64,000 nt of DNA from Pseudomonadota bacterium (lineage in GTDB: Bacteria > Pseudomonadota > Gammaproteobacteria > Burkholderiales > Eutrophovitaceae): the NCBI GenBank assembly GCA_027624715.1, contig JAQBTV010000003.1, forward strand, positions 124,001-188,000. Reading direction: 5' to 3'. A program made the translations under genes and the position numbers. Within the stretch, counting starts at the first letter, position 1. Every line of letters starts with the position of its first letter. Positions 1-64,000 of the stretch are shown piece after piece. The notes under the pieces were generated by a model. The model worked only from the letters and a program-made list of their open reading frames with translations. It had not been told where the DNA came from and ran no database searches.

Positions 1-371
1 TTAGATAGCTGGCTTCCGGCGCTGTGTTCATGAAAATACTTCAACGGCAAGACGAGTATCTTCTCAAACATCTCCTCACGCAGATCCATAACTATCTTGT
101 TTCCGACCCATGCACTCGCATACTGGGCAATGAACGCGCTAACCCCTCGCACTAAAAAAATCAGAACGAGCGCAATCGGCGTCCACGTCATCAACGAGGG
201 GTCTTTATCGATAAAAGTGCCATCTAACAACGGCTTAATCACAACCGGGAGCGCGACTTCGGTAGCCGCACTGAGTATCATTCCGATAATCGATACAGAG
301 AATACCAGTGAGTAAGGCTTGAGGTATCCCAACAAACGAAAGTAAAGCTGTGAGCTCTTTTCTGTTTCCAT
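1..371 (-). CDS. msbA: Lipid A export ABC transporter MsbA, N-terminal part (cut by window edge)
   Basis: This minus-strand gene starts at ATG 371 and runs off the left edge, so only about 123 residues are visible. They match the first part of the transmembrane domain of MsbA-type fused ABC exporters. A short cytoplasmic start with the motif LLGYLKPY leads into hydrophobic helices, then an INKPLLD-like segment (VIKPLLDGTF) and the intracellular-loop pattern VMDLREEMFEKILVLPLKYF. MsbA flips lipid A-core across the inner membrane using ATP. The ATPase domain lies outside the window, so the substrate is inferred from the N-terminal half alone. It could be another member of the same exporter family. 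Confidence 0.8.
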   Translation of the reverse strand, partial: METEKSSQLYFRLLGYLKPYSLVFSVSIIGMILSAATEVALPVVIKPLLDGTFIDKDPSLMTWTPIALVLIFLVRGVSAFIAQYASAWVGNKIVMDLREEMFEKILVLPLKYFHEHSAGSQLS

Positions 372-456
372 TGATCGCAATTTAACAGACCCCAACAAAA
401 ACGACCAGCATTGTTAGGGTACGCTTGAGAGTTAACCTTACATTAAGATCTCGGGA

Positions 457-2547
457 TCATTGGCCAAACGCATAGCCTGCAGTGAGGAACACGGATCGTT
501 CTGGCAGCGGATAAAAATTAAATGCATTACTACCAACCGTAGTACTATTCACCGCGAACGTAAAATACTCTTTATTTAACGCATTATTGACTTTTAACGC
601 TAACGTCCACGGACCTACATCTTTTCTAACGTTGAGGTCGAGGATGAGGTAACTAGGTATTTTTCTCCCAAAAGCATTAATCTCATCATTGGTCATGAAT
701 TGATCGCTCGTATAATTTAGCTTTGCGCCAATATTATATTTATGGGGTAAATGTAGATCGGCTGAAACCCCTATTTTATTTCTCGGGACTAAAGGTATAT
801 CTTTATCCGTTAAGGAGACTCTGTTTCGTTCACCGTTTGAAAACTTGGGCTGGATATAGGAAAAGTTTCCCCTCACAACCCAAAACTCATCTTGCCAAGT
901 TGTTTGAAACTCAACCCCCCGTCTTTGAGTCACGGAGTAATTTGTATTCACGAACGCAACCGGATCTAATCGGATTTCATTTCGAGTATCCGTTTGAAAT
1001 AAGTTCGCACTCACAAAAGTTTTTTTGCCGGCCAAGCTTACGCTAAGTTCGTGCGTATAGCTCACCTGTGGCTCTAAAAAAACAAACTGCCTATCTGTAT
1101 TGTACGTTTCGTTGTTGTAGACCGCTCTAAAAACCTCATCAGAATTCGCGACGCGAAACGCTCGGCTGGTATGGAGATCAATATCAACGCCATTTTCCAT
1201 GGAGTAAGTAGCTCCAAGATCATAGGCATTATTTTTTAATTTTTGTGATTTTTCTGTCGCGACAATATTAGTAGTCCCGAAAGGAAAAGGCGCCGCTGAA
1301 TTGACGAAATCACTAGCCTCTCCGTCCTGTTGTTCATGTCGAAAACCCATAACAGCCGTTAATTTATCAGTAATATTTATGAGGCTTCGTCCGTATAGCC
1401 CTAAATTAGTTTGGTCGAGGTCAGCAACCGCAAAAGGCTGAGTCACGATCGTCACTGAATTCGTCGCACGCGTATTTGTTCGATCCCACTTGAAATAATC
1501 CAGTCCAAAAATAAACTCGCTTCCCATTAACAAGTCCACAGCGTCATATTTCGCACGTGGCGATAGTTGCCATACCGTAGTTTCGATGTTGGAGAACTCG
1601 TCAGAGGCCTGTGCGAATAACGAAGAATCGCTACCCCGATACGAAATTTCCTCAATTATTGTCCACCGCCCGCTGTCTTGCTTTAATGAGAGCGTCCCGT
1701 TATTTCCATCGAGCGTGGAAAAGTCATTCTTAGAGTCTGACGACTGCCGATCAATAGAACTAATAGATGTTCCACCATTCGGTTTAAGCAGGTCTCCTGG
1801 TGTTCGCAGATCTTGTCGATCGGCGCCAGCGGAAAAGGTGAGCGTGTTTAAATCTCCAAACCACTGATAATCTAATTTTACGACTGAACGCTTCTCCTCA
1901 TTATTCTCTCGATAATTATCGGAATTATAACGTTGGCCAAAGATCCAGAGCCCGGAATTTTCGCCTGAGGTCGTACCTGAAACATCCATCGAGCGGGTTC
2001 CGAATGAACCCAAATCAGTGCGCGCCTGCGCGGTTCGTTCGTTGGGCTTTTGGCGCTTCGTAATGACATTTATGTAGCCTGCTGTTGCGCCAGCACCATA
2101 AAGAACGCCGCCAGACCCTTTTCCAATCTCAATACGGTCAATACTGTCCAGCGGGATTGACGACCAGTTAACAGAACTTAAGTCGTTGTTTTTAATCCTC
2201 ACTCCGTTAAGTAGCACAAGGGTATTCTCATCGCCCACAGCGCCATAGCCCCGAAAGTCGATGGCTGCTGACTGGGTACCATTACCAAAATAATTATTTA
2301 CTAGAGATAGTCCGCTGTGGGACGACAGAAACTCCGGCAGACTTTGGTGACCGGCCGCCTCAATCTGGTTAGCGGTAATAATTTGCATCCCCAAGGGTGC
2401 CTGCGAAGACTTTTCCTCAAAACGATCGAGCGTAACCAAAACGGGGGCAATGAGTATTTGTTGTTGCGCGCGCGCTGGACTTAAAACTAAAAAGCAAGCC
2501 AACAAGGCAATAAGCCATGGCAGCCGCAACTGGGAAGAATGTTGCAT
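457..2547 (-). CDS. btuB: BtuB-like TonB-dependent outer membrane receptor (cobalamin uptake)
   Basis: A 696-residue TonB-dependent receptor. It has a signal peptide (LPWLIALLACFLVLSPARA) and a TonB-box-like stretch (PVLVTLDRFEE). A plug domain covers roughly residues 45-165 (motifs LVLLNGVRI, IDRIEIGKGSGGVLYGAGATAGYINVI, all typical), followed by a 22-strand-type barrel. Such proteins bring scarce large nutrients across the outer membrane with energy from TonB-ExbBD. The call as a cobalamin receptor rests mainly on the cobalamin riboswitch directly upstream (2620-2847). The gene ends in ...AGYAFGQ instead of the usual terminal aromatic residue. No btuCDF genes are adjacent, so inner-membrane uptake must be encoded elsewhere. 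Confidence 0.88.
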   Translation of the reverse strand: MQHSSQLRLPWLIALLACFLVLSPARAQQQILIAPVLVTLDRFEEKSSQAPLGMQIITANQIEAAGHQSLPEFLSSHSGLSLVNNYFGNGTQSAAIDFRGYGAVGDENTLVLLNGVRIKNNDLSSVNWSSIPLDSIDRIEIGKGSGGVLYGAGATAGYINVITKRQKPNERTAQARTDLGSFGTRSMDVSGTTSGENSGLWIFGQRYNSDNYRENNEEKRSVVKLDYQWFGDLNTLTFSAGADRQDLRTPGDLLKPNGGTSISSIDRQSSDSKNDFSTLDGNNGTLSLKQDSGRWTIIEEISYRGSDSSLFAQASDEFSNIETTVWQLSPRAKYDAVDLLMGSEFIFGLDYFKWDRTNTRATNSVTIVTQPFAVADLDQTNLGLYGRSLINITDKLTAVMGFRHEQQDGEASDFVNSAAPFPFGTTNIVATEKSQKLKNNAYDLGATYSMENGVDIDLHTSRAFRVANSDEVFRAVYNNETYNTDRQFVFLEPQVSYTHELSVSLAGKKTFVSANLFQTDTRNEIRLDPVAFVNTNYSVTQRRGVEFQTTWQDEFWVVRGNFSYIQPKFSNGERNRVSLTDKDIPLVPRNKIGVSADLHLPHKYNIGAKLNYTSDQFMTNDEINAFGRKIPSYLILDLNVRKDVGPWTLALKVNNALNKEYFTFAVNSTTVGSNAFNFYPLPERSVFLTAGYAFGQ

Positions 2548-2567
2548 TTAAAGACCTCATAAGTAAT

Positions 2568-2586
2568 TTTGCACCCGCCGTGCAAA
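2568..2586 (-). promoter_or_regulatory. Hairpin between riboswitch and btuB start (possible expression platform)
   Basis: On the minus strand TTTGCAC and GTGCAAA can form a 7-bp stem with a 5-nt loop. It lies between the riboswitch aptamer and the GAGG ribosome-binding site of the receptor gene. A second hairpin, TGCCGAC/GTCGGCA, lies at 2597-2612. Neither is followed by a long U run, so control of translation is more likely than termination. This is inference from base pairing only. Confidence 0.45.
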
Positions 2587-2619
2587 GTTAATTACATGCC
2601 GACAAGTCGGCACAACCAC

Positions 2620-2847
2620 GTACTGAGTGGCCGGTCTCCGGGCTCACAAGTAATACCTTCACGCCATTTACAAAAAAAGAGAGTGAGTACCCGCTTTCAA
2701 TGTGGCTCAGTAGATTTGGGGCTACTGGTGTAAAGTTCACGCTTGTTTACCGTTGCGGGGGCAGCACAGGGATCGCCTACCTTTAGGTTTACCTGTTTCC
2801 CGATTATCCCGTTAGCTCCAGAAAGAGCGCACAGGCACCACTCGTAC
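2620..2847 (-). promoter_or_regulatory. Cobalamin (adenosylcobalamin-type) riboswitch
   Basis: Read on the minus strand, the leader of the TonB receptor carries the conserved cobalamin riboswitch elements in order. These are a P1 arm (GTACGAGTGG), a GGTGCC element, GGGAA, the CCGCAACGGTAA core at about 2746-2762, a CCACAUUG segment, and the B12 box GCCCGGAGACCGGCC near 2629-2643. The closing arm CCACTC-A-GTAC pairs with the 5' arm. In this family, binding of cobalamin turns off expression of uptake or synthesis genes. The arrangement implies that the receptor is shut down when B12 is plentiful. Confidence 0.92.
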
Positions 2848-2895
2848 TGAGCTTACACGAAAAACAAAAGCAAGTCATAAATAAACAGTGGTCGA

Positions 2896-2923
2896 TTGAC
2901 TTTTTAACAGCGTCCCCTATAGT
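2896..2923 (+). promoter_or_regulatory. Sigma-70-type promoter for the zapB-like/zapA genes
   Basis: TTGACT at 2896-2901 and TATAGT at 2918-2923 are separated by 16 bases, a near-consensus sigma-70 promoter. The expected transcription start is near 2930, which is also the ATG of the next gene. The message may therefore be leaderless. Confidence 0.7.
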
Positions 2924-2929
2924 TTATTG

Positions 2930-3133
2930 ATGCACGCTCAATTGGCATCCTTGAAACAAAAATTAGACGAATTAATCCGGCTCACGCACCATCTCAGAGG
3001 CGAGAATGTTGTCCTGCGACAAAACCTCGTGTTAGCCGAGAATGACAAGCGGGAGTTACAAAAAAGAATAGATCTTGCAGCCACAAAAGTAGAGGCTTTG
3101 ATAGTCCGCAAAAAAGAAACGAGTCTCGCATGA
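2930..3133 (+). CDS. Small coiled-coil protein, TIGR02449/ZapB-like
   Basis: A 67-residue protein that is almost entirely predicted coiled coil (heptad-like pattern in LKQKLDELIRLTHHLRGENV and later NDKRELQKRIDLAA). It resembles the short TIGR02449 family found just upstream of zapA in many beta- and gammaproteobacteria. ZapB-type proteins support the cytokinetic ring, and by its place beside zapA this one probably acts in division. The ATG at 2930 is preferred over the TTG at 2927. There is no Shine-Dalgarno sequence, because the promoter -10 box lies only 6 bases upstream. The stop overlaps the zapA start by 4 bases (ATGA), which implies translational coupling. Confidence 0.75.
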   Translation: MHAQLASLKQKLDELIRLTHHLRGENVVLRQNLVLAENDKRELQKRIDLAATKVEALIVRKKETSLA

Positions 3134-3435
3134 CCGCTCCAGCGACATTGGAAGTGGAAATTCTTGGGAAACCCGTGCGATTAACCAGCCACGAGAATGA
3201 AAAAGAAGGGTTGCTCAACGCGGTCGCGTTCCTCAATGATCAGATTAAAGAAATTCGAAAAGGTGGAAAAATAGTCGGCTCCGATAGAATTATAATAATG
3301 GCGGCTCTCAACATTTCTCACCAATTGCTCACCCTACAAACTCGTGGTATCAATCTAAATGACTTACGGGGCAAAATCACTACGATGAGTAAACAAATCG
3401 ATACCGTTTTGAATGATAAAGAAAATCAATTTTAA
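3130..3435 (+). CDS. zapA: Cell division protein ZapA
   Basis: A 101-residue ZapA-family protein. The N-terminal half has the family pattern of a short beta hairpin (VEILGKPVRL) followed by helices, including AVAFLNDQIKEIRKGGKIVGSDRIIIMAALNISHQL in two parts. The C-terminal half is a coiled coil used for dimer and tetramer formation. ZapA cross-links FtsZ filaments in the division ring. It overlaps the upstream ZapB-like gene by 4 bases and is followed by 6S RNA. The same neighbourhood is seen in many proteobacteria, which supports the call. Confidence 0.9.
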   Translation: MTAPATLEVEILGKPVRLTSHENEKEGLLNAVAFLNDQIKEIRKGGKIVGSDRIIIMAALNISHQLLTLQTRGINLNDLRGKITTMSKQIDTVLNDKENQF

Positions 3436-3438
3436 AAT
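3409..3438 (+). promoter_or_regulatory. Probable promoter of 6S RNA
   Basis: TTGAAT (3409-3414) and TAAAAT (3433-3438) are 18 bases apart, inside and just after the end of zapA. They would place the transcription start at about 3443-3446, the first base of the predicted 6S RNA closing stem. Confidence 0.5.
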
Positions 3439-3442
3439 TATG

Positions 3443-3615
3443 TTTGCCGCGGAAGAGCTGCTCGATTAATTTTTTGAACCAATAAATTTGCTTAGGTTAC
3501 CAACTCAAGTAATGCTATTGTGCGCGTCCCCAGAGGACGTACCTACGGCATTCGGAAGGTACCCGCCTTGAACCTTTTGGCTCAGGATAAAACGAGCAGC
3601 TCTTCCACAGCAAAT
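3443..3615 (+). ncRNA. ssrS: 6S RNA (SsrS)
   Basis: About 173 nt between zapA and the EVE-domain gene. The ends form a long closing stem. GGAAGAGCTGCTCG at 3451-3464 is perfectly complementary to CGAGCAGCTCTTCC at 3593-3606, and outside it TTTGC (3443-3447) can pair with GCAAA (3610-3614). The interior contains smaller paired arms around an open central region, as in 6S RNA, which mimics an open promoter and holds sigma-70 RNA polymerase in stationary phase. Its location directly after zapA is the classic one. Downstream there is no 5-formyl-THF cyclo-ligase gene, the usual partner in E. coli. Confidence 0.9.
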
Positions 3616-3641
3616 ATTAACAGGCACAATGGCTCAAAAAA

Positions 3642-4115
3642 ATGACCAAATATAGCCACACTCAATATTGGCTGATGAAATCAGAGCCAGACGTTTTCAG
3701 CATCGATGATCTACAGAAATGCCCTGGGAAAACGGAGCCATGGAATGGCGTGCGCAATTATCAAGCGCGGAATTTCATGAGGGATGAAATGGCGGTAGGA
3801 GACGGCGTCCTATTTTATCACTCTAACTGCTCACCCCCGGGGATCGCGGGCTATGCCGAAGTCGCACGTACAGCATATCCCGATGAATCTCAATTCGACA
3901 TAGTGAGTGATTACTTCGATTCAAAGGCAACACGGGAAAAGCCTCGTTGGTTCAACGTAGCCGTTAAATTCGTTCGTAAGACTGCGCTTCTATCACTACA
4001 GGAATTAAGAGAGCACGAAAAACTCAAAGGTATGAAAGTGCTTCAAAAAGGCTCCCGACTGTCCATAACGCCCGTGACACCTCATGAGTGGCGCTACATC
4101 CAAAAACTGATCTGA
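3642..4115 (+). CDS. EVE domain-containing protein (Thyn1-like)
   Basis: A 157-residue protein that is one EVE domain. It begins with the hallmark YWLMKSEPDVFSIDDL, followed by TEPWNGVRNYQARNFMRDEM, GDGVLFYHSNC and GIAGYAEV. EVE domains are PUA-like folds that bind modified DNA or RNA bases, and the human relative is THYN1. The cellular role of stand-alone bacterial EVE proteins is not settled. It sits downstream of 6S RNA, and its stop shares one base with the start of the TauE/SafE gene, so the two are probably cotranscribed. No restriction genes are adjacent. Confidence 0.9.
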   Translation: MTKYSHTQYWLMKSEPDVFSIDDLQKCPGKTEPWNGVRNYQARNFMRDEMAVGDGVLFYHSNCSPPGIAGYAEVARTAYPDESQFDIVSDYFDSKATREKPRWFNVAVKFVRKTALLSLQELREHEKLKGMKVLQKGSRLSITPVTPHEWRYIQKLI

Positions 4116-4954
4116 TGATAGATTCAATAGCGTATTGGTCAGCGGCTTATCTTGCGATAGGAATCTTTGTTGGTTTTTTTGCGGGACTACTTGGAATTGG
4201 TGGCGGAACGCTTCTTGTTCCCCTCTTGGTATTTTTCTTTACAGCCCAGGATTTTGCAACCGATCGAATCCTGCATCTTGCCATTGGTACGTCCCTCGCT
4301 TCTATCGTATTCACCTCTTTCTCAAGCATTCGCGCTCACCATGCACAAAGGGCTATTTTGTGGCCAACCGTGAAACAAGCATCCACTTTTCTGATCCTTG
4401 GCACCTTTGGTGGAAGCTTTTTAGCAGAATTCCTCGACGCGAAAGTGCTGGCTGGTTTATTTGTTCTTTTTGCTGCCTACGCCTCGGCACAGCTCATTCT
4501 GGATCTTAAGCCCAAGCCGACACGAAGTCTGCCGAAAAGCATCGGCATGGGCATCGGCTCCGGGCTAATTGGAATACTGTCTAGCCTCGTTGGCATTGGG
4601 GGTGGTGTAATTACCATTCCACTGATGGTGATGCACAATGTGCCCATGCGAAACGCAGTAGGCACGTCAGCAGCGCTTGGGCTCCCCATCGCTTTAGCGG
4701 GAGGCTTTGGGTATATCTGGAATGGCCTAGGGAAAGCGGACTTGCCTGAATTAAGCTTCGGCTACGTTTATTTCCCTGCGCTTATCGGCATTGTCGTGGG
4801 CACATTTATCACGGTTCCATTCGGAGCAAAGCTCACGCACTCCATGCCCGTTTCGCGCTTAAAGAACATCTTCGCCGTGATTCTGATGATACTAGCGATA
4901 GAAATGTTCGTAGAGATATTTATGTTCAATCAATCCAATTTAGTTTCAAACTAA
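4115..4954 (+). CDS. TauE/SafE-family membrane transporter
   Basis: A 279-residue inner-membrane protein with about eight hydrophobic helices. It carries the two repeated glycine-rich motifs of the TauE/SafE (DUF81) family: GFFAGLLGIGGGTLLVPLLV near the N-terminus and SSLVGIGGGVITIPLMV near residue 165. Members move sulfite, sulfoacetate or other small anions, so the substrate cannot be told from sequence. The ATG at 4115 is chosen because it overlaps the preceding stop (TGATG). A GTG at 4088 would give nine extra residues. Its end overlaps, tail to tail, the restored reading frame of the broken oxygenase gene. Confidence 0.85.
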   Translation: MIDSIAYWSAAYLAIGIFVGFFAGLLGIGGGTLLVPLLVFFFTAQDFATDRILHLAIGTSLASIVFTSFSSIRAHHAQRAILWPTVKQASTFLILGTFGGSFLAEFLDAKVLAGLFVLFAAYASAQLILDLKPKPTRSLPKSIGMGIGSGLIGILSSLVGIGGGVITIPLMVMHNVPMRNAVGTSAALGLPIALAGGFGYIWNGLGKADLPELSFGYVYFPALIGIVVGTFITVPFGAKLTHSMPVSRLKNIFAVILMILAIEMFVEIFMFNQSNLVSN

Positions 4955-5551
4955 ATACGCCCTAAAAACCACCCCGTTAGACTTAATCGCTCCCTATTGC
5001 TTGGAAAAACCTCGTGAGCAAATAATTCGCTCAAAAAAAACGAGCGTACCGAACTGTGGTTCAACATCAACGAAAATCTCACAATTAGGCGTCAAATATA
5101 ACCGTAAGCATCCTCCATCTTTTATTGACCAATCCTTATTCAAGTAAAGCGTTACCGTCAATTTACGACGCGCACTACCTTTGGGGCGATCATAATGTCG
5201 CTCGTATCCAGCTCCTGGTTTATACCGAGCTAGATGAGATTCAAAATCAAAAAGCCCAAGATAGAGTTTTTGATTAAGATGGTCCTTAAGTTGATCAAAT
5301 TGCAGAAAAATATCGGCTGTCGTCGCGCCATCATTTTGGCTAAACCACCATATTTGATCAGCCCTTATTTTTTCTTGAACTTGATACCGCGATCCCGTTC
5401 CGATACCAGCCTCTTTAAAGTACCCTTCAGCCAGGCCAACATCACACCGTAACCGTAGCTCCTCAAGAGCGCCCTCATTAAAGAAGCCTTGGGTAATCGA
5501 GTACCCATCACTATCAATATCACTAACAATTTGGTTAAGTATGGAATTCAT
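4951..5551 (-). pseudogene. 2OG-Fe(II) oxygenase, frameshifted near the C-terminus
   Basis: The open frame from ATG 5551 codes for 185 residues of a 2-oxoglutarate/iron dioxygenase fold. The first iron motif H119-x-D121 is clear (YERHYDRPKGS), and GTLVFF near residue 169 leads into the last strand. The frame then ends prematurely at 4994. One base fewer in a run of eight T (plus-strand A at 5033-5040) restores a family-like ending with LSELFAHEVFPSNRERLSLT followed by GWF, and a stop at 4951. That tail supplies the second iron histidine (HEV) and the 2OG-binding arginine. As written the protein lacks both, so it should be inactive unless slippage or a read error explains the shift. Relatives act on proteins or small molecules; the substrate is unknown. 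Confidence 0.8.
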
Positions 5552-5583
5552 TCTGCGTAGAACACTAAGATAAAGACCTGGCT

Positions 5584-7086
5584 TCAGTCGCCTTTGTAGG
5601 GGCCTCTAAGTAACGATTTTTGAACTTTACCCATTGCGTTTCGCGGTAACTGAGCCACAACTCGAATAACCTTAGGCACTTTATAGCTGGCGAGTTTTAC
5701 TTTAAGCGCCTCGATTAAACTCTCCGGATCTAATTTGGCATCCGGACTAGCCACAACTACAGCATTGACTGCCTCACCAAAATCAGGATGCTTCACGCCG
5801 AATACGGCAGACTCGAAGACTCCCGGCTCATCATCTAATATAAGTTCTATTTCTTTAGGATAAACGTTATACCCACCAGTAATAATGAGATCCTTTGATC
5901 GCCCCACAATGGTCAAATAATTATCTCCATCTAATACCCCAAGATCTCCAGTACGAAACCACCCGTCGCCCGTAAACTCCTCTTGAGTTCTTTCTGGCAT
6001 ATTTCGATAGCCAAGAAACACATTAGCGCCTTTAATCTGTATATGCCCTGTAGCACAGTTGGAGACACTCAAATCAGCATCGTCCACTATGCGGACAGAA
6101 ACACTCGGCAGTGGTAAGCCCACAGTCCCAACCTTACGTACTCCGTCGTAGGGATTACTGGTAATCATTCCAGCTTCTGACATACCATAGCGCTCTAAAA
6201 TTCGATGCCCTGTCCTTTGCTCAAATAACTCATGTGTCTCTGACAACATTGGCGCCGATCCAGAAATAAATAACCGCATGTTACGACACAAATAAGTAGT
6301 TAATTTCGCATCGCTGAGTAGCCTAGTATAAAACGTAGGTACGCCCATCATCACTGTTGATTCTGCAATCGCACCAATAATTTCTTCGACATCAAATCGA
6401 TTGAGCCACAGCATGGACGCGCCCACGCTAAGCACACAATGATTCGCGACAAATAACCCATGCACATGAAAAATTGGTAGGGCATGAAGCAGGGTGTCGT
6501 GTTCAGAAAAATGCCAAAGGCTAGTCAGCACACTTACGTTCGACACCAAGTTATCATGCGTTATCATCGCTCCCTTACTACGGCCTGTAGTACCAGACGT
6601 ATAAATAATAACGGCAACGTCATCAGGTTTCACTGCTCGAACCAAGCCGCTTGACGCTTGCTCAACCGCTAAACTAAAAAGATCGCGATGCGGATCTTCC
6701 GCCAAAATAACTACCGAGCAGCCTTGAACCGTGGCCACTAAAGCTGATACTTCGTCATATCGATCACAAGAAGTTACAAACAACCTGGGCTCTGCGTCCG
6801 CTATAAAGTACATCAACTCTGTTGCCTTGTAAGCCGTGTTTAAAGGAACGAAAATATACCCTGCTTTCAAACACGCCAAATAAAGAAACAAACTCGGCAA
6901 ACTCTTATCGACTTGCCCAATAATGCGGTCTCCTGGGGAAACACCCAGCACATCCAAAGCATGTGCGTATTGGGAAACTTGCTGATCAAGCTCTCGATAC
7001 GAGATGATCTGTTTAGCGCTGCTTTTTATAGCAACATTCGTTGGCTTTGATTGAACAATTTTTTCAATGAGCGAATAAAAATTCAC
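5584..7086 (-). CDS. matB: Malonyl-CoA synthetase (MatB-type acyl-CoA ligase)
   Basis: A 500-residue AMP-forming ligase of the ANL superfamily. The P-loop-like motif YTSGTTGRSKGAMITHDNL lies near residue 165. A8/A10-type motifs follow late (GWFRTGDLG, GRSKDLIITGGYNVYPKEIE, and PRNAMGKVQKSLLR with the catalytic lysine). Several stretches are characteristic of malonate-activating members, for example LPIFHVHGLFVANH, ERYGMSEAGMITSNPYDG and VPLNTAYKATEL. MatB converts malonate, CoA and ATP to malonyl-CoA. It follows an M20 hydrolase gene and a Liv-type importer on the same strand. This suggests that malonate or a malonyl conjugate is a catabolic substrate here. Methylmalonate or another short diacid is the main alternative. 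Confidence 0.82.
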   Translation of the reverse strand: MNFYSLIEKIVQSKPTNVAIKSSAKQIISYRELDQQVSQYAHALDVLGVSPGDRIIGQVDKSLPSLFLYLACLKAGYIFVPLNTAYKATELMYFIADAEPRLFVTSCDRYDEVSALVATVQGCSVVILAEDPHRDLFSLAVEQASSGLVRAVKPDDVAVIIYTSGTTGRSKGAMITHDNLVSNVSVLTSLWHFSEHDTLLHALPIFHVHGLFVANHCVLSVGASMLWLNRFDVEEIIGAIAESTVMMGVPTFYTRLLSDAKLTTYLCRNMRLFISGSAPMLSETHELFEQRTGHRILERYGMSEAGMITSNPYDGVRKVGTVGLPLPSVSVRIVDDADLSVSNCATGHIQIKGANVFLGYRNMPERTQEEFTGDGWFRTGDLGVLDGDNYLTIVGRSKDLIITGGYNVYPKEIELILDDEPGVFESAVFGVKHPDFGEAVNAVVVASPDAKLDPESLIEALKVKLASYKVPKVIRVVAQLPRNAMGKVQKSLLRGPYKGD

Positions 7087-7143
7087 AAACTAATTCCGAA
7101 GAGCCTTAGTACACACTCTTTAAAGAAGACAAAAACTGTCGAT

Positions 7144-8265
7144 CTAAAGGTCACACCAGTTAGAAATAATATCTTTGTACATATCTACGGACGCTTCAAC
7201 GCGATCAAGCACACAGTATTCATCTGTTTTATGTGCCATATTCGATTCTCCTGGCCCCAAAATCACGGTTGGAGGGAATCCATAAGCAGGCGTAAGGACT
7301 GCGGCATCAGTAAAGAACCCTGCAACTTTAGCTTCTGGTCGATACCCCAAATAGGGCTGAACAAGATCAAAAATGGTTTGTATCCACGGCGTATCGGGCT
7401 CGGAGTAAACACTATCTAAATCAATAAAGGTTTCGAGTACAACCTCGTGCCCCATACATTGTTGCAATTGATCTCTGACATCCGCATGTTTTGAAGTAGG
7501 GACACTGCGGATATCAATAGAAATGGCAGCCTCATCCGGCACGGAGTTTATGTTTAACCCTCCATGTACCATGCCTACGTTAAGGGTCGCTTGCCCCATT
7601 ATGTCATGCGGGGGATTTGAGAATTTAAAATTTTCCAGCGCAGTGATTGTCTTTGCAGCCTTATAAACCGCATTTTGTCCCAACTCTGGCATAGAACCAT
7701 GAGCGGTAATCCCTTTAGTTTTTGCTGTTACCCAGTAGGCCCCTTTATGTCCGATATAAGGAGAGTTACACGTGGGCTCAGCCACCAAAACCGCGCCTGC
7801 TCGACCTAGCGCTCCCTGTTGTTGAACTAAATCAAATGCACCTTGGCACCCGAGCTCTTCGCCGGCAGTAATCACCAACTCGAGACCTGGGGTTCCAGCA
7901 AGCTTATCTGATAGCGTAAGCGCCGCCGTTACGAATGCAGCAACGCCGCATTTCATATCACTCGTTCCTCGACCAAACAACCGACCCGCATCAGTCTCAC
8001 CACAAAACGGATCTTTGGTCCATGCAGCCGCACCCAGGGGAACTGTGTCGATATGTCCCGTTATACACAGCGGCTTCTTCGCGCTGTTACCACCAATACG
8101 CGCTACCAAACTCGCCCGTTTTTTCCCTAGTGGAAAATAAGACACCGTAAATCCAGAACCCTCCAAAAGGTTACCTAAAAATTTTGCGCATGCCTCTTCA
8201 TCACCCGGGGGATTGATCGTGTTCATACGAACTAGATATTTGGTTAATTCTATTACCGATATCAC
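7144..8265 (-). CDS. M20-family metallohydrolase (ArgE/DapE-like deacylase)
   Basis: A 373-residue M20 peptidase-family enzyme with a two-zinc centre. H71-x-D73 lies in GHIDTVP, the bridging Asp in GRGTSDMKCG, the catalytic Glu pair in TAGEELGCQG, and a late His in the AHGS region of the lid domain and near NMAHKTDEY. Family members cleave N-acyl amino acids (ArgE, DapE, aminoacylases). The GTG at 8265 is preferred as start because GGAG lies 6 bases upstream. A longer ATG start at 8307 would overlap livF by 26 bases. Between an amino-acid-type importer and a malonyl-CoA synthetase, it may split an imported N-acyl compound. The substrate is not identifiable from sequence. Confidence 0.85.
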   Translation of the reverse strand: MISVIELTKYLVRMNTINPPGDEEACAKFLGNLLEGSGFTVSYFPLGKKRASLVARIGGNSAKKPLCITGHIDTVPLGAAAWTKDPFCGETDAGRLFGRGTSDMKCGVAAFVTAALTLSDKLAGTPGLELVITAGEELGCQGAFDLVQQQGALGRAGAVLVAEPTCNSPYIGHKGAYWVTAKTKGITAHGSMPELGQNAVYKAAKTITALENFKFSNPPHDIMGQATLNVGMVHGGLNINSVPDEAAISIDIRSVPTSKHADVRDQLQQCMGHEVVLETFIDLDSVYSEPDTPWIQTIFDLVQPYLGYRPEAKVAGFFTDAAVLTPAYGFPPTVILGPGESNMAHKTDEYCVLDRVEASVDMYKDIISNWCDL

Positions 8266-8281
8266 TTTGCTCTCCTTAACG

Positions 8282-8995
8282 TTAAGCTTTTCCAAAATAA
8301 GCTGCACGTAACTCTGTATTATCTCTTAGGGAGTCCACCGACCCACTTGCTACAATTTTCCCCTGAGATAAGACGTAGCCATAGTGCGCAATGTCTAATG
8401 TTTGCCGAACATTTTGCTCAACTAACAATACGGTCATTCCTTTTTCATTAATCTCTTTAATAATACGAAAATTCTCTCTAACAAATAGAGGCGATAGGCC
8501 AAGCGAGGGCTCATCAAAAATCATGAGTGATGGATTGCTCATTAGACTCCTACCAATAGTCAGCATCGCTTGCTCACCGCCTGACATTGTTCCTGCTAGT
8601 TGACTGCATCGTTCTTCAAGTTTTGGAAAAAGAGCATACACTTGCGACAAGCGCGCCGCGACTGCAGCAGCATCTCGCTCTAAAAATGCCCCGGCTTGAA
8701 GGTTCTCTCGAACTGTCATCCGCGCAAAGACCCGCCTCCCCTCAGGCGCACACGTAATGCCTCGGCTTGCTATTTCATGCGTGGCAAGGGAAGAAATATC
8801 TACACTGTCAAATAAAACATGGCCTGAGCGAATCTTATTCAAACCTAATATAGATCTGATCAAGGTTGTTTTCCCGGCACCGTTTGCTCCGAGTAAACAG
8901 GTTATTTTCCCCGCGATAACCTCAAAGGACACATCACTCACCACATCCGCTGCGTCATACCCGGCGGTTAAATTATGTATTGTCAGCCTTGACAT
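8282..8995 (-). CDS. livF: Branched-chain amino acid-type ABC transporter ATPase LivF
   Basis: A 237-residue ABC ATPase of the LivF type. The Walker A motif is GANGAGKTTL (about residue 33), the signature is MSGGEQAMLTIGRSL, Walker B is LMIFDEPSLGLSP, and the switch region is LLVEQNV. LivF and LivG together drive import by LivH/LivM of substrates delivered by a binding protein. Besides branched-chain amino acids, HAAT-family systems take up amides, urea and aromatic or dicarboxylic compounds. The gene follows livG with only 4 bases between, in a five-gene transporter block, and is followed 16 bases later by the M20 hydrolase. Confidence 0.92.
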   Translation of the reverse strand: MSRLTIHNLTAGYDAADVVSDVSFEVIAGKITCLLGANGAGKTTLIRSILGLNKIRSGHVLFDSVDISSLATHEIASRGITCAPEGRRVFARMTVRENLQAGAFLERDAAAVAARLSQVYALFPKLEERCSQLAGTMSGGEQAMLTIGRSLMSNPSLMIFDEPSLGLSPLFVRENFRIIKEINEKGMTVLLVEQNVRQTLDIAHYGYVLSQGKIVASGSVDSLRDNTELRAAYFGKA

Positions 8996-8999
8996 CTCC

Positions 9000-9776
9000 T
9001 TAGTCCTCGCCTAAGTAGGCCGCTCGCACGCCTGGCTCATTAGAAACCTCTGAGTAATGCCCCTCTGCAATCTTTTCTCCATAATTAAGGACCACACACC
9101 GATCCGATACCTTATTAATCAACTCCATTTCATGCTCAATCAAAATAATAGATAACGCCGGGTATTGTCTTCTCCAATCTTGCAACTCATCCATTAATGC
9201 TCGAGTCTCATCAGGCGTCATCCCAGCAGAAGGCTCGTCCAACAGCAAAATCTTAGGTTCGCTGATCAAGGCTCTGCAGATCTCAACACGTCGACGATCT
9301 ATCATCGACAGTGAGGACACTGGTTTAAATAAATGCACTGCTAGGTCGCGACTGAAACGACTCAACAATTTCTCCCCTATCTGGATTTGTTCTTGTAGTT
9401 GGCCCTTAAAATACTTCCGATTAAAAATATTGCGCCAAAGTCCTAAATGTAAATTTCTCTGATTGCCAATAATAAGGTTGTCGAGGACGGACAAAGACGT
9501 AGCAAGTCTCAAGCGTTGAAATGTACGCGTTATGCCGTACGCATAAATCTTATTCGGTGGCGCTCCTGTAATATCCTTATCGTGTAAAAAAACCGATCCA
9601 GCAGTGGGCCTATAAATTCCCGTTAACGCATTAAAAAAAGTCGTTTTGCCCGAGCCATTAGGGCCGATGAGGCCCAAAAATTCACCTTCACATAACTCGA
9701 AATCCAATCCATTTAGTGCCTTAAGGCCGCCAAAACTTACAGTTAACTCCTTCGTTTTCAATACCGTCTGCCTCAT
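9000..9776 (-). CDS. livG: Branched-chain amino acid-type ABC transporter ATPase LivG
   Basis: A 258-residue ABC ATPase of the LivG type. It shows Walker A GPNGSGKTTFFNALTG, the LivG-typical stretch GITRTFQRLRLATSLSVLDN, a degenerate signature region SSLSMIDRRRVEICRAL, and Walker B ILLLDEPSAGMTPDE. Its extra middle segment after the Q loop (residues about 95-135) is usual for LivG, compared with the shorter LivF. Its start overlaps the stop of livM by 4 bases, which implies translational coupling. It works as a heterodimer with LivF on the cytoplasmic side. The signature has SMIDRR where many LivG proteins have SYGQQR, a notable departure. Confidence 0.9.
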   Translation of the reverse strand: MRQTVLKTKELTVSFGGLKALNGLDFELCEGEFLGLIGPNGSGKTTFFNALTGIYRPTAGSVFLHDKDITGAPPNKIYAYGITRTFQRLRLATSLSVLDNLIIGNQRNLHLGLWRNIFNRKYFKGQLQEQIQIGEKLLSRFSRDLAVHLFKPVSSLSMIDRRRVEICRALISEPKILLLDEPSAGMTPDETRALMDELQDWRRQYPALSIILIEHEMELINKVSDRCVVLNYGEKIAEGHYSEVSNEPGVRAAYLGED

Positions 9777-10924
9777 CCGAATCTCCCCGCAAAATATTTA
9801 CGGAGACCTCTGGGCATCAACCCGCTCGGCCTAAAACGAAGTATTAAGATCACAACGATTCCGAATAACAACAGTCTATATTCTTCTATCACTTGGAATT
9901 TTTCTGGTAAGACTACAATCAAAAATGCGGCTGGAATAACCGCTACCGGATTGCCGATGCCTCCAAGAAGCACTATCGACACGAGCAATAAAGAATCGGA
10001 AAAATTAAAGCTTGCTGGTGCAATAAACCCATACATGGCGGCATATATGGCGCCCGCAAATCCCGCAAAACAATTGCCGAGCATAAAGGCTGCGATTTTC
10101 CAGCGAGGGCCATTGATACCAAAAGAGGCAGAAGCAACTTCATCTAAACGAACCGAATCCATGTTTAACCCTAGCCAGGATGCCTCAATTAACCGCGTTA
10201 GTAGGTAAACTATCGCAACCAATACAAGCGCCACAATCGCATACGCCACGTAGAACGATCCTCCACCCATCTCGGTTGGAAAACTATTACCAAAATCCCA
10301 ACCGAAAATTTCCAAGCCTCCTACCCTAAGCCCCTGAGGGCCTCCGAGCACATCATTCACCTCGAGAAATGTCCGAAAAAGAATCCCAAAAGCTATAGTG
10401 ATCAAGGCTGCGTAGTGGCCACGAGTCCTGAGTATCGGCAAGATCAGCAATGCTCCGAGTAAGGCCGATATGACGCCGCCGAAGAAAATAATCAGCAAAT
10501 CCGGAAGAAATAAAAAGTGTTCATTCAAGATGGCCATGGAATAAGCCCCAATACCAAAAAACGCTATCGCCGCAAAATTAACTACTCCTGCAAATCCAAA
10601 CTGGATGGTTAACCCTAAACTGACAGTAGCGTAGAGCAAAACAGTCGTGAGCATTAATAACGCAAAATCGTCATGTCGTAATAACATGATTAACACCACG
10701 ACACCGAGAACAAAACTAATCCAAGCAAGCCTCGGCATTTCACGAGTCGCTTGTTGATAATAAATCAACACATTAGCCCGCTTCAAAAAAAACACGCCTA
10801 AAGGCGCTGTTACGAGGAGCAGGCCAATTTCCCATTCGTGCTCAAGATAGAGAAATCCATAAAGCACTATAACGCTTAAACTCACTCCTAATAAAAGCGC
10901 TAGTTTTGTTTTGAGGTGGGACAT
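9773..10924 (-). CDS. livM: ABC transporter permease LivM
   Basis: An inner-membrane permease of about 383 residues with some ten hydrophobic helices. It has the LivM-family motifs GFAGVVNFAAIAFFGIGAYS, GHYAALITIAFGILFR, GPQGL and the late FRPSGLMPRG. It forms the channel with LivH. The ATG at 10924 is used, 5 bases after the livH stop. The frame stays open upstream to 10978, but a start there would overlap livH. The first 115 residues contain several extra helices before the core, as in many LivM proteins. It is cotranscribed with livH upstream and livG downstream. Confidence 0.87.
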   Translation of the reverse strand: MSHLKTKLALLLGVSLSVIVLYGFLYLEHEWEIGLLLVTAPLGVFFLKRANVLIYYQQATREMPRLAWISFVLGVVVLIMLLRHDDFALLMLTTVLLYATVSLGLTIQFGFAGVVNFAAIAFFGIGAYSMAILNEHFLFLPDLLIIFFGGVISALLGALLILPILRTRGHYAALITIAFGILFRTFLEVNDVLGGPQGLRVGGLEIFGWDFGNSFPTEMGGGSFYVAYAIVALVLVAIVYLLTRLIEASWLGLNMDSVRLDEVASASFGINGPRWKIAAFMLGNCFAGFAGAIYAAMYGFIAPASFNFSDSLLLVSIVLLGGIGNPVAVIPAAFLIVVLPEKFQVIEEYRLLLFGIVVILILRFRPSGLMPRGLRKYFAGRFG

Positions 10925-10929
10925 CCTAA

Positions 10930-11844
10930 CTACACGCGTTCCGCGGAGCGGTCTGCCAACAACCCAGTTGGTCGCCAAGCCATCAAAATAATGATGGCTG
11001 CAAATGCAAATACATCTTTATAGGCTGGCACACTAAACCATATCGCGCCTACTGTTTGCAGAAACGCGAACAGCAACCCACCGACAATTGCTCCATAAAT
11101 ACTTCCCAACCCACCAACCACGGCAGCGCTAAAACCTATAACCCCCAACATGAGGCCCATATTAAAGTTAATCTCCTGATAGTAAAGTCCAGTACTGATT
11201 CCGGATAGCGCCGCCAGACCTGAACCAAGAGCAAAGGTAACCAGTGCGATCTTTTTAAAATCAATACCCATAAGTCGCGCTGTTTCTTCGTCCTGTGCTA
11301 CGGCTCTTATAGCCAAGCCTATCCGCGTTTTTTGAATAATCAGATGCGTAATAACAATGGCAAGCGCGCCAGTAAAAATCAATATTACGCTGTCCAAACG
11401 CAAATTAAGATTCCCCAAATTAACAGATGCCTCCGGTAATAAGGCTGGAAAGGGCTTAGGGTTCGACCCATTAGGAAAAAATAACCGGACAGACTCTCGA
11501 ATAACCGATCCAAACATCAGCGTTATCAGCAATGTGTTTAAAGGCGGAGATCCCTTAAGCGGCAAAACCAAAAGCTTACACAACAGAGCCCCAAGCAACC
11601 CCATCAAAAGCGTCCCGATACACAACATGATGATTAACGACAGCCACGCTGGCGATGCCAGCTGATCCAGGCCTAAAAACAATGCCAGCGCAGTAAATGC
11701 GCCAAGCATTAAAACATCTCCATGAGAAAACTTGATAACGTCCAAAACACCAAAAAACAAAGTAAACCCAACCGCTACCAACGCGTAGGTTATTCCCTGC
11801 ACAAGTCCATTAACGAAATATTGTGCAAAAAATCCTAGGTCCAT
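10930..11844 (-). CDS. livH: ABC transporter permease LivH
   Basis: A 304-residue permease of the LivH type with about eight membrane segments. Typical sequence runs are NGLVQGITYALVAVGFTLFFGVLDVIKFSHGD at the N-terminus (in overlapping motifs), IRAVAQDEETARLMGID in the coupling loop that contacts the ATPases, and VVGGLGSIYGAIVGGLL near the C-terminus, ending in WRPTGLLAD. It pairs with LivM. It is the second gene of the cluster, 19 bases after the binding protein gene. Confidence 0.92.
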   Translation of the reverse strand: MDLGFFAQYFVNGLVQGITYALVAVGFTLFFGVLDVIKFSHGDVLMLGAFTALALFLGLDQLASPAWLSLIIMLCIGTLLMGLLGALLCKLLVLPLKGSPPLNTLLITLMFGSVIRESVRLFFPNGSNPKPFPALLPEASVNLGNLNLRLDSVILIFTGALAIVITHLIIQKTRIGLAIRAVAQDEETARLMGIDFKKIALVTFALGSGLAALSGISTGLYYQEINFNMGLMLGVIGFSAAVVGGLGSIYGAIVGGLLFAFLQTVGAIWFSVPAYKDVFAFAAIIILMAWRPTGLLADRSAERV

Positions 11845-11863
11845 TTTGCTAATTTACCAAATG

Positions 11864-13024
11864 CTACTTTAGAAAACGCTTGCCCGACGCATACTCACTG
11901 TCTTCCCATACCACCCAAGCGCCATCTTGAATCACATATTTGGTAATCACTGCAATCATGTTCTGGCCATAACTATCAAACGTAACAGGGCCAACGATCG
12001 ATTCATGTGCTTGGGTTACATTCAACCTATCCCGTATTAACTTTCGATCCGGGCCAACCTGCTCGATTACATCAATAATGAGGTTGGTCGCGGCGAATGC
12101 AAATGCGCCGTAAGCTTCAGCAGGCTCATTGAAGCTCCTTGCTTCATATGCTTCCATGAACATTTTCCCACCAGGTAATTTTTCCGTAGGCGCCCCCTCT
12201 CTAAATGCGAGTACCCCCTCAGCCAAATTTCCAACGCCATCAATAAAGGCATCCGATATGATTCCAGACGTACCTTGAAAAACCTGCGTCATACCCAACT
12301 TATCCATCTGCGCTCGAATACGAACACCCGTAGGCCCAAGCCCTCCGAAATAAATTACCTCGGGATTTAATGCTTTAATTTTGGTCAATTCCGCCGTGAA
12401 GTCCTGTTGATCGGGGTTCACCCCAAAAGTAGCTAAAATCGTTCCACCATTTTTGCTTAAAGCGCTTTCGAAGTATTTAAAGTGCCCTTTTCCATAATCA
12501 GTAGTGTCATGAATAACTGCCCATGTGGAAAAATCTTGTGCTCTCATAAATTCCACCGCAACGGAATTTTGATCAATCATCGTGCCATTCACACGGTGTA
12601 TTTCTGGATAATCATTGCCGTACGTGATGTCTGGCAGCACAGCGCCCCAGACGACGACCGGCAAACCAAACTTGTGATATATATCAACCGTACCCATTGC
12701 GACCGCAGAGCAATAATGAGTTACGCCAGCGACAATATCTTTATTTGCGGCCGCTTTTGTCGCCACCTGAATGCCTATGTTTGGCTTACATTCGTCATCT
12801 AAAGAGACAAGCTCGTATCTATATTTTGTATCGGGCGATTGATTGCGTAGGCTAATTGCCAAATCCGCAGAATTTCTGCCTCCTAATCCACTGGCGGAAA
12901 CACCTCCGGTCAATGGGCCGATAAACGTAATTTTTACAATCTCAGAATCCTCGCCACAACCAGAGAGGAATAAACACAAAATAGACAAAATCCAAAAACG
13001 CAATAAACGTTGTGTGTTGATCAT
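11864..13024 (-). CDS. Periplasmic substrate-binding lipoprotein of the Liv-type importer
   Basis: A 386-residue binding protein with a lipoprotein signal (WILSILCLFLSGC, lipobox LSGC with the modified Cys near residue 23), so it is anchored to a membrane facing the periplasm. The mature part has the type I periplasmic binding fold of the LivJ/LivK family: ITFIGPLTGGVSASGLGGRNSA, GVTHYCSAVAMG and VIHDTTDYGKGHFKYF. It sets the specificity of the livHMGF system. Neighbouring M20 hydrolase and malonyl-CoA synthetase genes hint that the ligand is not simply leucine. The ligand cannot be named from sequence. It begins the operon, just downstream of the atp operon terminator. Confidence 0.88.
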   Translation of the reverse strand: MINTQRLLRFWILSILCLFLSGCGEDSEIVKITFIGPLTGGVSASGLGGRNSADLAISLRNQSPDTKYRYELVSLDDECKPNIGIQVATKAAANKDIVAGVTHYCSAVAMGTVDIYHKFGLPVVVWGAVLPDITYGNDYPEIHRVNGTMIDQNSVAVEFMRAQDFSTWAVIHDTTDYGKGHFKYFESALSKNGGTILATFGVNPDQQDFTAELTKIKALNPEVIYFGGLGPTGVRIRAQMDKLGMTQVFQGTSGIISDAFIDGVGNLAEGVLAFREGAPTEKLPGGKMFMEAYEARSFNEPAEAYGAFAFAATNLIIDVIEQVGPDRKLIRDRLNVTQAHESIVGPVTFDSYGQNMIAVITKYVIQDGAWVVWEDSEYASGKRFLK

Positions 13025-13074
13025 GATTTAGTTCAGTTTTTTAAGAGTTAATTAATCGACTCATCTTACCAGAC

Positions 13075-13102
13075 ATAAAAAAAGGCAGCATAAGCTGCCT
13101 TT
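13075..13102 (-). terminator. Intrinsic terminator of the atp operon
   Basis: On the minus strand AAAGGCAGC and GCTGCCTTT form a perfect 9-bp stem with a 4-nt loop. The stem runs into a series of T (plus-strand A at 13077-13083). It lies 25 bases after the atpC stop, so it should end ATP synthase transcription before the Liv-type cluster. Confidence 0.9.
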
Positions 13103-13126
13103 AATAATTATTTACACTTATTGAGC

Positions 13127-13546
13127 TTAATGCTTTCTTAACTTTCGAATTTCAGCTAGCTGTGCGCCCAACATAGCTAACTCTGCTTCGACTGTCGCGA
13201 TCTCTTGCTTGTCCGTTGCGGATCTAAGGGCCTCTTCCGCCCGCTTTTGCGCTTCCTGCGCTCGAGCCTCATCCAGGTCATTGCTGCGAATAGCGGTATC
13301 CGCCAGTACCGTTACAGATCCTGGCTGTACCTCCAAAATTCCACCGGCAACAAAAATAGCTATTTCTTGATTGGATCCAGCAGATTGAATACGAACCGAT
13401 CCAGCCTTAATTCGCGTAATAAGCGGAGTATGTTTCGGATAAATGCCTAAGTCCCCAAGCTCTCCCGGAACCACAACAAAAGTTGCCTCACCTGAGAAAA
13501 CTGACTCTTCAGCGCTAACAACTTCAACTTGAATGGTACTTACCAT
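13127..13546 (-). CDS. atpC: ATP synthase F1 epsilon subunit
   Basis: A 139-residue epsilon subunit. The N-terminal beta-sandwich ([38 protein letters not shown]) is followed by a C-terminal two-helix domain rich in Ala, Glu and Arg ([18 protein letters not shown]). It links the gamma subunit to the c-ring in the rotor and can inhibit ATP hydrolysis. It is the last gene of the atp operon, followed at once by a clear terminator. Confidence 0.95.
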
Positions 13547-13602
13547 AATGATCCTAATAAACTCTGTTTACTAAAAGAAACTTATTTTAATAGCTGCCCC
13601 CA

Positions 13603-15027
<1,425 letters not shown>

Positions 15028-15049
15028 TTAAAAAAAATTCTGTTGAACA

Positions 15050-15913
15050 TTAAACTGCTGCCGCACCGCTAACAATCTCAGATAGCTCTTGCGTAATTGC
15101 GGCTTGGCGCGATTTGTTATAAACAAGAGTTAATTCATCTATGAGTGTGGCAGCATTGTCGGACGCAGACTTCATAGCTACCATTCTCGCTGATTGCTCC
15201 GACGACATACTTTCAGCGACAGATTGATAAACAACCGCCTCAATGTAACGATTCAACACTTGATCAAGAACCTCTTTAGCATCCGGCTCGTAAATATAGT
15301 CCCACGCACCATCAGGAACACCGAGACTTTCACCCTTAACAGGTAGAAGCTGCTCAACTGTCGGCTCTTGTTTCATAGTGTTTATGAATTTGTTATAAAA
15401 AAGGACAACCCTATCAAATCGATCTTCGTTGTAACCATCCAGCACTACTTTAACTGCACCTAATATCGTTTCCATCCTAGGTGTATCGCCTAATCCGCTC
15501 ACCTCTGCGACAATATTTGCTCCGAGGCGCTGCATAAAACCGACTCCTTTGCTACCGATACAACAAACGTCGATTTCCTCTCCCTCTTCTTGCCACTCTT
15601 TATATTGCGCCAGGGCCATTCTTAAAACGTTTGTATTAAGCGCGCCACACAGCCCCTTGTCAGTTGTTACGACAATCATCGCTGCCCTTTTAACCGTGTC
15701 TCTTTCCGTTAGAAATGGATGCCGATACTCGGGATTCGCGTTCGATATGTTGGCCGCGACGGAACGTATTTTTAAAGCAAATGGTCTCGCGGCACGTATT
15801 CTTTCCTGAGCTCTCCTCATCTTTGATGCGGCCACCATTTCCATGGCTTTAGTAATCTTCCGAGTGTTCTGAACACTCTTGATTTTTGTTCGTATTTCCT
15901 TAGTGCCTGCCAT
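15050..15913 (-). CDS. atpG: ATP synthase F1 gamma subunit
   Basis: A 287-residue central-stalk subunit. The N-terminal coiled-coil helix begins [20 protein letters not shown] and continues [15 protein letters not shown]. The middle has the Rossmann-like core ([13 protein letters not shown]), and the C-terminal helix ends [21 protein letters not shown], the most conserved part. Rotation of this subunit couples proton flow through Fo to catalysis in F1. It lies between atpA and atpD in the standard order. Confidence 0.97.
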
Positions 15914-15966
15914 CCTAAAGTCTCTCTGTCTTCATCAATTTGACGTCGCTGTTTTTTCCCCGAAAA

Positions 15967-17514
15967 TTAGTACGTGCCAGACGCCTTCCAGTCTTGGATT
16001 GCCGATTTAAGCGCTTCCTCATCTTCTTTCGTGAGATTCTTAGATTCGTCAATACGAGCGATAAGCGCCGCATTTTTACTCTTAAGAAAATCTCTCATTG
16101 ATTTTTCAGCCGCTAGAGCTTTACCAACGTCAATGTCATCAAAAACGTCATTGTTCGCCGCGAACAAAGTAACGGCCATTTCCCAAACTTGCATTGGTTG
16201 ATACTGAGGCTGTTTCATAAGTTCAGTAACCATTTGTCCTCGTTCCAACTGCCTCCGGGTTGCTTCATCCAGATCAGAAGCAAACTGAGCAAAAGCCGCA
16301 AGCTCTCGATACTGTGCAAGCGCTAGACGCACACCACCCCCAGTATCCTTTCGCTTCATAATTTTGGTTTGAGCCGCACCACCCACTCGTGAGACAGAAA
16401 CACCAGCATTAATCGCGGGCCTAATTCCAGCATTAAACAAATCTGTTTCTAAAAAAATCTGACCATCCGTAATCGAGATTACGTTTGTCGGCACAAATGC
16501 GGACACATCCCCTGCTTGAGTCTCAATGATCGGCAATGCTGTGAGCGATCCAGTTTTACCCTTAACTTCTCCGTTCGTATGCCGTTCTACCCACTTGGTT
16601 GACACCCGGGCTGCTCGCTCAAGCAGGCGAGAGTGAAGGTAGAATACGTCCCCAGGATAAGCCTCACGTCCGGGAGGGCGTCTGAGCAGCAAAGATATCT
16701 GTCGATATGCCCAAGCTTGTTTCGTTAAATCGTCATAAACAATCAAGGCGTCCTGACCGCGATCTCGGAAGTACTCTCCCATCGTGCAGCCAGAATAAGG
16801 CGCGATATATTGCATGGCGGCAGATTCAGACGCCGTTGCGGCAACAACAATGGTGTATTCCATTGCGCCATGTTCCTCAAGCTTTCGAACCACGTTAGCT
16901 ACGGTTGACGCCTTCTGCCCAATTGCGACGTAAACGCAGAATAGGCTCTTACCCTTCTGGTTGATAATTGTATCAATTGCCACTGCTGTTTTACCCGTTT
17001 GTCGATCGCCAATGATCAACTCCCGCTGGCCTCGGCCCACAGGGACCATAGCATCAATCGCCTTCAAGCCGGTTTGAACCGGCACATCAACCGATTGTCG
17101 CCAAATAACCCCAGGAGCAACTTTTTCAATAACATCTGTTGCCTTAGCATTGATTGGACCTTTACCGTCAATTGGCTGACCCAACGCATCCACAACGCGA
17201 CCCAGCAGTTCAGGGCCAACAGGCACCTCAAGAATCTTACCGGTACATTTAACGGTATCACCCTCCGTAATATGCGTGTACTCGCCCAACACTACAGCTC
17301 CAACCGAATCGCGTTCAAGGTTCAACGCTAAACCAAACGTATTTCCAGGAAACTCCAGCATTTCGCCCTGCATTGCATCCGAAAGGCCATGCACTCGACA
17401 TATTCCATCAGTTACCGAAACGACCGTGCCCTGTGTTGTCGCTTCGGTTCCTGATGCAAGATTTCGAATCTTGTCCTTAATCAGCTCGCTAATCTCTGAT
17501 GGATTCAACTGCAT
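15967..17514 (-). CDS. atpA: ATP synthase F1 alpha subunit
   Basis: A 515-residue non-catalytic nucleotide-binding subunit. It shows the N-terminal beta domain, the P-loop [15 protein letters not shown] near residue 169, [30 protein letters not shown] in overlapping motifs, and the arginine-finger region late in the central domain ([16 protein letters not shown]). Residue length matches the usual 513 or so. It sits between atpH and atpG. Expected partners are three AtpD subunits. Confidence 0.97.
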
Positions 17515-17533
17515 GTCTCAATACTCCTAAAAA

Positions 17534-18070
17534 TTAATTCGTTAAAGTGGCCGCCATGTGCTGAAGGCGGCCTCTAACGGACGCATCCCACACCTTGTCA
17601 CCAACATAGACCTTGACCCCCCCAATTAAGTTGGGGTCAATGGTGACCGATGGACTAATTCTTTTGTCGAGTTTTTTCGAAAAAATATCCACTATTTTTT
17701 GTACTTGTACTTCATCCAACTCGAATGCGGACTGAATAATTGCGCTCACAACGCCTTCGTCTTCTGCTTTCAGTGCCCTATATTGCCTCACTACATCGCC
17801 GAGCACCGACAGCCGGCCATTTCTGACGAGCAGTTGTATAAAATTGCACGCTTCTGCAGACACTTGGTCAGCGCAAACAGTCAGAAAAAGATTTTCAATA
17901 TCGTCTAGTTTGATATCCGGAGCTCCAATTAGCGCCCGGAAATCATCATCGTTAGCAACACTTTTAAGAAAATCTAAATCGTTCGACCAATCATTTAGGG
18001 TAGTTGTCTCTTTAGCTAGCGAAAACAGCGCCTGAGCATAAGGTCGAGCCAATGTGATTACTTCAGCCAT
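17534..18070 (-). CDS. atpH: ATP synthase F1 delta subunit
   Basis: A 178-residue delta (OSCP-like) subunit. It has the N-terminal six-helix domain (TLARPYAQALFSLAKE, NLFLTVCADQVSAEACNFIQLLVRNGRL) and the C-terminal segment ending DPNLIGGVKVYVGDKVWDASVRGRLQ. It joins the top of F1 to the b-subunit stator. The position between atpF and atpA is standard, with 6 bases between the atpF stop and this start. Confidence 0.95.
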   Translation of the reverse strand: MAEVITLARPYAQALFSLAKETTTLNDWSNDLDFLKSVANDDDFRALIGAPDIKLDDIENLFLTVCADQVSAEACNFIQLLVRNGRLSVLGDVVRQYRALKAEDEGVVSAIIQSAFELDEVQVQKIVDIFSKKLDKRISPSVTIDPNLIGGVKVYVGDKVWDASVRGRLQHMAATLTN

Positions 18071-18076
18071 AACGCT

Positions 18077-18550
18077 CTAACCGAGCTCCGACTCTAAACG
18101 CTTTAGCATGTCGCCATGTGCGGTCGCGTTGATTTCTTTTTGCAAAATTTGCTCTGCGCCAGCTATGGCTAACGAAGCCACTTGCGCGCGCAGCTGTTCT
18201 TTCGCTCGATTAACCTCTTGCTCAATTTCAGACTTAGCCGCGCTTACAATACGTTCACCCTCAACTTTCGCTTGATTCTTTGCTTCCTCTACAAGCTCGC
18301 CTGATCGCCTTTCAGCTTGGGAGATAATCTCCATCGCCCGCTCTTTAGTCTTCTGTAGCTCTTGACTAACCTTTTCAGCTGCCGCTGCTAACTCTTGCCT
18401 GCCCTTTTCACCAGCCGCTAAACCATCCGCAATCTGCTTTTGACGATCCTGCATCGCTTTTTGAAGAGGTGGCCAAACATACTTCATGGTTAGCCATATA
18501 AACAAAGCAAACCATAGAGCTTGGCCTAAAAGTGTTGCATTAATATTCAC
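18077..18550 (-). CDS. atpF: ATP synthase Fo b subunit
   Basis: A 157-residue stator subunit. It starts with GTG at 18550, where GGGAGG lies 5-6 bases upstream; the frame remains open further upstream inside atpE but no family sequence is there. The N-terminal membrane helix ([20 protein letters not shown]) is followed by a long charged coiled coil ([20 protein letters not shown] and beyond) that reaches F1. Length agrees with the E. coli protein (156 residues). Confidence 0.95.
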
Positions 18551-18590
18551 GATTGCCTCCCGCGGCTTAAATCTCGATTTATGTACACCA

Positions 18591-18863
<273 letters not shown>

Positions 18864-18904
18864 CTAGTACAAAATTAAGTTGTTAAAAATAAATTAAATT
18901 ACAG

Positions 18905-19702
<798 letters not shown>

Positions 19703-19713
19703 TTAAAATAACT

Positions 19714-20082
19714 TTAACTTTTTAACAAAAGCGCCACCCAGTAACTCGACAAAGTCGCAACATAAGTGGCAAACAGTGGCAATGCTGCTATTGGGCCTAG
19801 CTGTGTAAACGCCACGCCAAACAAAACTACTGTTATAACCAGCTTCCCCGACTCAGCCCGATAGTGCGCCTTAACTAAACTCCTAGGGGTTTTTGACTTA
19901 GCTCTAGAAGCCCTCCACACATAAAAACATGAAGGTATTAACGCAATAATGCCACCAACCAGCGCAGACTTGCTATCAACCGAAAAGCCGTAGACCCCCA
20001 AGAAGCCAGCGGTAACGACCGTTAATACCACAGCCTGCAAAATCAGAACACTCAATGACCCAGTTAATACGGCATTACTCAT
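19714..20082 (-). CDS. atpI: ATP synthase assembly protein AtpI
   Basis: A 122-residue protein with four hydrophobic segments: VLILQAVVLTVVTAGFLGVYGF, LVGGIIALIPSCFYVWRA, KLVITVVLFGVAFTQLGP and LPLFATYVATLSSYWVALLL. AtpI is the first gene of many atp operons. It aids c-ring assembly and is not part of the finished enzyme. It is weakly conserved, so the call depends on length, membrane layout, the RASRAKSKTPRSLVKAHYRAESGK loop (in two parts) and position directly before atpB. Confidence 0.88.
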   Translation of the reverse strand: MSNAVLTGSLSVLILQAVVLTVVTAGFLGVYGFSVDSKSALVGGIIALIPSCFYVWRASRAKSKTPRSLVKAHYRAESGKLVITVVLFGVAFTQLGPIAALPLFATYVATLSSYWVALLLKS

Positions 20083-20196
20083 GACGCCAAGAATGCACTT
20101 AGGAACCCATTAGCAGTTCCAACCCACGAAAAGATCGCCATTCTAAGGACTGGACGAAATTGTGTCAATGACAGTTGCCCTATAGGTGGTGAGTTT

Positions 20197-21060
20197 TTAC
20201 GATTGCAATTTCGCCAAAAGGGTATCTAACTGATCCAGGCTTGCATAGGACAAAGTAATTTTTCCTGCCCCTTTCTTTGAGTGATGAATACGTACAGGGA
20301 TACCTAGTTTTTCAGCCAACCGCTCTTGTAGATTAATGGTGTCCTTATCCGCGCTTAATTCCCCTGATTTACGCGTTGTCGGGCGTGCAGATCGAGCGCT
20401 GACCGAACCGACTAAACTTTCCGCCTCTCGTACCGTGAGGTCTAGAGCGATAATGCGCTTCGCCAGATCAAGCTGCCGGGCCGAATCGGCCCCTAATAAT
20501 GATCGCGCGTGGCCCATCTCTAACTTTTGTTCTCGTAACATTTGTTGTACCTGAGGAGTTAACAACAATAAACGTTGTAGGTTGGTAACTGCGCTTCTCG
20601 ACTTACCCAGAATCTTTGCGACCGCTTCATGGGTCATGTTGAACTCCTCTGTAAGTCGCTTGATCCCAAGAGCCTCATCGATGGCGTTTAAATCTTCTCT
20701 CTGAATATTTTCTATCAGCGATATGGCTATGGCGGCCTTATCATCAATCTCTTTCACAACCACTGGAACTCGATCTAACCCGGCCTTTTGCGCCGCTCTC
20801 CAGCGTCGCTCCCCAGCAATTATCTCATGCTCTCCGCTTACAAGAAGTCTAACAATCAACGGCTGTATGACCCCCTGCGAACGAATAGACTCACTAAGCT
20901 CGGTAATAGCCTCTTCATCCATGCGGGTGCGTGGTTGAAACTTCCCGGGTCTTAATGCTTTGATCGGCAGTGTTAATATCGTTTCTGGGGCATTCGCCAC
21001 CGGCTGGGCGCTCGTAAAAAGGGCATCGAGCCCTTTGCCCAACCCTCTAGCTTTGAGCAT
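20197..21060 (-). CDS. parB: Chromosome partitioning protein ParB
   Basis: A 287-residue ParB. The CTP-binding ParB/Srx domain has the box motifs SIRSQGVIQPLIVR and GEHEIIAGERRWRAAQKAGL (box II, GERRxRA), followed by NIQREDLNAIDEA. The helix-turn-helix that reads parS comes next (MTHEAVAKILGKSRSAVTNLQRLL), and the C-terminal dimer domain ends in ITLSYASLDQLDTLLAKLQ. It loads at parS; a perfect site is at 24477-24492. It is cotranscribed with parA 23 bases upstream. Confidence 0.96.
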   Translation of the reverse strand: MLKARGLGKGLDALFTSAQPVANAPETILTLPIKALRPGKFQPRTRMDEEAITELSESIRSQGVIQPLIVRLLVSGEHEIIAGERRWRAAQKAGLDRVPVVVKEIDDKAAIAISLIENIQREDLNAIDEALGIKRLTEEFNMTHEAVAKILGKSRSAVTNLQRLLLLTPQVQQMLREQKLEMGHARSLLGADSARQLDLAKRIIALDLTVREAESLVGSVSARSARPTTRKSGELSADKDTINLQERLAEKLGIPVRIHHSKKGAGKITLSYASLDQLDTLLAKLQS

Positions 21061-21083
21061 AATTTTTGACCTCTAACATTTAT

Positions 21084-21857
21084 TTAGGCAAACCTCTTAA
21101 GAAATTCTTCTGTCAATGCTTGATAAGCAACCGCCCCCTTGGACATCTTGTCATATACCAGCACAGGTAAACCATAACTAGGAGCCTCCGCCACACGAAC
21201 GTTCCTCGGGATCACTGTTTCAAAAAGCTTTTCTCCAAAATGTTTATCAAGCTGATCCGAAACCTGCTGTGCGAGTGAGTTACGCCCATCAAACATAGTT
21301 CGAATGAGGCCTCCAATTTCAAGATTAGGATTTAAATGCGCCTTAATACGTTTAATCGTATCAACCAAATCGCTGAGGCCTTCAAGCGCGTAATACTCAC
21401 ACTGCATTGGAATAATCACCAAATGTGCCGCCGTAAGTCCATTAATCGTGAGCAAACTTAGGGCCGGGGGACAATCTATCAAGACAAAATCATATTCTGT
21501 GGCTACCGTGTCTAAGGCGTTCTTTAGCCTATTTTCTCGACCCTCGAAGCCTACTAATTCTACTTCTGCTCCGGCTAAATGCTGATTGGCAGTCAACACG
21601 TCATAGCCAGCACTCGGGCTCGACATTTTGACATCAATAATCGCTGCGGACTCAGTCAAAACATCATAAGCTCCGGCCTGCGCCCCCGTCTTGTCCAAGC
21701 CGCTTCCGGTGGTCGCATTGCCTTGGGGATCTAGATCAACCAAAAGGACTCGTTTGCCGCTTGCACAAATTCCTGTTGCAAGATTAATCGCGGTGGTAGT
21801 TTTTGCTACACCACCTTTTTGGTTTGCGACGGCAACAATACGACTCACGGCATTCAC
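21084..21857 (-). CDS. parA: Chromosome partitioning ATPase ParA (Soj)
   Basis: A 257-residue ParA-type ATPase with the deviant Walker A motif KGGVAKTTTAINLA near residue 14, switch I/II (VLLVDLDPQGNATTGSG; FVLIDCPPALSLLT) and the chromosomal-type C-terminus. The Walker motif reads GGVAKTT instead of the commoner GGVGKTT; both signature lysines are kept. ATP-bound dimers on the nucleoid move ParB-parS complexes apart. The start lies 15 bases after rsmG. Confidence 0.96.
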   Translation of the reverse strand: MNAVSRIVAVANQKGGVAKTTTAINLATGICASGKRVLLVDLDPQGNATTGSGLDKTGAQAGAYDVLTESAAIIDVKMSSPSAGYDVLTANQHLAGAEVELVGFEGRENRLKNALDTVATEYDFVLIDCPPALSLLTINGLTAAHLVIIPMQCEYYALEGLSDLVDTIKRIKAHLNPNLEIGGLIRTMFDGRNSLAQQVSDQLDKHFGEKLFETVIPRNVRVAEAPSYGLPVLVYDKMSKGAVAYQALTEEFLKRFA

Positions 21858-21872
21858 CCTATATTCTAAGCG

Positions 21873-22502
21873 TTAAACATCTGGCGATAACTCAACCGCG
21901 TGACGTTCCGCGCCAAGCAAAGGCACCTGAAGCCTGGTAATTTTTCGCACCAGCGCTGTGGGAATTTCCTCTAGCTCGGCATCAGGGTATTGTCCCTTCA
22001 TCGCAACCAATACTCCATCCGGCTTACAAAATTTTGATGCGATGTTAACGAATAATCTTAGCTCACTAAATGCCCGAGAAACAATAACACTGAATCGTGC
22101 GGCCGGCTGATAGCTCTCAATTCGAGCGGTCTCAACGGTTACGTTTTTTATGCCAAGCTCAATAATAGCTTGTCGTAAAAAAGCAGTTTTCTTGTGGCTA
22201 CGATCTAACAGAACCACCTCTCGGTGCGGCTGTACGATCGCTATGGGCAAACCCGGGAACCCGCCGCCAGTGCCAATATCAAGCAAGGTTCCTTCGGGAA
22301 GTAATCTTATAATAGAACAAGAATCATATAAGTGTGTACTTACCCACTTAGACTTAGGCGTTACCGAAGTAATGTTATAAACCGCATTCCATTTGTCTAG
22401 TAGCGTCAGATACCCACCAAGCGCTTCAATTTGTTTGCTGCTAACCTCGACGCCCATTTCTTGTAATGCAGAGACAGATACGCCGGTACCGCCCGATGCC
22501 AT
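21873..22502 (-). CDS. rsmG: 16S rRNA (guanine-N7) methyltransferase RsmG (GidB)
   Basis: A 209-residue SAM-dependent methyltransferase that modifies G527 of 16S rRNA. It has the SAM motif LLDIGTGGGFPGLPIAIV, then VVLLDRSHKKTAFLRQ and VIVSRAFSELRLFVNIASKF. The substrate-entry motif is WNAVYNITSV. The ATG at 22502 shares its A with the mnmG stop (TGATG), so it is preferred over an in-frame ATG at 22532 within mnmG. Loss of this enzyme gives low-level streptomycin resistance in other bacteria. Confidence 0.95.
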   Translation of the reverse strand: MASGGTGVSVSALQEMGVEVSSKQIEALGGYLTLLDKWNAVYNITSVTPKSKWVSTHLYDSCSIIRLLPEGTLLDIGTGGGFPGLPIAIVQPHREVVLLDRSHKKTAFLRQAIIELGIKNVTVETARIESYQPAARFSVIVSRAFSELRLFVNIASKFCKPDGVLVAMKGQYPDAELEEIPTALVRKITRLQVPLLGAERHAVELSPDV

Positions 22503-24412
22503 CAGCCCACCACTCGAGAGTGGCCACCCCAATCTAATGACTTATTGGCCCTCTTAATATGAACCAACAAAATTCCAATGGCAGCCGGCGTAATACCGGA
22601 AATTCGACTTGCTTGACCTAACGTACTCGGCCGTCCAAAACTTAATTTTTGCTTGGCCTCGGTAGACAAACCAGGAACATTTGTATAATTCATTTCCTCC
22701 GGTATCTGAATGCCCTCCAATCCAGCCATTTTCGTTACTTCTTCTTTTTGTCGGTCAATATAGCCTTGGTATTTCGCTTGTATCTCCACTTGCTCAGCCA
22801 CAACTTCATTCTCCACCCCGGGCCCGATACCAGCCAAGCCCATCAATCCCCCATAGCTCACTTCGGGGCGTTTCAATAGTTGAATCACAGAGTATTCATG
22901 ATCAAGCCCCTTACCAACTATATTTTTTATTGCCTCCTGATCTCCGCCATCCGGGCCCACAAATAATTTCTTTAAACGACTGGTCTCTTCTTCGATCAAA
23001 CCGCGCTTCTGCTCGAAAGCATCCCATCGGCGATCATCGACGAGCCCCAATTCTCGACCAATCGGCGTCAATCTCAGGTCAGCATTGTCCTCTCTGAGGC
23101 TTAATCGATACTCAGCCCGGCTGGTGAACATGCGATAAGGCTCAGTAACGCCCCTCGTAATCAAATCATCAACCAAGACCCCGAGGTACGCTTCGTCACG
23201 TCGCGGGCACCAACCACTCTTTCCTCGTGCTTTTCTAGCCGCATTCAGCCCGGCTAACAACCCCTGTGCCGCAGCCTCCTCATAACCAGTCGTGCCATTA
23301 ATTTGGCCAGCAAAGAACAAACCATTTAGAGCCTTAGTCTCTAATGTTGGCTTAAGCGACCGCGGGTCAAAATAATCATATTCAATAGCATACCCCGGCC
23401 TGAGAATGTAAGCGTCCTCCAAGCCCTTAATAGACTTTACGATTTGAACTTGTACATCAAACGGTAAACTGGTTGAGATCCCATTTGGGTAATACTCATT
23501 AGTATTTAGGCCCTCTGGCTCAAGAAAAATTTGATGTTGATCTCGTTCAGCAAATCTAACCACCTTATCCTCTATAGAAGGACAATAACGCGGCCCTACC
23601 CCCTCTATTCGCCCGGTATACATTGGCGAACGATCCAATCCGGAGCGAATAAATGCATGTGTTTGTTCATTTGTGTGCGTAATCCAGCACGGAATTTGTC
23701 TCGGATGTTGATCTCGAGCACCTAGAAAAGAAAACACTGGCCTGACGGGATCACCGTCCTGCCTCTCTAGTAATGAAAAATCAATAGTTCGCCCATCAAT
23801 CCTAGGGGGCGTTCCTGTCTTTAGGCGGCCCGCGGGTAACTGCAGCTCCCTCAATCGGGCCGCCAATGCGTTTGAAGGTGGATCCCCAGCTCTTCCCGCT
23901 TCGTGATTTTCTAGACCAACGTGAATTTTACCCGCGAGAAATGTGCCCGCAGTTAAGACAACGGCTTTTGCATTAATCGTTAGCCCAATGTTGGTAAGCA
24001 CTCCCGTAACGGAGTCCCCCGAAACCGGCAAATCGACCGCAGAACCCTGAAAAATATCAAGCCCCGGCTGGGCCTCAAGGCGGGCTCTTATGGCCTGCCG
24101 ATATAGCGATCGATCTGCCTGCGCTCGTGTTGCACGAACCGCCGGGCCCTTACTCGAATTAAGTCGTCGGAAATGAATTCCCGCCTCATCGGCGGCAGCC
24201 GCCATTGCCCCGCCAAGCGCATCGATTTCTTTTACCAAATGACCCTTCCCGATGCCGCCTATCGATGGGTTACAGGACATCTGCCCGAGCGTTTCTATGC
24301 TGTGCGTAAGCAGCAAGGTTAAGGCGCCAGAGCGCGCCGAAGCCAAGGCCGCCTCTGTGCCGGCATGCCCCCCGCCAATTACCACGACATCGTAATTTTT
24401 TGAAAACAACAT
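22502..24412 (-). CDS. mnmG: tRNA uridine-5-carboxymethylaminomethyl(34) synthase MnmG (GidA)
   Basis: A 636-residue FAD enzyme that with MnmE modifies U34 of tRNAs. The dinucleotide-binding motif is [21 protein letters not shown] at the N-terminus. The family signatures are [45 protein letters not shown] and [20 protein letters not shown]. The C-terminal MnmE/tRNA-binding part is complete ([25 protein letters not shown] in two motifs). It overlaps rsmG by one base. Upstream lies the parS site. Confidence 0.97.
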
Positions 24413-24476
24413 AGCTTTACTTAGTTGATTATTCGCAATAATAACCGCATTTTAACCCCCCCGTGACTTCTAATCA

Positions 24477-24492
24477 TGTTTCACGTGAAACA
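24477..24492. other. parS centromere site
   Basis: A perfect 16-bp palindrome TGTTTCACGTGAAACA, identical to the consensus parS of chromosomal ParB proteins. It lies between mnmG and mnmE, about 3.4 kb from parB and 3.9 kb from the dnaA start. Confidence 0.95.
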
Positions 24493-24504
24493 TTGTTAAG
24501 CACA

Positions 24505-25836
24505 TTATTTCCCGACGCAAAAGCTCGAAAAAATTTTGCCTAATAAATCATCGGCCACAAATTCTCCTGTAATTTCGGATACCGCATTTTGAGCTATTCG
24601 TAACTCATCCGCGCAAAGTTCGATCGCAGCAATATTCAATAATGCCAAACTCACGTGTTCAGCGGCCCGGTCAAGCGCGTTTAAATGTCGCTCTCTAGCC
24701 ATAAATGGCGCCTCATCACTGCGTCTGACACCAATCTTTTCCAGTAAGGCTGACTTTAGTATCTCTACTCCATCACCTGTTTTGGCCGACAAATAAACCA
24801 TGGGGATGCCGTCTTTGGCGAGAAGTCGGCTCGGCTCTCCTGTCAAGTCAACTTTATTCGTTACAATAATTTTTTTTGCCTCGTCGACGTCCAATGATAG
24901 GGTTGGCGACAGGGAATCTATCCCGGCCGCCCGCATCTCTAGAACAATGTCTGCGTCCTCTGCATTAATAAGTGCGCGAGCAATGCCAACTGCCTCAACT
25001 GGGTCGTCTGACTGCCTCAGGCCCGCAGTATCAATAATAAGCATCGGCACTCCTCCTATTACGACTTGTCGCTGTATTGAGTCTCTGGTTGTTCCCGCAT
25101 ATTCGGTCACAATTGAGGCTTCTTCTTCAGCTAAGAGATTCATTAGCGTTGATTTGCCAACATTGGGCTCCCCAGCGAGCACAACCTTTACGCCGTCTCG
25201 GAGTAAATTGCCTTGCGAGGCCAGGCCCCTTAATGTTTCTAATTTCTGGGAAATGCTTTTTATCCGGTCTTTCACTAAGCGATCTTCTAAAAAATCGATC
25301 TCCTCGTCGGAAAAATCAATTGCTGCCTCTACAAAAACTCGGATTTCAATTAATTCATCTTTAATCGCTTCTGTACGGCTAGAAAACTCACCGCTTAGAG
25401 ATCGGTGCGCACTCAATACCGCGGCCGCTGAACACGCGCCGATCAAATCGGCAACGCTTTCAGCTTGCGCCAAATCCAATTTGTCATTGAGATATGCCCG
25501 TTGGGTGAACTCTCCCGGCTCAGCGAGCCTTGCCCCCGAATCTATGCAACTCCGCAGCAAAAGTCGCAGTACAGCGGGCCCGCCGTGCCCTTGCAGCTCT
25601 AAAACATCTTCTCCCGTATAGGAGTTTGGAGACTCAAAAAAAATAGCTAAGCCTGCATCTATAGGCGCCCCCTCTGCATTCTTAAACGTCCGAGGCGTCG
25701 CCATTCGTATTTGCGGCAAAACTCCTAAAATTTGCTTACCGATCTTCCGAACCTTGTCCCCGGAAATTCTGACTACACCAATTCCTCCAGAACCCGGTCC
25801 GGTTGCTATGGCCGCTATTGTGTCACTGTTTAGCAT
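24505..25836 (-). CDS. mnmE: tRNA modification GTPase MnmE (TrmE)
   Basis: A 443-residue GTPase. The N-terminal folate-binding domain starts DTIAAIATGPGSGGIGVVRISG and includes NSYTGEDVLELQGHGG and PGEFTQRAYLNDKLDLAQAE in separate motifs. The inserted G domain has GEPNVGKSTLMNLL, DTAGLR and TNKVD, and the C-terminus ends in the catalytic FCVGK (CxGK). It works with MnmG on tRNA U34. Its first 14 bases overlap the yidC end, the usual coupling in this operon. Confidence 0.97.
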   Translation of the reverse strand: MLNSDTIAAIATGPGSGGIGVVRISGDKVRKIGKQILGVLPQIRMATPRTFKNAEGAPIDAGLAIFFESPNSYTGEDVLELQGHGGPAVLRLLLRSCIDSGARLAEPGEFTQRAYLNDKLDLAQAESVADLIGACSAAAVLSAHRSLSGEFSSRTEAIKDELIEIRVFVEAAIDFSDEEIDFLEDRLVKDRIKSISQKLETLRGLASQGNLLRDGVKVVLAGEPNVGKSTLMNLLAEEEASIVTEYAGTTRDSIQRQVVIGGVPMLIIDTAGLRQSDDPVEAVGIARALINAEDADIVLEMRAAGIDSLSPTLSLDVDEAKKIIVTNKVDLTGEPSRLLAKDGIPMVYLSAKTGDGVEILKSALLEKIGVRRSDEAPFMARERHLNALDRAAEHVSLALLNIAAIELCADELRIAQNAVSEITGEFVADDLLGKIFSSFCVGK

Positions 25837-27472
25837 TATTGGGCTTTTTGCCCTCTATTGCCCGCGTGATGGTCCATTGTTGCGCAATTGACAAAACGTT
25901 GTTCACAAGCCAATACAGCACCAAGCCAGACGCAAAAAAGAAGAAGAATACGCTAAAAACTAAAGGCATAATTTTCATCACCTTAGCTTGAATGGGATCT
26001 GGTGGCGCTGGACTAAGCCACGATTGAACAACCATACTTGCCGCCATTAAAACCGGCAGCACATAATACGGATCCTTCGCTGACAAATCTGTAATCCAAA
26101 AAATAAATGGCGCGTCCTTCAACTCAACACTTGCGAGCAAAACCCAATAGAGTGCAATGAAAAAGGGGATTTGAATCAAAATTGGCAAACATCCGCCTAA
26201 AGGATTAATTTTCTCTTTACGGTACAAATCCATCATTGCTTGCTGAAATTTTTGCTTATCGTCCCCGTACGTCTCCTTTAGTGATTTTAGCCGAGGCGCC
26301 ATGACTCGCATTTTCGCCATGGATTTATACCCAGCCGCCGATAGGGGGAAAAACACCAATTTTATGATTATGGTGAGAAAAACGATCGACCAACCCCAGT
26401 TACCAACTAACTCATGTAGCACGGATAACAACCAAAATAGGGGCGTTGCAATGATTGTTAGCCAGCCATAATCGACGACCAAATTCAGACCTGGAGCCAA
26501 ACGTTTAAGAACTTCTTGCTCTTGCGGACCTGCATACAGTCGCGCACTCACTGCGCCCACGCCACTTTTCTCAATTTTGGTCAAACTCTGTACATATCCG
26601 ATCGCATACAGATTATTGCCAAATGATTTCGTAAAATTTTCACGACTTTTTCCGCTCTCCGGCAACCATGCGGCAACGAAATACTGCTGCACAAAACCAA
26701 CCCAACCATCTTTCGCTATTTTGGGATATTTGACCTTCGCTCGATCCATATCCTTGAAGTCAACTTTTGTAAACTTGGTTTCATCGGAATATACCGCGGC
26801 GCCGGTGTACGTGGGTTGAAGTTTAGTATCCCCATCAGCTCCACCACCATCACGCAACAATTGAAAATAGGCATTGGGGCTTATAGGTAAATTCGTTTTA
26901 TTTTCAATTTTATATTCGATATCAATTGCGTAAGAACTTCGATGGAATGTATATATTTTCTCTACGCGAGCCGATTCAGAATCCGATACCAAAACGACAT
27001 TTACCCGCTCATCGCCCGTTAATAGCGAGTACTCACTTGCCTCTGAGACGAATGTGCTATTATGATTAGGCAGCCTTTCTCCGATTAGGCCTGATTCGGC
27101 AATATAGGTTCTACCATCTGCTATTTCAAATAATTTTAACGTCTCAGTTTTAATGTCTCTACTTTGATGTTCCGTTAACACCAATTCCTTAATGCCGCCC
27201 CCAGCTCTATCAATCTTCGCCGAAAAAACGTCTGTTGTGACCACAATATAATCGGTGGCGGCCGCACCTCTGCCACTTAAAGAGGATTGGTTCTCTGATC
27301 GATTGTCCACATCATTAATCGTCGCCTGAGGAATCGTTGAAATGGCTTCCTCTGGCGTTGCAATTGAAGCCATTTCAGCCTCTGTTGATTGGTTTTTTTT
27401 TAGCCAGGCATCCCCCAGCAAGATAAGTGAGCCTACAAAAACAACCGTAGCGATGATACGCGCGCTATCCAT
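25823..27472 (-). CDS. yidC: Membrane protein insertase YidC
   Basis: A 549-residue YidC of the gram-negative type. An N-terminal membrane anchor (IIATVVFVGSLILLGDAW) is followed by a large periplasmic P1 domain (residues about 60-330) and the conserved five-helix core (NWGWSIVFLTIIIKLVFFPL; KMRVMAPRLKSLKETYGDDK; NPLGGCLPILIQIPFFIALY). The C-terminus is FASGLVLYWLVNNVLSIAQQ. It inserts and folds inner-membrane proteins, alone or with SecYEG. It sits between yidD and mnmE, the standard order. Confidence 0.97.
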   Translation of the reverse strand: MDSARIIATVVFVGSLILLGDAWLKKNQSTEAEMASIATPEEAISTIPQATINDVDNRSENQSSLSGRGAAATDYIVVTTDVFSAKIDRAGGGIKELVLTEHQSRDIKTETLKLFEIADGRTYIAESGLIGERLPNHNSTFVSEASEYSLLTGDERVNVVLVSDSESARVEKIYTFHRSSYAIDIEYKIENKTNLPISPNAYFQLLRDGGGADGDTKLQPTYTGAAVYSDETKFTKVDFKDMDRAKVKYPKIAKDGWVGFVQQYFVAAWLPESGKSRENFTKSFGNNLYAIGYVQSLTKIEKSGVGAVSARLYAGPQEQEVLKRLAPGLNLVVDYGWLTIIATPLFWLLSVLHELVGNWGWSIVFLTIIIKLVFFPLSAAGYKSMAKMRVMAPRLKSLKETYGDDKQKFQQAMMDLYRKEKINPLGGCLPILIQIPFFIALYWVLLASVELKDAPFIFWITDLSAKDPYYVLPVLMAASMVVQSWLSPAPPDPIQAKVMKIMPLVFSVFFFFFASGLVLYWLVNNVLSIAQQWTITRAIEGKKPNNAKQ

Positions 27473-27474
27473 TT

Positions 27475-27711
27475 TTAAGATTCCCTTTTAGCGTGTAATA
27501 TTTGTGGTACGGGATCAAATCCACCCGCTTGGAATGGTTGGCATCTGCAGAGCCGTTTTATGGCGAGGCCGATACCAAGGCTGCAACCATATCGACCAAT
27601 GCTCTCTTTGGCATATTCAGAACAGGTGGGAGAAAACCGGCAACTAGGAACCAATAAAGGTGACACCAAATATTGATAGCACCGAATCATAAATAAGAGT
27701 ACACGTTTCAT
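27475..27711 (-). CDS. yidD: Membrane protein insertion efficiency factor YidD
   Basis: A 78-residue protein of the YidD family. It has an amphipathic N-terminus ([20 protein letters not shown]) and the conserved cysteine-rich core CRFSPTCSEYAKESI, CSLGIGLAIKRLCRC and HAKRES, with the GFDPVP motif near the end. It aids YidC-dependent insertion. The gene overlaps rnpA by 4 bases and ends 2 bases before yidC, so the three are translationally linked. Confidence 0.95.
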   Translation of the reverse strand: MKRVLLFMIRCYQYLVSPLLVPSCRFSPTCSEYAKESIGRYGCSLGIGLAIKRLCRCQPFQAGGFDPVPQILHAKRES

Positions 27712-28046
27712 TTTAGCACCCGCACCCAGAGCTGCTTGAGCTCCTCTTGGGCGCCTTTCAAATCTGTTTTTAGTATTTTTTGCGTAGCCCTTACTACGAC
27801 GTCCGTAGACCTTATATGGCCTCTACTTTTTCTAAACAGCTCTTTAACCTGCCTACGTACGGCAGACCGGGTAACCGACAAAGGGACGTATTTTTTTGAG
27901 AATGACACACCGATACGGCTAATATGCGTACGGTTTTCTCTTAAAAGTAAAATAAAGTGCTGGCTTCGTAACTTTAATTCAAAACGCCCCTTATAGTTGG
28001 CGCTCCCACAAAGCCGAACCTCTCGAGGTAGCTTATTCGAAATCAC
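27708..28046 (-). CDS. rnpA: Ribonuclease P protein component
   Basis: A 112-residue basic protein with the RnpA signature [20 protein letters not shown] and the beta core [14 protein letters not shown]. It binds the catalytic RNA that trims tRNA 5' ends. The GTG at 28046 overlaps the rpmH stop (GTGTGA), which couples their translation. The start is inferred, and a slightly later start is possible. The N-terminal [16 protein letters not shown] segment replaces the common LRSRKEF type. Confidence 0.93.
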
Positions 28047-28177
28047 ACGCCCAAGCGTGCCCTCCCTTTAGCCCGTCTCGCATTGATAACGGACCGACCA
28101 CCACGCGTTTGCATCCGCACTAAAAAACCATGCGTCCTATTCCGTCGAGTTTTGGACGGCTGATATGTTCGTTTCAT
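28043..28177 (-). CDS. rpmH: 50S ribosomal protein L34
   Basis: A 44-codon gene giving the tiny basic L34 protein. It begins [18 protein letters not shown] and ends with [11 protein letters not shown], matching the family through its length. It is the first gene of the rpmH-rnpA-yidD-yidC-mnmE unit that diverges from dnaA. The stop overlaps the rnpA start. Confidence 0.96.
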
Positions 28178-28392
28178 CCCAGTTCTCCAAGTAACCTAAA
28201 CATAAAAAGTCTGCCATTACAACGGTTTTTTGTACCGTTGTCAAATTTAGCTTTCACCTTTGCTCCTGTGGATAAGTCAACATGGATAAGATACAATTAG
28301 TCATTTGGTGATTGTCTAGCGCTTGTATCAACCACCATGCTGCCCTATCTCTCGTCAGATGGCGCTTTTGTTCTCTTGCCCCGTAAAATTCA
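28178..28392. other. rpmH-dnaA intergenic region, probable part of oriC
   Basis: This 215-bp divergent intergenic region has one perfect DnaA box (TGTGGATAA, 28267-28275) and a weak one (ATGGATAA near 28282-28289). It also has a hairpin, ACAACGGT/ACCGTTGT, at 28219-28241. Genes on both sides read away from it. Origins often lie here or just after dnaA; the exact unwinding element cannot be fixed by eye. Confidence 0.6.
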
Positions 28393-29745
28393 ATGAATGC
28401 TTTTTGGGATAGCTGTCTTGATTACTTTAAAACTGCGCTCTCCCCGCAACAGTTTAAGACTTGGATACAACCACTAGAGGGTTCCGTTTTTAAGGATGAA
28501 ATTATAATCATCGCCCCTAACCGGTTTTTGCTTGTTTGGGCTCGGGATAACTATTCAAAGGATTTTCGTAGGTTGAGTAAAGAGGTTCATGGCTCTACGC
28601 TACCTATTAAATTCTCTTTAAAGCCCTCTGCGCCTATCAAAGAGGGTCCTGTAAATGCACCAACCAATGTTAAGCCCACCATCTTCTCGGCAACAACAGG
28701 AAATAGGCCTACCAAAGCCGTCCGCCCCCCACTACTTGACACAACGTTTACATTTGATACCTTCGTTACTGGTCGAGGAAATCAATTGGCGAGAGCCGCC
28801 GCCATTCAAGTCTGTGATAATCCGGGCACCGCCTATAACCCACTATTTATATATGGCGGAGTCGGACTTGGTAAAACACACTTAATACAAGCTATTGGCA
28901 ACGCAATCGCGAACAAAACACCAGGCGCAAAAATTTTATACATTCACGCGGAAAAATACGTCACTGATGTTGTAAATGCATATCAACACAAAGCGTTTGA
29001 ACAATTTAAGCAGTTTTACCACTCGGTCGACTTATTACTAATTGATGACATTCAGTTTTTCGCCAAAAAGGCACGAACGCAAGAAGAGTTCTTTTATTTA
29101 TTCAATGCTTTAACTCAATCCAAAAAACAAGTCATCATGACCTGTGACACTTTTCCAAAAGAAATTTCTGACATGGAAGACCGACTAGTTTCTCGGTTCG
29201 GCTCAGGTTTAACTGTGGCGATTGAACCCCCGGAACTCGAATTGCGCGTTGCCATCCTCCTCAAAAAGGCTGAATTGAACGCCATGTTCTTACCTGAAGA
29301 AGTAGCCTTCTTTGTAGCAACCCACATTCAAGCCAACGTTCGTGAATTAGAAGGCGCCCTCAAAAGAATAACCGCTTATGTGAATTTCACTGAAGAACAA
29401 ATATCTGTACCGCTAGCTAAGGAGGCCTTAAAAGACCTATTAGCCAGTAACTCAAAACTTATAACTATAGAATCCGTACAAAAATGCGTCGCGGACTACT
29501 ACAAATTAAAAGTCTCTGATATGTTCTCAAAAAAGAGAACTCGAGCAATCTCCAGACCACGACAAATGGCTATGGCGCTATCCAAAGAACTTACAAATCA
29601 CAGTCTTCCAGATATTGGGAGCGCCTACGGCGGTCGAGACCATACAACGGTGCTGCATGCGTGCCGTAAAATCGCGGAGCTCAAAACGACAGACACTAAC
29701 ACTACTAGAGATTTTAATACGCTTATTCAAATATTGCGGCGATGA
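28393..29745 (+). CDS. dnaA: Chromosomal replication initiator DnaA
   Basis: A 450-residue initiator. Domain I is at 1-80 (FWDSCLDYFKTALSPQQFKTWIQPL in two parts), followed by a short linker. The AAA+ domain starts at TFDTFVTGRGNQLARAAA, with Walker A GGVGLGKTHLIQAIGN and Walker B LLLIDDIQFF. The DNA-binding domain IV includes RPRQMAMALSKELTNHSLPDIG and the signature GGRDHTTVLHACRKI. It binds DnaA boxes and opens the origin. Boxes flank the gene at 28267 and 29764. Confidence 0.98.
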   Translation: MNAFWDSCLDYFKTALSPQQFKTWIQPLEGSVFKDEIIIIAPNRFLLVWARDNYSKDFRRLSKEVHGSTLPIKFSLKPSAPIKEGPVNAPTNVKPTIFSATTGNRPTKAVRPPLLDTTFTFDTFVTGRGNQLARAAAIQVCDNPGTAYNPLFIYGGVGLGKTHLIQAIGNAIANKTPGAKILYIHAEKYVTDVVNAYQHKAFEQFKQFYHSVDLLLIDDIQFFAKKARTQEEFFYLFNALTQSKKQVIMTCDTFPKEISDMEDRLVSRFGSGLTVAIEPPELELRVAILLKKAELNAMFLPEEVAFFVATHIQANVRELEGALKRITAYVNFTEEQISVPLAKEALKDLLASNSKLITIESVQKCVADYYKLKVSDMFSKKRTRAISRPRQMAMALSKELTNHSLPDIGSAYGGRDHTTVLHACRKIAELKTTDTNTTRDFNTLIQILRR

Positions 29746-29955
29746 TCCATTTTTATATAACTCTGTGGATAACTCGTTTACTTGTTTTTGATGCATTAGT
29801 AATCATACATAAAGAAAATATTTACCCACAAAAACTCCTTATACTGAACACCATTAATTACTAGACTTGGAATGTTATAAAAACGTATAGGTTCATAGCC
29901 TTGTATAAGTTACAAACAACTGCGGCCGCCTTTACTATTATTACTAAGGTTTAAT
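29746..29955. other. dnaA-dnaN intergenic region with DnaA boxes
   Basis: A 210-bp AT-rich gap with one perfect DnaA box (TGTGGATAA, 29764-29772) and one with a single mismatch (TTACCCACA, 29822-29830). It may belong to a bipartite origin with the region upstream of dnaA, or control dnaN. No coding potential was recognised. Confidence 0.55.
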
Positions 29956-36054
<6,099 letters not shown>

Positions 36055-36119
36055 GATTTACCGATAAGGTTTTGGCGGGATCATACAAGAGTTAACGGTT
36101 TACGCCAACTCGATAAGAT

Positions 36120-36578
36120 TTATTGTAAGCTGGACTCGTCTCCAGCGGCCAATAGGTCTAGCATCATTCCGTCGATGGATTCTTGCTGGTGCCACAAGGC
36201 CAATAATACGATCAGTTTGATTTCATCAACCCCTACTTGAGACCCCGATAGAGCAATGACCCGCTCAATAATTATTTCTCGCTGACCGGCTGTGATTAGG
36301 TGGGAATCGACCAAAAATGTTAAGAATCCCCGGGCATTTGTCGACAGCCCGTTAATTTCCTCGGAAGAAAAAACCCGAAACCCATCGGTTGTTGGAAGGT
36401 CTCCTCGATAGACATTGGCGTCCACGCAAGAGCTAAAGCCGCGCAGCCACCCTATAACCTCGGATATGTCTTCATCTTGGAACCCTGCATCAGAAAGTTT
36501 TCGTGAGATCGTTTCGTTATCTGAAAGCGTGCCATGCGGGAAAAAGCTCTCGACGAGATAAAATAATATGTCGAACAT
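36120..36578 (-). CDS. smg: Smg family protein (DUF494)
   Basis: A 152-residue acidic protein of the Smg/DUF494 family. It begins MFDILFYLVESFF, followed by LSDAGFQDEDISEVIGWLRG and a late segment IKLIVLLALWHQQESIDGMM. The molecular function is unknown. In relatives it lies between dprA and topA. Here topA is downstream as expected, but dprA is not upstream: def begins divergently after a 262-bp gap. Confidence 0.9.
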   Translation of the reverse strand: MFDILFYLVESFFPHGTLSDNETISRKLSDAGFQDEDISEVIGWLRGFSSCVDANVYRGDLPTTDGFRVFSSEEINGLSTNARGFLTFLVDSHLITAGQREIIIERVIALSGSQVGVDEIKLIVLLALWHQQESIDGMMLDLLAAGDESSLQ

Positions 36579-36840
36579 ATAAGTCCTTGGTTGTTGGATC
36601 GTTTAGAAAGTTCCCGCTGATCGGATCTAAACGATATTTTCAGCTATCTCTAAGAGGATGTCTTATCGTAAACTTAGAGTCAATATGTAGACGAAAAATA
36701 AATTCAGCTTTAACTATGATGGATTAAAATTTTTGGTTTTAAGTTTAATTAGAATTTAATCAAAGCAACGATCTTGTTAAAATACCACTTGGGATTCGTT
36801 CCTTTTATTGTTTAAACGTTTCACGAAATACACGGAATAA
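36579..36840. other. Divergent smg/def intergenic region
   Basis: 262 bases with no recognised gene, RNA or strong repeat. It must hold divergent promoters for smg-topA and def-fmt. A half-match to parS (GTTTCACG, near 36818) is not palindromic. No remnant of dprA was visible by eye in either direction. Confidence 0.5.
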
Positions 36841-37359
36841 ATGAGTATTCTGAACATATTGCAATATCCGGACGAAAGGCTACACAGCTCAGCAAAACCA
36901 GTAGTCGAGGTTGAAGATAAGATCCGTCAACTCGTCGAGGATATGACTGAAACCATGTATGCTGCGTCGGGCATCGGACTCGCTGCGACTCAAGTTAATG
37001 TGCCAGAGAGAGTAATTGTGATTGATACCTCTGAAGCAAAGGACGATCTCTTGGTTTTGATAAATCCAGAAATCCGATCAAAAGAGGGCACCATTATTTT
37101 TGAAGAAGGTTGTTTGAGCGTTCCTGGTGTTTTTGACTGGGTGGAACGGTCTGAACGGATTAAGGTTCGAGCATTAGACAAAACGGGGAAAGAATTTGAT
37201 TTAAAGGCGGAAGGGATGCTGGCAGTGTGTATTCAACATGAAATCGATCACCTAGATGGAAAGGTTTTTGTGGAATATTTGTCTCGGCTTAAGCAAGGGC
37301 GCATTATTAAAAAGTTGAGAAAGCAGCAAAAAGCAATCGATTACCAAGAGGTGTCATGA
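36841..37359 (+). CDS. def: Peptide deformylase
   Basis: A 172-residue metal enzyme that removes the N-formyl group from new proteins. All three family motifs are present: GIGLAATQ (about residue 45), EEGCLSVPG with the metal-binding Cys, and QHEIDHLDG with the two metal His and catalytic Glu. Its stop overlaps the fmt start by 4 bases, a functional pair with opposite actions on formyl-methionine. Confidence 0.97.
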
Positions 37360-38285
37360 ACATCATTTTTGCAGGAACCACGGTATTTTCTGCGGTCAGC
37401 CTCAAAGCCCTTATAGAAACTGGTCATAAAATACCATTAGTCATAACGCAGCCTGATCGGCGAGCGGGACGAGGTATGTTAATGATGCCTAGCGAGGTAA
37501 AAAAAACCGCTATAGCCCTTGGTATCGACACGTATCAACCCGCGAGTTTAAAATCCCCCGAAGTGCTAGATAGGATTCGACGGGAGAATGCAGATGTAAT
37601 GATTATTGTCGCATTTGGACAGATTGTGCCAAAGCCAGTACTTACCGCTTTTCCATTTGGATGTATCAACGTACACGCGTCATTGCTGCCGCGATGGAGA
37701 GGCGCTTCGCCGATTCAGCGAGCAATAATGGCTGGTGATGAAGAAACAGGCGTCTGTATTATGCAAATGGAGGAGGGTCTAGATACCGGCTCCGTTTTTT
37801 GTGAGCGTCGTATCCCGATTGAGGCAAATGATACGGCTGGGACATTACATGATACATTGGCGGCTCTTGGTGCCGAGGCTCTTATTCATACATTGGCTAA
37901 TTTGGATGGCCGCACACCCGTGATTCAACAGGCGGGCGCTCTCGCAACGTATGCGTACAAAATAAATAACAATGATGCTTTGATTGATTGGGCTGCTTCC
38001 AGCGGAGAAATAAATCGATTGGTGCGCGCTATGGACCCGATCCCAGGAGCGCATACTTTTTCGGGAGGAAGTCGAATCAAAATTTGGGAAACCATGGTTT
38101 TGGATCAATCGGGCTTACAAGGTGGCCCGGGTACAGTAATTGCGCTAGCGCGAGATGGGTTTGTTGTTGCTTGTGGGCGGGGAACGCTAAAAGTCCGGGT
38201 TATTCAGAGGCCAGGTAAAAAAAAATCATCATCAGTTGAATATGGTAGAGCTTTCGGGTTAAAGGTTGGCCATGAATTTAAATAG
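37356..38285 (+). CDS. fmt: Methionyl-tRNA formyltransferase
   Basis: A 309-residue formyltransferase. The N-terminal domain binds 10-formyl-THF and has the catalytic signature [39 protein letters not shown] follows. The C-terminal OB-like tRNA-binding domain is complete (PIPGAHTF and [14 protein letters not shown]). It formylates initiator Met-tRNA. It overlaps def and is followed after 9 bases by rsmB. Confidence 0.97.
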
Positions 38286-38294
38286 TGTCGAATT

Positions 38295-39563
38295 ATGATT
38301 GACATTCAACTTGTTGCCCAAGCGTGCGTGACAAGGGTCAAGTTGGGCCAGAGTCTTAAGACGGTTTTTCCTCAAGAATTGGGAAAAATAGCTTCGCGGT
38401 CTGGCCAAGCCACGGTGAAAAATACGGTTTACGGTGCCCTGCGTTACTTAGGATATTTGGAGTTTGCACTCGATCAGCTGGTTACGAAGAGACCAAATGG
38501 TCTTGTGAATTTGCTTCTTGTTGGGATGTATTTAATAGAGTTTACGCGCTCGTCTGACCATGCAGTAGTGAATGCTTCCGTTTCTGCGGCGAAGCAATTA
38601 GGATTTACAAAACTGTCGGGCTTGGTTAACGGGGTTCTCCGTAATTATCTCAGGCAGCATGAGGATATCAGCGTTGCCGCAGCAAAAAACGATGAAGCAA
38701 GCTTGCAGCATCAAGCTTGGTGGATAGACAAACTGCGTCGTGAGTACCCTGATCAGGCTGCCGCGATATTTGCCACCAGTCTTCAACATCCGAATCTGGC
38801 GCTTCGAGTGAATACGCGCGCTATTTCGCTAGAACAATATTTAAAAACGTTAGAGCAGCAGCAAGTGGGTTGGTGGCGGCCTGAAAACATTACTGCAAAT
38901 GCGGCAGTAATTCTAAAGGAGCCTGTTTCAGTACATCAGATACCTGGATTTTTTGATGGATTAGTATCGGTCCAGGATGCGGGGGCTCAGACAACGGCGC
39001 CTCGATTAGATTTGCAAGCGGGACATAAAGTGCTTGATGCCTGCTCGGCGCCTGGAGGAAAAGCGTGCCATATACTTGAGTTAGAGGATGTGCATCTAAC
39101 GGCGCTCGATAAAGATACAATAAGATTGTTGAGGGTAGAGGAAAACTTATCTAGACTTGGCCTAACAGCTAAAACACAAGTAGCCGATGCGACCAACATA
39201 GAAAGCTGGTGGGATGCGGAGCCTTATGATCGAATTTTGCTGGACGCCCCCTGCAGTGCCTCAGGGGTAGTGCGTCGACACCCTGACGTCAAGTGGCTCA
39301 GAAAAGAAAAAGACACAGATAGTTTTGTTCGGCAACAACGTGCCTTACTAAACGCAGCCTGGAAGGTTTTGGCTAAGGGTGGTAAATTGTTGTACACAAC
39401 ATGCTCGATTTTTTCCGAGGAAAATGAAAAACAAGTTGGATGGTTTTTGAACGAGCAGTCAGACGCAAAGATCGACGACGAATATGCGGCGCATAATGGC
39501 CATTTGATTTTGCCAAACGATAGTCATGATGGATTTTTTCACGCGCTTTTTGAAAAGAAATAA
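38295..39563 (+). CDS. rsmB: 16S rRNA (cytosine-C5) methyltransferase RsmB (Sun)
   Basis: A 422-residue methyltransferase with an N-terminal NusB-like RNA-binding domain (residues 1-140). The C-terminal Rossmann domain has SAM motif DACSAPGGKACHILEL and motif IV LLDAPCSASGVVRRHPDVKW, with a catalytic Cys in TTCSIFSEENE. It methylates C967 of 16S rRNA. The last 38 bases overlap the open frame of the next gene. Confidence 0.95.
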   Translation: MIDIQLVAQACVTRVKLGQSLKTVFPQELGKIASRSGQATVKNTVYGALRYLGYLEFALDQLVTKRPNGLVNLLLVGMYLIEFTRSSDHAVVNASVSAAKQLGFTKLSGLVNGVLRNYLRQHEDISVAAAKNDEASLQHQAWWIDKLRREYPDQAAAIFATSLQHPNLALRVNTRAISLEQYLKTLEQQQVGWWRPENITANAAVILKEPVSVHQIPGFFDGLVSVQDAGAQTTAPRLDLQAGHKVLDACSAPGGKACHILELEDVHLTALDKDTIRLLRVEENLSRLGLTAKTQVADATNIESWWDAEPYDRILLDAPCSASGVVRRHPDVKWLRKEKDTDSFVRQQRALLNAAWKVLAKGGKLLYTTCSIFSEENEKQVGWFLNEQSDAKIDDEYAAHNGHLILPNDSHDGFFHALFEKK

Positions 39564-40113
39564 TCGGACCGCAGTAGTTCTGCGATCAGTTATTATTTAT
39601 TCGTGTGCGATGAACGCCGTCGCCAATGGCATCGTTGTCCAATCCGTCAAGTTAGAGCAACAGGACGCCACCTTTTCTTTGAATGCGACCTTTAATATTG
39701 ATCTAAGTCCTATTATTCAGAACGCGCTTCATAAAGGAGTCACGTTACCGTTTGTCCTTGACTTTAATGTTATACGACAAAGGTGGAATGTTTGGGACCA
39801 AACAGTGGTGGAGGCGTCCCTACCGTATCGGCTTTCATATAATGTCCTTACTCGTCAATATCTCATACGGGATAAGTTGAGAGAGCGGGACGCAAGTTTT
39901 AACACATTAGAACAAGCGCTGGATGCGGCTGGAAGCATTGTCGATTTGGTGGTGTTTAATGTGGAACAGCTAGTGCCCAAGATAGATTATGAGGCTCAGG
40001 TTCGCTTGCGATTAGAGGCTGGCGCCTTGCCCAGTGCGCTGCAGCTAGAGGCTTTGGAATCTGACAAGTGGGAAGTGTCGTCGCCTTGGTATCGTTGGAT
40101 TATGGATAAATGA
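39526..40113 (+). CDS. DUF4390 domain-containing secreted protein
   Basis: Up to 195 residues, with a signal-like start (TAVVLRSVIIYSCAMNAVANG) and a domain of mixed strands matching DUF4390. Characteristic pieces are LDFNVIRQRWNVWDQTV, YRLSYNVLTRQYLIRDK and a late SPWYRWIMDK. This family sits just before ntrY in many betaproteobacteria, and its function is unknown. It may be a periplasmic partner of the sensor kinase. The exact start is uncertain: the ATG at 39526 or 39529 overlaps rsmB, while an ATG at 39610 would remove most of the signal peptide. The stop overlaps ntrY by 4 bases. Confidence 0.85.
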   Translation: MMDFFTRFLKRNNRTAVVLRSVIIYSCAMNAVANGIVVQSVKLEQQDATFSLNATFNIDLSPIIQNALHKGVTLPFVLDFNVIRQRWNVWDQTVVEASLPYRLSYNVLTRQYLIRDKLRERDASFNTLEQALDAAGSIVDLVVFNVEQLVPKIDYEAQVRLRLEAGALPSALQLEALESDKWEVSSPWYRWIMDK

Positions 40114-42287
40114 AATTAGGCGATATCAAAAAGCTGAAAAAAATGACGCTGAGTATGATTGTTACGGCGTCGCTCTTCTTTGGTTTTTATCTGCTGTATT
40201 TGCTATCGACACCAATCACGACAACCAGTGATGTGTTCAATGAATTGCCGGTTCTTCTCGGAGTTGGTGTTTGTCTTATCGTTGTCTTGATGATTTTGGT
40301 AGGCGCACAAGTTTTAGTGACTATCAGGCGCTATCGAGCGGGTGTGTTTGGTTCTAAGCTGACGGTAAGGTTGATACTTGTATTTGTAATGGTTGCAGTT
40401 GTCCCGGGTGCGGTTATGTATGGCATTTCGGTTAAGTTTTTAGCAGCCTCCATTGAGTCTTGGTTTGATATTCGGGTAGACAGCGCGCTTGAGGGGGGCT
40501 TAAATCTTGGACGGGCAAATCTAGAGAATGGGTTAAGAGAGCTGCAAATAAAGGCAGACTCGATGGCGGTCAGTCTTTCATATCAAAATACTGCGTCTCA
40601 AGTAGCTTCAATAGACAGGCTCAGAGATCAGGCGGCCATTAGCGAGGCGACCCTGTTAACGACCACGGGAGCCATAGTGGCTTCTTCCAATTCCTGGACG
40701 GATAGCTTTATTCCCCTAGCGCCCACTCAGACAATGCTACGCCAAGCGCAACTCCAACAAAGTTATGCCGGTATTGAAGAAGATGGGGAAGCTAGTTTGC
40801 GTTTAAGGGTGGTAGTCCCCATCAATCATCTAGAAGAGGAAATGCAAATTTTGCAAGTCACTCAATTGGTTCCCGAGAGGCTTGCACGCGATGCCGCGAT
40901 GGTTGAAGAGGCTTATCGGGACTACCAGGAATTATCGTTGTCACGCTATGGATTGCAGCGCCTATATACGTTAGCACTAACCTTATCTTTAGGGCTCGCA
41001 CTCCTTAGTGTTGTGCTATTGGCGGTTATGTACAGTAATCGCCTTTCTGCACCCTTGGGCTTTTTGGCCGCGGGAACACGAGCTGTTGCAAAGGGAGATT
41101 TTAGTCAGAGAGCCCCCATAAACCGCGGGGACGAGCTAGGAATTTTGACAGAGTCATTCAGCGTGATGACCGGCCAACTTTCCGAGGCGAAAGACGTAGC
41201 GGAAAAGCATGAGACAGCACTTACACAGGCCAACGCCTACTTGACCAGCATTTTGGAGACGCTATCTGCTGGCGTATTAACGTTCGATAATCGTTTGAAC
41301 CTGCGTGCATATAATCCCAGTGCCGAGCAAATTCTTGGTCAGACATTGGAAAGTGTCGCGCTTTCCGGCGTGTTGAATCTTGCGGGCTTAGAGGCAATGA
41401 GGGCGCTTATTCCAGCGGGTTTATCGGTTTCGGATGAATCGCAAATAGAGCGCCAGGTAGAAATTGTAGTTGGCGAGACTAAAAAAGTACTTCTGGTTCG
41501 AATCTCTACACTGGATGGTGGCGAATTTTCAGGGTTTGTTGTGGTTTTTGATGATGTGACCCATTTACTTCAGGCACAACGATTGGCTCTCTGGGGAGAG
41601 GTTGCTGAAAGGCTCGCTCATGAGATAAAAAATCCACTTACTCCGATACAGTTGTCAGCGGAGCGTTTATTGCACCGATTAGGGCCCAAGCTTGACGAAA
41701 ACGATGCCGCGATGTTGGAGCGATCAATTAAAACGATAGTTGATCAGGTTGCCGCGCTAAAAGGAATGGTAAACGCGTTTAATGAATATTCTAGAAATCC
41801 AGATCGCAAATCGGAGTTGATTGATGTAAATGGTTTGGTCATAGATGTTATTGAATTGTATCGAGCGACTGCGACGCCTATTGAAACGAAGCTTGCTTCA
41901 GAGGAGATATTTCTCTGGGGAGATACAGGAAAGCTAAGGCAGGTGCTTCACAATTTAATTCAAAATGCAGAGCAAGCTGTCTCACAGCACATGGCGCCTA
42001 AGATTTTGGTTGAGACAGCCGTCACATCAGGCTTAACTCATATAAGGGTGCGGGATAATGGGCCAGGATTTTCTGATGAGGTGCTTGGTCGAGCCTTCGA
42101 TCCTTATTACACAACGAAGGCAAAGGGCAGTGGCCTTGGTTTGGCTATAGTGAGAAAAATTATTGAAGAACATGGTGGGACCGTAGCGATTTGCAACGGG
42201 GTGGTTGGGGCTCAGATTGAAATAACCTTGCCGTTATCACACACTACATTAAAATCTAAACTTTTGACAAAAACGGTCGAACAATGA
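40110..42287 (+). CDS. ntrY: NtrY-type sensor histidine kinase
   Basis: A 725-residue membrane kinase. Three hydrophobic segments at about 13-33, 48-70 and 86-110 are followed by a sensor region up to about 285 and a further membrane helix at 286-308. A HAMP domain (about 309-362), a PAS domain (about 375-485) and HisKA come next, with the phospho-acceptor H504 in LAHEIKNPLTPIQLSAERL. The ATPase domain has NLIQNAEQA, DNGPGF and GSGLGLAIV. In relatives NtrY/NtrX respond to nitrogen or redox state; the signal here is unknown. The stop overlaps ntrX by 4 bases. Confidence 0.93.
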   Translation: MKLGDIKKLKKMTLSMIVTASLFFGFYLLYLLSTPITTTSDVFNELPVLLGVGVCLIVVLMILVGAQVLVTIRRYRAGVFGSKLTVRLILVFVMVAVVPGAVMYGISVKFLAASIESWFDIRVDSALEGGLNLGRANLENGLRELQIKADSMAVSLSYQNTASQVASIDRLRDQAAISEATLLTTTGAIVASSNSWTDSFIPLAPTQTMLRQAQLQQSYAGIEEDGEASLRLRVVVPINHLEEEMQILQVTQLVPERLARDAAMVEEAYRDYQELSLSRYGLQRLYTLALTLSLGLALLSVVLLAVMYSNRLSAPLGFLAAGTRAVAKGDFSQRAPINRGDELGILTESFSVMTGQLSEAKDVAEKHETALTQANAYLTSILETLSAGVLTFDNRLNLRAYNPSAEQILGQTLESVALSGVLNLAGLEAMRALIPAGLSVSDESQIERQVEIVVGETKKVLLVRISTLDGGEFSGFVVVFDDVTHLLQAQRLALWGEVAERLAHEIKNPLTPIQLSAERLLHRLGPKLDENDAAMLERSIKTIVDQVAALKGMVNAFNEYSRNPDRKSELIDVNGLVIDVIELYRATATPIETKLASEEIFLWGDTGKLRQVLHNLIQNAEQAVSQHMAPKILVETAVTSGLTHIRVRDNGPGFSDEVLGRAFDPYYTTKAKGSGLGLAIVRKIIEEHGGTVAICNGVVGAQIEITLPLSHTTLKSKLLTKTVEQ

Positions 42288-43534
42288 GTAAAATTCTTGT
42301 AGTTGACGATGAAATTGGAATCCGTGAGTTGCTTTCAGAGATTCTTAGAGAAGAGGGTCACCAAGTAGATGTCGCTGAAAACGCGGCAGAGGCTAAAAAT
42401 ATTTTTATAAAAGCTAGACCCGAGCTTGTTTTATTAGATATTTGGATGCCGGACGTGGATGGTGTGAGCTTATTGAAGGAGTGGGCGTCATCAGGTCTTA
42501 TGACAATGCCAATTGTAATGATGTCCGGACATGGAACAATTGATACCGCTGTAGAGGCGACCCGGATAGGCGCTTACTCATTTTTAGAAAAGCCTATTGC
42601 ATTACAAAAGCTTCTGTCGACGGTTTCGGCGGCTCTCAGGGATCAATCTAGAGACCGTGCGCGCGACCCCATTTACGTTACGCTTGGGAAAACTGAGACG
42701 GCCTTGAATCTTAAGCGAAAGTGTGAGGCACTTACTAAAATGGCTGGTCCAGTGTTGTTTTCAGAGGCGCCTGGCTCGGGCGCGGACCAATGTGCGCGGT
42801 TGTTGCAAAAAACGAATAGACCTTGGGTTGTTATTTCGGGTTCTCAAGAGTATGCGGCAAAGGGTGAGCAATTAGTCGAGACGAGCCGAGAGGGTGTCAT
42901 TTTTTTTCGGGAGATCGGATCGTTGGAAAAACCCCAACAAGCGGATTTGATTTCCAAGTGGAGAAGCCTCCAGGAGGCTGGGACAAGGGTAATCTCCTCC
43001 TCGACGGCTAGATTAAGTTCGCTGGTGGCGCAAGAGCAGTTTGATATCAGACTCTATGAGTTGATTTGTGAAACGATAGTGGATGTGCCGCCGCTAAAAG
43101 ATCGTATTGATGATGTTATTGAAATTTCTAAATCGGTTCTTTTTCAGAAATACCCTGCTAAATCTTTTTCTGTTGCTGCGCTAAATAAGCTTCGCTTGGT
43201 TGACTGGCCGGCTAACTTAAGCCAACTGTGCGCTGTTGTGCTGGCAAGCGCACAGTTTTCCGTTGGAGAAGAAATCGGTGTCAATGACGTAAACGGGGTA
43301 TTAGAAAATTCTTCTCGAGAGACCAGAATAGAGGCCCCTTCTTTTGACTTTGATAGAGACTATCGGTCAGCGCGTGAGAAATTTGATAAGCAATATTTGG
43401 AGTACCACCTCGCGAAGGAGGGGGGAAACATGTCTCGGGTAGCCAGCCAGGCGGGGATCGAAAGAACCCATCTTTATCGCAAGCTAAAGCAATTAGGAAT
43501 CAAAACACCTCGTAAAAATGATGTCTTGAATTAG
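42284..43534 (+). CDS. ntrX: NtrX-type response regulator with a degenerate AAA+ domain
   Basis: A 416-residue regulator. The receiver domain is intact, with acidic pocket VVDDE, phospho-acceptor D52 in LLDIWMPDVDG, and K in FLEKPI. The middle looks like a sigma-54 activator domain that has decayed. The Walker A region reads SEAPGSGADQCAR without the GKS/T lysine, and no GAFTGA loop is visible. The Fis-type HTH at the end is intact (NMSRVASQAGIERTHLYRKL). It probably binds DNA without activating sigma-54. Similar weakening of this domain is seen in betaproteobacterial relatives. Confidence 0.9.
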   Translation: MSKILVVDDEIGIRELLSEILREEGHQVDVAENAAEAKNIFIKARPELVLLDIWMPDVDGVSLLKEWASSGLMTMPIVMMSGHGTIDTAVEATRIGAYSFLEKPIALQKLLSTVSAALRDQSRDRARDPIYVTLGKTETALNLKRKCEALTKMAGPVLFSEAPGSGADQCARLLQKTNRPWVVISGSQEYAAKGEQLVETSREGVIFFREIGSLEKPQQADLISKWRSLQEAGTRVISSSTARLSSLVAQEQFDIRLYELICETIVDVPPLKDRIDDVIEISKSVLFQKYPAKSFSVAALNKLRLVDWPANLSQLCAVVLASAQFSVGEEIGVNDVNGVLENSSRETRIEAPSFDFDRDYRSAREKFDKQYLEYHLAKEGGNMSRVASQAGIERTHLYRKLKQLGIKTPRKNDVLN

Positions 43535-43676
43535 AGGCAACCTTTTTAATTCATACCCGTTACAAGACGTTGCGTGGCCATTGAGATAAAATGACGCCTC
43601 CGTTCTTGACGGCACAGAGCGATCTTTTGGTGCCGATTGGAGTTCCCTTAATTGATACGTAAAAGTTGTTAAAACG

Positions 43677-45674
43677 ATGGCAAAAAACATAGAGTACGCA
43701 GACGCGATTCGCGCCCTTGCCATGGATGCGGTACAAAAAGCCAATTCAGGGCATCCCGGAATGCCAATGGGGATGGCAGATATTGCCGCAGTTCTCTGGC
43801 AAAAACATTTAAAACACAACCCGACTAATCCAAAATGGGCGAATCGAGATCGTTTTGTCGTGTCGAATGGGCATGGCTCTATGTTGTTGTATTCACTGCT
43901 TCACTTATCGGGTTATGACCTAGGCATTGAAGACCTCAAAAGCTTTAGACAATTGCATTCAAGAACTCCGGGGCATCCTGAATATGGCGTGACCCCAGGG
44001 GTGGAAACTACGACGGGGCCGCTTGGACAAGGCGTTGCCAATGCAGTAGGTATGGCGATAGCAGAAAAAGTATTAGCGGCGGATTTCAATCGTCCGGGGC
44101 ATGAGATCATTGATCATTTCACCTATGTTTTTTTAGGGGACGGTTGTTTAATGGAGGGCATCTCTCATGAGGTTTGTTCTTTGGCGGGCACCCTTGGTTT
44201 AAATAAGCTGATTGTTTTTTATGATGACAACGGTATTTCAATTGATTCAGAAAAAGGTGAGATAAGTAGTTGGTTTTCAGACGATACGCCTAAGCGGTTT
44301 GAAGCTTATGGCTGGAACGTGGTCAAAGACGTTGATGGCCATAACCTAGATCAGATTGATGCTGCAATCATAAAAGCAAAGTCCAGTAGTGATAAACCAA
44401 CCTTGCTTTGTTGTAAGACGATTATTGGAAAAGGCTCGCCAAAAAAACAAAATACAGGCGCTTCTCATGGGGCCCCCTTGGGAGAAGATGAGGTGGTGGC
44501 AACAAGGCAGGCTTTAGGTTGGCCTCATCCGCCGTTTAAAATGCCGCAAGAGGTCTATGCTGCTTGGGATGCCCGATTCAGGGGCCAGGCATACGAGGAT
44601 GCGTGGCGCCAGGAGCAGGCCGAATATCAAACCAAATTTCCAGAGCTTGGCAAAGAGCTCGAGAGACGTCTTTTCGGACAGATGTCCGGGGGATGGGTTA
44701 AAAAATTAAACGAAGAGCTCGAGGCTTGGAATGCCAAGGCAGAAAAATTGGCGACACGTAAGGCATCACAAAATGCTTTGGAATTTATGGGGCCGCTTTT
44801 GCCTGAACTAATCGGCGGATCCGCCGATCTAGCGGCCTCTAATTTGACGATGTGGTCAGGATCAAGGCCTCTGAGCCGAGAGCGCCCAGGCAATTATTTG
44901 TTTTATGGGGTTAGAGAATTTGGAATGGCCGCAATCATGAATGGACTTGCGCTTCATGGCGGCTTTATTCCCTATGGCGCAACATTCTTAGTGTTTTCTG
45001 ATTATTGTCGTAATGCATTGCGTGTGGCGGCACTAATGAAGCTCAGATCGTTATTTGTATTCACGCATGACTCGATCGGCCTAGGCGAAGATGGGCCAAC
45101 CCACCAGCCTGTCGAGCACGCAAGTAGTTTGCGCACAATACCTAATTTAGATGTATGGAGACCGTGTGATGCTGTTGAGACTTTAGCGGCATGGGGCTGT
45201 ATGTTGGGCCGTGTTGACGGCCCAAGTTGTTTACTTGCGACGCGACAAGCAGTGCCGCATCAACATAAAACAAGTGAACAAATTGAAGATATTTCTAAGG
45301 GCGCTTACGTATTGAGTGATGCGAAGCATCCCGAAGCAATAATTTTGGCTACGGGGTCTGAGGTGTCTCTAGCGATAGACGCTCAAAAAATATTACAGGA
45401 TGAAGGAATTGCAACCCGGGTTGTGTCACTACCATCTACTAATGTTTTTGATAGGCAGGATATTGGATATCGCAATAATGTCTTGCCTAAAGCCGTGCCT
45501 AAAGTAGCGGTTGAGGCGGGGGTTACAGATTTTTGGCGCAAGTACGTAGGAACCGAGGGAGAAGTTATAGGCATAGATACATTTGGCGAATCAGCTCCAG
45601 CAGAGGCTTTATATGAGCATTTTGGTGTCACCGTTCAGGCAATTGTGAGTGCCGTGAAATCGATTAAACATTAG
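43677..45674 (+). CDS. tkt: Transketolase
   Basis: A 665-residue thiamine diphosphate enzyme of the pentose phosphate or Calvin pathways. The N-terminal ThDP domain has [29 protein letters not shown] and the GDG...N signature [18 protein letters not shown] ending near YDDNGISID. The pyrimidine domain has [17 protein letters not shown] and [17 protein letters not shown]. It is followed by gap, pgk and fba, so it is part of a central carbon cluster. No rubisco or phosphoribulokinase gene is present here. Confidence 0.97.
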
Positions 45675-45741
45675 TAGCCAAGCTTAATGCTGAGTTTGGC
45701 GCACCGGTTTATACATGATTATTGATGGAGGGAGTTAATAG

Positions 45742-46755
45742 ATGACGATACGTGTTGCGATTAATGGCTATGGTCGCATTGGAAGAAATATTCTTAGAGC
45801 GCATTATGAGGGAGGCAAGAAGCATGATATTGAGATTGTCGCGATTAATGATCTTGGCGACGCAGCAACTAACGCGCATTTGACTCAATATGACACGGCT
45901 CACGGTCGATTCCCTGGCGAAGTCTCTATTGATGGAGATAATCTTGTAGTTAATGGAGATAAAATTAAAGTTGTTGCCGAACGTAACCCCGGCGCTTTGC
46001 CCTGGGGCGAGCTAAAAGTCGATGTTGTTTTAGAGTGCACGGGTTTTTTTACTTCAAAAGAAAAGTCGAGTGCGCATATTCAGGCGGGAGCTAAAAAAGT
46101 GGTTATCTCTGCGCCTGGTGGTAAAGATGTTGACGCAACAATTGTTTATGGCGTCAATCATGAAGTGCTCACGTCTAAAGCAGAGGTGATATCGAATGCG
46201 TCTTGTACTACTAATTGTCTTGCTCCGGTTGTGAAGGTGCTTAACGATGCAATAGGAGTTGTTAACGGGCTGATGACGACTATTCACTCCTACACGAATG
46301 ATCAGGTGTTAACGGATGTGTATCACGAGGATCTGCGTCGGGCGCGCTCAGCAACCATGTCAATGATCCCAACAAAAACGGGGGCTGCAGCGGCAGTTGG
46401 TTTAGTACTTCCTGAGCTTAATGGCAAGTTAGATGGCTTCGCGATACGCGTACCAACGATTAATGTTTCCGTAGTTGATTTGTCGTTCATCGCTAAACGA
46501 GTAACATCGGTAGAAGAGGTCAATCAAGCAATTAAAGATGCCTCAAAAGGGACATTTAAAGGAATTTTGGAATATAGCGATGGACCTTTAGTGTCTATAG
46601 ATTTTAACCATAACCCCGCGTCATCTGTGTTTGATGCGACCTTAACGAAGGTTTCCGAGGGCGCGTTAGTTAAAGTGTGCTCTTGGTACGATAATGAGTG
46701 GGGCTTTTCTAATCGAATGCTTGATACAACCGTAGCATTGATGTCTGCCGCGTAA
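45742..46755 (+). CDS. gap: Glyceraldehyde-3-phosphate dehydrogenase, type I
   Basis: A 337-residue dehydrogenase. The NAD-binding start is [17 protein letters not shown]. The active-site Cys lies in [13 protein letters not shown] near residue 155, and the His partner in the HSYTNDQ stretch. The C-terminal [15 protein letters not shown] is typical. The specificity loop has NDLGD after the first strand, a glycine-aspartate pattern that does not settle NAD versus NADP. It works between Tkt/Fba and Pgk in glycolysis or gluconeogenesis. Confidence 0.96.
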
Positions 46756-46827
46756 AAATATTTAACTTTGTTGATGGGGCGCGGTTTGAGCATGCCCCTT
46801 TGTTTTTTAGTAACCGAAAACGAAACT

Positions 46828-48015
46828 ATGAAGTTCCGAACCTTGGATGAAGTTGATCTTTTGGGTAAGCGTGTTCTTATTCGTTCTGATTTAAATGTTC
46901 CTTTTAACGAAAATCATCAGATATCGGATGACACAAGAATTGTAGCTTCTCTGCCCGCCATTCAACGAGCGATGGCCGCTGGTGCCGCGGTTATGGTGGT
47001 ATCTCATCTTGGCCGTCCTAAACCAGGGACATTTCAGGAAGAGTTTTCTCTCTTACCAGTTGCAAAACGTTTATCGGACCTGTTAGGCACAAACGTACCT
47101 CTCATCAAAGATTGGACATCGGGCGTAGATGTTGAGTTGGGACAGGTCGTCTTATTAGAAAACTGTCGAATGAATTTGGGAGAAATCGAGAATGATGAGA
47201 AGCTTTCTCGAAAAATGGCGCAATTGACGGATGTTTTTGTGAACGATGCTTTTGGCGCAGCGCACAGAGCACACGCGTCCACACATGGTATCGCACGATA
47301 TGTTCAAACAGCTTGCGCGGGGCCGTTAATAGTTAAGGAGGTTAAAGCGCTCAGTCAAGCGCTTTTGTCACCGGCGAGGCCGCTAGTCGCGATTGTTGGA
47401 GGCTCCAAAGTATCGACGAAACTCACCGTACTCCTGGAGTTAGCGAAGAAAGTCGACCATCTAATTCCAGGCGGCGGAATTGCGAACACCTTTTTGTTAG
47501 CAAAAGGCAAAAATATAGGCGCTTCACTAGCAGAAAAAGATCTGGTTGAACAAGCAAGAGCCGTAATAGAGCAGATTGAGTCAAGGGGCGGGAAAATACC
47601 GTTACCCAGAGACGTAGTTTGTGCGACTACATTTCATCAGGATGCTGTTGCGACCAGAAAGCATGTGGATGATCTGAATGATAATGATTTGATCCTTGAT
47701 TTTGGATCCGAGACGATGGCTGAAATTGAAAATATAATTAAGGAAGCTGGGACGATTGTTTGGAACGGGCCAGTCGGGGTTTTTGAATTCGATCAGTTTT
47801 CAGAGGGCACTAAGGCGTTGTCGAGCGCCGTCAGTCAGTCAGCAGCCTTTTCTATCGCGGGTGGGGGGGATACGATAGCAGCGATCACAAAATTTGGGGT
47901 GACTGGTAAAATCGACTATATATCGACCGCTGGAGGTGCCTTTTTAGAGTTCCTGGAGGGGAAAGCGTTGCCGGCGCTAGACATTCTTGAACAAAGAGCG
48001 ATCGCGATAAAATAA
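46828..48015 (+). CDS. pgk: Phosphoglycerate kinase
   Basis: A 395-residue kinase. It starts [20 protein letters not shown] followed by DLNVPF, the substrate-binding signature. Other motifs are [25 protein letters not shown], the nucleotide-site [16 protein letters not shown], and the C-terminal [16 protein letters not shown]. The ATG at 46828 matches the family N-terminus. An upstream ATG frame from 46768 gives unrelated residues. It interconverts 1,3-bisphosphoglycerate and 3-phosphoglycerate. The expected next gene in many relatives, pyk, is missing: fba follows after 54 bases. Confidence 0.96.
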
Positions 48016-48069
48016 AAATGTCAGGGTGCATAAGCCCAATGCTAATTTTTTAAATAGAGGACTTTATAT

Positions 48070-49113
48070 ATGGCTTTAGTTTCTATGAGACAACTGCTTG
48101 ATCATGCGGCCGAGAATAACTATGGAGTACCGGCGTTTAATGTAAACAATCTTGAACAAGTTCAAGCGATCATGGAGGCGGCGTATGAGACCTCAAGCCC
48201 GGTTATTATGCAAGCCTCTGCTGGCGCAAGGCAATATGCTGGGGAACCATTTCTTCGACATCTCATTTTAGCGGCTGTTGAGCAGTATCCAGATATTCCT
48301 ATTGTCATGCACCAAGATCATGGCGCGTCTCCGGCGGCCTGCCAACGCTCTATTCGATCAGGATTTTCAAGTGTGATGATGGATGGTTCACTAGAGGAGG
48401 ATGCTAAAACACCGTCTTCTTACGAATATAATGTGGCGGTTACTAAACATGTTGTTGATATGGCGCATGCCGTGGGCGTCTCGGTCGAAGGAGAGCTGGG
48501 TTGCTTAGGATCCCTTGAAACAATGCAGTCAGACAAAGAGGATGGGTCTGGTGCCGAAGGAACGTTAACGAGAGAAATGTTGTTAACTGATCCAGAGCAG
48601 GCTGCAGATTTTGTTGCGAAAACAGGAGTAGATGCGCTGGCTATCGCAATTGGCACATCACACGGGGCTTATAAATTTACACGCAAGCCAACGGGAGATA
48701 TTTTGGCTATAGACCGTATTCGAGCGATACATGCGAAGATTCCTAATACGCACCTCGTGATGCACGGTTCGTCGAGTGTTCCGCAGGAGTGGCTACAGAT
48801 AATTCGAGATCACGGGGGCGAGATGAAAGAAACTTATGGTGTGCCCGTAGAGGAGATTCAAGAGGGCATAAAACATGGTGTTCGTAAGATTAATATTGAT
48901 ACAGATATTCGTTTAGCGATGACTGGAGCAATTAGGCGAGCGTTTAATATGAATAAGGGTGAGTTTGATCCAAGGAAGTATCTCAAGCCGGCGAAAGAAG
49001 CGGCAAAGTCTATCTGTAAGGCACGATTTGAGGCTTTCGGCACTGCCGGCAATGCGGGGAAAATAAAGCCGATATCATTGGATGATATTGCTACTATTTA
49101 TGACAATTCTTGA
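48070..49113 (+). CDS. fba: Fructose-bisphosphate aldolase, class II
   Basis: A 347-residue zinc aldolase of the class IIB type seen in betaproteobacteria and other autotroph-like groups. It begins [20 protein letters not shown] and carries metal His residues in [10 protein letters not shown] and in the late [21 protein letters not shown] and [16 protein letters not shown] are further family signatures, with [16 protein letters not shown] near the C-terminus. It splits or forms fructose-1,6-bisphosphate. Confidence 0.96.
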
Positions 49114-49157
49114 TCGAAAAGATTTTAGATCATGCAGTATTAACTAGAAGTTAATTT

Positions 49158-49676
49158 ATGAGCAAACCTCGTAAAAGTATTAAGCCAATCGTAGGAATAA
49201 TTATGGGTAGTGCAAGCGATTGGACCGTTATGAAACATGCGTCTGAGATTCTAGAGGCTTTTGACGTGAGTCATGAAACGCGTGTGGTATCGGCGCATAG
49301 GACGCCAGATGAGATGTTTCAATACGCAGAAAAAGCAGAAAGTCGTGGGATTAAAATTATTATTGCTGGCGCTGGTGGCTCTGCGCATCTACCTGGGATG
49401 GTGGCATCGAAAACTAAAGTGCCTGTGTTGGGGGTTCCTGTGACATCTAGAGCTATGAATGGTCTTGATTCCCTTCTTTCAATAGTTCAAATGCCTAAAG
49501 GGATACCGGTAGCGACTTTTGCGGTGGGCGAAGCCGGCGCGTCTAATGCGGCTCTTTTTGCGGTTGCCTTGCTGGCCATGCAAGATGATGGTTTGAGCGA
49601 CAAGCTTAATTTATTTCGTAAGCGGCAGCGGGCAAAAGTGAAGGCAATGAAGTTGCCCGCGAAATCTTTAAAGTAA
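49158..49676 (+). CDS. purE: 5-(carboxyamino)imidazole ribonucleotide mutase
   Basis: A 172-residue class I PurE. Motifs are IIMGSASDWTVMKHA, VSAHRTPDEMFQYA and IIAGAGGSAHLPGMVAS, then GVPVTSRAMNGLDSLLSIVQ in the binding pocket. It moves the carboxylate of N5-CAIR to carbon in purine synthesis. The stop is adjacent to or overlaps the purK start by one base. LarB at 59271-59936 is a distant relative of this fold. Confidence 0.95.
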   Translation: MSKPRKSIKPIVGIIMGSASDWTVMKHASEILEAFDVSHETRVVSAHRTPDEMFQYAEKAESRGIKIIIAGAGGSAHLPGMVASKTKVPVLGVPVTSRAMNGLDSLLSIVQMPKGIPVATFAVGEAGASNAALFAVALLAMQDDGLSDKLNLFRKRQRAKVKAMKLPAKSLK

Positions 49677-50806
49677 TGGTTCAGCCAGGATCTTGGTTAG
49701 GAATCCTCGGAGGAGGACAGCTTGGCAGAATGTTCACAATGGCAGCTCAAACTATGGGTTACCGAGTGGCCGTATTAGATCCAGATAAGTCTAGCCCAGG
49801 AGGCCGGGTTGCAGAAAAGCACATACAAGCGAATTATGATGACTTAGATGCGCTAAGTGAATTGGCCCAGATTTCTTTAGCTGTGACTACGGAGTTTGAA
49901 AATGTCCCAGCTGACAGCCTTCGGTTTCTTGATACATTGGTTTCAGTAAGTCCTAATGCGAAAGCTGTGGAGATTGCGCAGGATCGTATTCGGGAGAAAA
50001 CCTTTCTCCATAATCATGGTTTTCAAGTGGCACCGCATGCTGTAATTACCAGTAAAGATGACCTCAACGATTTCCCTCAAAACTTAAGCTTTCCAGGAAT
50101 TCTGAAAGTTAGTCGTTTCGGTTATGATGGCAAAGGGCAGTTGCTTGTTAACAATTTATCCGAGCTCCGAGGTGGGTTTGAAAAACTCGGCGGCGTGCCT
50201 TGTGTATTTGAACAATTTTTACCGCTCCAGTCCGAGGTGTCGGTCATTGTTGCTCGTGATCTAACAGGCAATACGGCCATTTTTCCCGTTGCAGAAAACC
50301 AGCACCGCGATGGCATATTAGATGTAACGATTGCTCCTGCACGAGCTGCCGAACAGATTGTTTCCATGGCAGAACAGTTAGCCATATCGCTAGCCGAAGC
50401 ACTTCAATATAACGGGATTCTGTGTGTAGAATTTTTTATTTTGCATGATGGTGACTTAGTTATAAATGAAATTGCGCCGCGACCACATAACAGTGGACAC
50501 TATACGATGGACGCTTGTAGTATTTCCCAGTTTGAACAACAAGTTCGTGTAACGAGCGGATTGCCTTTAGTGAGGCCTAGGCAATATTCTCCAGCCGTAA
50601 TGGTTAATCTACTAGGAGATTTGTGGCAAAACGGTGAGCCTAATTGGCATCGTGTTTTGCAAGATTATCGCGTTAAGCTTCATCTGTATGGTAAAGACGA
50701 ACCCAGGCCAGGTCGCAAAATGGGACATTTAACTATCGTTGATTCGGAGCTTGATCACGCGTTGTTACTGGCTCAGGATATTAGGCAAATATTGCAGCAG
50801 GAGTGA
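49676..50806 (+). CDS. purK: 5-(carboxyamino)imidazole ribonucleotide synthase
   Basis: A 376-residue ATP-grasp enzyme. The start is LGILGGGQLGRMFTMAAQTM. ATP-grasp residues lie in FPGILKVSRFGYDGKGQ, FEQFLPLQSEVSVIVARD and NEIAPRPHNSGHYTMDAC. It carboxylates AIR with bicarbonate and ATP. It overlaps purE by one base and purC by one to four bases, so the three are one unit. Confidence 0.95.
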   Translation: MVQPGSWLGILGGGQLGRMFTMAAQTMGYRVAVLDPDKSSPGGRVAEKHIQANYDDLDALSELAQISLAVTTEFENVPADSLRFLDTLVSVSPNAKAVEIAQDRIREKTFLHNHGFQVAPHAVITSKDDLNDFPQNLSFPGILKVSRFGYDGKGQLLVNNLSELRGGFEKLGGVPCVFEQFLPLQSEVSVIVARDLTGNTAIFPVAENQHRDGILDVTIAPARAAEQIVSMAEQLAISLAEALQYNGILCVEFFILHDGDLVINEIAPRPHNSGHYTMDACSISQFEQQVRVTSGLPLVRPRQYSPAVMVNLLGDLWQNGEPNWHRVLQDYRVKLHLYGKDEPRPGRKMGHLTIVDSELDHALLLAQDIRQILQQE

Positions 50807-51696
50807 TGGTGAATAATAAAAACACGGTTTTTGAGACACAAATTAATTCGTTAGAATTTCTCTATCGAGGTAAAGTTCGAGACATCTATAAAATTGATAA
50901 AGAGCGCCTTTTGGTTGTTCAAACAGATCGACTTTCGGCGTTTGATGTGGTGTTGCCCGATCCGATTCCTGGTAAGGGTCGTTTGCTAACTGACTTATCT
51001 GTGTTTTGGTTTAAAAAACTATCGCACCTTATTTCTAATCATTGGTTAGACCAGTCGCCCCGAGAGTTTTTAACTGATGGTGAGTTTGAACAAGTTGAGG
51101 GTCGCGCGATGGTCGTGCGCTGGCTGACGCCTCTTCCAGTAGAGGCAATTGTTCGGGGTTATTTGGCGGGATCGGGGTGGAAGGAATATCGAAAAACGGG
51201 GAGCATATGCGGCATTGTCTTGCCTCCTAATCTTAAAGAGGCGCAGCAATTACCACAGACTATTTTTACGCCATCGACGAAGGCTGACCTTGGAGATCAT
51301 GACGAAAATATTTCGTTTGAATTGGTCGAAAAAAAAGTAGGACAAGACTACGCGTATAGAATTCGCGAGGCGTCTTGTATGCTCTACGAAGAGGCGGGTA
51401 CTTACGCTCTTGAGAGAGGAATCATTATTGCAGATACGAAATTTGAATTTGGAACTGATTCGACCGGAGAGCTTTATCTTATTGATGAGGCGCTGACTTC
51501 AGACTCCTCGAGATTTTGGCCGCAGGACCAATACGTTGTGGGATCGAGCCCTCCATCTTTTGATAAGCAATTTGTTCGCGATTGGCTTGAATCTATTGGT
51601 TGGGACAAAAAGTCGCCGGCGCCTCGTTTGCCAGACGATATCACTCAAAGAACATCTGATAAATACAAAGAAGCGGTAATGTTGCTGACGCAATGA
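50806..51696 (+). CDS. purC: Phosphoribosylaminoimidazole-succinocarboxamide synthase
   Basis: A 296-residue SAICAR synthetase of the longer bacterial type. Motifs are YRGKVRDIYKIDKERLLVVQTDRLSAFD in adjoining pieces, VRGYLAGSGWKEYRKTGSICG, and the late LYLIDEALTSDSSRFWP. It joins CAIR and aspartate. AGGAG at about 50799-50803 could serve a GTG at 50803 too early or a GTG at 50809. The ATG at 50806 shares the A of the purK stop and is the reasonable compromise. Confidence 0.94.
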   Translation: MVNNKNTVFETQINSLEFLYRGKVRDIYKIDKERLLVVQTDRLSAFDVVLPDPIPGKGRLLTDLSVFWFKKLSHLISNHWLDQSPREFLTDGEFEQVEGRAMVVRWLTPLPVEAIVRGYLAGSGWKEYRKTGSICGIVLPPNLKEAQQLPQTIFTPSTKADLGDHDENISFELVEKKVGQDYAYRIREASCMLYEEAGTYALERGIIIADTKFEFGTDSTGELYLIDEALTSDSSRFWPQDQYVVGSSPPSFDKQFVRDWLESIGWDKKSPAPRLPDDITQRTSDKYKEAVMLLTQ

Positions 51697-51715
51697 GTCT
51701 TTTAAAGAGGGGAAT

Positions 51716-52681
51716 TTGAGTAAAAGGGTCACCACGAGCATCAAGGAGGCAGTGCGTTTACTAAAGGACGGTCAATTGGTGGCCTTTCCAACGGAGACTG
51801 TATATGGCTTAGGTGCTGACGCGTTAAACCCTTTAGCAGTCAAACGTGTTTATGAGGCGAAGTCCCGACCGTTTGACCACCCCTTGATCATTCATATTGG
51901 TTTTGAGAGCCTTTTGGATGAATTCGCTATAAATATCCCCAGCGCAGCTCGAGAACTCGCCGCCCGTTTTTGGCCTGGACCACTAACCCTTGTTTTGGAT
52001 GCTTCCGATAAAGTCCCCCGTATTGTTACGGGTGGTCAGGATACGGTCGCAATTAGGTTCCCAAGCCATCCTGTCGCCATCGAGTTGTTAAACGAATTTG
52101 GAGGTGGGATTGTTGGTCCCTCAGCGAATAAATTTGGTCGGCTATCCCCAACTAGAGCCGAAGATGTTGCTCGAGTTTTTGGGTCCGAGGTTAGCCTGAT
52201 TCTTGACGGAGGGCCATGTGCCGTAGGCATAGAATCGACCATTATTGGGTTCGACGGAGAGTCACCCGTCATGTTACGACCCGGGATGATTGATAGAGAT
52301 AATGTCTCGAAACAGACTTCGGAGAATGTTTTGAGTGCTGGATTTAAGTTGCCCAGAGTGCCTGGAGCTTTGCCGTCGCACTATGCACCGAGAACTAAAT
52401 TAAGGCTTCTTGCGACAGGGGAAATTAGGCAATACGTAGAACAAAAAGCAGCAGCACATAGACTGGCCCTGCTAACCTTTCAAAAATATTTTGTGGCGGG
52501 CCCTAATATAACGACAATAATTGCGTCGCAAGAACCTAACGATTACGCTAAAAACTTATATCTGCGATTAAGAGAGTTGGATAGCTTTGGCGCTGAGTTA
52601 ATTATTGTTGAGGCAGTTCCAGAGATGAGCTCTTGGGACGGAATTCGAGACCGTCTTACTCGTGCGGCTCATTTGGCCTAG
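51716..52681 (+). CDS. tsaC: Threonylcarbamoyl-AMP synthase (Sua5/TsaC)
   Basis: A 321-residue Sua5-type protein with the YrdC domain (FPTETVYGLGADALN, KSRPFDHPLIIHI, FWPGPLTLVLDA, GGIVGPSANKFGRLSPT) and an extra C-terminal Sua5 domain (from about residue 215). It makes the t6A precursor for tRNA. It starts with TTG at 51716, 4 bases after GAGGGG. Its stop meets the aminotransferase stop on the other strand with 4 shared bases. Confidence 0.93.
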   Translation: MSKRVTTSIKEAVRLLKDGQLVAFPTETVYGLGADALNPLAVKRVYEAKSRPFDHPLIIHIGFESLLDEFAINIPSAARELAARFWPGPLTLVLDASDKVPRIVTGGQDTVAIRFPSHPVAIELLNEFGGGIVGPSANKFGRLSPTRAEDVARVFGSEVSLILDGGPCAVGIESTIIGFDGESPVMLRPGMIDRDNVSKQTSENVLSAGFKLPRVPGALPSHYAPRTKLRLLATGEIRQYVEQKAAAHRLALLTFQKYFVAGPNITTIIASQEPNDYAKNLYLRLRELDSFGAELIIVEAVPEMSSWDGIRDRLTRAAHLA

Positions 52682-53853
52682 TTAGAGCGCATCAGATAAT
52701 CGAGAGCTCTGGAAACCCCCCCTGTGTTGAAAGGGATAGCACAGAGCGCTAACCCCATTTCAACGCCAGACAAAGTGCCGGCTAACGATAAATCGTTAAG
52801 GTCCCCTAAGTGACCAATTCGAAAGACTTGATCATTAAATTTACCGAGGCCAGCACCGAGAGACATATCAAATTTATCAAGGATTTTTTGTCTAAGTTGG
52901 TTCGCGCTGATTCCGGTTGGTGTCATCACGGCGGTAAGTGTATTACTGAAAGCCGCTGGATCACGACACATTGTTTCAAGTCCCCAGTGTGTAACGGCTT
53001 CTCTTGTTGCCGCCGCATGACGAGCGTGCCTACCGAAAACATTGTCGAGACCTACTTCATCCAATATGATTTTAAGAGACTCTTGTAGTCCAAAAATTAA
53101 ATTTGTTGCTGGTGTATAAGGAAAAAAACCCTTCTCGTTATGAGGCAACATGTCACCCCAGTCCCAATAACCACGGTTGTATTGAGACGTAGTATGAAGC
53201 GTTAGTGCGCGAGTGCTAACAGCATTAAAAGACAGTCCTGGGGGCAGCATCAATCCCTTCTGTGAGCCACCAATAGCCACATCAACGCGCCATGCATCAT
53301 GTTGATAGTCGATAGATGCTAGGGAGGAAATAGTGTCAACGAATAAAAGCGCTTGATGTTTGGCGTCGTCGATGGCATTTCTTACTGCCATTATGTCGGA
53401 GGTTACCCCAGTCGACGTTTCATTATGAACGACACAAACGCCCTTAATACTCTGATTTATATCATTTTTAAGGTAGTCGTAGATGCGAGAAGGGTCAACT
53501 GAACTACGCCAATCAGATTCAATGACTTTTACATCAAACCCCAGTTTAGTCGCGAGGCGTTTCCATTGAGCGGCAAAGTATCCGGTTTCGTATATGAGGA
53601 TGGAGTCCCCAGTATTCAGCACATTGGTTAGGCCCGCCTCCCAGGCCCCGGTGCCAGAAGCGGGAAACATAAATACTGGTTGATTTGTTTTGAATACGCG
53701 TTGGAGATTAGATAAAACTTCTAGTCCTAGCTCACCAAATTCCTCACTTCGATGATCAATCGTTGGCCTAGAGACTGCAGCGAGTACTCTGTCAGGAATG
53801 TTGGTTGGACCAGGGATGTGTAGAAAGTGTCTACCGGAACGATGAGTGGGCAT
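52678..53853 (-). CDS. Serine-glyoxylate-type aminotransferase (class V)
   Basis: A 391-residue PLP enzyme close to the serine/alanine-glyoxylate aminotransferases. The N-terminal GRHFLHIPGPTNIPDRVL is characteristic. PASGTGAWEAGLTNVL, HNETSTGV and VDTISSLAS line the cofactor site, and K199 in GGSQKGLMLPPG should bind PLP. The usual reaction moves the amino group from serine or alanine to glyoxylate, giving glycine and hydroxypyruvate or pyruvate. It lies 97 bases downstream of an IlvD/Edd dehydratase on the same strand, which hints at a shared pathway through glyoxylate or a 2-keto acid. Confidence 0.88.
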   Translation of the reverse strand: MPTHRSGRHFLHIPGPTNIPDRVLAAVSRPTIDHRSEEFGELGLEVLSNLQRVFKTNQPVFMFPASGTGAWEAGLTNVLNTGDSILIYETGYFAAQWKRLATKLGFDVKVIESDWRSSVDPSRIYDYLKNDINQSIKGVCVVHNETSTGVTSDIMAVRNAIDDAKHQALLFVDTISSLASIDYQHDAWRVDVAIGGSQKGLMLPPGLSFNAVSTRALTLHTTSQYNRGYWDWGDMLPHNEKGFFPYTPATNLIFGLQESLKIILDEVGLDNVFGRHARHAAATREAVTHWGLETMCRDPAAFSNTLTAVMTPTGISANQLRQKILDKFDMSLGAGLGKFNDQVFRIGHLGDLNDLSLAGTLSGVEMGLALCAIPFNTGGVSRALDYLMRSN

Positions 53854-53950
53854 ACGCAGTTACCGATCGGTTAAATAGTCGTAGGGAAGAATATTTCCCT
53901 CGCAATTTTTTAGGATTAATTTAGAAATGAAATTTCTAGTAGAGCCTCGC

Positions 53951-55684
53951 CTAGTGTATTTCAGGATCATCGGTAGTGGCCTCACCACTTAAGAAGTCGA
54001 AATCGCAACCCTCGTGCGCCTGCTGGACATGTTGCGAAAATAATTGACCGTACCCCCGCCGAAATTTTCTCATTTTAGGAGACCATGTTTGTCGTCGGGC
54101 TTCCATTTCTGCGTCTGATATTAAAACATTGATTTTGCGGTTTGCAACACTTAGTTCTATTACATCGCCCGTTTTGATGAGTGCGAGCGGCCCGCCGATC
54201 CAAGATTCGGGGGATACGTGTAGGACACATGTACCGTAGCTCGTGCCGCTCATCCGAGCATCGGATATTCGAACCATATCCTTGACGCCCTTTTGAATAA
54301 GTTTTTTGGGGATCGGCAACATGCCCCATTCCGGCATACCGGGGCCCCCTTGAGGTCCAGAATTTCGGAGAACAAGAATCGAACTTTCATCTACATCTAG
54401 ATTGGGATCATCTAATTGCCGTTCCATGTCATTGTAGTCGTCGAAAACTATTGCTTTGCCACGATGATTGAGTAACGCTGGAGTTGCGGCGGAGGTTTTG
54501 ATGACAGCCCCATCTGGAGCAAGATTGCCTTTTAAAATAATTAAACCACCTTCCGCAAGTATCGGCTGCTTTAGGGGTTTAATAACCTCATGATTGAATA
54601 TCTTAAAGCGTTCAATATTTTCTCCTAAGGATTTTCCAGTGCAAGTTAATGCGTCGCAATGTAGTAACGGTCGCATTTCTTGCAGTAGAGCAGCCAGGCC
54701 ACCTGCGTAGTGAAAGTCTTCCATGAGGTATTCACCTGATGGCCGCATATTAACTAAATAAGGGGTGGTTTTCCCAAGCTGTTCAAATAGCTCGAGTGGT
54801 ATGTTGAACCCGGCTCGTTTAGCTATTGCAATTAAGTGAATAAGCGCATTGGTAGAGCCGCCGAGAGCCATTAACACGCGCACAGCATTTTCAATTGACG
54901 GCCATGTCAAAATATCTCGAGGAGTGAGATCCTCCCAAACCATATCTACGACACGCCGGCCTGACTCGGACGCCATTCTTGGATGATTCGAATCTGGTGC
55001 TGGTATTGTGGACGCATTAGGTAGCGAAAATCCTAATGTTTCCACGATACTGGTCATAGTCGATGCGGTTCCCATGGTCATGCATGTGCCGGCCGATCGG
55101 GCGATACCCTCCTCGATGTCTCGCCAATCGTCTTCACTGATATTCCCAACTCTCAGTTCGTCCCAGTACTTCCAGACATCAGACCCAGACCCAAGCGTTT
55201 TACCGTGCCAGTTTCCTCGAAGCATGGGACCTGCAGGCACAAAAATGCAAGGCAGCCCCATGCTTAAGGCCCCCATCAGCAAGCCTGGTGGAGTTTTGTC
55301 GCAGCCCCCCATCAGAACACACCCATCAATTGGGTAGGATCGTAAGATTTCTTCAACTTCCATAGAAAGCAAGTTGCGATACATCATAGTTGTTGGTTTT
55401 TGATAAACTTCAGCTAGGGACATCACTGGAATCTCAACGGGGAAGCCCCCTGCTTGCCAAACCCCTCGCTTTACGTCTTGGGCTCTCTCTCTAAAATGGG
55501 AATGACAATGACTGAGCTCACTCCAAGTATTTAGGATCCCAATTACGGGTTTACCTTCGTAGTCTTTCCGACTGAAACCCATTTGTAGGGTCCGGGATCG
55601 ATGCCCAAAAGCTCGCAGGCTTTGCGGACCGAACCATCGATGAGAGCGTAGTTCAGAGCTTTCTTTTATTTTTTTGTTCCGCAT
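53951..55684 (-). CDS. IlvD/Edd-family dehydratase (sugar-acid dehydratase-like)
   Basis: A 577-residue Fe-S dehydratase. The start region ELRSHRWFGP and RAFGHRSRTLQMG is typical of aldonate (arabinonate/xylonate/gluconate) dehydratases more than of true IlvD. Three probable cluster cysteines are C60 (SELSHCHSHFRE), C128 (MGGCDKTPPG) and C201 (AGTCMTMGTAST), with Mg2+-binding residues nearby. Such enzymes turn a sugar acid into a 2-keto-3-deoxy acid. The ATG at 55684 is preferred over a GTG at 55696. It is divergent from the lar operon with a 196-208 bp gap, which suggests a shared regulator or pathway. The exact sugar acid is unknown. Confidence 0.87.
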   Translation of the reverse strand: MRNKKIKESSELRSHRWFGPQSLRAFGHRSRTLQMGFSRKDYEGKPVIGILNTWSELSHCHSHFRERAQDVKRGVWQAGGFPVEIPVMSLAEVYQKPTTMMYRNLLSMEVEEILRSYPIDGCVLMGGCDKTPPGLLMGALSMGLPCIFVPAGPMLRGNWHGKTLGSGSDVWKYWDELRVGNISEDDWRDIEEGIARSAGTCMTMGTASTMTSIVETLGFSLPNASTIPAPDSNHPRMASESGRRVVDMVWEDLTPRDILTWPSIENAVRVLMALGGSTNALIHLIAIAKRAGFNIPLELFEQLGKTTPYLVNMRPSGEYLMEDFHYAGGLAALLQEMRPLLHCDALTCTGKSLGENIERFKIFNHEVIKPLKQPILAEGGLIILKGNLAPDGAVIKTSAATPALLNHRGKAIVFDDYNDMERQLDDPNLDVDESSILVLRNSGPQGGPGMPEWGMLPIPKKLIQKGVKDMVRISDARMSGTSYGTCVLHVSPESWIGGPLALIKTGDVIELSVANRKINVLISDAEMEARRQTWSPKMRKFRRGYGQLFSQHVQQAHEGCDFDFLSGEATTDDPEIH

Positions 55685-55696
55685 TCGTCGATACAC

Positions 55697-55892
55697 TTTC
55701 TATAAGTTTGGACCCACAGTGGCATACTATAAACGGACAGTCAAAATAAACCAGTTGTAAATACAAGAATGGTGTTTGATTCCTTATATATGAAGTCATA
55801 ACGCTTAAAAAGAGATACTGAGATAAAATAAGGATAAATATTTAGGTTAATTTTATTTTGAGCATGATCAATAATAAAAAAGGAGTGGTGAG
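55697..55892. promoter_or_regulatory. Divergent promoter region between dehydratase and lar operon
   Basis: A 196-bp AT-rich gap that must carry promoters for both directions. GGAG lies 7 bases before the larA ATG. ATAAAAT (55823-55829) and ATTTTAT (55850-55856) form a loose inverted repeat, which might be chance in AT-rich DNA. No regulator gene is adjacent. Confidence 0.45.
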
Positions 55893-57215
55893 ATGATTGG
55901 TGATCGAATTGATGTAAATATTGCGGGAGGCCTAGACGTTCCTTTGCCACGAATGGTACATGTGAGACAGAAGTTTGAACTGTCCAAAATTAGTAGTGTT
56001 AGAGAAACCGTAGCTCAGGAATTCAAGAGACCGGTCATTCAATCGAAGATTAAACCTGGAATGACCATTGCATTGGGTGTTGGCTCTAGAGGGGTTAACA
56101 ATATTGCCGCGTGTGTAAAAGCCGTCGTGGATGAAATTAAGTCACTTGGCGGAAAGCCATTTGTCTTTCCTGCGATGGGCAGCCATGGTGGTGCTACTGC
56201 TGAGGGACAAAAAGAAGTGCTGGATGGTTATGGTGTTACGGAAGCATTCATTGGGTGCCCGGTAAAGTCTAGTATGGAGGTTGTGGAGATTGGAACAGCT
56301 GATGATGGGATGCCGGTTTACATGGATAAACTGGCTTCGGAAGCTGACGCTGTAGCGCTTGTTTGTCGTGTCAAGCCGCATACAAATTTTAGAGCTCCTA
56401 TTGAGTCGGGCATCGTTAAAATGCTGACGATTGGTATGGGGAAAATTATTGGTGCGTCGATACTGCATACCTATGGCATGGATATGTTTGGTGTGTTGCT
56501 GCCTAAAGTCGCAAAAATCGTTATGGAGAAAAAGAATTTTCTCTTCGGTGTGGCTATGGTTGAAAACGCCGCAGATGAAACAGCGCTCATCGAAATTGTT
56601 CCGAGTGAAAAGGTTCTGGAACGAGAGCCGTTCTTATTGGCTCAAGCGAAAAAGCTGATGCCGAAATTACAATTTGAAGAAATTGATGTGTTGATTGTAG
56701 AGAAGATTGGAAAAAATATATCTGGCTCAGGAATGGATCCCAATATAACAGGCCGGAATTGCCGTGATGTTGAATGGGAGATGAGCCCACACGTTAAAAA
56801 AATTGCTGTATTGGGACTTACTCCTGAGACGCACGGAAATGCCACTGGGTTGGGTTCGGCTGATGTGATCACGATGGATGTATATCGAGAACTTGATATC
56901 GCCAAGACATATGCCAACGTAATCACATCGATGTATTTAGACGGCGCGACTATACCTATCATCATGAATAACGATCAGGAAGCTATACAGCTGGCCGTCA
57001 AGACGGTGGTTAGAGTAAAGCCGGCAGATACAAAAATTGTTAGAATTTCTACAACACTCGAAGTGATGGATTTACACGTATCTGAAACTTTGTTGCCCTA
57101 TATTCGAAGCAACTTGGATAAGTTCGAGATTCTGAGCGAGCCAGAGGCGATGAAGTTTGATGCTAAAGGCAAGATTTACCCGATGCTGGCTGCGCGTACA
57201 CGCGTTCATGCTTGA
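55893..57215 (+). CDS. larA: LarA-family 2-hydroxy-acid racemase/epimerase (nickel-pincer enzyme)
   Basis: A 440-residue DUF2088/LarA-family protein. By spacing against L. plantarum LarA, the key residues appear present. H98 (GSHGGAT) and H163 (KPHTNFR) would be the proton-transfer pair, K176 (GIVKMLTIG) the lysine that binds the nickel-pincer nucleotide, and H192 (LHTYGMD), 16 residues later, the nickel ligand. This correspondence is by eye. LarA swaps D- and L-lactate by hydride transfer, and homologues act on other 2-hydroxy acids including malate and gluconate. The adjacent sugar-acid dehydratase favours a substrate other than lactate. All three cofactor genes follow. Confidence 0.88.
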   Translation: MIGDRIDVNIAGGLDVPLPRMVHVRQKFELSKISSVRETVAQEFKRPVIQSKIKPGMTIALGVGSRGVNNIAACVKAVVDEIKSLGGKPFVFPAMGSHGGATAEGQKEVLDGYGVTEAFIGCPVKSSMEVVEIGTADDGMPVYMDKLASEADAVALVCRVKPHTNFRAPIESGIVKMLTIGMGKIIGASILHTYGMDMFGVLLPKVAKIVMEKKNFLFGVAMVENAADETALIEIVPSEKVLEREPFLLAQAKKLMPKLQFEEIDVLIVEKIGKNISGSGMDPNITGRNCRDVEWEMSPHVKKIAVLGLTPETHGNATGLGSADVITMDVYRELDIAKTYANVITSMYLDGATIPIIMNNDQEAIQLAVKTVVRVKPADTKIVRISTTLEVMDLHVSETLLPYIRSNLDKFEILSEPEAMKFDAKGKIYPMLAARTRVHA

Positions 57216-57256
57216 GCGGTTAAGAGTGTTGTGAAGTCTTTCATGAATCGTTGAGA

Positions 57257-58438
57257 ATGCGAGTCCATTTAGATCCCATCGGGGGCATCGCGGGAGATAT
57301 GTTCATCGCCGCCATTCTAGACGCGAAACCAGAATGGTACGATGAAATGTGTGCGGCGATTCGTATTGCAGGCTTGCCCAAAGAGGTAGGGCTGTCTCTA
57401 CTGCCACACTCTGATTTTGCTCTCACAGGGAAACGTTTTAATGTTGATGAGCTAGGCGTCCATGAGCATCATCATACGTCGTTTTCGTACATCAGAAGTG
57501 CGTTGTCCGCTTCAGATTTGGATCCTCAAGTACGGCAAATTGCAATCGATATTTTTTGTCTTTTGGCAGAGGCTGAATCGGCTGTTCATGGTAAGCCTGT
57601 TGAGACCATTAGTTTTCATGAAGTGGGCGAGTGGGATTCTATTGCGGACATTGTTGGAGCGGCATTTTTAATTGATAAGCTCTCAGCTAGTTGGACCTTA
57701 AGTGCTCTGCCACTTGGGCGTGGCACAGTTGATACTAGTCATGGTATTTTGCCAGTACCTACACCGGCGACGGTTAAGCTGTTGGAGGGTTTTTACTTTG
57801 ATGACGATGGTCTCGATGGGGAGCGAATCACCCCGACCGGTGCCGCGATTTTGGCGTATCTAAAACCACGACAATCAGGCGCAGGGCAGGCTGGTAAGCT
57901 TATTGCTTCTGGTACGGGTTTTGGGACTAAGGTTTTTTCAAAGAAAAGTAATGTCTTACGAGCGTTAATGATATCGGCTGCTGGTCAAGAGAATAGTTCG
58001 CAGAACGTGATATATCAAATTGATTTTGATGTCGATGACCAGAGCGCTGAAGACCTAGCGATAGGGTTAGACCATATTCGTGCAATCCCTACGGTGCTAG
58101 ATGTTACCCAGGCCGTAACGTTCGGGAAAAAAGGGCGGATGGCAATAATAATTCGTGTTCTTGCAGAGACCACTCAGATCGATCAGGTTTTTGATGCTTG
58201 TTTTTTTGAAACAACAACGATTGGATTGCGCTATCAGATATTGAGCCGCGTGACTCTTGATCGATGGAAAAAGAACTGCGTCACGGAAATGTTGGAGGCA
58301 GAATGTAAGTTTGTGATCCGACCCGGGGCCACAACCGTTAAGGTTGAAGCAGACGCTCTTGTTGACATTCAAGGGCATGCTAATCGAGAAGGCATACGAC
58401 GAGAGATGGCAATCAAATATGGGGTAACAGGTGATTGA
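57257..58438 (+). CDS. larC: Nickel insertion protein LarC
   Basis: A 393-residue CTP-dependent nickel insertase that completes the nickel-pincer nucleotide. It starts MRVHLDPIGGIAGDMFIAAI, the family hallmark. The histidine-rich metal-binding part is short here (VHEHHHTSF). SFHEVGEWDSIADIVGAAFL, PTPATVKLLEG and TPTGAAILAYL follow, and the second half (about 255-393) is the LarC2 part. It is a single continuous frame, unlike the L. plantarum gene, which needs a frameshift. The ATG at 57257 is chosen; a TTG two codons earlier is possible. It overlaps larE by 8 bases. Confidence 0.9.
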   Translation: MRVHLDPIGGIAGDMFIAAILDAKPEWYDEMCAAIRIAGLPKEVGLSLLPHSDFALTGKRFNVDELGVHEHHHTSFSYIRSALSASDLDPQVRQIAIDIFCLLAEAESAVHGKPVETISFHEVGEWDSIADIVGAAFLIDKLSASWTLSALPLGRGTVDTSHGILPVPTPATVKLLEGFYFDDDGLDGERITPTGAAILAYLKPRQSGAGQAGKLIASGTGFGTKVFSKKSNVLRALMISAAGQENSSQNVIYQIDFDVDDQSAEDLAIGLDHIRAIPTVLDVTQAVTFGKKGRMAIIIRVLAETTQIDQVFDACFFETTTIGLRYQILSRVTLDRWKKNCVTEMLEAECKFVIRPGATTVKVEADALVDIQGHANREGIRREMAIKYGVTGD

Positions 58439-59270
58439 AGAAGCGCCTAAGCAGGCGGCTAGAATAACTGCGCTGCTCGCTGAGATGCGAGAGATCTCCG
58501 TTGCCGTTAGCGGCGGCATTGATAGCGTGACGCTTGCTATGTTGGCGACACGGACAAAGAGTATTAATGTTCAAATGTACCATGCCGTTTCCCCAGCAGT
58601 GCCATCACAGGCAACAGATCGAGTGAAGCAGCTTGCTCAAGACTATGATTGGGATCTCAAAATTTTGGACGCACGCGAATTTGCTGACGAAGACTATTTA
58701 TCGAATCCAGTCAATCGTTGTTTTTACTGTAAAACAAATTTATATAAAGCAATATCAACTGTTACCGCAAATGTCGTCTTATCAGGAGCAAATGTGGACG
58801 ATTTATCCGATTACCGACCTGGACTAGATGCGGCTAAAAATGCGAAAGTTCGCCATCCATTTGTTGAAACCCATACGGATAAACGAATGGTTAGAGCCAT
58901 CGCTAAGTACATTGGCTTGGGCGAGCTATCTGAACTGGCAGCATCTCCTTGTCTGTCGAGTCGGGTTGAGACGGGCATCCGAATTGATCCCGAACTTTTG
59001 CCTCTTATTAATGAGTCTGAGCGTCTGATTAAACAGTCGGTGCTCCCAGAGCCCAAAACAGTGAGATGCCGGCTTCGAGCAACAGGCATTGTAATTGAGT
59101 TGGATGGAGTGTCTTTATCGAGCCTGACGACTGAAAAAGAACGCTCATTAAAAGGGATTATCAATGCGGTTTTTGAAAAACGAGGGCATCGTTATCCTGT
59201 CAGCTTCGAAGCCTATAAAGTAGGCAGCGCATTTATTCATATTCGTTCTGTGGATACGCACCCTTTCTAA
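58431..59270 (+). CDS. larE: ATP-dependent sacrificial/cluster sulfur transferase LarE
   Basis: A 279-residue PP-loop enzyme that adds sulfur to the pyridinium carboxylates of the cofactor. The ATP motif AVSGGIDSVTLAML lies at 25-38. C97 and C100 (NRCFYCKTNLY) and C174 (SPCLSSRVETG) form the three-cysteine set of LarE proteins thought to hold a [4Fe-4S] cluster. Single-cysteine LarE, as in L. plantarum, has only the last one and gives up its own sulfur. GTG at 58431 is the start, within the larC end. It ends directly before larB. Confidence 0.9.
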   Translation: MIEEAPKQAARITALLAEMREISVAVSGGIDSVTLAMLATRTKSINVQMYHAVSPAVPSQATDRVKQLAQDYDWDLKILDAREFADEDYLSNPVNRCFYCKTNLYKAISTVTANVVLSGANVDDLSDYRPGLDAAKNAKVRHPFVETHTDKRMVRAIAKYIGLGELSELAASPCLSSRVETGIRIDPELLPLINESERLIKQSVLPEPKTVRCRLRATGIVIELDGVSLSSLTTEKERSLKGIINAVFEKRGHRYPVSFEAYKVGSAFIHIRSVDTHPF

Positions 59271-59936
59271 ATGGACGCTAAAAAAGACATTAACTTAGAC
59301 TTTGATCGAGAAGATCGCATTGGACTTGATGAAGCTATTTTCTGCGAGGGGAAAACGGCGGAACAAATAGCCGAAATTCTTTTTCAGGCTAAATTGAGGC
59401 AGCATCGGTTTCTTCTCACGCGCTTTTCTCAAGATAAACAACAACACGTCCTTAGCCTAGGCGATTTTGAGATGGATTATGACCCGATTTCACAAACCGG
59501 TTTCTCTCCTGACTCAAATAAGCTTCTGAGTCAAAATCAGGTATCAGTAATTTGTGCGGGCACCTCGGATATCCCGGTCGCAAGAGAGGCAGCTAGGACG
59601 TTGCAATACTATGGGCATCAAGCCAAAGAGATATCTGATGTGGGTGTGGCGGGGTTGTGGCGATTGCTTGATCGATTAGATGATATTAAGGCGTCTAAAG
59701 TTATTATTGTAGTGGCGGGAATGGATGCGGCATTGCCAACAGTCTTGGGCGGCTTGGTTGCGCAACCGCTTATTGGGGTTCCAACTTCCGTTGGATATGG
59801 CGTAGCTCAAGGCGGAGCCGCCGCGCTTCATGCCATGTTGGTCAGTTGTTCTCCAGGGATAACCGTCACAAATATTGATAACGGTTATGGTGGCGCATGC
59901 GCCGCCCTGAGAATACTCAGGACAGCACATATTTAA
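59271..59936 (+). CDS. larB: Nickel-pincer cofactor biosynthesis protein LarB
   Basis: A 221-residue protein with a PurE-like C-terminal domain. The N-terminal half has DFDREDRIGLDEAIFCEGKT and AEQIAEILF. The C-terminal part has AGTSDIPVAREAARTLQYYG, DVGVAGLWRLL, VAGMDAALPTVLGGLVA and GVPTSVGYGVAQGG, ending in NIDNGYGGACAALRILR. LarB carboxylates and hydrolyses nicotinic acid adenine dinucleotide, the first step to the cofactor. It starts at the base after the larE stop. The order A-C-E-B differs from the larA-B-C-D-E order of L. plantarum, and no larD (glycerol/lactate channel) is present. Confidence 0.92.
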   Translation: MDAKKDINLDFDREDRIGLDEAIFCEGKTAEQIAEILFQAKLRQHRFLLTRFSQDKQQHVLSLGDFEMDYDPISQTGFSPDSNKLLSQNQVSVICAGTSDIPVAREAARTLQYYGHQAKEISDVGVAGLWRLLDRLDDIKASKVIIVVAGMDAALPTVLGGLVAQPLIGVPTSVGYGVAQGGAAALHAMLVSCSPGITVTNIDNGYGGACAALRILRTAHI

Positions 59937-59944
59937 TTTTAAAC

Positions 59945-60427
59945 TTACCGAAGATCAGAGGCTACTGCATCAATAGCAACTTGGGCGCAAATCCCGTCGT
60001 CACTTGAGGGCGCACCAGATACTCCGATTGATCCAATATGCTCCCCGCTGGCAGTCATTACAGGAAGGCCGCCTTCAAATGTTGCGATACCTGGAACATG
60101 GGCAATACCAGGATTGCGGGTGCTCGCAATTTCGCCTAGTAATTTTGTTGAGAACGGTAACCCGGCAGATGATTCTGCTTTAAGTATCGCGATATCAATG
60201 CTTTTTAGGTACGCTCGATCCATGCGTTCAAAATAAACCAAATTCCCTCCAGCATCCATAATGGCAATATTCATACGCCAACCTTCTTGAATCGCTCTCT
60301 CTTCGCAGGCTTGCGCCATTTTTTTTGCTACGTCTAAAGTCATCACGGGTCTCATTTCCACCGCGCTCGCGCCACCGCAAAAAAAAGCGGAAACAGATAA
60401 AACTAAAAAACTAGCTAACTTTCTCAT
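59945..60427 (-). CDS. Secreted GlcG/HbpS-type (DUF336) protein
   Basis: A 160-residue protein with a signal peptide (LASFLVLSVSAFFCGGASA) and one GlcG/HbpS domain. Motifs are MTLDVAKKMAQACEERAIQ, MNIAIMDAGGNLVYFERMD, KAESSAGLPFSTK, GIATFEGGLPVM and IGSIGVSGAPSSDDGICAQ. Relatives bind heme or are found in glycolate operons (GlcG); function is poorly defined. It ends 8 bases from the larB stop, tail to tail, and may be unrelated to it in transcription. It is exported to the periplasm. Confidence 0.88.
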   Translation of the reverse strand: MRKLASFLVLSVSAFFCGGASAVEMRPVMTLDVAKKMAQACEERAIQEGWRMNIAIMDAGGNLVYFERMDRAYLKSIDIAILKAESSAGLPFSTKLLGEIASTRNPGIAHVPGIATFEGGLPVMTASGEHIGSIGVSGAPSSDDGICAQVAIDAVASDLR

Positions 60428-60463
60428 TTTTTCTCCTCGAGTATAAAAAACTTACATCGCCTA

Positions 60464-61795
60464 TTATAAAACATATCGAGCCAGATCTTCGCTTTCCGAA
60501 AGATCTTTAAGGCGCGTATTAACATAGTTAACGTCAATTGAAATGGTCTCACCCTGATGCTTGGTGGCATCATAGGACAAATCCTCCAAGAGTTTCTCCA
60601 TCACAGTATAGAGTCTACGAGCGCCGATATTCTCTGTTGCCTCATTAACGTGCCAGGCAATCTCTGCGATTCGACGAATGCCTTCCGGTATGAACTTAAG
60701 ACTGATGTCTTCAGTTCGCATCAACGCTTCATACTGTTTACATAAGCAGGCGTCAGTTGACGTGAGAATGCACTCAAAGTCTTCAACATTCAAACTTGTG
60801 AGCTCTACTCTAATGGGGAATCGGCCTTGAAGTTCGGGTATTAAATCTGAAGGTTTTGTTAAGTGAAACGCTCCACTACCAATGAACAATATATGATCAG
60901 TTTTGACCATGCCATATTTCGTCGATACGGTAGTCCCTTCGACGAGCGGCAGCAAATCTCGCTGCACGCCTTGTCGAGAGACTTCGCCCCCATGACTTTC
61001 TTGGCGCCCAGAAATCTTGTCAATTTCATCTAAAAAGACAATCCCATTCTCTTCAGCATTAGAAATGGCAGCGGTTTTTATTTCGTCATCATTGATGAGC
61101 TTTCCGGCCTCTTCGTCAACGAGAATTTTTAAAGCATCTTTAATCTTTAATTTACGTTTCTTTGTTTTGTTCGGCCCTATATTTTGGAACATACTTTGTA
61201 TCTGAGATGAGAGGTCTTCCATTCCTGGCGGTGCGAGGATTTCCATTTGAGCACTCAACTGCGAGACATCAATTTCAATTTCTTTTTCATCTAACTCCCC
61301 CTCCCGAAGTCTTTTCCTGAATTTTTGTCGCGTAGTTGATTCAGTTGCGCCACTAGATTCATTTATATCAGAAGTGCGCGCAGGCGGGAGTAGCGCATCC
61401 AAAACTCGTTCCTCTGCTAGATCTTCCGCTAGATGTCTTACCCGTAGAGTCTCCTTTTCGCGCATTTGCTTGATGCCAATGTCTATGAGGTCACGAATAA
61501 TTGATTCGACGTCTTTGCCGACATAGCCGACCTCAGTAAACTTTGTCGCCTCAACTTTGATGAATGGCGCGCCAGAAAGCCGGGCTAAACGCCGAGCAAT
61601 TTCTGTTTTTCCAACACCAGTAGGACCAATCATGAGGATATTCTTGGGTGTAATTTCTTGTTTAAGTGGCTCGGCGACTTGTTTGCGTCTCCATCGATTT
61701 CTAAGGGCGATGGCAACAGCTCGTTTCGCTGAGCGTTGTCCAACGATATGTTTATCCAGCTCGTGGACAATTTCTTGAGGGGTCATTTGTGACAT
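60464..61795 (-). CDS. hslU: HslUV protease ATPase subunit HslU
   Basis: A 443-residue AAA+ unfoldase. It begins [20 protein letters not shown], with Walker [16 protein letters not shown] near residue 57, then [16 protein letters not shown] with the pore tyrosine motif GYVG, and Walker [12 protein letters not shown]. The intermediate I domain covers about 110-240. The C-terminal tail ends [13 protein letters not shown], which docks into HslV. It feeds unfolded proteins to HslV. It follows hslV after 22 bases. Confidence 0.97.
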
Positions 61796-61817
61796 AGTGA
61801 TTACGTTTTTTCTTTAC

Positions 61818-62360
61818 CTATGTGTTTAGGGTTTCAATTGTGTGGTTTTGATTGGTATAGATACAAATGTCACCTGCAATAGTGAGTGCGGTTTTGACGA
61901 TTTCTTCAGCAGTTTGATCCGAATATTGTAGTAATGCTTTTGCCGCCGCTTGAGCAAATCCACCTCCGCTTCCAATGGCAATGAGGCCGTCCTCTGGCTC
62001 AATCACGTCTCCATTACCAGTAATGATGAGCGACGTGGTTGAGTCAGAAACCGCAAGCATGGCCTCGAGCCGCCTAAGCATCCGGTCTGTTCTCCAATCT
62101 TTAGCGAGTTCTACTGCAGCTCTTAGTAATTGCCCTTGATGTTTTTCTAGTTTTGCTTCAAATCGTTCAAATAGTGTGAACGCGTCAGCCGTGCCACCAG
62201 CAAACCCAGCGAGTATTTTCCCGTGATACAACTTTCGAACTTTCTTTGCCGTGCCCTTCATAACAAGGTTACCAAGTGTTACTTGCCCATCACCACCGAT
62301 TGCGACTTGATTGTCTTTTCTAACGGAGATAATGGTTGTTCCGTGCATATCGTTTTTCAT
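61818..62360 (-). CDS. hslV: HslUV protease catalytic subunit HslV
   Basis: A 180-residue threonine protease of the proteasome type. After a short leader (MKNDMHG) the catalytic threonine T8 starts the mature chain [72 protein letters not shown] and [18 protein letters not shown] are typical. The ATG at 62360 is used; a second ATG four codons later would also leave the threonine. It forms double hexamers capped by HslU. Confidence 0.96.
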
Positions 62361-62387
62361 AAAGGTGTTACGTCCTCTTGTGTATAA

Positions 62388-62419
62388 ACGGGCTGAGGCA
62401 GGATCTTACCTCAGCCCAA
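62388..62419. terminator. Perfect 9-bp hairpin upstream of hslV
   Basis: GGGCTGAGG (62390-62398) and CCTCAGCCC (62409-62417) form a perfect stem with a 10-nt loop. On the minus strand it lies between the upstream remnant gene and hslV, followed by GTTTATAC with few T. It may be a weak terminator for the remnant or a leader structure for hslV. Confidence 0.5.
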
Positions 62420-62426
62420 AGGGTAT

Positions 62427-62528
62427 TTAGCACAGTGCTGCCAACATCACGCTTACTAAAACCAACTGTACAAGAACCGTAATGTTAGAAATCGTGAACT
62501 TACTAGTCGCGAATACAGTCGGACTCAT
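62427..62528 (-). CDS. Possible 33-residue membrane peptide
   Basis: An ATG at 62528 opens a 33-residue frame ending in a strongly hydrophobic segment (ITVLVQLVLVSVMLAALC), with polar residues before it. That pattern suits a single-helix small membrane protein. Its beginning overlaps, in another frame, the end of the remnant gene at 62503-62775. The nearest GGAG lies too far upstream (about 13 bases). It could be chance or the remnant C-terminus of a larger membrane protein. No family was recognised. Confidence 0.25.
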   Translation of the reverse strand: MSPTVFATSKFTISNITVLVQLVLVSVMLAALC

Positions 62529-62775
62529 CGAATAGCCAATTCTCCGGCAAGTACTTCGCCGTGTATTCGCGCCCACCGGTCACGCCTTGATATTTGCCAG
62601 TCCTGCCAATATAACGCGTTTTACCCGTAACGCCAGAACCTGCGCTTACATCACCGTGGCGTCGCTCGCTAGTGGTGAACAACATGTCACCATCCTTTAC
62701 AGTGTTGATGGAGGCAACGCTGTCATATCTGGGTATTGGTGTACAACCACCAACACCGTCGTGGGGCAACATCAT
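62503..62775 (-). pseudogene. Likely N-terminally truncated remnant of a secreted beta-barrel-like protein
   Basis: A 90-codon frame. Its middle (GDMLFTTSERR, GVTGKTRYIGRTGKYQGVTG, GREYTAKYLPE) resembles the C-terminal repeat-like half of small secreted proteins with a GTGKYxGITGxGTY pattern. The N-terminal part has no signal peptide or start typical of that group, and a stop lies just upstream of the two ATG codons. It therefore looks like the leftover end of a longer gene. The resemblance is from memory of the pattern, not a search. Confidence 0.35.
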
Positions 62776-62894
62776 TTTTGAAAACCAAAGTTATTTCACA
62801 ACGGCGCCAGCAGTGGCTACCCCTTTTTTTATCTCTGAAGTAGTATATACAACCAAAGAGTAAACACCTCATTTTACTAAAATGGGAAAATAAT
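62776..62894. other. Spacer between remnant genes
   Basis: 119 bases without a recognised gene. The stretch TTTTACTAAAATGGG near 62873-62887 is a short imperfect inverted repeat before the next frame. No promoter of consensus quality was seen. Confidence 0.4.
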
Positions 62895-63103
62895 ATGAAA
62901 AACGAAACTTACTGCTTAGTTCTAACTATTATTCTTACAAGTTTGTTATGGATTCCATATATTCTCAATAGACTTTATGAGCATAAATTACAAGTATTAA
63001 GAAATCCTAACCGTTTGGGATTCCGTATATACGAACCTTGTCTTTTGTCATCGCTTCGGCTGCACAGTTTTATTTAGCGATTATTGTTTTAAGAAGCCTT
63101 TAA
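62895..63103 (+). pseudogene. Internally deleted MAPEG-family membrane protein gene
   Basis: The frame from ATG 62895 begins like a MAPEG protein (KNETYCLVLTIILTSLLWIP then YILNRLYE). After about 42 codons it stops making sense and ends at 63077. In the +2 frame the DNA then reads YIRTLSFVIASAAQFYLAII and VLRSL up to a stop at 63101-63103. That matches the last MAPEG helix (the usual RTLxF signature). A middle part of roughly 60-70 codons with two helices is missing, so the gene is an internal-deletion pseudogene with the junction near 63015-63035. MAPEG proteins are membrane eicosanoid/glutathione enzymes; bacterial roles are unclear. Confidence 0.7.
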
Positions 63104-63355
63104 TGTATATATTGGACATGTATAAATTAGACAGTCAACTCAAAGGGACTGCGTTCAGAAAAGACAGTCTTGAAAAGAATACAGGAATAGAATTCAAAAA
63201 CCGGGGCAGCGCCGACCAGCTGCATGAAACCTGAGTGCAGCTTAAACTGACATCAAGTTTGTTTTGTTCTTGGGGTCTACTTCAGCAGGCCATGCTGACA
63301 ATACGAATAAACTGCTTATGTAGAGAACACTTATTTGAAACAAGATGGAGAACTT
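63104..63355. other. Intergenic stretch before the rhodanese gene
   Basis: 252 bases with no recognised gene or RNA. It has no strong repeat or clear sigma-70 promoter by eye. GGAG at 63347-63350 is the ribosome-binding site of the following gene. Confidence 0.5.
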
Positions 63356-63733
63356 ATGAAATCAGCCAAAGTGTATTTAGAAGAAGCCCACGCTGTTGTT
63401 GAAAAAATGTCGGTGCCAGACGCTCTCAAACTTCATGGCAAAAGCGAGGTGATTTTCGTGGATGTACGCGACAGCGGCGACATTGCAAAGTCTGGTACTG
63501 TTGCTGGCGCATTGCGGGTGCCACGGGGCTTTATTGAATTTGCCGCCGATGATTCGATGAGTTATTTTAATCCAGCTTTGAGCAAGGACAAAACACTTTG
63601 CCTTCTTTGTGGTGCCGGTGGGCAAGCTGCCCTGGCTGGTAAAACGCTCAAAGAAATGGGCTACACCAAGGTATTCAATATCGGTGGCTTTAGCGAATGG
63701 AAAGACGCTGGTGGGCCGGTAGAGCCTCACTGA
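63356..63733 (+). CDS. Rhodanese-like domain protein
   Basis: A 125-residue single rhodanese domain. Motifs are VIFVDVRDSGDIAKSGTVAGALRVPRG, the active loop LCLLCGAGGQAALAGKTL with the probable catalytic Cys, and VFNIGGFSEWKDAGGPVE at the end (GG-x-x-xW). Such proteins move sulfane sulfur (thiosulfate to cyanide or thiols). The ATG at 63356 is preferred, because GGAG lies 6 bases upstream; a TTG at 63335 would add seven residues. The loop reads CGAGGQA where many rhodaneses have CxxGxR, so the loop arginine is absent. The next gene on the same strand starts 70 bases later. Confidence 0.88.
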   Translation: MKSAKVYLEEAHAVVEKMSVPDALKLHGKSEVIFVDVRDSGDIAKSGTVAGALRVPRGFIEFAADDSMSYFNPALSKDKTLCLLCGAGGQAALAGKTLKEMGYTKVFNIGGFSEWKDAGGPVEPH

Positions 63734-63803
63734 TCGGCGCGAGGTTTTCCGTCGCTCATCTCTAGTTCTTCATCTTCAACAGCCATAAACAATTGGAAAA
63801 CCC

Positions 63804-64000
63804 ATGTCAATTTCTCATTATTCAGCTACGGTTCCTGTTTTAAAGCAGATGCTCTTAGCACTCAGCGATGTGCTAAAAAAAGGCGAAGAGTACGCACAAC
63901 AGCGAAAATTCGATCCGGTCACTTTATTGCAGTCACGCTTATTCCCAGACATGCTGCCATTGGCACGTCAAGTACAAATCGCCTGCGATTTTGCCCAAAG
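63804..64000 (+). CDS. DUF1993 family protein, N-terminal part (cut by window edge)
   Basis: The first 65 residues of a DUF1993 protein are visible, running off the right edge. It begins MSISHYSATVPVLKQMLLAL and continues with KFDPVTLLQSRLFPDMLPLA and RQVQIACDFAQ, which match the family helices closely. DUF1993 proteins have a DinB-like four-helix fold and no defined function. It may share a transcript with the rhodanese gene upstream. Confidence 0.82.
   Translation, partial: MSISHYSATVPVLKQMLLALSDVLKKGEEYAQQRKFDPVTLLQSRLFPDMLPLARQVQIACDFAQ

Follow-up and report, generated by a model that had tools for sequence, protein, structure and literature searches.

The lar locus examined here lies in a 64,000-nucleotide stretch of contig JAQBTV010000003.1 (the window) from an uncultured bacterium, and it raises the question of how the encoded LarE obtains the sulfur that it transfers: by giving up one of its own cysteines or by way of an iron-sulfur cluster. 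An initial annotation had favored the catalytic route, setting the sacrificial L. plantarum enzyme against the [4Fe-4S] enzyme of Thermotoga, and in this it rendered the literature correctly. According to the study of the Thermotoga maritima enzyme (LarETm), C92, C95, and C172 bind an oxygen-labile [4Fe-4S] cluster, no cysteine sulfur is given up, and turnover proceeds with IscS and L-cysteine as the supply; there, cysteine variants were combined with EPR, mass spectrometry, and turnover assays fed by IscS (PMC9283937). The same study describes the sacrificial Cys176 of L. plantarum LarE as shifted one residue relative to the third ligand. A second paper likewise has non-sacrificial LarE coordinating the cluster through three cysteines (PMC13329287).

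NCBIfam matches place the gene in a larA-larC-larE-larB run, with the start of larE overlapping the final 8 bases of larC and larB directly 3′ of larE (Table 1). A reading frame (plus strand, GTG start, 279 aa) occupies exactly the positions previously given for larE, and it encodes the one LarE above the TIGR00268 cut-off in this genome. The window larC is uninterrupted, with its two parts in a single frame; a frameshift is known in larC of L. plantarum. The group-22 LarA homolog is the likely user of the cofactor. Divergent from larA are genes for an L-arabinonate dehydratase family protein (window 53951-55696, minus strand; NF009559, 966.8 bits, above cut-off) and an aminotransferase (window 52678-53853, minus strand; best NCBIfam match BhcA, below its cut-off), neighbors which hint that this LarA acts on a sugar acid. 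Among the best 80 of 581 loci found in a contig scan, a homolog of the dehydratase occurs in only three, two of them the closest relatives, and only 10 carry, within the kept flanks, a relative of the group-22 LarA encoded in the window. The window LarA aligned poorly with part of L. plantarum LarA, and we drew no inference from that comparison.

Table 1. Features of the lar locus, in window coordinates.
Feature	Position	Strand	Basis
larA homolog, NPN-dependent isomerase group 22	55893..57215	+	NF052515 527.7 bits, cut-off 400
larC, nickel insertion, LarC1 and LarC2 parts in one frame	57251..58438	+	TIGR00299 175.5 bits, NF052512 80.1 bits, both above cut-off
larE, ATP-dependent P2CMN sulfur insertase, 279 aa, GTG start	58431..59270	+	TIGR00268 223.2 bits, cut-off 150
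PP-loop SGGIDS (residues 27-32), ATP binding	58509..58526	+	translation; role from PMC9283937
C97 codon, predicted first [4Fe-4S] ligand, of CXXC	58719..58721	+	aligned with mmLarE CXXC; motif as in LarETm
C100 codon, predicted second [4Fe-4S] ligand	58728..58730	+	aligned with mmLarE CXXC; motif as in LarETm
C174 codon, predicted third [4Fe-4S] ligand	58950..58952	+	alignments to mmLarE and L. plantarum LarE
C213 codon, fourth cysteine, between R212 and R214, marks a LarE group	59067..59069	+	alignment column, quick tree
larB, NaAD carboxylase/hydrolase	59271..59936	+	NF033503 266.2 bits, cut-off 175

Window LarE contains four cysteines, at positions 97, 100, 174, and 213. The first two sit in the motif N-R-C-F-Y-C-K and the third in P-C-L-S-S-R, just where the initial annotation had seen a CxxC pair plus C174; its count of three needs one correction, as it had overlooked C213. 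In a profile alignment, C97, C100, and C174 match the three cysteines of the 8CNZ protein, mmLarE, which we take to be the LarE of Methanococcus maripaludis; the PDB entries 8CNZ and 8CP4 (both with the [4Fe-4S] cluster) and 8CP3 (apo) are presumably those of Zecchin et al. 2024. By simple combinatorics, four cysteines placed at random in 279 residues would cover all three ligand positions with a probability of 1.1e-6. The residue preceding C174 is P173, and both the profile alignment and a 12-sequence alignment place it opposite Cys176, the sacrificial residue in L. plantarum. The profile alignment also pairs S177, R212, and R214 with Ser180, Arg212, and Arg214 of L. plantarum LarE, the proposed binders of the substrate phosphate (PMC9283937). 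Window LarE has in common with LarETm the CXXC-C motif, the PP-loop, and the proposed P2CMN phosphate binders. Across an alignment of window LarE with the LarE of 134 loci (135 rows, in which the window and L001 represent the same gene), the PP-loop residues S27, G28, G29, D31, and S32 are conserved in 134 rows, the remaining one being gapped there.

An AlphaFold2 model of window LarE, built from 79 aligned sequences, reached a mean pLDDT of 94.1 and a pTM of 0.87, with values of 91-97 for the ten-residue blocks containing the four cysteines. In VIA-align, the model superposes best on cluster-bound mmLarE (8cnz_C; Z 26.6, rmsd 2.0 Å, 250 residues, 18% identity), whose Z exceeds that of the best L. 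plantarum chain (24.9) by 1.7, while the second cluster-bound chain, 8cp4_A (Z 25.3), is tied with the latter. Rows 1 to 19 of the VIA-align output are LarE only, the 19th being the apo structure 8cp3 (rmsd 9.5). All 50 Foldseek matches listed are LarE structures as well. Speaking against a cluster are the 18% identity to mmLarE and the Foldseek E-value order, in which the sacrificial LarE of L. plantarum fills the first rows and mmLarE appears from rank 23, although TM-scores are similar or higher for mmLarE. The superposition on cluster-bound mmLarE speaks only indirectly to whether the three cysteines converge in a model, the check that the initial annotation had named. Since both kinds of LarE are structurally close to the model, the fold alone cannot tell one mechanism from the other, and the deciding feature is the cysteine motif. 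In this respect, mmLarE resembles window LarE in its CXXC and distant cysteine, differing by a valine in place of C213, whereas L. plantarum LarE (PDB 5UDQ and others) shares the fold, the PP-loop, and the substrate-phosphate residues with window LarE but lacks the CXXC-C motif.

The CXXC-C motif, the proline at position 173, and the structural match together argue well, by homology, for non-sacrificial, cluster-based transfer, the type that the initial annotation had proposed. We put at roughly 90% the probability that window LarE is a non-sacrificial enzyme with a [4Fe-4S] cluster. Sequence, motif, fold match, and gene order are direct results for the window gene; by analogy with the T. maritima and M. 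maripaludis enzymes, window LarE would bind the cluster, pass through a [4Fe-5S] intermediate, and retain its cysteines. In such a mechanism, C97, C100, and C174 would hold three irons of the cluster beside the PP-loop ATP site. LarB would make P2CMN, and LarE would adenylylate one of its carboxylates; the fourth iron, which is open, would carry a sulfide that then attacks the adenylylated carboxylate with release of AMP and is renewed from a cysteine desulfurase persulfide. A second round would yield P2TMN, which LarC would nickelate for the group-22 LarA enzyme. A point against is that activity was only modestly reduced in single-cysteine variants of LarETm (PMC9283937), which implies that no one of the three ligands is strictly required. 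The same general chemistry, adenylylation followed by sulfide attack from an open iron, is described for TtuA and its kin among the tRNA thiolases, which are PP-loop enzymes holding a three-cysteine [4Fe-4S] cluster (PMC9283937); these differ from LarE in acting on tRNA. If window LarE does work in this way, producing the NPN cofactor with a LarE of this kind would need anaerobic handling and a cysteine desulfurase, and would do without a stoichiometric amount of LarE.

Might C174 or C213 instead give up its cysteinyl sulfur and become dehydroalanine, as happens in L. plantarum LarE? The shared fold, PP-loop, and phosphate-binding residues, the position of C174 one residue off that of Cys176, the leading place of L. 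plantarum LarE in the Foldseek ranking, and the label 'sacrificial' that the NCBIfam model gives to the whole family would all fit. In the 135-row alignment, however, the column of Cys176 holds P in 120 rows, A in 11, and a gap in three; the sole row with C is L061, the L. plantarum plasmid copy, which in turn has W, A, and S at the three ligand columns. A single donor cysteine at the Cys176 position without a CXXC is the hallmark of the sacrificial type, and window LarE presents the reverse picture; with a proline at the donor position and all cluster ligands present, we consider sacrificial transfer highly improbable.

Persulfide chemistry without a cluster, in which C97, C100, or C174 would carry a persulfide received from a desulfurase, as in MnmA or ThiI, and the CXXC would serve as a redox pair, appears less probable still. 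Window LarE does have a CXXC pair, and the authors of the LarETm study could not exclude a persulfide in addition to the [4Fe-4S] cluster (PMC9283937). Yet the same motif binds the cluster in LarETm, only cluster-containing LarETm took up significant sulfur from the IscS persulfide (PMC9283937), and the mmLarE structure was solved with its cluster. That the protein belongs to a PP-loop group other than LarE is the least probable reading of all: a Pfam search of the protein at 1e-3 matched no family, plasmid records of relatives bear the name 'adenine nucleotide alpha hydrolase', and a long stem separates its group from the sampled RVR-type LarE, but the TIGR00268 score exceeds the cut-off, the LarE substrate residues are conserved, and homologs of both larC and larB flank larE in 70 of the best 80 of 581 contig-scan loci (larC in 73, larB in 75; flanks of at most 5 kb). 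Both that name and 'ATP-dependent sacrificial sulfur transferase LarE' can mislead for proteins of this kind.

Of the 135 aligned rows, 131 contain the complete set of ligand cysteines; three rows stop before the third cysteine, and the fourth exception is L. plantarum. Among 40 relatives besides the genome itself, 18 have a LarE above the cut-off, and all 18 loci retain the three cysteines (19/19 rows including the window's own gene). An HMM sample of the window's phylum, limited to completeness of at least 90 and E of at most 1e-30, returned LarE in 34 of 299 genomes, and the motif was found in each of the 30 best-scoring loci; of the others, G282, G194, and G193 were left out of the reading and the 34th is the window's own. 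The contig scan yielded the motif in 78 of 80 loci, the other two being broken by an in-frame stop with the third cysteine beyond it, a count that is biased toward the motif and gives no frequency, as the scan patterns include cysteine motifs and the best 80 of 581 loci were kept. Of five plasmid records, three carry the motif, one is L. plantarum, where it is absent, and one has the same in-frame stop. The three-cysteine LarE is therefore the usual form in the sampled loci, as two papers already say, one of them stating that most LarE homologs carry CXXC-C (PMC9283937); among these loci, the exception is L. plantarum with its sacrificial LarE. In this regard window LarE is not distinctive: it is the common form, with a mechanism already published.

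The stop-bearing larE genes (L040:5971-6783, L103:4971-5780, and L105:4857-5666) are identical in DNA sequence; in each, residue 136 of the stretch read is followed by an in-frame TAA, past which the frame stays open. L040 is from plasmid pRtrCIAT899b of Rhizobium tropici CIAT 899, and L103 and L105 come from two Rhizobium lusitanum genomes; possibly, this is a recently inactivated lar operon on a shared element. On the R. tropici plasmid, larC and larB are annotated as genes beside the interrupted larE. Before the longer larC, where one might look for larA, lie the genes for a 594-aa protein of unknown function (L040:2347-4131) and for a protein of 176 aa that is annotated as larC (L040:4131-4661).

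The fourth cysteine, C213, marks a group of LarE in which it is nearly invariant. Across the alignment, its column holds C in 98 rows, V in 31, F in three, and a gap in three, and in the HMM sample of the window's own phylum V prevails (28/30, with C in two). A quick tree built from 130 rows places 98 of them (96 with C, two with F) beyond a branch of length 2.33 with SH-aLRT support of 98. This long branch divides window LarE from the RVR-type LarE in the sample, which counts against the cluster reading. For this quick search, column 213 itself was kept in the input, L132 was trimmed to its last 280 residues, and five rows were left out: L001 as the same gene as the window, L040, L103, and L105 for the in-frame stop, and L021 for a run of N. 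The tree is to be read with the warning that long branches meet in it (L022 with the 98-row group); L022, L061, and L063 were flagged as long and all kept, and L022, which scores 156.5 bits (cut-off 150), is perhaps not a genuine LarE. Named rows of the C213 group are mostly Pseudomonadota, together with two Myxococcota, two Actinomycetota, and one Acidobacteriota. In the open-access literature searched, we recognized neither a characterized member nor a paper naming the group or its fourth cysteine. LarETm lies outside the tree; its own fourth cysteine, C174 in LarETm numbering, adjoins the third ligand, whereas C213 stands between two arginines, and the phrase 'the four cysteine residues' in the LarETm paper suggests that this enzyme has no cysteine at the C213 position.

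C213 is an unlikely fourth ligand of the cluster, as its column varies between C, V, and F and both mmLarE and L. plantarum LarE have V there. Such a role is also disfavored by its place in a predicted strand (211-216) between arginines thought to face the substrate, as the side chain should then face away. Rather than a ligand, the mixture of C, V, and F in the aligned sequences suggests a buried core position. Should C213 nevertheless reach the cluster or substrate, this uncharacterized LarE group could use it to relay a persulfide from the desulfurase to the open iron or to help protect an oxygen-labile cluster in oxygen-respiring hosts; we consider this improbable, but if true, it would add a third way of supplying LarE with sulfur. 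Several groups of LarA may be served by LarE of the C213 group: at L106:6496-7800, larB is followed by a LarA-like protein of another sort, beside transporter-like genes (read by eye). Group-22 LarA (NF052515) was found in none of five genomes around G086, a genome with an RVR-type LarE.

By LarE, the nearest named relatives among the best 80 of 581 loci are the metagenome-assembled 'Betaproteobacteria bacterium' UBA3031 (88% identity) and TMED22 (75%). The window's own genome (1.77 Mb, 97.2% complete, 32 contigs) encodes a heme-copper oxidase subunit I (551.9 bits), from which we infer that the uncultured host probably respires oxygen. Both characterized cluster-type LarEs come from anaerobes; the oxidase implies that this type is not confined to them, and the published mechanism would thereby extend to a bacterium that probably respires oxygen. 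Window LarE would have to maintain an oxygen-labile cluster in an aerobe, and aerobic bacteria do keep other oxygen-labile Fe-S enzymes.

As to the sulfur donor, the own assembly gave no strong cysteine desulfurase match, the best PF00266 (aminotransferase class V) score being 151.4 bits, and no match to SufB in a search run without a positive control. Seven of eight congeners (G001-G005, G007, and G008) have PF00266 matches at 364.5 to 509.3 bits, and the lowest-scoring of these is truncated where its contig ends; the eighth, G006, which is 80% complete, has nothing above 106.5 bits. In congener G002, a region was read by eye as a SUF operon; a NifU-like gene borders it at one end, and genes resembling TrmJ and mutS border it at the other. 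Searches of the own genome with these three flanking proteins, likewise without a positive control, were also empty. As the flanking genes gave no match either, the lack of desulfurase and SufB is probably an assembly gap, the simplest reading given the desulfurase matches in the congeners, and we set aside the absence of SufS and SufB as evidence against the mechanism. Elsewhere in the own genome, some 9 to 10 kb beyond the window's right end (L035:2631-3518), a TtcA-like PP-loop protein with CxxC motifs was read by eye, a probable second [4Fe-4S] sulfur-transfer enzyme.
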